Positions 1-34,502 of a stretch of 34,502 nucleotides of DNA are shown one piece after another. Under the pieces are notes generated by a model that was not told where the DNA came from, ran no database searches, and saw only the letters and a program-made list of their open reading frames with translations. A program made the translations under genes and the position numbers. Source of the DNA: a virus. The DNA is taken from IMG/VR virus record IMGVR_UViG_3300032282_001175, positions 1 through 34,502 of that record. One strand, written 5' to 3'. Within the stretch, counting starts at the first letter, position 1. Each line of letters starts with the position of its first letter.

Positions 1-123
1 TAAATGTAATATTTCCTGACAAATCAGAATATAAAAGAGTTCCATCTGCCGCAGGAACAGTTAAATTGTATGTTCCAGCAGTATTCGTACCATTTAAAGT
101 AGTCGAGCCGCCTGAAACAGAAA
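1..123. repeat. Terminal direct repeat, left copy (circular closure)
   Basis: These 123 bases are identical to 34380-34502. An exact repeat confined to the two contig ends is what an assembler leaves when it closes a circle. The repeat lies inside one continuous minus-strand reading frame, the glycine-rich fibre, which is intact only when the ends are joined. A genuine short terminal repeat is possible, but P22-like phages normally package headfuls and are circularly permuted. Confidence 0.93.
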
Positions 124-142
124 GAAATACTAATTGACTCAT
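1..142 (-). CDS. Glycine-rich tail fibre, N-terminal part (continues at 34379)
   Basis: This is the 5' end of a gene that crosses the circular junction. The ATG at 142 follows an AAGGA ribosome-binding site and opens MSQLVFLSVSGGSTT, leading without a break into the frame that ends at 33418. Joined across the circle, the protein is 367 residues. The first ~70 residues are beta-rich and rich in Thr and Asn, as is common at the virion-proximal end of phage fibres. The polyglycine region lies in the other part. The gene starts nine bases after the stop of the gene at 152-535. The function as a fibre is inferred from composition and position among fibre genes. Confidence 0.85.
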   Translation of the reverse strand, partial: MSQLVFLSVSGGSTTLNGTNTAGTYNLTVPAADGTLLYSDLSGNITF

Positions 143-151
143 GATTTTTCC

Positions 152-535
152 TTAAACTGGAACCCAAGATTGTGTAGCTTCGTCCCATACATAAGGACCA
201 CCGCTTGAAGGATACGGAACTGGAGCTTGCCATAGCCATGTAGTTGTATCTAAAATCCAACTAGGATAAGGTTGTGGGGCATAAAACACATCGTTTGTTT
301 TATCGTATGTGAAATTAAGACCAGCGTAATTAGCCCTTAAAGCTGGCAATCCGTCAGGAGTTCCAGGCTCAGCAGGAGGAGAAGGTGCGTAATGCACATT
401 CCCATAAGTATTGTAATCAGTTTCTACCCAATAACCTTCTTGTGTATTAACAAAGTCTTGATCGGCACGAATTACATCAGATACCAAAAATTTAAAGGCA
501 TCCAAAGTTGATTCGCATTTTGCAAAGTAAGTCAT
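152..535 (-). CDS. Tyr/Trp/Pro-rich virion-associated protein of unknown function
   Basis: A 127-residue protein with a good ribosome-binding site (AAAGGA before the ATG at 535). The C-terminal half carries repeated aromatic and proline motifs: YDKTNDVFYAPQPYPSW, then a similar PVPYPSS stretch, then YVWDEATQSWV. Small proteins with this YD..xD.F..P.PYPSW pattern occur near tail-fibre genes of aquatic phages (from memory, not searched). The gene sits between two glycine-rich fibre genes, so a fibre cap, chaperone or virion decoration role is likely. It has no signal peptide, membrane segment or recognisable enzyme motif. The function is not established. Confidence 0.75.
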   Translation of the reverse strand: MTYFAKCESTLDAFKFLVSDVIRADQDFVNTQEGYWVETDYNTYGNVHYAPSPPAEPGTPDGLPALRANYAGLNFTYDKTNDVFYAPQPYPSWILDTTTWLWQAPVPYPSSGGPYVWDEATQSWVPV

Positions 536-546
536 ATATTTTCCTT

Positions 547-2466
547 TTAAGCTGTATATGTACCTGAAGAAGTAAATTTAATTATAGTGTTTGAACCGCT
601 AGTTGTAACTGTTGGGCTACCAGTAGTTGTGCCTGAATAGCTAGATGTTGGTACAGAAATAATTACCACACCTGATCCGCCATTACCGCCTGATCCACCA
701 TTTGGATCGTAATATGTTGCACCGCCACCACCGCCACCAGTATTAGTGCCACCATTTCCACCATTTCTGCTACCAGCACTTCCGCCATTTCCACCACCGC
801 CTGAACCACCGCCACCAGCAGAACCATTTCCAACAAAGGTGTAAAAACCACTACCTCCGCCACCAGCGTAAGTTACTGATGAGCCAGTAATTGATGATGA
901 TGAACCACTTCCTCCGTTACCGCCGCCTGTTGAACTTCCAGCACCGCCTGTTGCTCCTGCGCCACCACCTCCACCGCCACCATAATTTGGTGCTGATCCG
1001 CTACCATTACCGCCGTTATTTCCTTGACCACCAGTTCCAGCACCACCAGTTCCTCCAAATGCGCCACCGCCACCGCCTGAACCGCCTGCGCCACCGCCTG
1101 AAGAACCTCCTCCAGTAGCAGTAACGGAAACTGCGCTACCAATTAATGAAGAATTTGAACCTTGTGTACCAGCACCGCCACCGCCACCTACTGTAGCTGT
1201 ATATACGCTGGTAATGTTTAAGTTTGTTGTGGATGCTAAATAACCGCCACCGCCACCACCTGAACCAGTAGCATTTCCACCACCACCACCGCCAGCAACA
1301 ACTAAGTAACTGACTGCATAGGTTGTTGGAGCAGAAACAGTAGCCGTTGAATTAGAATTAGCGGATGTTGTACCACGCCAATTTGCGGCAGAAACTACGC
1401 AATTTACAGTAGAACCAATATCACCTGAAACAAGCAAATAAGTGCTAGATGTAGCACCAACTATGTTTGTAGTGTTATTTCTTTGCCATTGATATGTAAA
1501 TGCAATCGTTCCTGAACTCCATGTTCCTGTAGTGCAAGATAATGTTGTACCAGTAAATGCAGAGCCACTTACTACTGGGGCAACGCTATTGGTAGGTGTT
1601 GATGTTACCGCTGTTAATGAACCTGATGAAGTAAATTCATGAAGTGTGCTTGTTCCAACAGTTGAAACTGTGCCGCCAGTAAATTGTTGATTTCCAGTAT
1701 AAGAAACATAAATTACACCTGAACCGCCATTGCCGCCATATACAGTTGGCCCACTATCTTTACCGCCAGCACCGCCACCGCCTGAACCAGTATTTATTGT
1801 TCCATTACCACCATTAGAGCCTGAACTGGAAGTAGAACCACCTCCATTGCCGCCTCCACCTGATCCGCCACTAGAACCACCATAGCTTCCAACAAGATAG
1901 AAATAAATACCGCCGCCGCCACCGCCAGCCCTAGTTACTGATGATCCTGTAATAGATGAGGATGCGCCGCTACCACCATTGCCAGCTTGACTACTGTTTG
2001 GCGCAGTTTGTCCTGATCCGCCAGCACCACCTCCGCCACCACCAGGATAATACGGGCCACTTGCTAAAGCGTTTCCTCCGCTATTGCCTTGACCTGAAGT
2101 TCCTGAACCGCCAGTAGTATTACCAAATCCACCGCCTCCAGCACCTGAACCGCCAGTTGCGCCACTAGGAGCTCCGCCGCCAACAGTTGTAATTGATACT
2201 GCTCCACCAACAATAGAAGATGTGCTACCAGCACCTCCGCTACCAGCACCGCCACCGCCTACAGTTACTGTATAGACAGAACCAGTATTTAAAGTTGATG
2301 TGTTTTCCTTATATCCTCCAGCACCGCCACCGCCGCCTGTTGTTCCGTCACCAGCACCACCACCAGCAATAATTAAATAAGATACAGAAACATCAGCAAA
2401 TTTAATTCCACCAAACAGCCCAAAAGCCCTGGTGCTTGCAGAACCAACTAATGAGGGTCTTGGCAT
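547..2466 (-). CDS. Large glycine-rich tail adhesin with Ig-like domain
   Basis: A 639-residue protein. A short N-terminus (residues 1-28) is followed by a glycine-rich block (about 30-285), an Ig-like segment (about 292-378, with a cysteine pair near 311 and 356 and a YQWQR core motif), and a second glycine-rich block (about 385-639). Each block starts with YL(I/V)(I/V)AGGG and ends in a conserved beta segment; the last ends KFTSSGTYTA. Polyglycine domains of this type form stacked polyglycine-II helices in phage adhesins such as the gp38 adhesin of S16, and they contact the receptor. It follows the long fibre gene with two bases between them. It is a paralogue of the glycine-rich fibre at the circular junction. 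Receptor binding is an inference. Confidence 0.82.
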   Translation of the reverse strand: MPRPSLVGSASTRAFGLFGGIKFADVSVSYLIIAGGGAGDGTTGGGGGAGGYKENTSTLNTGSVYTVTVGGGGAGSGGAGSTSSIVGGAVSITTVGGGAPSGATGGSGAGGGGFGNTTGGSGTSGQGNSGGNALASGPYYPGGGGGGAGGSGQTAPNSSQAGNGGSGASSSITGSSVTRAGGGGGGIYFYLVGSYGGSSGGSGGGGNGGGSTSSSGSNGGNGTINTGSGGGGAGGKDSGPTVYGGNGGSGVIYVSYTGNQQFTGGTVSTVGTSTLHEFTSSGSLTAVTSTPTNSVAPVVSGSAFTGTTLSCTTGTWSSGTIAFTYQWQRNNTTNIVGATSSTYLLVSGDIGSTVNCVVSAANWRGTTSANSNSTATVSAPTTYAVSYLVVAGGGGGGNATGSGGGGGGYLASTTNLNITSVYTATVGGGGGAGTQGSNSSLIGSAVSVTATGGGSSGGGAGGSGGGGGAFGGTGGAGTGGQGNNGGNGSGSAPNYGGGGGGGAGATGGAGSSTGGGNGGSGSSSSITGSSVTYAGGGGSGFYTFVGNGSAGGGGSGGGGNGGSAGSRNGGNGGTNTGGGGGGATYYDPNGGSGGNGGSGVVIISVPTSSYSGTTTGSPTVTTSGSNTIIKFTSSGTYTA

Positions 2467-2468
2467 GA

Positions 2469-4916
2469 TTATTTAAACTGTGATTGTGATGCTAATACTG
2501 TATATGTAGCAGAAGCTGTTTTTGTTATTACATAGTTATAAACATCTATTCCGCTTGCATTTCCACTTGTAGGAGCAGTTCCGCCTTGCCATTTAGGAGT
2601 AACACTTGTGCCATCAATGGTTACGGCAGAATTGTAATAAGCAGTAGAGCCTTGTGTAACCATAAATGTTACCGAAATACTGTCATTGGTAGCCATCAAT
2701 GTATTTAAAGATGTGCCACTTGACCCTCTAAAGTTTACAGTCCAGTTTGCAGAAGCATTAGTTGTGTAATACAAAATGGATTGTGTAGTCACATCGTAGT
2801 TAATAGTTCCTGTAGCCGCAGTAGCAGATACAGTTGTTATTTCAGCAATATTGGCTGTTTTTAAACAATAGCCACTAGAAGTACCAGCAAAAGCGGCTGA
2901 AATAAGGCTTAAAAGCCCTGTAGAAGGGTTGTAAGCTAATTTGGTAGAGCTAGTATTAGCCGCAGTAATTGTGCCGCTTGTAGCACTTGTAATCGTTAAA
3001 TAACGAGTTGCATTTGTGCTTGTATCGTCAGTAATAGTCAATCCAGCAAAAGGCGTAGTCCAAGTAGGAGTTGCGGCAGAGCCAGCAGAAGTTAATACTT
3101 GTCCTGAAGTACCAAAGTTAGTAGTTCCGCTTAATGCTGGAGTTGTGCCTAAGTTCGTATTTAAGCCAATAGCTCCAGTTGCATTAATTACATGGGCTGA
3201 TTGACCAGTACTTCCCCAAGCTAAATAAGTCTTATAACCATTTCCTGAACCTAAACTTACATCTCCATCATGCGCTGATAAATAAATTCCATTATTCAAT
3301 GAGAAAAAATCAGCAGGAGTGGATGCACTAAATACGGATGAGTTCATGCCAAATTCACCATAATAGGTAGAATCTGTGCCTAAATCATTGCTAACAGCCC
3401 AATTTGTTGAAGCACCAGCAGTTCCACTTTTATTCTGCATAACTGCTTGTAAATAAGTGCTTGCTACTGTAGCTCCTAAAGCAAAGTTGCAATTTGAAGC
3501 ATTAAAACTTAAAACTGGCGTAGTGTTAGTTGTAGAACTTGTCGATAAAACAGTAAATGCGCCTGTTGATGCTGTTGTAGCACCAATCGTTACAGCGTTA
3601 AATCCACTTACTGTAGTACCCAAAGCCGCCGCAGTAGCCCCAAAAGTAATAGAACTATTGGTTAATGCACTATTGGCAATATTAGAAAGAGTTCCACCTA
3701 ATGTAAGACTTCCTGAAGTTGTAACAGTTCCAGTTAAAGTTAAACCATTGACTGTTCCAGCACCGCTTACAGAAGTAACTGTTCCTGTAGTAGGAGTAGC
3801 CCAAGATGGAATTCCTGAAGCCAAAGTAAGAACTTGACCATTGGTTCCTGCCGCTAAAAATGTAGTGGTATTAGCGCCTGATTGAAAAGGTAGCGAACCA
3901 GTAGCGCCACCAGCCAAACTGGTAGCTAAAGCGGCAGTACCGCCAATAGAAAGTCCTGTAGCTGTACCAGTTAAGCCTGTTCCTGCACCTGAAAATTGAG
4001 TGTTTGCTGTAATTGTAGTGCCTGTTATAGCACCAGCAGTTGTTCCGCCAATTGTTACAGCATCAAGAGTTCCGCCAGTAATAGCTACTGAACCAGCATT
4101 TTGTGTAGACATTGTGCCAAGACCTGAAACTTGAGTATTGGCAATAGCTATTGTTGTATTTGTTGCTGAAGTAATTTGACCTTGTGCATTTACAGCAATT
4201 ACAGGAACAGCACTTGCTGAACCATAAGTAGCCGCAGTAACGCCAGTATTAGTAATGCTAAATTGATACGCATTAAGGGTTAAACCTGTGCCTGCTGTAT
4301 ATACAGCCGCAACGCTAAAGTTAGACCAATTAACTGCTGTTACACCTAAAGTGCCGCCAGGTTGTGCAGAGCAATACCATGCAGAACCAATTTGAAGTGT
4401 GCCGTATGAAACAAAACAAATTGCACCAACAAATTCAGCCCAAGCATCCATATCAGAAGAACGACTCCAAGCTGTTGCTGAAGCTATATAAATGCCATTG
4501 TTTGCGGCATTAGTTTGGTTTTTAACCAAAACTCTATCGCCAGCAAGCGTTGTATAGCCATCAATAGTTTGAAGTCCTGAAAGTGTAATATTTACTGTTG
4601 TTGCTACTGCAACTGGTTGTTTCCAGCTAAGTCCTGCCGCTACAGAATCTACATATAACTTATTTGCAATATCTGTTGATCCTACTGGTGTGGCATTTAT
4701 TTGACCGCTACTAAATACAGCCGTAGATGGAACTAAAGCTCCAATCGTAGTGCTGTTAATGGTGCTGTTAGTAATGTTTAAGCCTGACTGCTGTGGATTA
4801 GCAGTAGCATAAAAAGGCTGACCTTGTCCAATAAATGTTACAAAATTATTGTCTAAATCAAAATAAGCCTGAACAGGCAATAAATTCTGAACAGTAGAAT
4901 TAGCTGGATTAGTCAT
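2469..4916 (-). CDS. Long tail fibre protein
   Basis: An 815-residue protein, low in charge and rich in Thr, Ser, Gly, Ala and Asn, typical of trimeric beta-structured phage fibres. Near residues 80-200 it has the widespread fibre segment recognisable by NKLYVDSVAAGLSWKQPV, then GDRVLVKNQT and NNGIYIASATAW. The remainder is a long series of degenerate beta repeats (TLSGT, TSGSLTLGG, SGTVTSVSGAG types), and there is no autoproteolytic or enzymatic motif. An AAGGTC sequence precedes the ATG at 4916. It lies 12 bases after the gene at 4929-5261 and immediately before the glycine-rich adhesin, so the two probably assemble on the same tail. Which end binds the virion is not visible. Confidence 0.85.
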   Translation of the reverse strand: MTNPANSTVQNLLPVQAYFDLDNNFVTFIGQGQPFYATANPQQSGLNITNSTINSTTIGALVPSTAVFSSGQINATPVGSTDIANKLYVDSVAAGLSWKQPVAVATTVNITLSGLQTIDGYTTLAGDRVLVKNQTNAANNGIYIASATAWSRSSDMDAWAEFVGAICFVSYGTLQIGSAWYCSAQPGGTLGVTAVNWSNFSVAAVYTAGTGLTLNAYQFSITNTGVTAATYGSASAVPVIAVNAQGQITSATNTTIAIANTQVSGLGTMSTQNAGSVAITGGTLDAVTIGGTTAGAITGTTITANTQFSGAGTGLTGTATGLSIGGTAALATSLAGGATGSLPFQSGANTTTFLAAGTNGQVLTLASGIPSWATPTTGTVTSVSGAGTVNGLTLTGTVTTSGSLTLGGTLSNIANSALTNSSITFGATAAALGTTVSGFNAVTIGATTASTGAFTVLSTSSTTNTTPVLSFNASNCNFALGATVASTYLQAVMQNKSGTAGASTNWAVSNDLGTDSTYYGEFGMNSSVFSASTPADFFSLNNGIYLSAHDGDVSLGSGNGYKTYLAWGSTGQSAHVINATGAIGLNTNLGTTPALSGTTNFGTSGQVLTSAGSAATPTWTTPFAGLTITDDTSTNATRYLTITSATSGTITAANTSSTKLAYNPSTGLLSLISAAFAGTSSGYCLKTANIAEITTVSATAATGTINYDVTTQSILYYTTNASANWTVNFRGSSGTSLNTLMATNDSISVTFMVTQGSTAYYNSAVTIDGTSVTPKWQGGTAPTSGNASGIDVYNYVITKTASATYTVLASQSQFK

Positions 4917-4928
4917 TTTTGACCTTAA

Positions 4929-5261
4929 TTAATTAATGCCTTCGCCTGGCGTAATCTCTAAACTTGCCGCCGCACTTGCAATAAACCAAGCATTTGGCGG
5001 AATACTGCTAAATACACCAACTCCATTAGCAGGAATAGCCAATGTATTTGCTTGTGGAACTCCAGCCGTAGGAGCAGTTACTACAGGAGTAACAGTTGCA
5101 TCATTTGGCTCTTGTGGTTCCCATGAAACACGAACAATATTAGCGGTCAAATTAACAATACGATACCCAGTTGGATATACATTGTTATTTGAAAGTACCT
5201 GAACTGGTGAAGTCCCAACTAGATAGGTTGCACCAAATGGCGCAAATGCTGAGTTATACAT
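4929..5261 (-). CDS. Small structural protein candidate, unknown
   Basis: A 110-residue beta-rich protein with few charges, opening MYNSAFAPFGATYLVG. It has an AAGGA ribosome-binding site before the ATG at 5261. It is the first gene after the terminator at 5305-5336 and a perfect TATAAT at 5289-5294, so it probably heads the tail-fibre operon. The sequence shows alternating hydrophobic residues and proline turns (IPANGVGVFSSIPP) and no enzymatic motif. Its place between head genes and fibres suggests a head-fibre, fibre-anchor or decoration protein. I do not recognise a named family. Confidence 0.75.
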   Translation of the reverse strand: MYNSAFAPFGATYLVGTSPVQVLSNNNVYPTGYRIVNLTANIVRVSWEPQEPNDATVTPVVTAPTAGVPQANTLAIPANGVGVFSSIPPNAWFIASAAASLEITPGEGIN

Positions 5262-5288
5262 TTTTTTTCCTTATAAAAAGGTCAATTC

Positions 5289-5294
5289 ATTATA
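5289..5294 (-). promoter_or_regulatory. Candidate -10 element for the tail-fibre operon
   Basis: The minus strand reads TATAAT, a perfect sigma-70 -10 hexamer, about 28 bases upstream of the ATG at 5261 and just downstream of an intrinsic terminator. No good -35 lies 16-18 bases upstream, because that space is the terminator's T tract. The site would restart transcription for the fibre genes after the coat operon ends, perhaps with a phage or host activator. It is a weak prediction from one hexamer. Confidence 0.35.
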
Positions 5295-5304
5295 TGTTAT
5301 TTAA

Positions 5305-5336
5305 GAAAAAAAGCCACGCTTTTTGGGCATGGCTTT
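5305..5336 (-). terminator. Intrinsic terminator after the 147-aa virion protein gene
   Basis: On the minus strand AAAGCCATGC pairs with GCGTGGCTTT (10 bp, one G-T pair) around a 7-base loop, followed by a run of seven T. It lies about 20 bases past the stop at 5357. This is a textbook Rho-independent terminator separating head genes from tail-fibre genes. Confidence 0.85.
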
Positions 5337-5356
5337 CTCTCTTTTACTTCAAGATA

Positions 5357-5800
5357 TTAGTTTGATACGCTAAAGTCGTAACCATAAACATAAACATCAA
5401 ATGTTGCACCAGCTACCGCAGTAGTTAGTCCAGCAGTTACGTTTAAATAAAGGTTTTGTACAGTAGTAGCAGTAGTTTGTGCTGTAGGAGCTACCAAAGA
5501 CACGCCAACTACTGAAGCTAAGTTAGCGGCTGTGATTGCGCCATACAAGCTAGAACCACCTGAAGTTGTTGCTACACCCATAGCCAAACCAGTTGGCGTT
5601 ACAGCCGCACCTGATAGGTTTAAGTTAGTAACAATAAGGCTTTGTGGCAAAAATACTGTGCTATTAACTACTTGCATTGGGTAGCTTGCAATAGCGTTAG
5701 CGTTTACATTCTTAACTGTAGCGATCAAGCGTAGTGTTTGGCTTGTCGTTACATTTGAAGGATGCGCTGAGTTTGTAACTGCTGGTCCTGGATTAGACAT
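5357..5800 (-). CDS. Putative capsid decoration or head-associated protein
   Basis: A 147-residue, almost uncharged protein rich in Ala, Thr, Val, Ser and Asn. Alternating hydrophobic stretches such as VNSTVFLPQSLIVTNLNLSG suggest beta structure. The ATG at 5800 follows AAAGGAATAT. It lies directly after the coat gene and is bracketed by intrinsic terminators at 5823-5847 and 5305-5336. That placement suggests an abundant virion protein whose level is set separately from coat. Decoration or head-fibre proteins are often found here. The family is not recognised and the role rests on position and composition. Confidence 0.7.
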   Translation of the reverse strand: MSNPGPAVTNSAHPSNVTTSQTLRLIATVKNVNANAIASYPMQVVNSTVFLPQSLIVTNLNLSGAAVTPTGLAMGVATTSGGSSLYGAITAANLASVVGVSLVAPTAQTTATTVQNLYLNVTAGLTTAVAGATFDVYVYGYDFSVSN

Positions 5801-5822
5801 AATATATTCCTTTAAATTAGTT

Positions 5823-5847
5823 TAAAAGGAAGGGCTTTCGCCCCTCC
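5823..5847 (-). terminator. Intrinsic terminator after the coat gene
   Basis: On the minus strand GGAGGGGC and GCCCTTCC form an 8-bp stem (one G-T pair) closed by a GAAA tetraloop and followed by TTTT. It starts 4 bases after the coat stop codon. The T tract is short, so it may terminate only partly. It would raise coat mRNA relative to downstream genes and protect its 3' end. Confidence 0.8.
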
Positions 5848-5851
5848 GTTA

Positions 5852-7126
5852 TTAAGCCGCAACTCGGCAAGCAAGTTCTTGGTACAAAGGAGCCCAACCA
5901 TACAGCACATCAACACGAGTAGGAATACTATCGTTGTTAATTGTGTATTGGCGAACCACACGCATTGACAAACCAATTTCCTTGTCGCTTGCACGACCAG
6001 CAAAATGAACGCCTTCAGGCAATTCCAAGTCAGCCATAGCTAATGTAAACGCATTGCGGTGCATCACAATATTTTGTGGTGACACTACGCCATTGCCGCT
6101 TGCATTGTATTGACTTGCAAAGAATGTAACAGCCGCAGTTGCAGAAGTTGAAGGAATTGACACATTTTGGAACTGACCAGCAGAAATAACAGCTGGAGAA
6201 ACAGTAACAGAAACGCTTGATCCTGAAGCTACTGAAACAGCAGATTTAACTACGAATGAACGCAGTTTGTTTGTGCCGTAAGCTTGACGATTTTGTGGGT
6301 TTACTGCATATACGCCAGCAATGGTAAATGTGTCACCAGCATTCAAATTGATAGTACCAGTATTGGCGGCTGTCAAAGTGATTGTGGACTGTGAAGCCCA
6401 ACCTGATGTCAAGAAACCAGTTGCAGTTGTAGTAGCTACAGAAGCTGTAACAGTAGCAGTTGTAAAGTTACCGAAAGTTTGCGACACGATGTTTTGGTCA
6501 AGTTTCCAGTTCATACCGCCTGAATCACGACCCATTAAACCTTTGGTGTACTGGGAAGAAATAGTAGCAGTAGGATTAAACAAACCAGTCAATCCATTAA
6601 CAATGTTAGCAGATGTAAATGGCTCAACAATACAGCTACGCTTACCATCACGAGGTGCGCCTTCAGAATCAAGGAACGCTTGTGCATTTAGGTAAGTAAG
6701 CAATGAAGTTGGAGGAGTACCAGCAGTTCCAACGATATTAGCTGTGTTTGCAGTTGCCATTGTTGTGCCGTCAAAGTCGATTTTGTTGGCAATAGCGGCT
6801 ACTGCTGGCTTCAGAATACGATCAGAGAACATATCCAAAGACAAAGCCAAGTCCTGCGTGGTGAATTGGGTATCCACATGGAACTGAGTTGAAAGAGTTA
6901 CAGGAACTGAAGTTTCGTTCAAGTCCTCAACATTCAAAGCAGGGCCAGTAGTACCAATGAAACGACCAGGACGGCGTACATTGACTGTTGCGCCGATTTT
7001 TGCGCCAACTACAGCGAATTGGTCATCATAGTTACGATCTACTTCAGAACTAAAAGTCAGTTCGTTTTCCAAAACCATCAACGCTTCGTTGGTGATCTTG
7101 GAGATGGTTAATAAGGTATTTGCCAT
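5852..7126 (-). CDS. Major capsid protein, P22 coat (gp5) family
   Basis: A 424-residue protein, close to the P22 coat protein at 430. The N-terminus (MANTLLTISKITNEALMVLE) and the following VNVRRPGRF segment, then DIDF-like and TQFHVDTQFTTQDLALS segments, match the P22-type coat family. Residues about 215-330 are rich in Thr, Ala and Val, where P22 coat carries its inserted I-domain. It forms the icosahedral shell around the scaffold, then expands on DNA packaging. GGAGA precedes the ATG at 7126. It lies 27 bases after the scaffold gene and is followed by a strong hairpin. The family call is confident; the exact limits of the insertion domain are not. Confidence 0.93.
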   Translation of the reverse strand: MANTLLTISKITNEALMVLENELTFSSEVDRNYDDQFAVVGAKIGATVNVRRPGRFIGTTGPALNVEDLNETSVPVTLSTQFHVDTQFTTQDLALSLDMFSDRILKPAVAAIANKIDFDGTTMATANTANIVGTAGTPPTSLLTYLNAQAFLDSEGAPRDGKRSCIVEPFTSANIVNGLTGLFNPTATISSQYTKGLMGRDSGGMNWKLDQNIVSQTFGNFTTATVTASVATTTATGFLTSGWASQSTITLTAANTGTINLNAGDTFTIAGVYAVNPQNRQAYGTNKLRSFVVKSAVSVASGSSVSVTVSPAVISAGQFQNVSIPSTSATAAVTFFASQYNASGNGVVSPQNIVMHRNAFTLAMADLELPEGVHFAGRASDKEIGLSMRVVRQYTINNDSIPTRVDVLYGWAPLYQELACRVAA

Positions 7127-7153
7127 TTTAATTCTCCAAAAAAATTAGGTTTA

Positions 7154-8059
7154 TCAGCGTATCCGATTAGCCAATCTTGCGGCTTTCCATTGAGCATACG
7201 AGCCGTAGAATTCACCATTGGTGTCCACAAGCACATCTGCTCCAGCGGATTTACCGCCCTTCAAAGGGCTAATAGGTGCTGGTGCTTTACTTTGTGAAAC
7301 AGTTTTCGCTACAGCTTTTGGCTTTGCTTCTAACTCTGCCTCAAACTTAGCTTCCAATCGACCAATTTCTTTAAGAGCTTTGATGGCTGGCATTTTAGCG
7401 ATAGATTCTGCATAGTCATCGTCTGAAGCCAAGTGGTAAAGGATTTGAGGGCCAACATCTGACTCTAAGATTGAATCTCTAATCGCATCAGAAACTACAA
7501 CTGTGCTACTAGAAACTATGTCATTAAAATCAGGCATTTCCTTCTTTGCCTTTTCTACTTTATCGTTCCAAGATTGTAAAACCTTAGTCCGTTCTTCTTC
7601 TACTCTACGCTGTTGCTCTGCAACATCTCTATCTCTTAATGCCTTTTCAGCACTCCACTCTGCCAACGCTTCTGCATATTCAAAAGCATCATCAAACTGG
7701 TTTGCTTGTGGCTTATCGTTGACATTAGCTGTTTGGGCTATTGTTTGCGGATTTGCCTTTTCCTCTAATTCCCTTAAACGAGCCTCTAGTTGTTCCGCTT
7801 TGGCTTCAGCTTCCTGCGCCCTTTTGGTTACTTTAGAGAACCGCTTTTCTAACTTGTCTTTTGGCTTTTCTGCCTCATCAGCTTCTTCCTCTGCTATCGG
7901 CTCACTCAGTTGTTCTTCTTCGGCTACTGGCTCTGAAGGTATTTCTTCAGCCACAGGCTCCTCTTGAACTTCCGCTAAACCTAATCTTTCTGCATAAAAG
8001 TCTGCCGCATTACTACTTGTTACTACATTTGATGCTTCTCTTGCTTCTGTATCGGCCAT
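7154..8059 (-). CDS. Scaffolding protein, P22 gp8-like
   Basis: A 301-residue, highly charged helical protein, the size of P22 scaffold (303). Residues about 30-65 are very acidic (repeated EEPVAEE). Residues about 70-110 form a heptad-like coiled coil (RAQEAEAKAEQLEARLRELEE). The C-terminus is basic (KAARLANRIR), matching the basic C-terminal helix-turn-helix with which P22 scaffold grips coat protein. It chaperones procapsid assembly and leaves the head before or during packaging. It lies between portal and coat genes, the standard order. A promoter-like pair of hexamers lies upstream (8091-8118). Confidence 0.9.
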   Translation of the reverse strand: MADTEAREASNVVTSSNAADFYAERLGLAEVQEEPVAEEIPSEPVAEEEQLSEPIAEEEADEAEKPKDKLEKRFSKVTKRAQEAEAKAEQLEARLRELEEKANPQTIAQTANVNDKPQANQFDDAFEYAEALAEWSAEKALRDRDVAEQQRRVEEERTKVLQSWNDKVEKAKKEMPDFNDIVSSSTVVVSDAIRDSILESDVGPQILYHLASDDDYAESIAKMPAIKALKEIGRLEAKFEAELEAKPKAVAKTVSQSKAPAPISPLKGGKSAGADVLVDTNGEFYGSYAQWKAARLANRIR

Positions 8060-8090
8060 GATTTCTCAAGCTCCTGATGTATAAACTACT

Positions 8091-8118
8091 ATTTAAACTA
8101 CTAAAAAATAAATGTCAA
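8091..8118 (-). promoter_or_regulatory. Candidate sigma-70 promoter for scaffold and coat
   Basis: On the minus strand a perfect TTGACA (8118-8113) is followed after 16 bases by TTAAAT (8096-8091), four of six matches to TATAAT. The ATG of the scaffold gene is about 30 bases further on. The site lies in the only notable gap between portal and scaffold, so it could boost capsid gene expression. Prediction from sequence alone. Confidence 0.5.
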
Positions 8119-8119
8119 T

Positions 8120-8305
8120 TTATTCTTTATCCGATTTTAATGCTTCTTTTGCTTCTTCGAGCATAGATTCATGCTCTTTAATTTCTTTGGCATCCATGCT
8201 GGCATACATATTCTTTTTGCCTTCAGGCTCATACTTCTTTCCAGCCCTGCGAGCAATTTCTCGCATTTTCCATTCCAATACATTTGAACCAGTTACTGTT
8301 GGCAT
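8120..8305 (-). CDS. Small charged protein between portal and scaffold
   Basis: A 61-residue protein, strongly charged and mostly helical by composition (MREIARRAGKKYEPEGKKNMYA, then a Glu/Lys-rich C-terminus). It starts at the ATG at 8305, 12 bases after the portal stop. It ends just before the promoter-like site ahead of the scaffold gene. It has no membrane segment, signal peptide or cysteine. Its position would suit a scaffold or portal accessory factor, but no family is recognised. Confidence 0.7.
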   Translation of the reverse strand: MPTVTGSNVLEWKMREIARRAGKKYEPEGKKNMYASMDAKEIKEHESMLEEAKEALKSDKE

Positions 8306-8317
8306 ATTATTCTCCGA

Positions 8318-10399
8318 TTAAATAGCTCTTTCAATTGCTTCTGCATCTGCTGATCTTTCTGAACGTTCATCAATCTTTGACAATAAAAGGGCTAATTGGG
8401 CTTTCATGCGCTCAATTTCAATCCTTGTTTCATTATCAATAATTGTGTCATTTGCTTTAGCATCAACCATAAGCCTTGTATCAACAGTTTTAGATTCAAT
8501 TTCCATCTGTTTACGAGCAGTAGCGGCTTCTTCTTGTTGCTGTTTAACAGTAGCCCCATATTTCATATCCATCTGCATAGCTTGAATCTGTTGCTGTAAT
8601 TGCTGAATAACTTGCTGGCTTTGAGCCAACTGCATCTGAACTTGTGGTGGAACATCAGATTTATCATCAATTTGAGCCAATGGATTAGCCGCCGCCAATC
8701 GATCAGCAATGATGTCTGCACCTGGAAAATCCATATTTCGGAATACCAAGTCACCAGCTTGTTGCATAAGTTGTGGATCAACTTGAAGCATCTGAACCAT
8801 TGAATCTACGGCTTCTTGGCGTTTGGAATTGTAGCCAGGGCCTGTTTCCATAACGACATCATAATCACCGACAGTTACATCATTAAGAATGGTTTCAATT
8901 CCCATTTCATCAGATGTAATTTGATTTACTGTAACAATCTCACCTTTGCCATCATCACCAATAATGCGTAAAACTCTTTCAGCATCATAAACATGGGGAA
9001 TTAAGTCAAGAATAATGCGACCAGTTTGCTTAATAGAACGAGTTAAATTATCGTAATAGTGGAAGTTGGTCATGTCGGTCTGCTGTTGCTGACCTTGAAT
9101 TGCTTTCCCTGATACATTTCCTTGCGGCAACATTCTAGGGTCATAAATACCAACTACTGCCATCAAATCTGCATTTAAACCTTCTAATGCTGTAGTCATG
9201 CCTGTTGGAGGAGGCTCAGGCTGTAATCTTGTAGGAACTCCTGCTGGTCTGCCTTCGCTATCGGTTTGCTTATAACGCAATACAGGCATAGATTTGATGT
9301 TGGCTTGTGTCCATTCATCTTCATGGCCTTCATCTTGTCCTTCAGCTAGTAACCACTTCGCTTTTGGAGCAAGAGCTACGGACTCGGTAAGCGCAGTTGA
9401 CCAAAAGTTATACATACGCTGTGGGTCTTTTGCCATGCGAGTAAGACCAAACTTTTTCTTTTTGCTATCCACAATCAACTGCTGACCATAGACAGGCACA
9501 ACTGGAATGTATTTACCAGCCCAATCACGCTTTTCAAGGATTTGCATACCAGTTAGTTTTACCCACTTTATTTGCTTTTTAACTGTAACCCTGCGGCTTA
9601 CTTCATAAATACCAGCGGCAAGCATTACATCTTGGCTAGGCATTTCATCTTCATAAACTGTAGTGCCATCACTTAAAAGCACCAATTTTGTATGTTTGTA
9701 TTCGGTATAGAAGTATTCAGCAATACGAATATCTTCTTTGGTAATCCACTCTGATTGACTATCGCCTGTTCCTCTAGGTGTAAACCCTGCATCTGTTTCA
9801 GCATCAGGGTACATTTTGCGGAAAACTTCTTTGCTTACAACTTCAGTAATTAAGCATTTCTCTGCATCTGAGCCATCAGGTTCATTACTATTAGGATCAA
9901 AATAGACCATAAAAGGATTTTCAATCCTCTTGATATAAATTTCTTGGTCGAAACTGTCAGGTCGAACATAGTCAGTAGTAATACGCCAGTAGCCCCAACC
10001 CATGCGAACAGCAAAATCAAAAGCATTGTCATAAGCGGCATCAGCATCTGATTGCTCCTCTACATGGCGGCAAATACCAGTAATGATTTGCGCCATCTTT
10101 TCATCTGATTGGGTATTCATGCCATGACACTTGATTCTTGGTCTTTGCTGGCGTTGGCTATTAGCAATTTGACGGCAATAAGCATCAATCTTGTTAATAG
10201 TTAAATAAGGTCTAGATTCCAATAAACGGCTATTCTGTATCTCTACAGGCCATTGATCGCCACCAGCAAACTTTAAATCATCAAGAGCTTCTACACGATT
10301 GTTTGAATCGTTGTCGGAACAAAAGCGCAAAAAGTCTTTAGCCGCATCAATAATGGCTTCTTCGTCATTGTCTGCGTAGTCTGAATCGTAGATACCCAT
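8318..10399 (-). CDS. Portal protein, P22 gp1-like
   Basis: A 693-residue protein, near P22 portal (725). The N-terminal third carries features of the P22-type portal family: FAGGDQWP, RPYLTINKIDAYCRQIANSQRQQRPRI (residues about 65-90) and MGWGYWRITTDY. The C-terminal ~120 residues are Gln-rich and helical (QMQLAQSQQVIQQLQQQIQ), corresponding to the long barrel that projects into the head in P22. Twelve copies form the vertex through which DNA is packaged and ejected and to which the connector proteins bind. It lies between terminase and scaffold, as expected. No truncation is visible. Confidence 0.93.
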   Translation of the reverse strand: MGIYDSDYADNDEEAIIDAAKDFLRFCSDNDSNNRVEALDDLKFAGGDQWPVEIQNSRLLESRPYLTINKIDAYCRQIANSQRQQRPRIKCHGMNTQSDEKMAQIITGICRHVEEQSDADAAYDNAFDFAVRMGWGYWRITTDYVRPDSFDQEIYIKRIENPFMVYFDPNSNEPDGSDAEKCLITEVVSKEVFRKMYPDAETDAGFTPRGTGDSQSEWITKEDIRIAEYFYTEYKHTKLVLLSDGTTVYEDEMPSQDVMLAAGIYEVSRRVTVKKQIKWVKLTGMQILEKRDWAGKYIPVVPVYGQQLIVDSKKKKFGLTRMAKDPQRMYNFWSTALTESVALAPKAKWLLAEGQDEGHEDEWTQANIKSMPVLRYKQTDSEGRPAGVPTRLQPEPPPTGMTTALEGLNADLMAVVGIYDPRMLPQGNVSGKAIQGQQQQTDMTNFHYYDNLTRSIKQTGRIILDLIPHVYDAERVLRIIGDDGKGEIVTVNQITSDEMGIETILNDVTVGDYDVVMETGPGYNSKRQEAVDSMVQMLQVDPQLMQQAGDLVFRNMDFPGADIIADRLAAANPLAQIDDKSDVPPQVQMQLAQSQQVIQQLQQQIQAMQMDMKYGATVKQQQEEAATARKQMEIESKTVDTRLMVDAKANDTIIDNETRIEIERMKAQLALLLSKIDERSERSADAEAIERAI

Positions 10400-10429
10400 A
10401 GGTAGTCCTTATATCATATTTTCAGTAGT

Positions 10430-11713
10430 TTAAGACATCCAGCTACTTGTTTGGTAATTTATTTGTCGTTTCTTAACTTGCTTTGGCTCATTAATCATCA
10501 ATCCAATGTACCTGAACGCATCCGCACCATGACTGTAATTGTCGTGCAAAGGCTTTTGACTGAAATTGCCTGTTTCAGGGTTTACATCATATCGATAATG
10601 TCGTAAACATTGTAGCCCCTCGTAACAATTTTCTCTATCAAAATAGCATTTGCTAAATATTGTCCTGGCGGCATTTATAGAATCCGCAATAGGAGTTCTA
10701 TCAATAATTCGTACATTGTATCCAGCGTTTCTGACAATTTCCTCAATGCTTCTGCCATTGGCGGCTAAAGTTTTGTTTTGAGCATCATGCGGCAAATATA
10801 AGGTGTCATAAACATAACCAAAGGTTTGCATCTTGGCTAGGATTTGGCTAATCGTAGTCTGAGTTGTTTCGTAGTATCGAATCAGCCTAGTTTCCATGCC
10901 AATAAATTGAACAAACCACACCGCAGTTGCATCGGCCCACCCAATATCGAAAATTGCAAGCACAGGCTTAACTGGATCATAAGGAACTCTTGTAATCCTG
11001 CCTTCAAACTCAGCCTGTTGTATTTCTTTGGCAAATATAGCCCCATCAACTGTTTGGCGGCACATTCCTTCCCAAACTGTGTTGTAAGCCTCTCTGTCTC
11101 TAGCAAAAAGGTTATCTTTTTCAAGACGTAGCGTTTCAGGAAACCAAGGATTATCTGACCAATTAATCTTTTGAACAATGGCGTTTTCAGGTGGATTGGC
11201 TACAAAACGCTGGTAAGTTTCATCCGTTTCCAACTCAGGGTTAAACGATACCCATATTTCAGAGCCTTCTTTACGAATAGTAGGTATTAGCGTTGACCAA
11301 GACAATTTACTGGTCGTATTGGCTTCCTCTACCCAAGCTATGTCCACGCCCTCATACGACTTAACATTGGCAATGTTGTTTTTTAACCCAACAAAGTTAA
11401 ATTCTGATCCATTTCTGCCTCGAATGGTGTTTTGTGTGATTTCAAACAGGCCCTGCATACCCATAGCAAATATTTGGTCACTTAACAGCTTGTGAACAGA
11501 ATCTTTTATGGATGTCTGAAATTCCCTTGCACAAAGGATACGCAAAGGCTGACGAGCCGCTTTAATAAGCAAAGCCCTAGCAATGCCCCAAGACTTAGCC
11601 CCACCACGCCCACCATACAAAACACGATAACGGCTGTAGTCAGGTTCGAATAAGCACGATAATTTCTCAGGAAAGTCAGCGATGCCATTGGTATTGGCTA
11701 TTTCATCTGTCAT
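10430..11713 (-). CDS. terL: Terminase large subunit (ATPase-nuclease)
   Basis: A 427-residue packaging motor of the PBSX/Terminase_3 type. Walker A is LYGGRGGAKS (about residues 32-41), Walker B is VDIAWVEE (about 123-130), and the SFNPE coupling motif is near 156-160. The RNase H-like nuclease domain shows acidic residues at D256 (FDIGWADATAVW), D310 (LPHDAQ) and D398 (HGADAFRY). It cuts concatemeric DNA and translocates it into the prohead through the portal. It overlaps the small-subunit gene by 11 bases, which implies coupled translation. All key motifs are present. Confidence 0.96.
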   Translation of the reverse strand: MTDEIANTNGIADFPEKLSCLFEPDYSRYRVLYGGRGGAKSWGIARALLIKAARQPLRILCAREFQTSIKDSVHKLLSDQIFAMGMQGLFEITQNTIRGRNGSEFNFVGLKNNIANVKSYEGVDIAWVEEANTTSKLSWSTLIPTIRKEGSEIWVSFNPELETDETYQRFVANPPENAIVQKINWSDNPWFPETLRLEKDNLFARDREAYNTVWEGMCRQTVDGAIFAKEIQQAEFEGRITRVPYDPVKPVLAIFDIGWADATAVWFVQFIGMETRLIRYYETTQTTISQILAKMQTFGYVYDTLYLPHDAQNKTLAANGRSIEEIVRNAGYNVRIIDRTPIADSINAARTIFSKCYFDRENCYEGLQCLRHYRYDVNPETGNFSQKPLHDNYSHGADAFRYIGLMINEPKQVKKRQINYQTSSWMS

Positions 11714-12044
11714 CAGGCTTTACAAAATTAACAGTAATTCCAGTAAGTTCAACGCCATCTGCGCCAGTAAGTTCTTGCTTAACAGTTTCAGACCAGCGCA
11801 TTTGGGCTTTAGTCCACCAAATCATTGCCGTAGTATCACCGCCTAACGCTTTGTTATACAGCGACCTGGCTATGCTGGCAGAAGCTTTGGCTTTACCTAT
11901 ATCCAGTTCAGTCCTGTAATGCTTTCTAAGCGTTTTGTCATCAATTCCAACCAGGGCCGCTATTTGCTCATGCGGCAATCCAAGCCCTGCGGATGTTTCC
12001 ACTTGCTTTCTAGTATTTTCAGTTGGTTCGTGAAGTGAGGGCAT
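11703..12044 (-). CDS. terS: Terminase small subunit, putative
   Basis: A 113-residue protein placed directly before the large terminase gene with an 11-base overlap. The N-terminal part reads as a helix-turn-helix: a QVETSAGLGLPHEQIAALVG segment (residues about 14-33) followed by DDKTLRKHYRTEL. The C-terminal half (KASASIARSLYNKALGGDTTAMIWW) suits the oligomerisation helices of small terminases. It would recognise the packaging start site and stimulate the large subunit. No clear Shine-Dalgarno sequence precedes the ATG at 12044. The call rests on position plus the helix-turn-helix. Confidence 0.82.
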   Translation of the reverse strand: MPSLHEPTENTRKQVETSAGLGLPHEQIAALVGIDDKTLRKHYRTELDIGKAKASASIARSLYNKALGGDTTAMIWWTKAQMRWSETVKQELTGADGVELTGITVNFVKPDDR

Positions 12045-12069
12045 TTTCTTTTATATAGGGGAAATGTGA

Positions 12070-13275
12070 TTACACACTAACAGAATTATCTAATGAATTC
12101 AATAACTTAGCTTTTCCGCCAGTAAATTCTTCCCAGCGTTTAACTATGACATCGCAATACTTAGGGTCTAACTCCATAAGACGAGCCTTTCTGCCTAGTT
12201 TTTCGCAGGCAATCATAGTAGAGCCTGACCCACCAAATAAGTCTAATACAACATCCATGCCTTTGGTGTTATTAAGGATTTGATATTCCATTAACTCTAC
12301 AGGCTTCATGGTTGGATGAATATCATTTCTTTTTGGTCTTTTGCACTCAATTATGGTTACTTGTTTTCGGTCTGAGGCCCATAAATGAGCCGCACCATCT
12401 TTCCACCCATAAAGACATGGTTCATGTTTCCAATGGTAATCTTGGCGGCCCATGACCATAGAATCTTTATTCCATATTAGGCACTGTCTAACTTTCCATT
12501 TTGCGTCATGACACGCACCCCTGAAGTTGTATCCTTCGGAATCGGCATGCCATATATAAAAAACAGCACCTGGCTTCATAACCGCATCAGCCGCCACAAA
12601 AGCATCTCTTAAAAACTGCCTAAATTGCTCATCACCCATTTCATCGTTCTGAATGGTTAAAGCATCTTTTGTTTTACCTTCGTATGCCACATTGTAAGGA
12701 GGGTCTGTTACCAATATATCCACAAGCCCCTCTGTAAGGGCTTCTACGGCCTCTATATTGCAACTATCGCCACACATTAGCCTGTGATTGCCTAATTCGT
12801 ATATATCGCCTGGTTTTGTCTTTGGTTCATCAGGAACCTCAGGAATCGCGTCTTCATCTGTTAAACCTTCGGATATTTCAGGCTCTAACAGCGCATTTAA
12901 CTCTTTTAAATCAAAGCCCAGCAATTCAAGGTCAAAACCATCTGCTTTTAAGTCTGTAAGCTCTAATGTTAATAAGCTGGTGTCCCAGCCTGAATTTAAC
13001 GCTAATTGGTTATCGGCGATGATATAAGCCTTTTTTTGAGTTTCGGTCATATCTTTTAATTCAATAACTGGCACTTTTTCATGGCCCAGTTTTCTAGCCG
13101 CCATAAGCCTTCCATGACCAGCAATAATGCCGTTTTCCCCATCTATTAAGATTGGGTTAGTCCAACCAAACTCTTTAATGCTTGCCGCTATTTGGGCTAC
13201 TTGTGCATCAGAGTGAATTCTGCTGTTTTTAGCGTAAGGAATAAGCTCTTTAACGCTTTTTTGCTCAATTTTCAT
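12070..13275 (-). CDS. ParB-domain/DNA methyltransferase fusion
   Basis: A 401-residue fusion. Residues 1-130 are a ParB/Srx-like domain (NPILIDGENGIIAGHGRLMAARKLG, about 41-64). Residues about 155-395 are an adenine-N6/cytosine-N4 methyltransferase with the catalytic DPPY at 191-194 and the S-adenosylmethionine-binding FGGSG at 347-351. Motif IV precedes motif I, which is the beta-class order. It probably modifies phage DNA against host restriction; the specificity cannot be read from sequence. ParB-methyltransferase fusions are common in phages and prophages. Its ATG overlaps the preceding stop (ATGA), and no cognate restriction enzyme is adjacent. Confidence 0.93.
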   Translation of the reverse strand: MKIEQKSVKELIPYAKNSRIHSDAQVAQIAASIKEFGWTNPILIDGENGIIAGHGRLMAARKLGHEKVPVIELKDMTETQKKAYIIADNQLALNSGWDTSLLTLELTDLKADGFDLELLGFDLKELNALLEPEISEGLTDEDAIPEVPDEPKTKPGDIYELGNHRLMCGDSCNIEAVEALTEGLVDILVTDPPYNVAYEGKTKDALTIQNDEMGDEQFRQFLRDAFVAADAVMKPGAVFYIWHADSEGYNFRGACHDAKWKVRQCLIWNKDSMVMGRQDYHWKHEPCLYGWKDGAAHLWASDRKQVTIIECKRPKRNDIHPTMKPVELMEYQILNNTKGMDVVLDLFGGSGSTMIACEKLGRKARLMELDPKYCDVIVKRWEEFTGGKAKLLNSLDNSVSV

Positions 13276-13472
13276 TCATTAGCCATTGAATCGCTATTAG
13301 CCTCTGCTTCATTTACATCATCTACAAAAGTAGGGCTGTTTACAAGGTTTGTATATTGGTCTTGTAGCTCTTGTGGAACTCCTGGCTGATACACAATGGC
13401 ACTTACATCTGCCTGTAATTGTTGTTCATCCTGTGGAGTTGGATAAGGAACATAGATATTTGGGCTAGTCAT
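13272..13472 (-). CDS. Small acidic protein, unknown
   Basis: A 66-residue acidic protein rich in Gln, Pro, Val and Asn, opening MTSPNIYVPYPTPQDEQQLQ. Its ATG overlaps the upstream stop codon (TAATG) and its stop overlaps the ATG of the methyltransferase (ATGA), so it is translated as part of one coupled chain. It has no motif, membrane segment or cysteine. No function can be assigned. Confidence 0.72.
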   Translation of the reverse strand: MTSPNIYVPYPTPQDEQQLQADVSAIVYQPGVPQELQDQYTNLVNSPTFVDDVNEAEANSDSMANE

Positions 13473-13651
13473 TATTCAGCCACCACTTCTACAACTTCAG
13501 CTTCTTGGGCTCTTTTAGCTTCTTCTGCCGCTAATTGAGGCTGTGCTTGCACATGGATTTTATTAATCAATGGAGCGCATTTTTGAAATGGCTCTTTTCC
13601 TACTTGCTCTAGGATGTAATTGATTTCTTCTAATGTTAGGTCTAAGGTCAT
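13472..13651 (-). CDS. Small acidic helical protein, unknown
   Basis: A 59-residue protein starting at the ATG at 13651, which has AAAGGA seven bases upstream. A longer frame runs back into the tRNA gene and is rejected as a start. The protein opens MTLDLTLEEINYILEQVGK, a motif widespread in small phage proteins of the form LTLEE.N.IL..L...P, and ends in an Ala/Glu-rich tail. That family has no known function to my knowledge. It lies just downstream of tRNA-Asn and in the same direction. Confidence 0.78.
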   Translation of the reverse strand: MTLDLTLEEINYILEQVGKEPFQKCAPLINKIHVQAQPQLAAEEAKRAQEAEVVEVVAE

Positions 13652-13671
13652 TTTGGTTCCTTTGTTTAAGT

Positions 13672-13747
13672 TGGCTGACTCGGCTGGGCTCGAACCAGCG
13701 ACCACCTGATTAACAGTCAGATGCTCTACCAACTGAGCTACAAGTCA
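13672..13747 (-). tRNA. tRNA-Asn (anticodon GTT)
   Basis: A 76-base cloverleaf read on the minus strand. The acceptor TGACTTG pairs with CGAGTCA (one U-G pair). The D arm is GCTC/GAGC. The anticodon stem is TCTGA/TCAGG (its last pair imperfect) with loop CTGTTAA, so the anticodon is GTT. The T arm is GCTGG-TTCGAGC-CCAGC, followed by discriminator G and an encoded CCA. All invariant positions look intact. It lies inside the leftward operon and would be released by host RNases. It could support Asn-rich structural proteins or replace a damaged host tRNA. Confidence 0.95.
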
Positions 13748-13751
13748 ATAA

Positions 13752-13898
13752 TTACTTCTTTTTGGTCTTTTTAGCCGCTTCACGCTTTACTGCATACGCA
13801 ATAGCGACTGCCTGTTTTACTGGTTTACCGCCCTCTTTGATCTCTTTAGCCACATTAGACTTAAATGCCGCTTTAGATACGCTTTTTTTCAATGGCAT
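13752..13898 (-). CDS. Lys-rich basic microprotein A
   Basis: A 48-residue protein, MPLKKSVSKAAFKSNVAKEI then GGKPVKQAVAIAYAVKREA and a lysine tail ending at the TAA at 13752, five bases from the tRNA. The GGKP.KQAVAIAY..KR core is a pattern I have seen in many small phage proteins of unknown role. It is strongly basic, so nucleic-acid binding is possible. It is one of three consecutive lysine-rich genes. Confidence 0.78.
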   Translation of the reverse strand: MPLKKSVSKAAFKSNVAKEIKEGGKPVKQAVAIAYAVKREAAKKTKKK

Positions 13899-13900
13899 GA

Positions 13901-14068
13901 TTATTTCTTCTTTGCAGTTTTGGCGGATTCTTTAAATGCTTTGGCTGTTGGTGCGCCTTTAGTGCCAGGCTTACGCATGGTTTCTACTGGCTTACCTTCA
14001 GCTTTTTGCTTTTCAATCCGAGCCTGTTTTTTGTGGATATTGGCGTACAAACCAGGTTTAGTAGCCAT
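13901..14068 (-). CDS. Lys-rich basic microprotein B
   Basis: A 55-residue protein starting at the ATG at 14068, which overlaps the stop of the upstream gene (TAATG). It opens MATKPGLYANIHKKQARIEK and continues through a KPGTKGAPTAKAFKESAKT segment to a lysine tail. The N-terminal GLYANIHKKQ.RI pattern recurs in small phage proteins near structural genes (from memory). No catalytic motif is visible. A DNA-binding or virion-internal role is plausible but unproven. Confidence 0.8.
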   Translation of the reverse strand: MATKPGLYANIHKKQARIEKQKAEGKPVETMRKPGTKGAPTAKAFKESAKTAKKK

Positions 14069-14499
14069 TATTTTTTCTTCTTGCTCATATCGTAAGCCAA
14101 AGCTTTAGCTACCTTTTTGCCTTCTTTTTCAGCATGGGCATCTTTTTTAGCGGTAGAGCCAGCAAATGACTTTTTGCCAGTTTTGTAGTCATATTCCATC
14201 TCTTTAGTAACTTTTCTTGCTACTGATTTCTTTGCTACAGCCATTTGCTTCTCCTTTGTAGGTTTAGGTGCTTGTTTGTCTAATGCTTTTGCTACATCTG
14301 TTGCTTTAAAGTCTTTAGGCCAAACTGCATTATTGGCTCTTGTAGTGGTTCTAGTAGTCGTTCTTTTTATAGCTGGCTTGGCTTTTTTCATAGCCGCTTG
14401 ATAGATTCGATTAGTTTCTTTGGCTCTTTGCTCCATATCCTTTAGTTCTTTAGGATAGATAAACCAACTTTTAATGATTTCTGCCCATTTTTTAAGCAC
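14068..14499 (-). CDS. Lys-rich basic protein C with a probable internal start
   Basis: A 143-residue basic protein. I start it at the GTG at 14499, because the only Shine-Dalgarno (GAGGAGG) lies just upstream of that codon; a TTG further up contains the ribosome-binding site and is unlikely. The N-terminal part is helical (VLKKWAEIIKSWFIYPKEL). The middle has a Thr/Arg run (KRTTTRTTTR), and the last 58 residues are lysine-rich. An in-frame ATG at 14244 has an even better ribosome-binding site (AAAGGAG, spacing 6), so a second 58-residue product (MAVAKKSVARKV...) is likely. It overlaps the GroES-like gene by 8 bases. Function unknown. Confidence 0.72.
   Translation of the reverse strand: MLKKWAEIIKSWFIYPKELKDMEQRAKETNRIYQAAMKKAKPAIKRTTTRTTTRANNAVWPKDFKATDVAKALDKQAPKPTKEKQMAVAKKSVARKVTKEMEYDYKTGKKSFAGSTAKKDAHAEKEGKKVAKALAYDMSKKKK
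14244..14256 (-). promoter_or_regulatory. Strong internal ribosome-binding site (AAAGGAG)
   Basis: On the minus strand AAAGGAG lies six bases before the in-frame ATG at 14244, inside the gene at 14068-14499. It is a closer match to the anti-Shine-Dalgarno sequence than most start sites in this genome. It would give a separate C-terminal 58-residue protein resembling the two lysine-rich neighbours in size and composition. Confidence 0.6.
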
Positions 14500-14803
14500 T
14501 TTGAGCCTCCTCAAAGCAAATATCCTGCCAACTCATGACTAGGTATTTGGTTCCATCTTCGTAATATGGGAAGTATTTAAGATATTCTTCGCCTCTGTCA
14601 TCATTCATAGTGCCAAATCGAACTCTAGCTCCTACTTCAACAGGCATATCTTCTCTGCGACCATTGGGTAATTTCTTGCCAGGGCCTACAGCCACGACAG
14701 TTCCCATGTTTTCTACTTCTTTGTTATCAACATAAATGATGCTAGATAGTTCTCTAACATCAGGTTTGACCACAATTTTGTCTAGTAATGGCTTGAGTTT
14801 CAT
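14492..14803 (-). CDS. GroES-like co-chaperonin
   Basis: A 103-residue protein matching the Cpn10 fold pattern: MKLKPLLDKIVVKPD at the N-terminus, GTVVAVGPGKKLPNG (34-48), VEVGARVRFG (55-64), and KYLVMSWQDICF at the end. GroES itself is 97 residues. The mobile loop that binds GroEL corresponds to about residues 18-32 (LSSIIYVDNKEVEN) and keeps a hydrophobic Ile-Ile-Tyr-Val patch. It would form a lid for host GroEL and favour folding of phage proteins such as coat, which in P22 depends on GroEL. Its ATG overlaps the stop of the upstream gene. No phage GroEL is present. Confidence 0.85.
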   Translation of the reverse strand: MKLKPLLDKIVVKPDVRELSSIIYVDNKEVENMGTVVAVGPGKKLPNGRREDMPVEVGARVRFGTMNDDRGEEYLKYFPYYEDGTKYLVMSWQDICFEEAQSA

Positions 14804-15039
14804 GCTTTTTTTGGCCTTCCTCTACCTTTTTTTGGTTCGGAAATAACAACTGGTTCAGTTATTGATTGAACCAAAGCTTCTAGCGACAGGCTTTCTTCTG
14901 AAAGCACAAATTCGCCGCACCAACCACCGCTTGATGTGTTTATTGAAGTTGGGTATCTTTGACAAACACCCATTCCTCTGTCACCTTCAGAAAAAAATCG
15001 ACAAGAATTACATAATTCTTTATCGTTTTCTATAGCCAT
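14800..15039 (-). CDS. Cys4 zinc-finger-like protein with C-terminal AT-hook
   Basis: A 79-residue protein. Cysteines 10, 13, 26 and 41 (LCNSC, VCQRYP, WCGEF) form a probable zinc site, a pattern common in small phage proteins (CxxC...CxRYP...WCGE). The C-terminus has an AT-hook core, KKGRGRPKKA (residues 70-79), which binds the minor groove of AT-rich DNA. The combination suggests a DNA-binding regulator or accessory factor. Its stop overlaps the ATG of the GroES-like gene (ATGA). The role is an inference from motifs. Confidence 0.8.
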   Translation of the reverse strand: MAIENDKELCNSCRFFSEGDRGMGVCQRYPTSINTSSGGWCGEFVLSEESLSLEALVQSITEPVVISEPKKGRGRPKKA

Positions 15040-15065
15040 TTAGTTCTCCGATTACTATTTGGTTA

Positions 15066-15099
15066 GAAAGCTTTAGAGTTCCGTGGCTCTAAAGCTTTC
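15066..15099. terminator. Perfect 13-bp hairpin, possible attenuator
   Basis: GAAAGCTTTAGAG and CTCTAAAGCTTTC form a perfect 13-bp inverted repeat around TTCCGTGG, filling the gap between the genes at 15107-15316 and 14800-15039. In the direction of these genes no T tract follows; on the other strand GTTTTATTT follows. It is therefore either a weak bidirectional terminator or an RNA processing or stability hairpin inside the leftward operon. Confidence 0.6.
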
Positions 15100-15106
15100 G
15101 TTTTAT

Positions 15107-15316
15107 TTACTTCTGACCAGCATCTTCTTTAGCGTAAGCAGTACGCTTGTGCTCGTAGCAAACACCAGCAGTACGACCTGTATTGAATAGTTTGTCAGAG
15201 CCAGTAGCATCTTCCATACCCATTGCAACACCGCCTTTGATCTTTTCCATGCGCTCACCTGATTTATCAGAAGATGTAGCGGCTGGAATCTTTGCGCCTT
15301 TAGTTCCGTATGTCAT
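15107..15316 (-). CDS. Small Lys/Gly-rich protein, unknown
   Basis: A 69-residue basic, probably disordered protein (MTYGTKGAKIPAATSSDKSG...) with one cysteine. A ribosome-binding site (AAAAGGA) precedes the ATG at 15316. The gene is followed at once by the perfect hairpin at 15066-15099, which may define its mRNA end. It has no membrane segment or known motif. Small proteins of this composition are common in phage structural regions, but no role can be assigned. Confidence 0.7.
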   Translation of the reverse strand: MTYGTKGAKIPAATSSDKSGERMEKIKGGVAMGMEDATGSDKLFNTGRTAGVCYEHKRTAYAKEDAGQK

Positions 15317-15375
15317 TTTTAATCCTTTTAGCTAAAAAGTCTGCAATATCGCAGTTTCTCAATTTTATGTTGATT

Positions 15376-15666
15376 CTAGTCCATGTCAAGCATTTTGATA
15401 AGTCTAATTGCGGCATCTACTGAATCTATCCTACATACTGCTCCGCCACGCCAATTTTGCATAAACTTGATTTGTGGCTCTGTATAGGGTTTGCTTTCAT
15501 TTGCCTTGATTTCACAAAGGATGCTGTGCTTTCCCTTGTAGCCAACCAAAATATCAGGGCAACCTTCGCCAACTCTAGAAAGGTTTAAAACAGAAGCTCC
15601 AAGGGCAATAAATGTATGAACTATCTGCTTTTGGTTAGCATCAACTCTTTTCTTGTAATAAGTCAT
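15376..15666 (-). CDS. VRR-NUC-like PD-(D/E)XK nuclease, putative resolvase
   Basis: A 96-residue nuclease-like protein. After RVDANQKQIVHTFIALG comes VGEGCPDILVGYKGKHSILCEIK, which supplies the PD-(D/E)XK signature: P37-D38, then E52 and K54, followed by a TEPQIKFMQNW segment typical of small VRR-NUC/Holliday-junction-type phage nucleases. All active-site residues are present. It probably cleaves branched DNA during recombination or before packaging. It starts 26 bases inside the HNH nuclease gene, so the two are translationally coupled. Substrate is inferred from family only. Confidence 0.82.
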   Translation of the reverse strand: MTYYKKRVDANQKQIVHTFIALGASVLNLSRVGEGCPDILVGYKGKHSILCEIKANESKPYTEPQIKFMQNWRGGAVCRIDSVDAAIRLIKMLDMD

Positions 15667-15931
15667 TTAATTTTTCTAACAAATCTTCCTCAGAGTAACT
15701 CCAATATTTTGCAAATCCACGATGGCCAAGCGAGTGAACTGAGGTATTTCCAAGACGATGGTGGATAGCGCACAAGGGTATGACTTCTGATGATCCTCTC
15801 GTTTGCCCAAACCTTCTAATGTGGTGCATTTCAACTGGTGAATCGTCAAGGTTTCTGACATCTATTTGCCTACACAATATGCAACCGACCCTAGAAAGTC
15901 GTAAATATACATTTTTATCCGTTTTTTCCAT
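15641..15931 (-). CDS. Ref-like HNH nuclease
   Basis: A 96-residue protein with the layout of the P1 Ref (RecA-dependent nuclease) HNH domain. It has a Cys pair at C17/C20 (GCILC), H36-H37 (EMHHIRRFGQ), PLCAIHHR (C54, H57, H58) and VHSLG (H66), then a C-terminal helix. Ref enhances recombination and nicks DNA within RecA filaments. Here it lies between a PP-loop enzyme (ATG in TAATG overlap) and a VRR-NUC-like nuclease (26-base overlap). It may act in phage recombination or on host DNA. The family call is good; RecA dependence is untested. Confidence 0.85.
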   Translation of the reverse strand: MEKTDKNVYLRLSRVGCILCRQIDVRNLDDSPVEMHHIRRFGQTRGSSEVIPLCAIHHRLGNTSVHSLGHRGFAKYWSYSEEDLLEKLNDLLQEKS

Positions 15932-16701
15932 TATTCGCCGTCATAGCACTCACAAGGTATTTCGCTAGTAAACATCTTCATTTGAGCATCATCTTGAGCA
16001 ACTAATTCTTTCCATGACCAATTTCTACCCAATCCTTTAATTGCCGTAAAGCTTTCTTTGGCATTTTCTTCCATTGCCAAAGCTCTAGCAACCAATTCAG
16101 GATGAGTTTGTTTTAATAAAAGGATTTCTCTTGGTTTGGAACTAGGACAAAAAAAGCAAGCTGATTTGCCAGGCAAGGGCAATCCAGCGTTTTTAATGGA
16201 TTCAATACATTCATCTCTGCCCATATTCCATTCTACTAACGGGTATTGCATATTGAATTTTTTAGTTATTTTTTCATCTAAAACACGATTAGCACGATGC
16301 GGTTCATCAGCATCATATCCAATATATTTGTTTACTTTTTCACCTTGAGCCCATATTTCTTGGACCATAGGATGATTTTTAATATATTTATCTTGAGGCT
16401 CACCTTTAAATTGTTGTGAGCATTTTTTAAACCCAAAGGCAATAGATGGCAATGTTTTATGCCCAAGGCAAAATTGCTCAAGACCCATTTGTTTGCTTGG
16501 TGTTTCGGCTTTTACATAAACAATTGCTGGAAACCCTTTAGAAACTAACCAATCACTAAACATACGCATATATTCGTAAGTTTCAGGTCTTTCTCCTCCA
16601 GTATCGGCAAAAGTAATTAAATCGCAAGAAATACCACGATTAAGCATTTCTATTAATAAAGCTGTGCTATTTGTTCCAGCACCATAAGAAACAATATTCA
16701 T
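15931..16701 (-). CDS. PP-loop ATPase, PAPS reductase/DndC-like
   Basis: A 256-residue N-type ATP pyrophosphatase-like protein. The PP-loop is SYGAGTNSTAL (residues 5-15), followed by ITFADTGGERPETYEY (29-44), a hallmark of PAPS reductase-type enzymes. Cysteines at C94 (KKCSQQF), C182 and C185 (CFFCP), and C250/C252 could hold a metal or Fe-S cluster, as in DndC-like proteins. Such proteins activate a substrate with ATP and often transfer sulfur. In phages the target is unknown; nucleic-acid modification is the leading idea. It is coupled to the Ref-like nuclease downstream (TAATG). No other Dnd protein is present. Confidence 0.85.
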   Translation of the reverse strand: MNIVSYGAGTNSTALLIEMLNRGISCDLITFADTGGERPETYEYMRMFSDWLVSKGFPAIVYVKAETPSKQMGLEQFCLGHKTLPSIAFGFKKCSQQFKGEPQDKYIKNHPMVQEIWAQGEKVNKYIGYDADEPHRANRVLDEKITKKFNMQYPLVEWNMGRDECIESIKNAGLPLPGKSACFFCPSSKPREILLLKQTHPELVARALAMEENAKESFTAIKGLGRNWSWKELVAQDDAQMKMFTSEIPCECYDGE

Positions 16702-16713
16702 TTATTTTTTACC

Positions 16714-17190
16714 TTAGTCATCTAACCAATGTTTTTCTTCTTTTGGTGCAAAGTTGCCTATTTGAGTAAATAAAGATGTTTCCAGTAATACCATAGGCTC
16801 AAAGTCTTGCCAATCATTTCGATCTTTTCTGCCGTTTACTGTAAATTCTAAATTATCAAAGTTATCAAACTTCCGATAAAAAATACCGCTTTTAGTATTT
16901 AACACTAAAAAAAATGGCAATTTTGTAAATTCAACCAAAGTTTTAGCCGCCATAAATTTACCCAAACTTATGAAATATCCACCACTCATGCTGTCAAATT
17001 CGTGCATTTCATAGTTTAAGCATTTAATTTCACAAAAACCCATCAGCCTTTTATTGCGGCGCAATGCAAAGTCTAAACCATATTTGATGGGCATTTTTAC
17101 CGATTCGCATTTCCATTTTTCTTCTAAAAAAAGAGCAACATTACGCTCTTTTTCTAAATTTTCAGGGCTTTCATAAAGTTTTCGGTTCAT
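16714..17190 (-). CDS. PD-(D/E)XK-like nuclease, unknown subtype
   Basis: A 158-residue protein. The N-terminal helix (LEKERNVALFLEEKW) is followed by IKYGLDFALRRNKRLMGFCEIK: D40, E54 and K56 fit the D...ExK active site of PD-(D/E)XK nucleases, and E15 could be the helix acidic residue. The C-terminal half is hydrophobic and beta-rich with no recognised domain. It overlaps the preceding gene by 20 bases and lies 12 bases before the PP-loop enzyme. It could be a recombination nuclease or an enzyme of a modification/counter-defence pair. The motif is visible; the activity is an inference. Confidence 0.7.
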   Translation of the reverse strand: MNRKLYESPENLEKERNVALFLEEKWKCESVKMPIKYGLDFALRRNKRLMGFCEIKCLNYEMHEFDSMSGGYFISLGKFMAAKTLVEFTKLPFFLVLNTKSGIFYRKFDNFDNLEFTVNGRKDRNDWQDFEPMVLLETSLFTQIGNFAPKEEKHWLDD

Positions 17191-17335
17191 GGGCTATATC
17201 TTCTAATTTAAGGGCAACTTCTACTAAATCATTGGCAATTTCTGATGCTTTTTGACGATCTTGGGCAAGCATAGCTTTGTAATAATCTTCTAAAAACCTT
17301 TTAGCAGATAAAAATGGTAAAGAAAAATCATTCAT
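17171..17335 (-). CDS. Small helical protein, unknown
   Basis: A 54-residue protein. I start it at the ATG at 17335, which overlaps the stop of the gene upstream (AATGA) and has GGAGGA nearby; a longer frame upstream lacks a good start. The sequence (MNDFSLPFLSAKRFLEDYYK...) is helical and mildly acidic, with no cysteine or membrane segment. Its end overlaps the next gene by 20 bases. It belongs to a run of tightly overlapped early genes and has no recognised family. Confidence 0.7.
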   Translation of the reverse strand: MNDFSLPFLSAKRFLEDYYKAMLAQDRQKASEIANDLVEVALKLEDIAHEPKTL

Positions 17336-17517
17336 TTGGTAGTTCCTCCATAAACTTTTGATTCTAAATAAGCTAATTGCGTTTTTAATGCTTCTATTTG
17401 ATTTGATTGATGGCGTAGCATGGCGGCGGCTTGTTTCATGCGTTTCATCATTGTTATTCTTGGCTCGGCGATACCACAAGCGTATTCCAATTCATCAGCT
17501 AGTTGAATTTTGTTCAT
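17332..17517 (-). CDS. Small coiled-coil-like protein, unknown
   Basis: A 61-residue protein whose ATG at 17517 overlaps the upstream stop (TAATG). It opens MNKIQLADELEYACG, and residues about 25-55 form an amphipathic helix (MKQAAAMLRHQSNQIEALKTQLAYLE) suited to a coiled coil. Small phage proteins with an N-terminal LADELE segment and a C-terminal coiled coil are common, with unknown role. Its 3' end contains the GGAGGA ribosome-binding site for the following gene. Confidence 0.75.
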   Translation of the reverse strand: MNKIQLADELEYACGIAEPRITMMKRMKQAAAMLRHQSNQIEALKTQLAYLESKVYGGTTK

Positions 17518-17849
17518 TACATATTCCCCTGGCGGCGATTGCTAGACAAAGTTCTCCAAATATCAATAATTCGCATTTCATGGTTTCTTTCGTTATCAAT
17601 CTTTTTAAATTGCTTTAAAGCTTCAGTCCAAGCTTGTACCGCTTCAGCGTATTTAACGCTTGATAGAGCCTTTGCTTCTCTTTCGGCTACTGTGCCTTCA
17701 GCTAATAGAAAAGAATGGCTCTTGGCTTGTTTTAAGCCTTCCTCAAGGTATTTAACTTGACCAGCCCATGCCGCATGGCTTTCATCCGTAGAAGATAGCT
17801 TTATAAGGGCTTCTTCTACCCTGTTTTCTGTAAGTTGCTCTAAATTCAT
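17517..17849 (-). CDS. Helical early protein, unknown
   Basis: A 110-residue protein. The ATG at 17849 overlaps the upstream stop (AAATGA) and has GGAGAG six bases before it; a GTG six bases earlier is less likely. The protein is almost fully helical. Segments EGTVAEREAKALSS, YAEAVQAWTEALKQF and IIDIWRTLSSNRRQGN resemble a phage early family whose members share the TxxEREAxAxxS and IWRxLxSxRRxG patterns (from memory). The function of that family is not known to me. It lies between replication-type genes and the nuclease cluster. Confidence 0.75.
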   Translation of the reverse strand: MNLEQLTENRVEEALIKLSSTDESHAAWAGQVKYLEEGLKQAKSHSFLLAEGTVAEREAKALSSVKYAEAVQAWTEALKQFKKIDNERNHEMRIIDIWRTLSSNRRQGNM

Positions 17850-18031
17850 TTCCACTCTCCGTATTGGTCAGCCCTGTTACCTCTAAGCCATTGTTCTTCA
17901 AAATCTCTCATTAATTGCCAATCAAAACCGCTTTTTCTTACATAGTCCCTAAAAGCTTTAAGACCCATCTGCTTTCTAAGCCTAATGAGCTCTCTAACAG
18001 CGCACCTATATCTATGCTTTTCTACATTCAA
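17846..18031 (-). CDS. Small basic helical protein, unknown (TTG start)
   Basis: A 61-residue protein opening at a TTG that overlaps the upstream stop (TTGA); no ATG is available before the middle of the frame. It has two Arg/Lys-rich helices (CAVRELIRLRKQMGLKAFRD) and ends GNRADQYGEWK, with a single cysteine. The basic character suggests nucleic-acid contact, but no domain is recognised. The 4-base overlaps on both sides support it as a translated member of the operon. Confidence 0.65.
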   Translation of the reverse strand: MNVEKHRYRCAVRELIRLRKQMGLKAFRDYVRKSGFDWQLMRDFEEQWLRGNRADQYGEWK

Positions 18032-18180
18032 AAAGGTGCTACCTCAAACTTGAAAATAGGTTTGTTTATTTTTTTAGCAACAATTTTCCAATCAGGTCGC
18101 AAAGAAACAAGATATTGGGCTTCAGTTTTACTTTTAACCTGGCGAATCATTCCCAGTTCGTCATAAATGTAATAAATCAT
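18028..18180 (-). CDS. Small early protein, unknown (50 aa)
   Basis: A 50-residue frame, MIYYIYDELGMIRQVKSKTE onward to the TGA at 18028. Its ATG overlaps the stop of the DUF1376 gene (ATGA). It reads YDELGMIRQVKSKTEAQYLV, then RPDWKIVAKK, a compact beta-alpha type pattern seen in small phage proteins. It fills the only gap between the two flanking genes with exact 4-base overlaps at both ends, which strongly supports translation. No function is known. Confidence 0.7.
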   Translation of the reverse strand: MIYYIYDELGMIRQVKSKTEAQYLVSLRPDWKIVAKKINKPIFKFEVAPF

Positions 18181-18944
18181 GCCACCTTCCTTTTTTCCCT
18201 TTGGGCTACGATAAAGTTCCGCATTTCAAAATATGAGCCAAACCTTGATTTTGCTGGATCACCGCACTCAGCCCTGTATGCCGCTTCTATCTGCTGGTCA
18301 GTACCCAAAGGCAATTCTTTAGATGTTTCATGTGAAACAATTACTTCATCAAGCCAATGCTGACCTTTTAGCCAGCGTTCAGGGTCTTTCCTAAATTTGT
18401 TATCAGGTTTAGCTTTTGCATCTGCTGATGCTTTTAAAACAATCAATCTCACCAATTCTTCATCAGGTTTGATTTTTAGCCATACTTTTATTGAATTTGG
18501 TTTTCCTACTTTTTTGTTGTATGAATTCCAAAATAAATCAAAGCCGTCAGGCGTTATATGTTTTTTAATGGTTCTTGGTTCTTGGTTCTTGGTTTGCATT
18601 GGGGAGTGATTAGGTAGGGCTATAGGGGGGCTATCGCTACCCTTATGCCAACGCAATGCCGCACCCTTCCTGCCCCCATCCTTCATGGCTTGGTACTTAG
18701 CAATTTCAGCATCTGCTCTTTTGTTATGCCAAGCGTTATCTTCATAAACAAAGAATTCATGCAATAAATTACCTACTATTTCAAAACTAGAACGCACCTT
18801 TCGAGCCAATTTAGCTGTGTCGGTAAATGGTTCTTCAGTTTGGTAATAAAGGTCAATCATGCGCCGATAAGCCAAATCTTCCTCATCGGTAAGATGGCTG
18901 GTATGGCTTAAATAATCGCCTATATGAAACGGATAAAAGTTCAT
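18177..18944 (-). CDS. DUF1376/YdaU-like replication protein
   Basis: A 255-residue protein. Residues 1-95 are a DUF1376 (YdaU) domain: MNFYPFHIGDYLSHTSHL, EEDLAYRRMIDLYYQTEEPF and the winged-helix-like remainder. The C-terminal half (FDLFWNSYNKKVGKP, then FRKDPERWLKGQHW) matches the C-terminus of many phage replication initiators and primosome loaders. It likely recruits host replication proteins to the phage origin, taking the place of lambda O. It follows a YdaS/Cro-like gene, the order also seen in the Rac prophage. No phage helicase or polymerase is encoded, so host replication is needed. Confidence 0.85.
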   Translation of the reverse strand: MNFYPFHIGDYLSHTSHLTDEEDLAYRRMIDLYYQTEEPFTDTAKLARKVRSSFEIVGNLLHEFFVYEDNAWHNKRADAEIAKYQAMKDGGRKGAALRWHKGSDSPPIALPNHSPMQTKNQEPRTIKKHITPDGFDLFWNSYNKKVGKPNSIKVWLKIKPDEELVRLIVLKASADAKAKPDNKFRKDPERWLKGQHWLDEVIVSHETSKELPLGTDQQIEAAYRAECGDPAKSRFGSYFEMRNFIVAQREKRKVA

Positions 18945-18945
18945 T

Positions 18946-19143
18946 TCAGCCCTTTTTAAAAAGGTCAGGTCTTAACTGTTCTCTTGTCAACTTGTAGTCC
19001 GAAAGCTGTTCAATTTGCTTTAAATACTTGAATGGAATGTTAGTTTGTCCCCACAAATATATCGTGTTGGGCTTGATTCCAAGCTTTTCTGCCAAATTAA
19101 CCAGGCTTCCAAACTCTATTTTTAATAAATCCATTGGGTTCAT
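18946..19143 (-). CDS. YdaS/Cro-like helix-turn-helix repressor
   Basis: A 65-residue protein starting at the ATG at 19143, with AAGGA six bases upstream; an ATG 24 bases earlier lacks a ribosome-binding site and lies in the previous gene. The helix-turn-helix is FGSLVNLAEKLGIKPNTIYLW (residues 11-31), followed by IPFKYLKQIE and the family-typical ending LTREQLRPDLF. YdaS/Cro proteins bind operators in the adjacent control region and repress early promoters. Dyads at 19269-19281 and 19301-19318 are candidate targets. It lacks the cleavable C-terminal domain of a CI repressor. Confidence 0.85.
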   Translation of the reverse strand: MNPMDLLKIEFGSLVNLAEKLGIKPNTIYLWGQTNIPFKYLKQIEQLSDYKLTREQLRPDLFKKG

Positions 19144-19151
19144 ATATTTCC

Positions 19152-19250
19152 TTAAGAGTTGAGCCATTCATCGTAACTTTTGGGAGGACTATCGTCAGTA
19201 AAAGCTAAATAACATTGGTATCTGTCCCACAATTTGCCCTGATATTGCAT
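19152..19250 (-). CDS. 32-aa leader microprotein of the leftward operon
   Basis: A 32-residue frame, MQYQGKLWDRYQCYLAFTDD then SPPKSYDEWLNS, ending at the TAA at 19152. The ATG at 19250 is preceded by a perfect GGAGG. The stop codon is part of the ribosome-binding site of the Cro-like gene (TAAGGA), so the two are coupled. The ending PKSYDEWLNS resembles a conserved tail in small phage proteins (from memory). It is the first gene after the leftward promoter region, and its function is unknown. Confidence 0.7.
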   Translation of the reverse strand: MQYQGKLWDRYQCYLAFTDDSPPKSYDEWLNS

Positions 19251-19405
19251 AAAACCTCCTTTGTTGACGCTATCATATAGCAAATCTTTATAAAAGTGTT
19301 GGTATTAGGGAATATACCTATAAATAAAGTGGGAAAAACCTGTTGCAAACATTAAAAATGGTATATACTGGATTTACCTTAACAAAGTGATGAAGGGAAA
19401 TAAAG
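19251..19405. promoter_or_regulatory. Divergent early control region with operator-like dyads
   Basis: The 155-base gap between the two early operons. For the rightward genes, TTGCAA (19343-19348) and TATACT (19364-19369, spacer 15) form a suboptimal sigma-70 promoter. For the leftward genes an extended -10-like TGCTATATG (minus strand) lies near 19274-19282. Dyads are GCTAT-CAT-ATAGC (19269-19281), GGTAT-N8-ATACC (19301-19318) and the palindrome GTATATAC (19361-19368), which overlaps the rightward -10. These are plausible Cro operators controlling both directions. Confidence 0.6.
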
Positions 19406-19564
19406 ATGAAATCAAAAGGTCAAGGAAAAAAAGAGTGTGTAGTAATGCAGTTTGATGACTACAAGAATGAATGGAAAGTATGGAGCGTTCCAGTAACAAT
19501 TAAACAAGCGCATTTCATACTTGCTCGTAAAAACCCAAAATATTATCGTGTTGAATATATTTAA
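19406..19564 (+). CDS. Small basic protein, first gene of the rightward operon
   Basis: A 52-residue protein, MKSKGQGKKECVVMQFDDYK onward, ending KNPKYYRVEYI. The ATG at 19406 follows GAAGGGAA. It is basic and compact, with several aromatic residues and one cysteine, and its pattern suggests an alpha/beta fold. It occupies the position where a lambdoid phage would place a divergent repressor or regulator, but it has no helix-turn-helix I can see. Function unknown. Confidence 0.7.
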   Translation: MKSKGQGKKECVVMQFDDYKNEWKVWSVPVTIKQAHFILARKNPKYYRVEYI

Positions 19565-19582
19565 TTGATGAAGGAGAAAGTG

Positions 19583-19663
19583 ATGAAAACAACATTAACC
19601 GATTGGATTGGCGTTGTAATTCTTGGTGTAGTTTTAGCCGCTATTTTTGTAGGAGGGCTATAA
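19583..19663 (+). CDS. 26-aa single-pass membrane microprotein
   Basis: A 26-residue frame, MKTTLTDWIGVVILGVVLAA then IFVGGL, with an excellent ribosome-binding site (AAGGAG, spacing 6). Nearly the whole protein is one hydrophobic helix (about residues 8-26). The 3' end contains the AGGAGG that serves the next gene. It could act at the host inner membrane early in infection. It is too short for family assignment, but its placement between two translated genes supports it. Confidence 0.6.
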   Translation: MKTTLTDWIGVVILGVVLAAIFVGGL

Positions 19664-19664
19664 C

Positions 19665-19967
19665 ATGGGTATGAGCCGCCACGATGCTTACTATGAGCCT
19701 GAAGATGATGATTCAGATTTGCTGGCTAACCGCATAGCAGAGCTTATGAAAGCCGACTATGACCCTACAGATTACGCTCACTTTGCTGAAGCTATATCTG
19801 AGGCTAAAAAAGAAGATTGTGAAGCTGTTGAAGCAATCTTACAAAACCCAACTATTGACTATGAAGCTCTAGGCCGTAAGCTATTTTGCATGGCTTATGA
19901 CTACCTAGAAGGCTATGCAACTCGCCATGCTGAAGAAGATTTAAGTGCTGGTAATTTATACGACTAA
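19665..19967 (+). CDS. Acidic early protein, unknown
   Basis: A 100-residue, very acidic protein (MGMSRHDAYYEPEDDDSDLL...) that looks mostly helical. The segments NRIAELMKADYDPTDYAHFAEAI and YEALGRKLFCMAYDYLEGYA carry many Asp and Glu. AGGAGG precedes the ATG at 19665, inside the preceding microprotein. The negative charge could mimic DNA, as in some phage inhibitors of host nucleases, but that is speculative. It lies directly before the recombination genes. Confidence 0.78.
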   Translation: MGMSRHDAYYEPEDDDSDLLANRIAELMKADYDPTDYAHFAEAISEAKKEDCEAVEAILQNPTIDYEALGRKLFCMAYDYLEGYATRHAEEDLSAGNLYD

Positions 19968-19975
19968 GGATAGTG

Positions 19976-20515
19976 ATGATGAAAACATTTAACGAATTAC
20001 GATTAATCAATGTCAACGAACATACCGAAAAGAAAGGCAAATTTACCTATCTTTCTTGGACTTGGGCAGTTGACCAGCTACTTCAAAACGATCCTACAGC
20101 TACCTGGACATTTGGGGAACCAGTTTACTTTGCCGAATCTTTAATGGTCTTTTGTTCTGTAACAGCTATGGGTAAGACTATGACTTGTCAGATGCCTGTT
20201 ATAGATTCTCGGAACAAAGCTATACCTAATCCAAATGCAATGGATGTCAATACAGCAATGATGCGCTGTCTTACAAAGTGTATCAGCCTGTTTGGTATTG
20301 GGCTATACATTTACGCTGGTGAAGATTTGCCTAATGAGGAGCCAGTTGACCTTACAGAGCAAGCAAATATTTGGTGTTTGGCTATTGATAAAGCCCAAAG
20401 CATTGATGATCTTAAAACCATCTATGGCAATGCTTATCACCAGCTATCCAAAGACAAATCAGCCGTTGAGATTATTTCCAAAGCCAAAGATGCCAAAAAG
20501 GAGCAGTTAGCATGA
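19976..20515 (+). CDS. Single-strand annealing protein, DUF1071 (Sak3-type)
   Basis: A 179-residue protein from the ATG at 19976 (AAGGA 5 bases upstream; another ATG follows at 19979). It has the DUF1071 pattern: FTYLSWTWAVDQLLQNDPTA (residues about 22-41), a beta-rich core, NAMDVNTAMMRCLTKCISLFGIGLYIYAGEDLP (about 106-138) and a helical C-terminus. DUF1071 proteins belong to the Erf/Sak-related annealing proteins, which pair complementary single strands. It overlaps the exonuclease gene (ATGA), its standard partner. Together they would replace RecBCD/RecA functions and help form concatemers. Confidence 0.85.
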   Translation: MMKTFNELRLINVNEHTEKKGKFTYLSWTWAVDQLLQNDPTATWTFGEPVYFAESLMVFCSVTAMGKTMTCQMPVIDSRNKAIPNPNAMDVNTAMMRCLTKCISLFGIGLYIYAGEDLPNEEPVDLTEQANIWCLAIDKAQSIDDLKTIYGNAYHQLSKDKSAVEIISKAKDAKKEQLA

Positions 20516-21165
20516 CCACTTTTACTACAGAAGATAGGCTTGCCGCCCACAAACACCTTGAACAAGGTACTGAGGAATGGTTAAAAGTGCGTTTAGGCAA
20601 AGTTACAGCCAGCGGTGTAGCTGATGTATTGGCCAAGACTAAAACAGGCGTATCAGCCTCTAGAGCCAATTACTTAATCAAACTGGCAATCCAAAGGGTT
20701 ACTGGTCAAATTGAAGAAGGTTTTACAAATGATGCAATGCAATGGGGGAAAGACCATGAAGCTCAAGCTAGAGTTGCCTATGAAGTTACTTCAGGTAATT
20801 TTGTCGAACAAGTTGGCTTTGTTGAGCATCCTAGCATCAAGTGGTTTGGCTGTTCTCCTGACGGCCTTGTTGATGGTAATGCTGGCTTGGTAGAGATTAA
20901 ATGCCCCAACTCAGCAACTCATTGGTCTTACATCAAGGCTGATGGGCCTCCTACAAAATATTACATTCAAATGCAAGCGCAGATGGCTTGTACCGACAGG
21001 GAATGGTGCGACTTTGTATCCTATGACCCAAGGATGCCTGAACGCAGTCAGTTATTTATTAAAAGGGTTATGAGAGAGCCTGACTACATAGCCGAAATGG
21101 AGCAACAAATTAAGCAGTTTCTTGATGAAGTGGAAGTAGAAGTTAATTTAATGAAAGGTATGTGA
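20512..21165 (+). CDS. YqaJ/lambda-type exonuclease
   Basis: A 217-residue protein of the YqaJ-type viral recombinase family. Landmarks are GTEEWLKVRLGKVTAS (residues about 19-34), WGKDHEAQAR with E83, CSPDGLV with D117, VEIKCPNSATHW with E128 and K130, and YIQMQAQM with Q155. All are as expected in a lambda-exonuclease-like active site. It digests one strand of double-stranded DNA ends and loads the annealing protein, whose gene it overlaps. An AAGGAG site precedes its ATG by eight bases. It completes a two-component recombination system. Confidence 0.93.
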   Translation: MTTFTTEDRLAAHKHLEQGTEEWLKVRLGKVTASGVADVLAKTKTGVSASRANYLIKLAIQRVTGQIEEGFTNDAMQWGKDHEAQARVAYEVTSGNFVEQVGFVEHPSIKWFGCSPDGLVDGNAGLVEIKCPNSATHWSYIKADGPPTKYYIQMQAQMACTDREWCDFVSYDPRMPERSQLFIKRVMREPDYIAEMEQQIKQFLDEVEVEVNLMKGM

Positions 21166-21419
21166 TGGCTATTAAATATTATGTAAAAGCGGCAATTTCG
21201 GAATACACCGATCAGGCTGGCGTAAACAAAAAGCGTTACCAAACGATTGGCATTGTTACGGAAACCAAAAAAGGTGACTTAATGATGAAGTTAGAAATGA
21301 TACCTTTGCTGGGCTTAAAAGAAGGAACCATTTGGGCTTACCTTAATGTTCCTGAAGATAAAGTACCAGGTTCCCCAGCCAAAGAATTGGCTAATTTAGA
21401 TGAAGATGTACCTTTTTAA
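21165..21419 (+). CDS. SSB-like single-strand DNA-binding protein, putative
   Basis: An 84-residue protein. The ATG at 21165 is used because it overlaps the exonuclease stop (TGATG); a GTG three bases earlier is less likely. The body (KYYVKAAISEYTDQAGVNKK, then KGDLMMKLEMIPL) has the beta-strand rhythm of small OB-fold proteins. The C-terminus, LDEDVPF, copies the acidic tip of bacterial SSB (DDDIPF) that recruits repair enzymes. It follows an annealing protein and an exonuclease, the usual place for a phage SSB. The OB fold is inferred and the tip is seen. Confidence 0.7.
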   Translation: MAIKYYVKAAISEYTDQAGVNKKRYQTIGIVTETKKGDLMMKLEMIPLLGLKEGTIWAYLNVPEDKVPGSPAKELANLDEDVPF

Positions 21420-21429
21420 GGAAAATTAT

Positions 21430-21579
21430 ATGAAAAAGATTGCTTTAGCCATTTGGCTGTCCATGATTGCTACCTTGGCCTATGCCAACTGCACAACTCA
21501 AACTGTTACTTATAACGGAAAGTTTACGACTTGTACCACTTGTTGCTATAACGGCAACTGCAATACAACTTGTTTTTAA
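21430..21579 (+). CDS. Secreted six-cysteine peptide
   Basis: A 49-residue peptide with a Sec signal: MKKIALAIWLSMIATLAYA (positive start, hydrophobic core, AYA cleavage motif), then a mature part of about 30 residues with six cysteines (positions 21, 35, 38, 39, 44 and 48) and many Thr, Asn and Gly. AAGGA precedes the ATG at 21430. The cysteines would form disulfides in the periplasm. Similar short Cys-rich secreted peptides occur in proteobacterial phages (from memory, not checked). Possible roles are superinfection exclusion, envelope stress or a periplasmic inhibitor; none is proven. Confidence 0.7.
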   Translation: MKKIALAIWLSMIATLAYANCTTQTVTYNGKFTTCTTCCYNGNCNTTCF

Positions 21580-21581
21580 TC

Positions 21582-21740
21582 ATGACAAGAGAACAATACG
21601 CCTTCCAGCTTTTGCGACTAATGATTTCTCATGATTGGAAGTTTGATGTAACAGAGAAAGATTGGGACACACAAGCTGTAGAAAGGGCTTTTAAGATTGC
21701 TGATGCTTTTATAAAAGAAAGTGAGATTACAAATGTCTAG
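21582..21740 (+). CDS. Small helical protein, unknown
   Basis: A 52-residue protein, MTREQYAFQLLRLMISHDWK onward, ending at the TAG at 21740. It starts two bases after the Cys-rich peptide and shares 8 bases with the next gene. It is helical, near neutral and has no cysteines. No Shine-Dalgarno is obvious, so translation would rely on coupling. The family is not recognised. Confidence 0.65.
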   Translation: MTREQYAFQLLRLMISHDWKFDVTEKDWDTQAVERAFKIADAFIKESEITNV

Positions 21741-21951
21741 AAATTTAAACGACCATATTTGGACTGCGGCTGGTACTGATATTGAAGAACGATGGGCCAA
21801 GCATTACGGATGGGTAAGACCTAGTGAACAAGCTGTGTATCAAGAAAAGTTTCGTTATTTTCAAGAATTGCCTTTGCGTTCTTTAGATGACAAAGCTAGG
21901 ATAGAATATTTAAATGTTCTTAAACGCAATAAGGTAGTGAGGATTAAATGA
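21733..21951 (+). CDS. Small basic protein, unknown
   Basis: A 72-residue protein. I use the ATG at 21733 (MSRNLNDHIWTAAGTDIEER), which overlaps the end of the preceding gene; a GTG 12 bases upstream is less likely. It is rich in Trp, Arg and Tyr, with a basic C-terminus (LNVLKRNKVVRIK). The opening TAAGTDIEERWAKHYGWVRPS and PLRSL segments resemble small phage proteins with no assigned role. No domain is recognised. Confidence 0.7.
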   Translation: MSRNLNDHIWTAAGTDIEERWAKHYGWVRPSEQAVYQEKFRYFQELPLRSLDDKARIEYLNVLKRNKVVRIK

Positions 21952-22034
21952 GTGAAGAATTTTGGGTAGGAGTATTTATAATTGCCAGCTTAATTATTGG
22001 CGGTTTAATTTATAGAAAGGTAAGCAAAGAATGA
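21948..22034 (+). CDS. 28-aa membrane microprotein
   Basis: A 28-residue frame, MSEEFWVGVFIIASLIIGGL then IYRKVSKE, with GAGGA upstream. One membrane helix (about residues 6-21) is followed by a basic tail, so the C-terminus should face the cytoplasm. It overlaps both neighbours by four bases (ATGA at each end), which supports translation. It is the second membrane microprotein in this operon, and the function is unknown. Confidence 0.6.
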   Translation: MSEEFWVGVFIIASLIIGGLIYRKVSKE

Positions 22035-22219
22035 CTGAAGAACAGATTCCATTTGGCGGCAACATGAAAGTTCCTTCAGATGCCTGTGAAGAAGCATTTT
22101 TTGCTTTGTATCCTGACTTCTTTTATGAAAACTCTACGGCATTAAATCTTTGGATTCAATCCTGGCAAGCCGCCCTGGATTGGGTTAAAGAAGATGCGCC
22201 TAGAATCCAGCTTATATAA
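22031..22219 (+). CDS. Small acidic protein, last gene of the rightward operon
   Basis: A 62-residue acidic, Trp-rich protein (MTEEQIPFGGNMKVPSDACE...). The C-terminal half (ALNLWIQSWQAALDWVKED) is an amphipathic helix. The pattern, an N-terminal acidic stretch then FxxxYP and LWIQSWQAAL, resembles small phage early proteins of unknown role. Its stop codon falls in the left arm of the 22216-22324 inverted repeat. Confidence 0.72.
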   Translation: MTEEQIPFGGNMKVPSDACEEAFFALYPDFFYENSTALNLWIQSWQAALDWVKEDAPRIQLI

Positions 22220-22324
22220 CGGCAGTTAAGCCAACAAACAAGGATGTCATGTGTATAGTTTTTTGGCTTTCCTATACACATATACATTGATTTGTATATA
22301 AAACGACCAAATTGTTGCCGTTAT
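22216..22324. terminator. Convergent-operon end: nested inverted repeats
   Basis: Two operons meet here tail to tail. The outer arms are ATAACGGCA (22216-22224) and TGCCGTTAT (22316-22324), and they contain the stop codons of both flanking genes. Nested inside is a 10-bp stem, ATGTGTATAG (22249-22258) with CTATACACAT (22272-22281), around a T-rich 13-base loop. A small TATAC/GTATA dyad follows at 22282-22299. No strong T tract follows the main stem in either direction, so it would be a bidirectional terminator of moderate strength. Confidence 0.65.
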
Positions 22325-22473
22325 TTCTTCATAGGATGAGCCTTGTTCATAGGCTCTTTCTCATGTTTTCTTAGCTCTCTTTTGAGCTCATAAACGCCAT
22401 TACGCAAAGTAATCATTTCTTTATCTTCACGCTTTTGCTCTGCTTTTGTTTCTTTGTAAAATTTATCAGCCAT
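22321..22473 (-). CDS. Small charged protein after the endolysin
   Basis: A 50-residue protein, MADKFYKETKAEQKREDKEM onward, starting at the ATG at 22473, one base after the endolysin stop, with GGGAG seven bases upstream. A longer frame reading back into the endolysin gene is rejected. It is strongly basic and acidic with helical periodicity and no membrane segment. It is the last gene of the leftward late operon, ending inside the right arm of the convergent inverted repeat. No role can be assigned. Confidence 0.65.
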   Translation of the reverse strand: MADKFYKETKAEQKREDKEMITLRNGVYELKRELRKHEKEPMNKAHPMKK

Positions 22474-22474
22474 T

Positions 22475-23071
22475 TTATGCTCCCAATATATCCATAGCTT
22501 TATGGATTCGGTTAATTCGATCATCTAAACCTAATGTACCACCATTGATGCGCCTAGTAATGGTAGTCCAATCTTCATTATCAGCCAAGGCATTTAAGCC
22601 TTTTTTGTTCCAAAACCAGCCAGCCGACATACAAGCCCATTCAGGGTCTAAAAGAAGGCTTGGTTCGCTTGTAAATGGTTGCCCTAAAGCATCGCCACAT
22701 ACTGTGTAGTTTGAACGCCCTGTAAGCTGTATAACTCCTCTACCATGAAAACGCCAGCCATCACCTTCTTCTGTATTTCCAAGGTCTGCTCTGCCGCCAT
22801 AAACCTTGTTTGCAATAGCTTCAGGATTGTTTGCGTACTTTTCCGCAGTTACGGCATCAGGGAACCTAGAAGGCCAAGTAGCCATCAATCCTTTAGTGCT
22901 GTAATGTAAGTTTTCTTCAAGGGTTTTGAAGTTATTAGATTCATGACCGCATTGACCAATAAAAGCCGCCTGTCTTGTAGGTGTATTTATTTGGTACTTT
23001 TCAAAAGTATCATTTAATGGTTTTAGCCATTTGGCATCTATGCCAAGAGCTTGCAACTGTTCATTCGTCAT
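22475..23071 (-). CDS. Endolysin, GH19 chitinase-like
   Basis: A 198-residue protein from the ATG at 23071 (a TTG start 12 bases upstream is possible). It has the phage GH19-type lysozyme pattern: AAFIGQCGHESNNF with the catalytic Glu at E44, LEENLHYS, YGGRADLGN and GWRFHGRGVIQLTGRSNY. It cleaves glycan strands of peptidoglycan. It has no signal peptide or SAR segment, so it needs a holin to cross the membrane. Its start overlaps the preceding membrane-protein gene by 11 bases. Length and residues look complete. Confidence 0.92.
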   Translation of the reverse strand: MTNEQLQALGIDAKWLKPLNDTFEKYQINTPTRQAAFIGQCGHESNNFKTLEENLHYSTKGLMATWPSRFPDAVTAEKYANNPEAIANKVYGGRADLGNTEEGDGWRFHGRGVIQLTGRSNYTVCGDALGQPFTSEPSLLLDPEWACMSAGWFWNKKGLNALADNEDWTTITRRINGGTLGLDDRINRIHKAMDILGA

Positions 23072-23279
23072 TTTGTGCGCCAACTTTAAGACCGCCTAAA
23101 AAGCCCACTAACGCTCCTAAAATCATTTGAAACGCAGGAACCAATACTTCAAAAATTTTATTGTTATCTACTTTTGGGTCAAAAAGCCCATAAAGCATTA
23201 CAAAAACCATACTTAAAGCTATAAAAGCTATTGTGTAAATTGCTACTCTAGTTACTTCTCTTATTAATTCGTCATTCAT
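23061..23279 (-). CDS. Two-helix membrane protein, holin candidate
   Basis: A 72-residue protein with two membrane segments: about residues 10-32 (VAIYTIAFIALSMVFVMLYG) and 45-63 (VLVPAFQMILGALVGFLGGL). Both termini are polar (MNDELIRE, KVGAQNDE). AGGAAG lies 8 bases before the ATG at 23279. It overlaps the endolysin gene by 11 bases and follows the spanin genes. Size, topology and the coupled endolysin fit a class II holin. Two other small membrane proteins upstream (24262-24695) compete for this role. Confidence 0.75.
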   Translation of the reverse strand: MNDELIREVTRVAIYTIAFIALSMVFVMLYGLFDPKVDNNKIFEVLVPAFQMILGALVGFLGGLKVGAQNDE

Positions 23280-23318
23280 TTCACGCTACTTCCTGGGCAT
23301 CCTAAAACCCAATGGTAA

Positions 23319-23720
23319 TCATCTGATTGCATCGTATTGTTTATAGCAAGCATCTAAGCCTATCCTTATTTCGTCTGCCCTGGAAGCTTCCCTAACAAGA
23401 AATTCTGCATCCTCGGCAGAAAGGGTTGCCCCAGTTCCACACGCTCCATTTGCGGCGTTGTCGGCACGACTGCTACGCTTCCGCAACTCGCTAATAGCAT
23501 CGACAAGCTGAGTATTAATAGCTTTGATTTGAGCATCTTTGTTCTTCCTTATTTCGTCAGTTTTAGCTTGGCTTTCTTCTTGCTTCTTTTGGACAGCTTC
23601 TTTTTGGCTGACTATGTAGGAATCATATTTATACGATTCATATTTGCCGTAGGCAATTCCCCCAAGGGCTAATACAGCCATGCCTACATTTATCCACATT
23701 CCGATTGATAAAGGAAACAT
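23319..23720 (-). CDS. Rz: Rz-like i-spanin
   Basis: A 133-residue protein. An N-terminal membrane anchor (MWINVGMAVLALGGIAYGKY, residues 8-27) is followed by a long periplasmic coiled coil rich in Lys, Glu and Gln (about 35-90) and a C-terminal segment with cysteines. This is the architecture of the inner-membrane spanin, which links to an outer-membrane lipoprotein and fuses the membranes in the last step of lysis. It begins in a TAATG overlap with the gene before it. A second reading frame inside it encodes the partner o-spanin (23366-23536). Confidence 0.87.
   Translation of the reverse strand: MFPLSIGMWINVGMAVLALGGIAYGKYESYKYDSYIVSQKEAVQKKQEESQAKTDEIRKNKDAQIKAINTQLVDAISELRKRSSRADNAANGACGTGATLSAEDAEFLVREASRADEIRIGLDACYKQYDAIR
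23366..23536 (-). CDS. Rz1: Rz1-like o-spanin lipoprotein, nested in the Rz frame
   Basis: A 56-residue frame fully inside the i-spanin gene, shifted by +1. It opens MLKSKLLILSLSMLLASC: a positively charged start, a hydrophobic core and the lipobox LASC with the lipidated cysteine at 18. The mature part (39 residues) has five prolines, as in Rz1-type o-spanins. AGGAAG lies about eight bases before its ATG at 23536. It would be sorted to the outer membrane and bind the Rz C-terminus. This nested layout is the classic arrangement of lambda Rz/Rz1. Confidence 0.85.
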   Translation of the reverse strand: MLKSKLLILSLSMLLASCGSVAVVPTTPQMERVELGQPFLPRMQNFLLGKLPGQTK

Positions 23721-24265
23721 TACACAAACCTAATAGTGAAAGCAAAAGTAGCTGGAAAGTTGGTAATCAATGCCTTATTTGCAGGGTCATTGATAAAAGC
23801 TGGGTCAACTAAAGCTCGAATATTATGCCCAAAATTTAAGCAAATCATTTTTCCAAAAAGCTTGTGATAGCTGTTGTATTGCCATAATCCTTGACCTTGG
23901 ACACGAATAGTTCCTTCGGTTTTGTCATTACAGGCAATGTTGCCTTCATAGGTCATGCCGCTAGAACCATTAATGTATTTGACTGAAAAGCCGTAAAACG
24001 GATTACGCCATAACCATTGAACCTTAGACCACCAGCAAGGATTATGCTGTGCTCTAAATGTTTGATCTCCGTCTAGGCTGTTATCAGGCGTTTGCCACCA
24101 AGTCAACAATGACCATAGCCTAGGGCCTGATTCCCAAACAGTAGCGTTATTGCACCATCCAATTTGAGTGCTGTAGCAGATGCCAATAATGAAAGCTAAA
24201 GGGAATGTTAGAACTACACCTATTAAATTAATAACAACTTGAATTGCGTAAATAATGTAGTTCAT
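23720..24265 (-). CDS. DUF7338-like protein with N-terminal membrane helix
   Basis: A 181-residue protein. Residues about 5-32 form one or two hydrophobic helices (YAIQVVINLIGVVLTFPLAF). The rest is Trp- and Asn-rich, with the marker NPCWWSKVQWLWRNPFYGF (about 92-111). That marker recalls a phage family annotated as DUF7338, often found near lysis or virion genes; I recall it without a search. Its ATG overlaps the stop upstream (ATGA) and its stop overlaps the Rz start (TAATG), placing it within the lysis cassette. Its role in lysis, if any, is unknown. Confidence 0.75.
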   Translation of the reverse strand: MNYIIYAIQVVINLIGVVLTFPLAFIIGICYSTQIGWCNNATVWESGPRLWSLLTWWQTPDNSLDGDQTFRAQHNPCWWSKVQWLWRNPFYGFSVKYINGSSGMTYEGNIACNDKTEGTIRVQGQGLWQYNSYHKLFGKMICLNFGHNIRALVDPAFINDPANKALITNFPATFAFTIRFV

Positions 24266-24465
24266 TTTTCATCCAAAGGTAAAGTTGTATAAAACCTAAG
24301 TACCGCACAAATAATGCCGATTCCAATAAATATAGAGCCGTAGTATTTAGGGTCAATTACATCTTGTAGATAAGAAAAGTTATCGTAAACAACGCCTAAA
24401 ATAACCATTGCAAGCGAAAACCACATGGTTTTAGAGTGCATAGCCCCTTTAACTGTTGGTTTCAT
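24262..24465 (-). CDS. Small two-helix membrane protein, holin candidate
   Basis: A 67-residue protein with hydrophobic segments at about 12-28 (TMWFSLAMVILGVVYDNF) and 43-59 (YGSIFIGIGIICAVLRFY). The sequence pattern SKTMWFSLAMVILGV...YG..FIGIGII.AVLR resembles small phage holin-like proteins seen near endolysins. Its ATG overlaps the preceding stop (AATGA), and no other ribosome-binding site is visible, so translation is coupled. It would sit in the inner membrane. Whether this or another membrane protein is the true holin is not decidable here. Confidence 0.75.
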   Translation of the reverse strand: MKPTVKGAMHSKTMWFSLAMVILGVVYDNFSYLQDVIDPKYYGSIFIGIGIICAVLRFYTTLPLDEK

Positions 24466-24695
24466 TTTTTAACAAAAAAAATATCAGTTAAAAAGCTAAT
24501 AATTGCACCCACTACAGATGCAACGCCCATTAAAGCCCATAAGGAACCTTTTGAACGTTCAGCCATAGCTAAAAGCTTTTCTATATTTGCTTCCATTTTG
24601 TCTTGTTTTCGAGCAAGTTCATCAAACTTTTTTTCGTAATCTTCTACCTTCTGCCAAAGAACGCCATATTTGACAGGGTCAATTTCAAAAGCCAT
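24462..24695 (-). CDS. Coiled-coil membrane protein, holin/XhlA-like candidate
   Basis: A 77-residue protein. I start it at the ATG at 24695, because GGAGG lies five bases before it and the earlier ATG (24707) contains that site. The N-terminal 45 residues form a charged coiled coil (VLWQKVEDYEKKFDELARKQDKM). The C-terminal hydrophobic helix (LWALMGVASVVGAIISFL, about 52-69) ends in FFVKK. This layout recalls the hemolysin XhlA-type lysis proteins of phages. It precedes the second holin candidate in an ATGA overlap. Confidence 0.75.
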   Translation of the reverse strand: MAFEIDPVKYGVLWQKVEDYEKKFDELARKQDKMEANIEKLLAMAERSKGSLWALMGVASVVGAIISFLTDIFFVKK

Positions 24696-24706
24696 GAAAG
24701 CCTCCA

Positions 24707-25252
24707 TTAGGTTTTCATTATGTAAGCTAAAGCGTAATAAAATGGAGCATTGGTTCCTGTGCTTGTCATAACTCCTGAAGAAGCAAAACCACCTTTGGCA
24801 TTTACAGCATAAGAATTTCCAGCGCCTACAACAAAACTATCCAAAAGATTAGGCGTTCCATTGTTGCCATTACATAAAGCATAACCAGTAGGAATGGCTG
24901 TAGCCGCACCTGACCACATAATGATGCCGCCAGTAGGCACATTAATTACAGTACCAGCACTAGGAATTCCTGAAATATTATCGTATGTATAAAGCACAAC
25001 ATTAGCAGAAGTAGCTAATACAAATTTATAAGTATTGGTACTAGTTAGCCAAATTGGTGTTGGAGAAATTCCATTAACGCCTAAAACAATAGGATTAGCA
25101 CATGGAATAAGACCATCAACGCCTGTGTAAGTAGTTAATGGTGTAGTTGTGCCAGCTTGATAGGTATATAACAGGCCACCAGCCAAAGGCAAAGTATCCA
25201 AACCTACAAAAGGTGTCATTGAGTTGCCAATAGGCGATAGTAAAACTGTCAT
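24707..25252 (-). CDS. Tail-collar-domain fibre protein
   Basis: A 181-residue beta-rich protein. The N-terminal half (PLAGGLLYTYQAGTTTPLTTYTG) is a pattern common in the fibres and tailspike-anchor proteins of podoviruses. Residues about 107-160 carry the tail-collar motif (GGIIMWSGAATAIPTGYALCNGNNGTPNLLDSF). Collar domains occur in short tail fibres and often adopt a trimeric fold. It starts one base after the M15-ejection gene and ends at the first holin-like gene. It may contribute another receptor contact. All motifs are complete. Confidence 0.85.
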   Translation of the reverse strand: MTVLLSPIGNSMTPFVGLDTLPLAGGLLYTYQAGTTTPLTTYTGVDGLIPCANPIVLGVNGISPTPIWLTSTNTYKFVLATSANVVLYTYDNISGIPSAGTVINVPTGGIIMWSGAATAIPTGYALCNGNNGTPNLLDSFVVGAGNSYAVNAKGGFASSGVMTSTGTNAPFYYALAYIMKT

Positions 25253-25253
25253 T

Positions 25254-27509
25254 TTATTTTTTTCCTATATCTTTAATTTTTACACCAGCGGCAGGCTTTA
25301 ATGATTCTTTAGATTTTGCACCTTCTTTTACATCGCTAACTAAATTTCTAGTCATTGTTCCAATAGGAAATAATCCGCCACCTATTGCAAGATTTGCACC
25401 TTTTTCAGCAATGTTAGCGGCTTTTTCACCTAAAGCAGAAACAAAAGTATTTGATTCATTAACATAGCCGCCAGGAGGCCTTTCTTGTATGTTTCTAGCG
25501 GTATTCCCTAATGCTTTTAATTGCTGATTAACTTCAGGGCCAACAATATTCAAGATTTTAGGATCAACATTTTGCAATGCTTGATTGAACCCTTTTTGAC
25601 TAAAAGTTCCTGAACCATCATTTAAAATTCCTGATTTTGATTTTAACCAATTTACAATGCCAGCCGCCATAACTTGTCTAGCTTGTGAATCAGCACCAAG
25701 ATGATTAACCATTATGTCAATGTCTTTTTTCTTGCCACCAACTACAAATTTGTTAATAAAGTCATCAGCATAAACCTTGCCATTTACAGCCGCTTTATAA
25801 GCTTTATCATTAGTTAATAAATCAAATCTTTGTTTAGCCGCATTTCTAGCTTGGTCAGCTAAAATTTTTAGTTCTTTTGATTCTCCAACTAAAGGCAAAT
25901 CTTCTAATGCTTCACGAACTTTTCCTAAAGCAAATTCAGCGTTGCCATCTCCAGCCCTATCTGCCTTACGCATTTCTGATGCCAAATTAGTTCTCATGGC
26001 TTCAAATTGCTCAAAAGTCATTGGCGTTCCATCTTTAAAAGAATCTAATTGGCTTTTAATTGAAGCTGGTAAAAATTCTGTTTTAAGATTTTTCTTTAAA
26101 GAAGCATAAGCATTATCTGCAAATTTGACAGCATCAATAGGTATTTCTCCGCCTGCGGCTTTTCTTAAAGCTGAATATTTGGCATCAATATTAGCTTTTC
26201 TAGCAATATCTAAATCAAGGTAAGCATCAATTAAAGATTGACCATTTTCTACAACATTGGTGCCATATACATCAGGCGAAGCATTTTTTTTAATTTCATC
26301 AAGGTTTTCTACTAATTGTGCATTTTGCTCGTTATATCTTTGAGCTAATTGTGGATTTTTTGCACGACTATTCATTTCATCCGAAAACAATTTTGGGTCT
26401 CTTGAAACTTGTCCTTTAGTAAGCTGTATTGGAATTGGCAAAGTATCTGCATCCATTACACGCTCTAATGCTGGAACACTTATTTCATTTGGTTTTAATT
26501 TATTTAATTCTTGTGCAACTTGTGGAGAAGCTCTAGTAATAGCTTCTTTTAACAATGTTTCATTGGCTGTTTGAGCCGCACCTACTCCTGCCATAGTAGG
26601 TTTAATTTCATCCATCTTAGGAAATGCTTGGTTTAATTTGTCAGAAAGAACAGCTTTAGCTTTTGTTCCGCTTTCAGCTACTTTTTCAACAACTTTTCCT
26701 GCTCCTGGAATTGCAACAAGTTGTTCAGGATCGTAAATAATGCCTTTTACAGTTTCCCCTGCAAATTTAGCAGGGTTATCGTAAATGCCTTTAGCAATAT
26801 CTGAAATAGTATTAACTGGTTCTGTGACTAATTTAGTAACACCCTCAACAAATCCTTTGCCTTTTTTGATTAACTTTTCTTCAGCGGCTTTTTTATCAGC
26901 TTCTGTAAACCCTGGAATTCCTAAACTTGAAGCTGTATATTCAATAGCAGGAGCCAATAAACTTTTTTCTTTCCAATCTTCAGCAGAAATTTCTGACAAA
27001 GGCTTTGCAAAGTCTTTAATCATTCTTTTGCTTATATCGCCCATTTGTTTAATGGCTGGCTTTTCTGTAGCTTTTGGCTCATTTCCAACAGGGGCAGATT
27101 CCCATAAATCAGCAAAATTAGAACTGGTTGATTGTGTATTTTGTTGTTCTACATTTTTTGGCTTAAAGTCTTGCATAGCCTCTACATGAACTGGGTCTTT
27201 TTTCCCATAAGGTCTATGCAAACCATATTGATTTAAAAATGTATCAGGAATATCAGCAGGAATATCTGCGGCTTCACCTTTTTCATGCAAACTTGTTCCA
27301 GGTTTAGCAACTAAATTTGGATTGGAACCACGCATATTCCATAATTTAATTTGCTTTTCAGGCGTTCTATATCCACTATTTATTTCAATAGGTTTGCCAG
27401 TTTTTTCTTTCCAAGCATCATTTGCTTGCTGTAAACGAGTAGCAAAATCAGCTTTTAAGCCTGAATAAGGATCATTTCCTGATTCCCAAAGGTCTGCAAA
27501 ATTAGCCAT
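25254..27509 (-). CDS. Ejection protein with N-terminal M15 peptidase domain
   Basis: A 751-residue protein in the position of P22 gp16. Residues about 13-112 form a zinc D,D-carboxypeptidase-like (M15/VanY) domain: SGYRTPEKQ (45-53), SLHEKGEAAD with zinc ligands H75 and D82, and VHVE with H108 and catalytic-type E110. The remainder (about 140-751) is helical and Lys/Glu-rich, like a virion ejection protein. The motif NFADLWES occurs at residues 3-10 and again at 131-138, flanking the peptidase. It would be injected with DNA and open peptidoglycan for entry. It overlaps the preceding gene by one base. Confidence 0.88.
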   Translation of the reverse strand: MANFADLWESGNDPYSGLKADFATRLQQANDAWKEKTGKPIEINSGYRTPEKQIKLWNMRGSNPNLVAKPGTSLHEKGEAADIPADIPDTFLNQYGLHRPYGKKDPVHVEAMQDFKPKNVEQQNTQSTSSNFADLWESAPVGNEPKATEKPAIKQMGDISKRMIKDFAKPLSEISAEDWKEKSLLAPAIEYTASSLGIPGFTEADKKAAEEKLIKKGKGFVEGVTKLVTEPVNTISDIAKGIYDNPAKFAGETVKGIIYDPEQLVAIPGAGKVVEKVAESGTKAKAVLSDKLNQAFPKMDEIKPTMAGVGAAQTANETLLKEAITRASPQVAQELNKLKPNEISVPALERVMDADTLPIPIQLTKGQVSRDPKLFSDEMNSRAKNPQLAQRYNEQNAQLVENLDEIKKNASPDVYGTNVVENGQSLIDAYLDLDIARKANIDAKYSALRKAAGGEIPIDAVKFADNAYASLKKNLKTEFLPASIKSQLDSFKDGTPMTFEQFEAMRTNLASEMRKADRAGDGNAEFALGKVREALEDLPLVGESKELKILADQARNAAKQRFDLLTNDKAYKAAVNGKVYADDFINKFVVGGKKKDIDIMVNHLGADSQARQVMAAGIVNWLKSKSGILNDGSGTFSQKGFNQALQNVDPKILNIVGPEVNQQLKALGNTARNIQERPPGGYVNESNTFVSALGEKAANIAEKGANLAIGGGLFPIGTMTRNLVSDVKEGAKSKESLKPAAGVKIKDIGKK

Positions 27510-28777
27510 TATTGAATAAGCCCTAGTTCTCTTGCCCTTTTAATTTTCCTACTCATTTCAGCTTGTTGATCTTTAGACATAGAAGATTTAAGTCTAGCAA
27601 CTTGCGCTGGAGTAGCCTCTTGAAAAATTCTAAAATCATTTAATTCGTTAAATGTGTTTAATGCTTGTGCATATTTTTGAGGATCGTTAGCATAAGGCGT
27701 TAAGAACCTAGCTTTAGCTTGTTTCATTCTTTCAACGCCAATTAATTGGTCTGCTACATCTTTAATAGCCTGTTCATTCATTTTCTTGTTAGGATTAGCC
27801 GCTTCAGCCAACAAACGAGCCGCATCAGTATTACCGCCTACCATAGATAACAATGCGCTATTTTTAGCCAATTCATCCGTAGCAGTTTTTTCTGCTGTAT
27901 AAATATCAATTCCTATCGCATTTGCAACGCCAGTAGCTAACTCTTTACGAGCCCCTCCAACGCCTGTAAATGCTTCAGGAGCAAGTTTCTTAATGTTTTG
28001 AAACAAAGCAATTCTAGGAGTAGCTTCAGTTGCGTCTTTTTGTGCATTAGAAAAATCAGATGAATATGCTTCTGCCTGTCTATTGGTCATTCCAATATCT
28101 GCACTAGACGGATTTGGATTGTAAGCTTGACCTTTAATAGGTTCAATAGTTCCTGTAGATGGTGTGGCTCTAACAAATTGACTTGCCGCATTTGTAGTAA
28201 ATGTTGGTTGATTTTGTTGAGCAATGTTACTTGGGCCAGCTAAAGTTTGTATTCCTTTATTTAAAGCTTTTGCATAAAGTTGTGGAGTTTTAACAGCCAA
28301 ATCATCTAAATAATTCATATGCTGTGCAATATCTGTATTGCTCATTCCACTAGCTTTTAATTGCTGTCTAATTTCATAATTCATTTCCAAAACATCATCT
28401 TTAGCTTTTTTTACATCTTCAGGAGAAGCGTTAGGTGCTAATTGTGCGGCTTTAAGTGCTCTTTCATCAGATACGTAAGGGCCAGCTACTTTTAACATAG
28501 AATCACGCAATTCATTGTTGTAATTTTGCTTTGCTTTTGCCGCTTCTGTTTCAGCTTTTCCAACACCTATTTGCGCTGTAGCCGCATCTGCTTGTGCTTT
28601 TGATACATCCGAACTAAATGTTGCCTGTGCTTTTTTTAACTGCTGTTGAGTTAAATTAATATTGGCTAATTCACCCAATGTAGTTAAAGGATTAGAGCTT
28701 ACAGCAGGAGTTTGCGGTGCGGCATAACTTGGTGGGCTAGGCATCGCTATTGTGGAAGGTGTAAATGTAAAAGCCAT
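27509..28777 (-). CDS. Ejection protein, P22 gp20-like position
   Basis: A 422-residue protein. A Pro-rich N-terminus (SPPSYAAPQTPAVSSNPLTT) precedes a long helical stretch rich in Ala, Lys and Gln (NLTQQQLKKAQATFSSDVSK to about residue 92), then further helices to the basic C-terminus (MSRKIKRARELGLIQ). No enzymatic motif is visible. It lies between the gp7-like and the M15-containing ejection proteins, the slot of P22 gp20, so it probably forms part of the trans-envelope channel. Family assignment is by gene order and composition. Confidence 0.8.
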   Translation of the reverse strand: MAFTFTPSTIAMPSPPSYAAPQTPAVSSNPLTTLGELANINLTQQQLKKAQATFSSDVSKAQADAATAQIGVGKAETEAAKAKQNYNNELRDSMLKVAGPYVSDERALKAAQLAPNASPEDVKKAKDDVLEMNYEIRQQLKASGMSNTDIAQHMNYLDDLAVKTPQLYAKALNKGIQTLAGPSNIAQQNQPTFTTNAASQFVRATPSTGTIEPIKGQAYNPNPSSADIGMTNRQAEAYSSDFSNAQKDATEATPRIALFQNIKKLAPEAFTGVGGARKELATGVANAIGIDIYTAEKTATDELAKNSALLSMVGGNTDAARLLAEAANPNKKMNEQAIKDVADQLIGVERMKQAKARFLTPYANDPQKYAQALNTFNELNDFRIFQEATPAQVARLKSSMSKDQQAEMSRKIKRARELGLIQ

Positions 28778-28788
28778 GATTGTTCCTA

Positions 28789-29664
28789 TTAAGCTAAGTT
28801 AAATACACTTGCTACGCTATTTATTAAATTATTAGCCGCACCACTTTGTGCAACAGTATTTTGTGCCGCCGCATTACCAGCCGCCACATTAAATCCTGAT
28901 CTTGCATTAGCTTCACCAGTATATAAGTTAGCATTATTAATAGCTTGATTAGTATTAAGACCAGCTTGATTAGTTGCCAAATTAGTGCTTAAACCAGCAC
29001 TTGATGAACCATAACCAGTAGTTAAATTAGCCAAATTATTGCCTAAATTAGAATATAAATCTGCAACTTTTCCTGTTGCGGCAAGGCCCATATTGGCTAC
29101 TGGTTGTATGTTGCCAAATATGTTATTTCTTTGGTTTTGATAGTTGTTAAATGCTTGTTGATACGCATTTCCAGCATAATCTTGTGTATATTTTTGTAAA
29201 GCTTGTTGTGCGTTAGCACCTACCAAACCACCAGTAGCATTATTTGCTTGATTCGCACCTCTTTGACCTTGACTCAATTGAAATTCATAATTAGGTGAAA
29301 GGCCGTTATAAAGGTCTTTAGTATCAAATTGGTGAGAAGCATAACCACTACTAATTAGTCTGCCAAGTTCATTTGCGGCAATGCCCCCAGCGTTTTGGTA
29401 AGGAGCAAACCCACCAATAGCCGCAGAATAATTGCTTGTTAATTGAGGGCTTGCGGTGTTATAAGCATTAGTTAAATAATTCTGACCAGTTGCATAACCA
29501 GTATTAATATTATTTAATGCTGTTCCATAACCTGTGTCAATAGCGTTTCTTGCATTTGTATAGCCTTGTGATGTAATACCATTGGCATTAGCATAACCAT
29601 TTTGTTGTTGGTTATTAGCATTTTGCAGTCCTATAATTGATAGGGTATCGCCTAAAATTGACAT
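28789..29664 (-). CDS. Ejection/DNA transfer protein, P22 gp7-like
   Basis: A 291-residue protein rich in Asn, Gly, Gln and Ala. Repeats of the type TGYGTALNNINTGYATGQNYL occupy about residues 40-70, then YNGLSPNYEFQLSQGQRGANQ and ANAQQALQKY, patterns typical of phage DNA transfer proteins of the gp7 class. They enter the cell before the DNA. It heads the ejection gene set, after the connector genes. The ATG at 29664 follows AAAGGA. Good match in order and composition; no catalytic residues are expected. Confidence 0.82.
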   Translation of the reverse strand: MSILGDTLSIIGLQNANNQQQNGYANANGITSQGYTNARNAIDTGYGTALNNINTGYATGQNYLTNAYNTASPQLTSNYSAAIGGFAPYQNAGGIAANELGRLISSGYASHQFDTKDLYNGLSPNYEFQLSQGQRGANQANNATGGLVGANAQQALQKYTQDYAGNAYQQAFNNYQNQRNNIFGNIQPVANMGLAATGKVADLYSNLGNNLANLTTGYGSSSAGLSTNLATNQAGLNTNQAINNANLYTGEANARSGFNVAAGNAAAQNTVAQSGAANNLINSVASVFNLA

Positions 29665-29682
29665 ATCAGATTCCTTTAATCT

Positions 29683-29919
29683 TTATACATTGTAATATGG
29701 CACTTTGTAATTTTTGCCATCAACATATACATTCATAAAACCAGCAGGATTAGCTGGTAAAGTGGCACTTCCAGCAGTTGCTGTTGTTGCAGAAGTTTGA
29801 TTTAACAAGCCTAAAAAAAATTGCACCCATGCCCTAGAAGGTCTTTTAGAGTTTTCATCTAATAAATCAGTTTGTGGCAATGGATTTATTGTATTTCCAG
29901 CGTAAATTTGATTAGCCAT
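29683..29919 (-). CDS. Small virion protein between connector and ejection genes
   Basis: A 78-residue protein, MANQIYAGNTINPLPQTDLL onward, with a RPSRAWVQFFLGLLNQT segment and a C-terminus ending DGKNYKVPYYNV. Proteins of this pattern, with a conserved RxWVxFFxxL and a GxxKVPYY.. ending, are common in podovirus virion regions, but I do not know a function. Its ATG overlaps the stop of the gp10-like gene (ATGGC with a shared base). A tail-hub or needle accessory role is possible. Confidence 0.75.
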   Translation of the reverse strand: MANQIYAGNTINPLPQTDLLDENSKRPSRAWVQFFLGLLNQTSATTATAGSATLPANPAGFMNVYVDGKNYKVPYYNV

Positions 29920-31904
29920 TAATTATCTCCTGAACTTGCTTTAAGGTTTGCTGAAACAATTACTGCTTTAACAGGGTCACTAACTACAACTTCAAATATG
30001 CGATCTCTAGCCATACCCAATCTACGCCAAATAGCACGATGCTTATATTTGCCTGTTTGACCAATGTCTTGCCAATATTCTTTAGACCAAGTAGAGCCGC
30101 CATCATTAGACCAGCGTAACATAGCCTTCGGATTAGAAAATATATCTGTTGTGTAGATTTGTCCAGCATCAGCCAAAACATCAATTTGCTGATATTCAAT
30201 AACCAAAGAGCCCAAAGCAGAAATGTAATAAGGACTGCCTAAATAGATGTTTCTATCTCTTGAAAAGCCTTTTGTGCCAACGCCAGGTTGAAATTGTAGT
30301 TGTAATTCATCAAAATACTGTCTTTGTAAATCGGTGACAAGGTGCGGTGCTCTACGCAATCTGCGTACTTGTTCGTAATTATCTGTGTAATTGCTTTGGT
30401 CTAATTGATAAAGGTTGCCATTTTCCCAATCTCCTACAACAACATAGTTTTGGAAAACTGCGGCACAATTACTGCGATGGCGATGGTATTTATTGGCTGA
30501 ATCTGTCCATAACCATTTATGCCATAACTGGGTCGTAAAGTCGAAAGCCCAAGTAATATCAATAGAAGGAAAAGAAACTACATAAACTTCATGTCCTTCT
30601 AATTGATAAGTATAGGCAATAGCATCTTCTGTATATTGATCTAAAAGGCTGTTTTCTACAGCATGAGTAGAAATGCGCTGTGGAATGTAACCATTCATTA
30701 ATACAACTTGGTTTTGACCACGAATGTTTTGAGAAACATAAGCAAAAGAATTACCAACTCTAGCTACCGAAAACGGCGCAATAATACCTTGTTGTGTAGA
30801 TGAACCTGGAATACGCTGATAAGCAACTGGGAAGGTTCCTTGGTCATTCCAAACTTCTGATGATTTTTCACCCAAAAGGAATAATTGCCCATTATTGGCA
30901 ATTAAAGATACCAAATTGTCAGGTGATGTAAATTTACTTGCATAGCTTAAACCCTGTGTAATTGGGCTTAAAAGGTCTGAAACTGCAAATTGTTGTGTAT
31001 CAGGTCTTGTGTAAATAAAGTAATTATCATTAACATCAACTACGCCACCACCAGTAAAAGCACCATCAGTAGAAGGTAAAATACTAAATTGATGTGCATT
31101 TATGGTTGTTGAGCTTACAGTTTGAGCTACAGGATTTAAAATATAAGTTCCTACGCCACCTGAACCAGTTCCTAAAGCTGTAATAATTGTTCCTACCGCT
31201 ATACCAGTTCCAATAATGGTGGTGCCAACTTGTATTGTTCCTTTAGATATTGCTGAAACAGTTAAAGTTGTAACTCCTGAAGCTGTAGCAATAGAGCCTG
31301 TAAAGACAGCGCAAGGAGGATCAGCATATAAAGGTGCAGGAGTGGTATTTTGAAAAATATTAACAGTCCATAAAAAACCTGAACCGCTAGTAATAATGGT
31401 TCCTTGAGCTATTCCAACGCCATATATAGCAGAGCCAACAGATATTGTGCCAGCTTGAATAGAACTAACATTTAATGTATTGCCTACAATATAACCAATA
31501 AAATTGGTGGTATCAGGAGCATCAATTAACCATGAATAACGATTTTCTCCATCAACAATGTAAACATAAATACCATTATCAACAATGCTTACTGGCCCAT
31601 TGCCACTTTTTAATTGCCCAATAATTGATACTTCAAAGTTATAAGCAACAGAATAAACATAAGAACCGCAAACGGCTATAAGTTGTGATCCGCCTGAAGA
31701 TATGGTTCTTAAACCTCTAACTTGCTGTAAATTAGGAAAAGTAGTTAGCTTTGTTAATCCTGGAGTAGGGTAAAGGGCAATAACACCTCTTTCTCCTTGT
31801 GCTTTTGCAGGATCAATTTCAGGCCGCCAATTAATACATTCTTGGTCATCCTGATAGATAGAAGGGGCTGTGTAGGATGCTCCTACAAATCCAAAATCAG
31901 CCAT
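29919..31904 (-). CDS. Tail/DNA stabilization protein, P22 gp10-like, with inserted modules
   Basis: A 661-residue protein; P22 gp10 is 472. The N-terminus GFVGASYTAPSIYQDDQEC, INWRPE and TPGLTKL match the gp10-type family, and the C-terminal half carries further beta-propeller-like strands (VVVGDWENGNLYQLD). At about residues 138-269 two extra beta-rich modules are inserted, recognisable by GTGIAVGTIITA and GGVGTY; the second closely resembles modules in the gp4-like protein. P22 gp10 plugs the portal and joins the tail. It starts at the stop of the gp4-like gene (overlap of one base). Confidence 0.85.
   Translation of the reverse strand: MADFGFVGASYTAPSIYQDDQECINWRPEIDPAKAQGERGVIALYPTPGLTKLTTFPNLQQVRGLRTISSGGSQLIAVCGSYVYSVAYNFEVSIIGQLKSGNGPVSIVDNGIYVYIVDGENRYSWLIDAPDTTNFIGYIVGNTLNVSSIQAGTISVGSAIYGVGIAQGTIITSGSGFLWTVNIFQNTTPAPLYADPPCAVFTGSIATASGVTTLTVSAISKGTIQVGTTIIGTGIAVGTIITALGTGSGGVGTYILNPVAQTVSSTTINAHQFSILPSTDGAFTGGGVVDVNDNYFIYTRPDTQQFAVSDLLSPITQGLSYASKFTSPDNLVSLIANNGQLFLLGEKSSEVWNDQGTFPVAYQRIPGSSTQQGIIAPFSVARVGNSFAYVSQNIRGQNQVVLMNGYIPQRISTHAVENSLLDQYTEDAIAYTYQLEGHEVYVVSFPSIDITWAFDFTTQLWHKWLWTDSANKYHRHRSNCAAVFQNYVVVGDWENGNLYQLDQSNYTDNYEQVRRLRRAPHLVTDLQRQYFDELQLQFQPGVGTKGFSRDRNIYLGSPYYISALGSLVIEYQQIDVLADAGQIYTTDIFSNPKAMLRWSNDGGSTWSKEYWQDIGQTGKYKHRAIWRRLGMARDRIFEVVVSDPVKAVIVSANLKASSGDN
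31098..31493 (-). repeat. Two beta-modules within the gp10-like gene
   Basis: Codons for residues about 138-198 and 199-269. The second module carries AVFTGSI, TTLTVSAIS, GTGIAVGTIITA and GGVGTY, which align with the second module of the gp4-like gene. They are not part of the core family, to my knowledge. Limits are approximate. Confidence 0.75.
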
Positions 31905-33103
31905 TATCCAGTAAATCCGCCGTTAAGAATCCATCCAGCATCTCTAGCTTTGCCTGAAAGCATTGCATCAGGATAACTAGCAACTTGAACAGGCCTCATG
32001 TTTGTGCGCTTTAAAGTTGCCTTTGCTTGTGAAGCAAAAGCATTAATCATTTGTATTTGCGTACCATTGATTTTTCCATACATAGGCATTAGTCGTTCAG
32101 CCAAACACCATCTGAGTGCCATTTCATAACCTTGTGGAAATGATAAATTTTCATACAAATCATCATAAGTGCTATAAATAGTTGTGCTGAAAAGGTGCAT
32201 TTCGCCTTGTGAAGGATTAGGCCAAACTGTTAAATTTCCTGATTCTGCACCTGGGTTGTAATACAAAGCTTTAGGCCAAGGGCCATTAAGCGTTTTTAAA
32301 CCAATTTGATTGTAGTTTTCAAGAGCCAATATTCCTACTTGATAATCTAATCCACCATTTAAAACAGGCTGACCATTACTTGTAGTGTTTACCCTTACAA
32401 AAGCAGAATCAATACCTAATGGTTTTTGATAGTAAAGGGTAATAGGAATAGGCGTTACTGTGGCTGTCATAGCCCTGCTACCAAGGCTATAACTACTACT
32501 TAGTGTATATGTACCAACTCCACCTGATGCGCTTATAACGGCTGTAATAGTCGTTCCTGCCGATATTCCAGTTCCAGTAACAGTTGCACCAGCACCTATA
32601 TAACCAGCAGATATAGCGGTAACAGTTAATGTTGTTCCTGAAATAGAGCCTGTAAATACGGCTGAAGGAGTGGTGGCATCAACATTTAATCTGTATGTAC
32701 CAGCTTCGTTTACATTTCCACCAGCACCAGTTAAAAACTCAACAATCTTTGTGCCTACGCCATTAATGCCAATTCCACTAAGGGTTTGACCTAATGCTAC
32801 CGCACCCGATGTTACGCCTTGTACAGTAAGAACTTTTCCTGAAATAGTTCCAGTTATTGCCGCACCAATGTAATTTGCTGTGCTTGGATCAGGGCCAATA
32901 GTGTATTGAGTTTGTCCTGGAATGACAGGAAATACAATTTCCGTCACGTTGTAAACCATCATGCCTTCATTTGACCATTGATCAATGATGCCATTTAACA
33001 TTTCTAAAGCATCTTGTGCGGCATCAGGCGTTGGCACTTCACCAGCTTCTAATGCACCAATGTCTTTTAAAGCTCTGCTAATAATATCTATGGGCTTAGT
33101 CAT
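31904..33103 (-). CDS. Tail accessory factor, P22 gp4-like, with inserted modules
   Basis: A 399-residue protein; P22 gp4 is 166. Residues 1-75 match the gp4 family (DIISRALKDIGALEAGE, LEMLNGIIDQWSNEGMMVY, QYTIGP) and the C-terminal part (KPLGIDSAFVR, GYEMALRWCLAERL) resumes it. Between them, at about 79-216, lie two beta-rich modules with GTGISAGTTITA and GGVGTYTL motifs. The insert falls in the loop between the QYTIGP strand and the RPLxI strand of the family. gp4 binds the portal and begins the tail. It is followed by the gp10-like gene. Confidence 0.87.
   Translation of the reverse strand: MTKPIDIISRALKDIGALEAGEVPTPDAAQDALEMLNGIIDQWSNEGMMVYNVTEIVFPVIPGQTQYTIGPDPSTANYIGAAITGTISGKVLTVQGVTSGAVALGQTLSGIGINGVGTKIVEFLTGAGGNVNEAGTYRLNVDATTPSAVFTGSISGTTLTVTAISAGYIGAGATVTGTGISAGTTITAVISASGGVGTYTLSSSYSLGSRAMTATVTPIPITLYYQKPLGIDSAFVRVNTTSNGQPVLNGGLDYQVGILALENYNQIGLKTLNGPWPKALYYNPGAESGNLTVWPNPSQGEMHLFSTTIYSTYDDLYENLSFPQGYEMALRWCLAERLMPMYGKINGTQIQMINAFASQAKATLKRTNMRPVQVASYPDAMLSGKARDAGWILNGGFTG
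32456..32869 (-). repeat. Two beta-modules within the gp4-like gene
   Basis: Codons for residues about 79-147 and 148-216, each with a TGTISG.VLTV or TGSISGTTLTV start, a GTGI-type centre and a GTY end. They sit in the middle of the gp4-type domain. The second module is very similar to the module at residues 199-269 of the gp10-like protein. Limits are approximate. Confidence 0.75.
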
Positions 33104-33112
33104 GATGCTCCA

Positions 33113-33421
33113 TTAAATTTTTACTGTAAATGTAGGTAAAACCCAAGGCTTTTTTAATGCTACTGGTTCTATTGCCATTAATTGATTTTTTAAATTATCC
33201 TCAATAATGCACTTTTCATCAATTATTGATTCAGCTTTTATCCAAGCAATTACATCTTTTTCAGTTGTTTCGTTTTGCAGGAAATGGCTTTTATCTTTAA
33301 AAGTCCAATTTCCTTCCGTAATTACTTTATTTTCATCTTTGGTAGCAGTAACTTGATACTTTACAGAAGTAATTTTTTCACCTTCTGCATAAATATCAAG
33401 CACTTTCCAAGTAAAAATCAT
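33113..33421 (-). CDS. Small protein coupled to the glycine-rich fibre
   Basis: A 102-residue protein, MIFTWKVLDIYAEGEKITSV onward. Its ATG overlaps the fibre stop (ATGA). The N-terminal ~50 residues are beta-rich, and the middle has WIKAESIIDE, a pattern that recurs in small proteins next to fibre genes in T4-like cyanophages (from memory). Fibre chaperones and caps are commonly encoded right after the fibre, so that is the likely role. It has one cysteine and no membrane segment. Confidence 0.7.
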   Translation of the reverse strand: MIFTWKVLDIYAEGEKITSVKYQVTATKDENKVITEGNWTFKDKSHFLQNETTEKDVIAWIKAESIIDEKCIIEDNLKNQLMAIEPVALKKPWVLPTFTVKI

Positions 33422-34502
33422 GCTGTGTAGCTTCCTGAAGATGTAAATTTAACGACTGTATTGGAGCCGCTAGTAGTTACAGTAGGCAATCCAGTTACAA
33501 TTCCTGAATAATTGGCTGTAGGCATAGAAAGAATAACAACGCCTGAACCTCCATTACCACCTGGAACGCTTGGTCCACTAGCTGTACCACCGCCACCGCC
33601 ACCAGTATTAATAGTTCCATTTGCTCCTGTAGAACCAGCCGCACCGCCACCACCAACACCACCAGTACCATTAGAAGAACCACCATATCCGCCACCACCG
33701 CCAGCGTAATAAACAGAAGTGCCAGTTAAAGTATCTACTAGACCAGCACCGCCTGAACCACCAGTAGAATAAGCTCCGCTATTACCTGAACCTCCAGCGC
33801 CTCCGCCACCGCCAGCAGAGTCTGCGCCTGAACCTGAAGGTGTACTACCGCCACCATTATTGCCTTGTCCAGGAATACCAGTACCAGCAGAATAACCATA
33901 GAATCCTGTGTTTGTACCGCCTCCTGAACCACCATTACCAGCATTACCAGCTTGGCTACCACCTGAACCACCGCCTGTTGCTGTAGCAATAGCAGTAATA
34001 TAGCTATTAGAGCCATTAGTGCCATAACCTAATTGACCAGCACCGCCAGCACCAATAACCACAGTAAATGGAGTAGAAGGAAGGGCAGTAAATGTGCCAG
34101 TAAGCATACCGCCAGCACCGCCTCCGCCTCCGCCTACATCTCCGCCTGATCCGCCACCAGCTACAACTAAATAACTAATAGTGTATTGACCTTGGGGAAC
34201 CATAGAAAACTTATACCAAGCGGAAACTGCTGGCAAATAACCTTCATATAATCCACCGCCATCGGTGTTGTAACGAATTAAACCAGCCGCAGGAGTTGGT
34301 CTTTGTATAGTATTGCCTACTGGTAGACCTAATGCGCCTGTACCTGATAGCGTTAATTGACCAGTAATAGTTACATTATTAAATGTAATATTTCCTGACA
34401 AATCAGAATATAAAAGAGTTCCATCTGCCGCAGGAACAGTTAAATTGTATGTTCCAGCAGTATTCGTACCATTTAAAGTAGTCGAGCCGCCTGAAACAGA
34501 AA
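33418..34502 (-). CDS. Glycine-rich tail fibre, C-terminal part (starts at 142 across the junction)
   Basis: The frame stays open to the end of the window and continues at positions 1-142, giving 367 residues. After a beta-rich N-terminal third (residues to about 115 of the joined protein, with PQGQYTISYLVVAGGG), it has a long polyglycine-rich domain (GGGGAGG, GGNGGSGV) and ends SGSNTVVKFTSSGSYTA. The last ~45 residues closely match the end of the 639-residue adhesin, so the two are paralogues. Polyglycine adhesins bind host receptors in other phages. Any start inside this segment (for example the TTG at 34401) is an artefact of the linear cut. Confidence 0.87.
   Translation of the reverse strand, partial: SVSGGSTTLNGTNTAGTYNLTVPAADGTLLYSDLSGNITFNNVTITGQLTLSGTGALGLPVGNTIQRPTPAAGLIRYNTDGGGLYEGYLPAVSAWYKFSMVPQGQYTISYLVVAGGGSGGDVGGGGGGAGGMLTGTFTALPSTPFTVVIGAGGAGQLGYGTNGSNSYITAIATATGGGSGGSQAGNAGNGGSGGGTNTGFYGYSAGTGIPGQGNNGGGSTPSGSGADSAGGGGGAGGSGNSGAYSTGGSGGAGLVDTLTGTSVYYAGGGGGYGGSSNGTGGVGGGGAAGSTGANGTINTGGGGGGTASGPSVPGGNGGSGVVILSMPTANYSGIVTGLPTVTTSGSNTVVKFTSSGSYTA
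34380..34502. repeat. Terminal direct repeat, right copy
   Basis: Identical to bases 1-123. It marks the overlap of a circular assembly, and it lies inside the glycine-rich fibre gene. Confidence 0.93.

Follow-up and report, generated by a model that had tools for sequence, protein, structure and literature searches.

Tandem beta-modules in the adjacent gp4-like and gp10-like neck proteins of a P22-like virus

Two neck proteins and their four modules

The window (the whole 34,502-base stretch of a virus record that we analyzed) encodes on its minus strand a gp4-like head-tail adaptor of 399 amino acids (31904-33103), followed directly by a gp10-like packaged-DNA stabilization or head-closure (Hc3) protein of 661 amino acids (29919-31904). 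The last base of the first gene is the first base of the second (31904). The gp10-like protein has the profile and the fold of an Hc3 protein: it matches phrog_578 (E = 3.7e-90), and its core is a beta-propeller like that of P22 gp10, with two inserted modules. A profile search of the PDB with gp10 led to the Pam1 needle head (7eeq), Pan3 (9vyg), Sf6 gp8 (7sg7), and P22 gp10 (8tvr). The gp4-like protein matches an adaptor profile (phrog_12985, E = 1.4e-40) and lies just before gp10, as an adaptor should; its match to the Pfam family SU10_adaptor (PF24175, E = 8e-7) is weak. The structure predictions agree with these assignments. Foldseek placed P22 gp10 (8eap, E = 1e-14) and Sf6 gp8 at the top for the AlphaFold2 model of the gp10-like protein, and phage adaptors (9k09, 8jov, and 7z47; A4, GP4, SU10, N4, and others) for that of the gp4-like protein, to which P22 gp4 was a weaker match.

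Elsewhere in the window, a 751-amino-acid protein with a VanY/M15 peptidase-like N-terminus (25254-27509) occupies the ejection-protein position, which suggests an injected peptidoglycan-cleaving protein. (Also, two separate long glycine-rich proteins, encoded at 547-2466 and 33418-34401, flank the structural region and have a GGGGGAGG-type domain in common, which is possibly a second family of virion modules in common use. The protein at 33418-34401 matches PF21722, Gly_rich_2.)

A sequence-only reading of this locus had proposed that the same beta-rich module is present twice in each of the two neck proteins, and our comparisons bear this out. Each protein carries two tandem modules of about 65-71 residues, all on the minus strand. 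In the gp4-like protein, they are gp4_A (32663-32875, amino acids 77-147) and gp4_B (32456-32662, amino acids 148-216); in the gp10-like protein, gp10_A (31311-31505, amino acids 134-198) and gp10_B (31098-31310, amino acids 199-269). All six pairwise protein alignments scored above every one of 1000 shuffles (Z from 3.9 for gp10_A/gp4_A to 14.3 for gp10_B/gp4_B). At the DNA level, where an alignment had also been advised, gp10_B/gp4_B was the sole strong pair (score of 84, where shuffles averaged 21). Searched with a profile of the module, gp10 scored 68 bits and gp4 75 bits, whereas the highest-scoring of 2000 shuffles reached about 9-11 bits; the profile matched no further copy among all of the window's ORFs of at least 60 amino acids. 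The four copies are alike overall, but the literal motifs AVFTGSI and GGVGTY, which had been described as shared, are confined to the B copies; the two A copies have diverged further. The composition of the module is rich in glycine, threonine, and serine, so similar patterns in its most distant relatives could have arisen by convergence.

AlphaFold2 predicts six strands in each of the four modules, always in the same order and with good local confidence. The predicted strands span residues 80-144 and 148-214 of gp4 and residues 133-195 and 199-271 of gp10. The pLDDT of these blocks was 64-91 for gp4_A, 90-97 for gp4_B, and 73-94 for the gp10 modules.

We found no Pfam model for the module, and no Ig-type or carbohydrate-binding match, using the consensus, gp4_B, and gp10_B as queries. 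As a result, annotation pipelines miss the module or call its carriers "tail fibre". (A Pfam multicopper oxidase match to gp4 residues 106-217 was rejected: gp4_B alone scores 15 bits, which is below the cut-off, and the consensus module has no match.) Two PHROG profiles, phrog_21413 and phrog_38233, happen to include the module, and positions ~398-465 of phrog_21413 are matched by all of the modules that were tested, although gp10_A matches weakly (E = 5e-4). Searches of PDB sequences with the module, by phmmer and by profile, gave only chance matches. A tblastn search of the phage collection with individual modules gave no match, an outcome that low-complexity masking of the modules probably explains.

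Insertion sites, copy number, and exchange

The gp4 modules lie between QYTIGP and KPLGI, and the gp10 modules lie between YSWLID and QFSILPSTDGAF. Both cores are themselves beta-rich, so one might suppose that these segments are integral core strands that are present in all homologues, and that an ordinary fold has been misread. To this we can compare 62 viral loci with gp4 and 68 with gp10. Among these loci, gp4 has either one module (~325 amino acids, as in L054/L060) or two (~400 amino acids, as in the window), while gp10 has none (481-511 amino acids; L010/L011/L041-L057), two (620-670 amino acids), or two plus a nested insert (~710-840 amino acids). Gp4-like proteins with no module are encoded by Rhodoferax phage P26218 (234 amino acids), EBPR podovirus 1 (236 amino acids), and Pseudomonas phage PAE2 (238 amino acids); they align across the gap, reading YTIG(P/S)-G...-RP straight through the insertion site. 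In Xanthomonas phage PBR31, the same slot of gp4 holds a divergent module. Because each protein has relatives without the segments, in which the flanking sequences still align, the segments are true insertions within the cores, as had been proposed; and as the module is also found in unrelated folds, we reject the idea of misread core strands as extremely improbable. The modules also explain most of the length by which both proteins exceed their P22 counterparts, given zero-module lengths of 234-238 amino acids for gp4-like and 475-490 for gp10-like proteins.

The single module of the one-module gp4 proteins and gp4_A have FLTGAGGNVNE.GTY in common, and gp4_A is probably its orthologue; gp4_B is the extra copy of the two-module lineage. 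The two proteins need not carry modules together: in L010-L014, a two-module gp4 adjoins a zero-module gp10, so the loads vary independently and the partners are not obligate. This natural series of zero, one, or two copies at fixed sites means that a decorating function could be tested directly by deletion.

Two other observations concern these relatives. First, the nested insert is a second, different repeat (GTGYAVNDTVTVLGG...; TAGTGYAVNDTVTVLGG...GTGLTL..TFGTGSGGTGSY) within the second module of gp10 (examples are L100:6001-8484, L036:7637-9757, and L112:6001-8391, with proteins of 710-840 amino acids). Second, L010, L011, and L014 have a gp4 that is 83% identical to the window's, yet their module-free gp10 allele is only 57% identical, which suggests that recombination has occurred where the gp4 and gp10 genes meet.

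That neighboring genes share the module had been taken to suggest exchange between them, for instance by recent gene conversion or duplication. The likeness of gp4_B and gp10_B, which resemble each other more than any other two of the window's modules, might be read in this way (70% DNA identity over 130 nucleotides). Of the gp4 trees, that of gp4_B gives the best fit to the gp10 module alignments, although it is still rejected. In a tree of 236 modules, however, gp4_A and gp4_B each form an exclusive clade, and the nearest relative in another genome is nearly always from the same slot: modules cluster by slot and not by genome. Also, the similarity of gp4_B and gp10_B within genomes, which is the best pair, does not significantly exceed that in permuted genomes (p = 0.056; p = 0.15-0.98 for the other pairs), and modules of unrelated phages are just as alike (mean identity of 0.48, versus 0.31-0.57 among the window's own four). 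Thus, recent exchange between the gp4 and gp10 genes is not supported, and we consider gene conversion to be quite improbable. Judging by their sequences, the window's copies seem to be long-established members of a much larger pool of modules.

A different kind of exchange is suggested by AU topology tests (IQ-TREE) of the module alignments against the core-gene trees, which were also run in a 33-genome version. The first modules agree with the trees of their own cores (gp4_A, p = 0.25; gp10_A, p = 0.07). The second modules reject them (gp4_B, p = 5e-5; gp10_B, p = 0.005). Gp4_A is a fair control for gp4_B because it is adjacent, of the same kind, and of the same length. So, the second-module slots appear to have been swapped by recombination between related phages, independently of the genes that they sit in. 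This would place a slot that is swapped independently of its own gene within core pieces of the P22-type neck. The modules are under purifying selection, by a factor of about two to three less stringent than that on the cores (dN/dS of 0.18-0.32 for modules and 0.09-0.11 for cores).

Other carriers and possible roles

A search of phage proteins for the module, as the sequence-only reading had advised, found it in many classes of virion protein. A profile scan of viral contigs gave at least 600 matching stretches. The carriers among the matches listed include a DUF3383 tail sheath, a neck terminator, a T4 gp8-like baseplate wedge, cement or minor head proteins, an S74 fibre, phrog_3287 virion proteins, and a collar protein, in which three copies follow in tandem. 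Fusions of the module to cement proteins of the E217 gp24/Pam3 gp6 type (PF22758; phrog_2122 in L202) also occur. A structure search of BFVD added an HK97 capsid protein, a pectate-lyase protein, a side tail fibre, and giant-virus collagen proteins. In bacterial assemblies, the consensus query found the module in prophage-like loci and in a few other proteins: a SusD-family protein and, as judged by their N-termini only, secreted or pilus-type proteins. In contrast to this breadth, the module is nearly restricted to gp4 and gp10 in 20 related phage records. Taken together, the sequence matches indicate a widespread, promiscuous, unnamed family that is inserted in permissive loops of virion proteins.

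Two loci deserve separate mention. In a sheath-bearing (DUF3383) prophage-like locus (L223:1379-5479 and L212), each of four consecutive structural genes carries the module, with two copies in the last gene of L223, so this is a stronger instance of neighboring genes with a common module than the window. In a SusD/RagB-family protein from Chitinophagales (L239:2798-4624), one module lies between two SusD domain matches.

It is reasonable to infer that the module is a surface ornament, because zero to two copies are tolerated, because purifying selection on it is weaker than on the cores, and because most of the other proteins that carry it are exposed parts of the virion. The explanation that we favor, and think fairly probable, is that a single promiscuous beta-module serves as a portable exterior decoration or cement: phages have inserted it in loops of virion proteins, and here it occupies the gp4 and gp10 slots as tandem pairs. 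The loops that accept modules would be exposed in the assembled neck. The P22 neck contains 12 copies of gp4 and 6 of gp10. With this stoichiometry, about 36 modules would form an exposed belt round the tail neck, and this belt could serve for decoration or cementing and might also adhere weakly to the host or to the medium.

A likeness to a capsid protein bears on this role. The best solved structure over the module was chain 1 of 8eci, from Arthrobacter phage Bridgette (Foldseek E = 0.03, probability of 1.00; 35% identity over 75 columns; TM of 0.47 by target). This chain has 124 residues, and gp7 of Bridgette has 126 amino acids and is encoded after the capsid gene; given its length and the gene's position, the chain is probably gp7, the probable capsid cement protein. 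In Bridgette, cement dimers reportedly surround the penton (PMC13033339). The module and gp7 have a co-linear G.GI.AGTTITAV motif. In pairwise shuffle tests against gp7, p was 0.0007 for gp4_B, 0.003 for gp10_B, and under 1/3000 for the PBR31 insert, but a composition-corrected profile HMM disagrees, in that many shuffles of gp7 outscore gp7 itself. Also, the sequence profile of the module does not recover the Bridgette protein from the PDB. We consider a relation between the module and gp7 to be probable at the level of the fold, and no more than possible as homology.

A decorating or cementing role would fit this structural relative, the cement proteins among the carriers, and the purifying selection. 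A more specific proposal is that the belt cements the neck: modules of neighboring subunits would touch each other or the capsid and stabilize the joint between portal and neck against the pressure of the internal DNA. The Bridgette match and the fusions to PF22758 cement proteins argue for this. Against it stand relatives that assemble with no module or one, and a two-module gp4 beside a zero-module gp10, which imply that the partner's modules are not obligatory. We regard neck cementing as a tentative proposal.

Alternatively, the modules might bind carbohydrates or the host, so that the neck belt would help the phage to adhere to the cell envelope or to a polysaccharide. Such a role would fit the SusD and fibre carriers (the SusD family being glycan-binding outer-membrane proteins), the collar-protein carrier, and the independent recombination of the B slots, as ligand-facing parts would show. 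It also has a precedent in lactococcal 936 phages, whose neck and tail modules bind host cells (PMC6669499). However, no carbohydrate-binding family was matched, average selection is purifying rather than diversifying, and the single SusD case is anecdotal. The observations fit cementing and adhesion alike; we regard adhesion, too, as a tentative proposal, and a portable decoration or cement remains our preferred explanation.

More speculatively, the module may define an unnamed superfamily that spans free-standing capsid cement, neck adaptors and propellers, sheaths, terminators, wedges, fibres, and some bacterial outer-surface proteins. In P22-like phages, the recombining belt of about 36 modules would then be a second exchangeable layer for adhesion or cementing, apart from the tailspikes. 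We put this forward as a possibility, and not as the likelier case.

Comparison with known systems

Promiscuous domains are a known addition to the structural proteins of phages, chiefly tail fibres and capsids. In this sense, the module is of a kind that is already known. What is new is that one unnamed family extends across many classes of virion protein, and that it is inserted in pairs in both P22-type neck proteins, where its copy number forms a clean series and one slot recombines independently. We found no paper that describes the module in a literature search whose coverage lacked most subscription journals.

The gp4-like protein has its core sequence, its order before gp10, and its adaptor fold (by Foldseek) in common with the P22 gp4 tail accessory factor and SU10-type adaptors (PF11650, PF24175, phrog_12985), but it has two modules in the loop after QYTIGP, where the classical proteins have none. 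Similarly, the gp10-like protein shares its core sequence and propeller fold with P22 gp10, Sf6 gp8, and the Pam1 needle head (phrog_578), but it contains two inserted modules that classical members of phrog_578 lack. The cement protein of Bridgette, probably gp7, stands free on the capsid, whereas the window's modules are insertions in gp4-like and gp10-like proteins.

In 936 phages, the neck passage structure bears carbohydrate-binding modules (PMC6669499). These are, as here, extra beta-rich modules of the neck, although ours has no match to the known carbohydrate-binding families. Domain shuffling of structural proteins is well established (PMC10684548). Promiscuous Ig-like domains in phage virion proteins (Fraser et al., 2006, as cited in PMC10684548) are a further parallel: our module matches no Ig-like, BIg, or FN3 family in Pfam, but like those domains, it appears to be a portable surface domain in unrelated structural proteins of phages.
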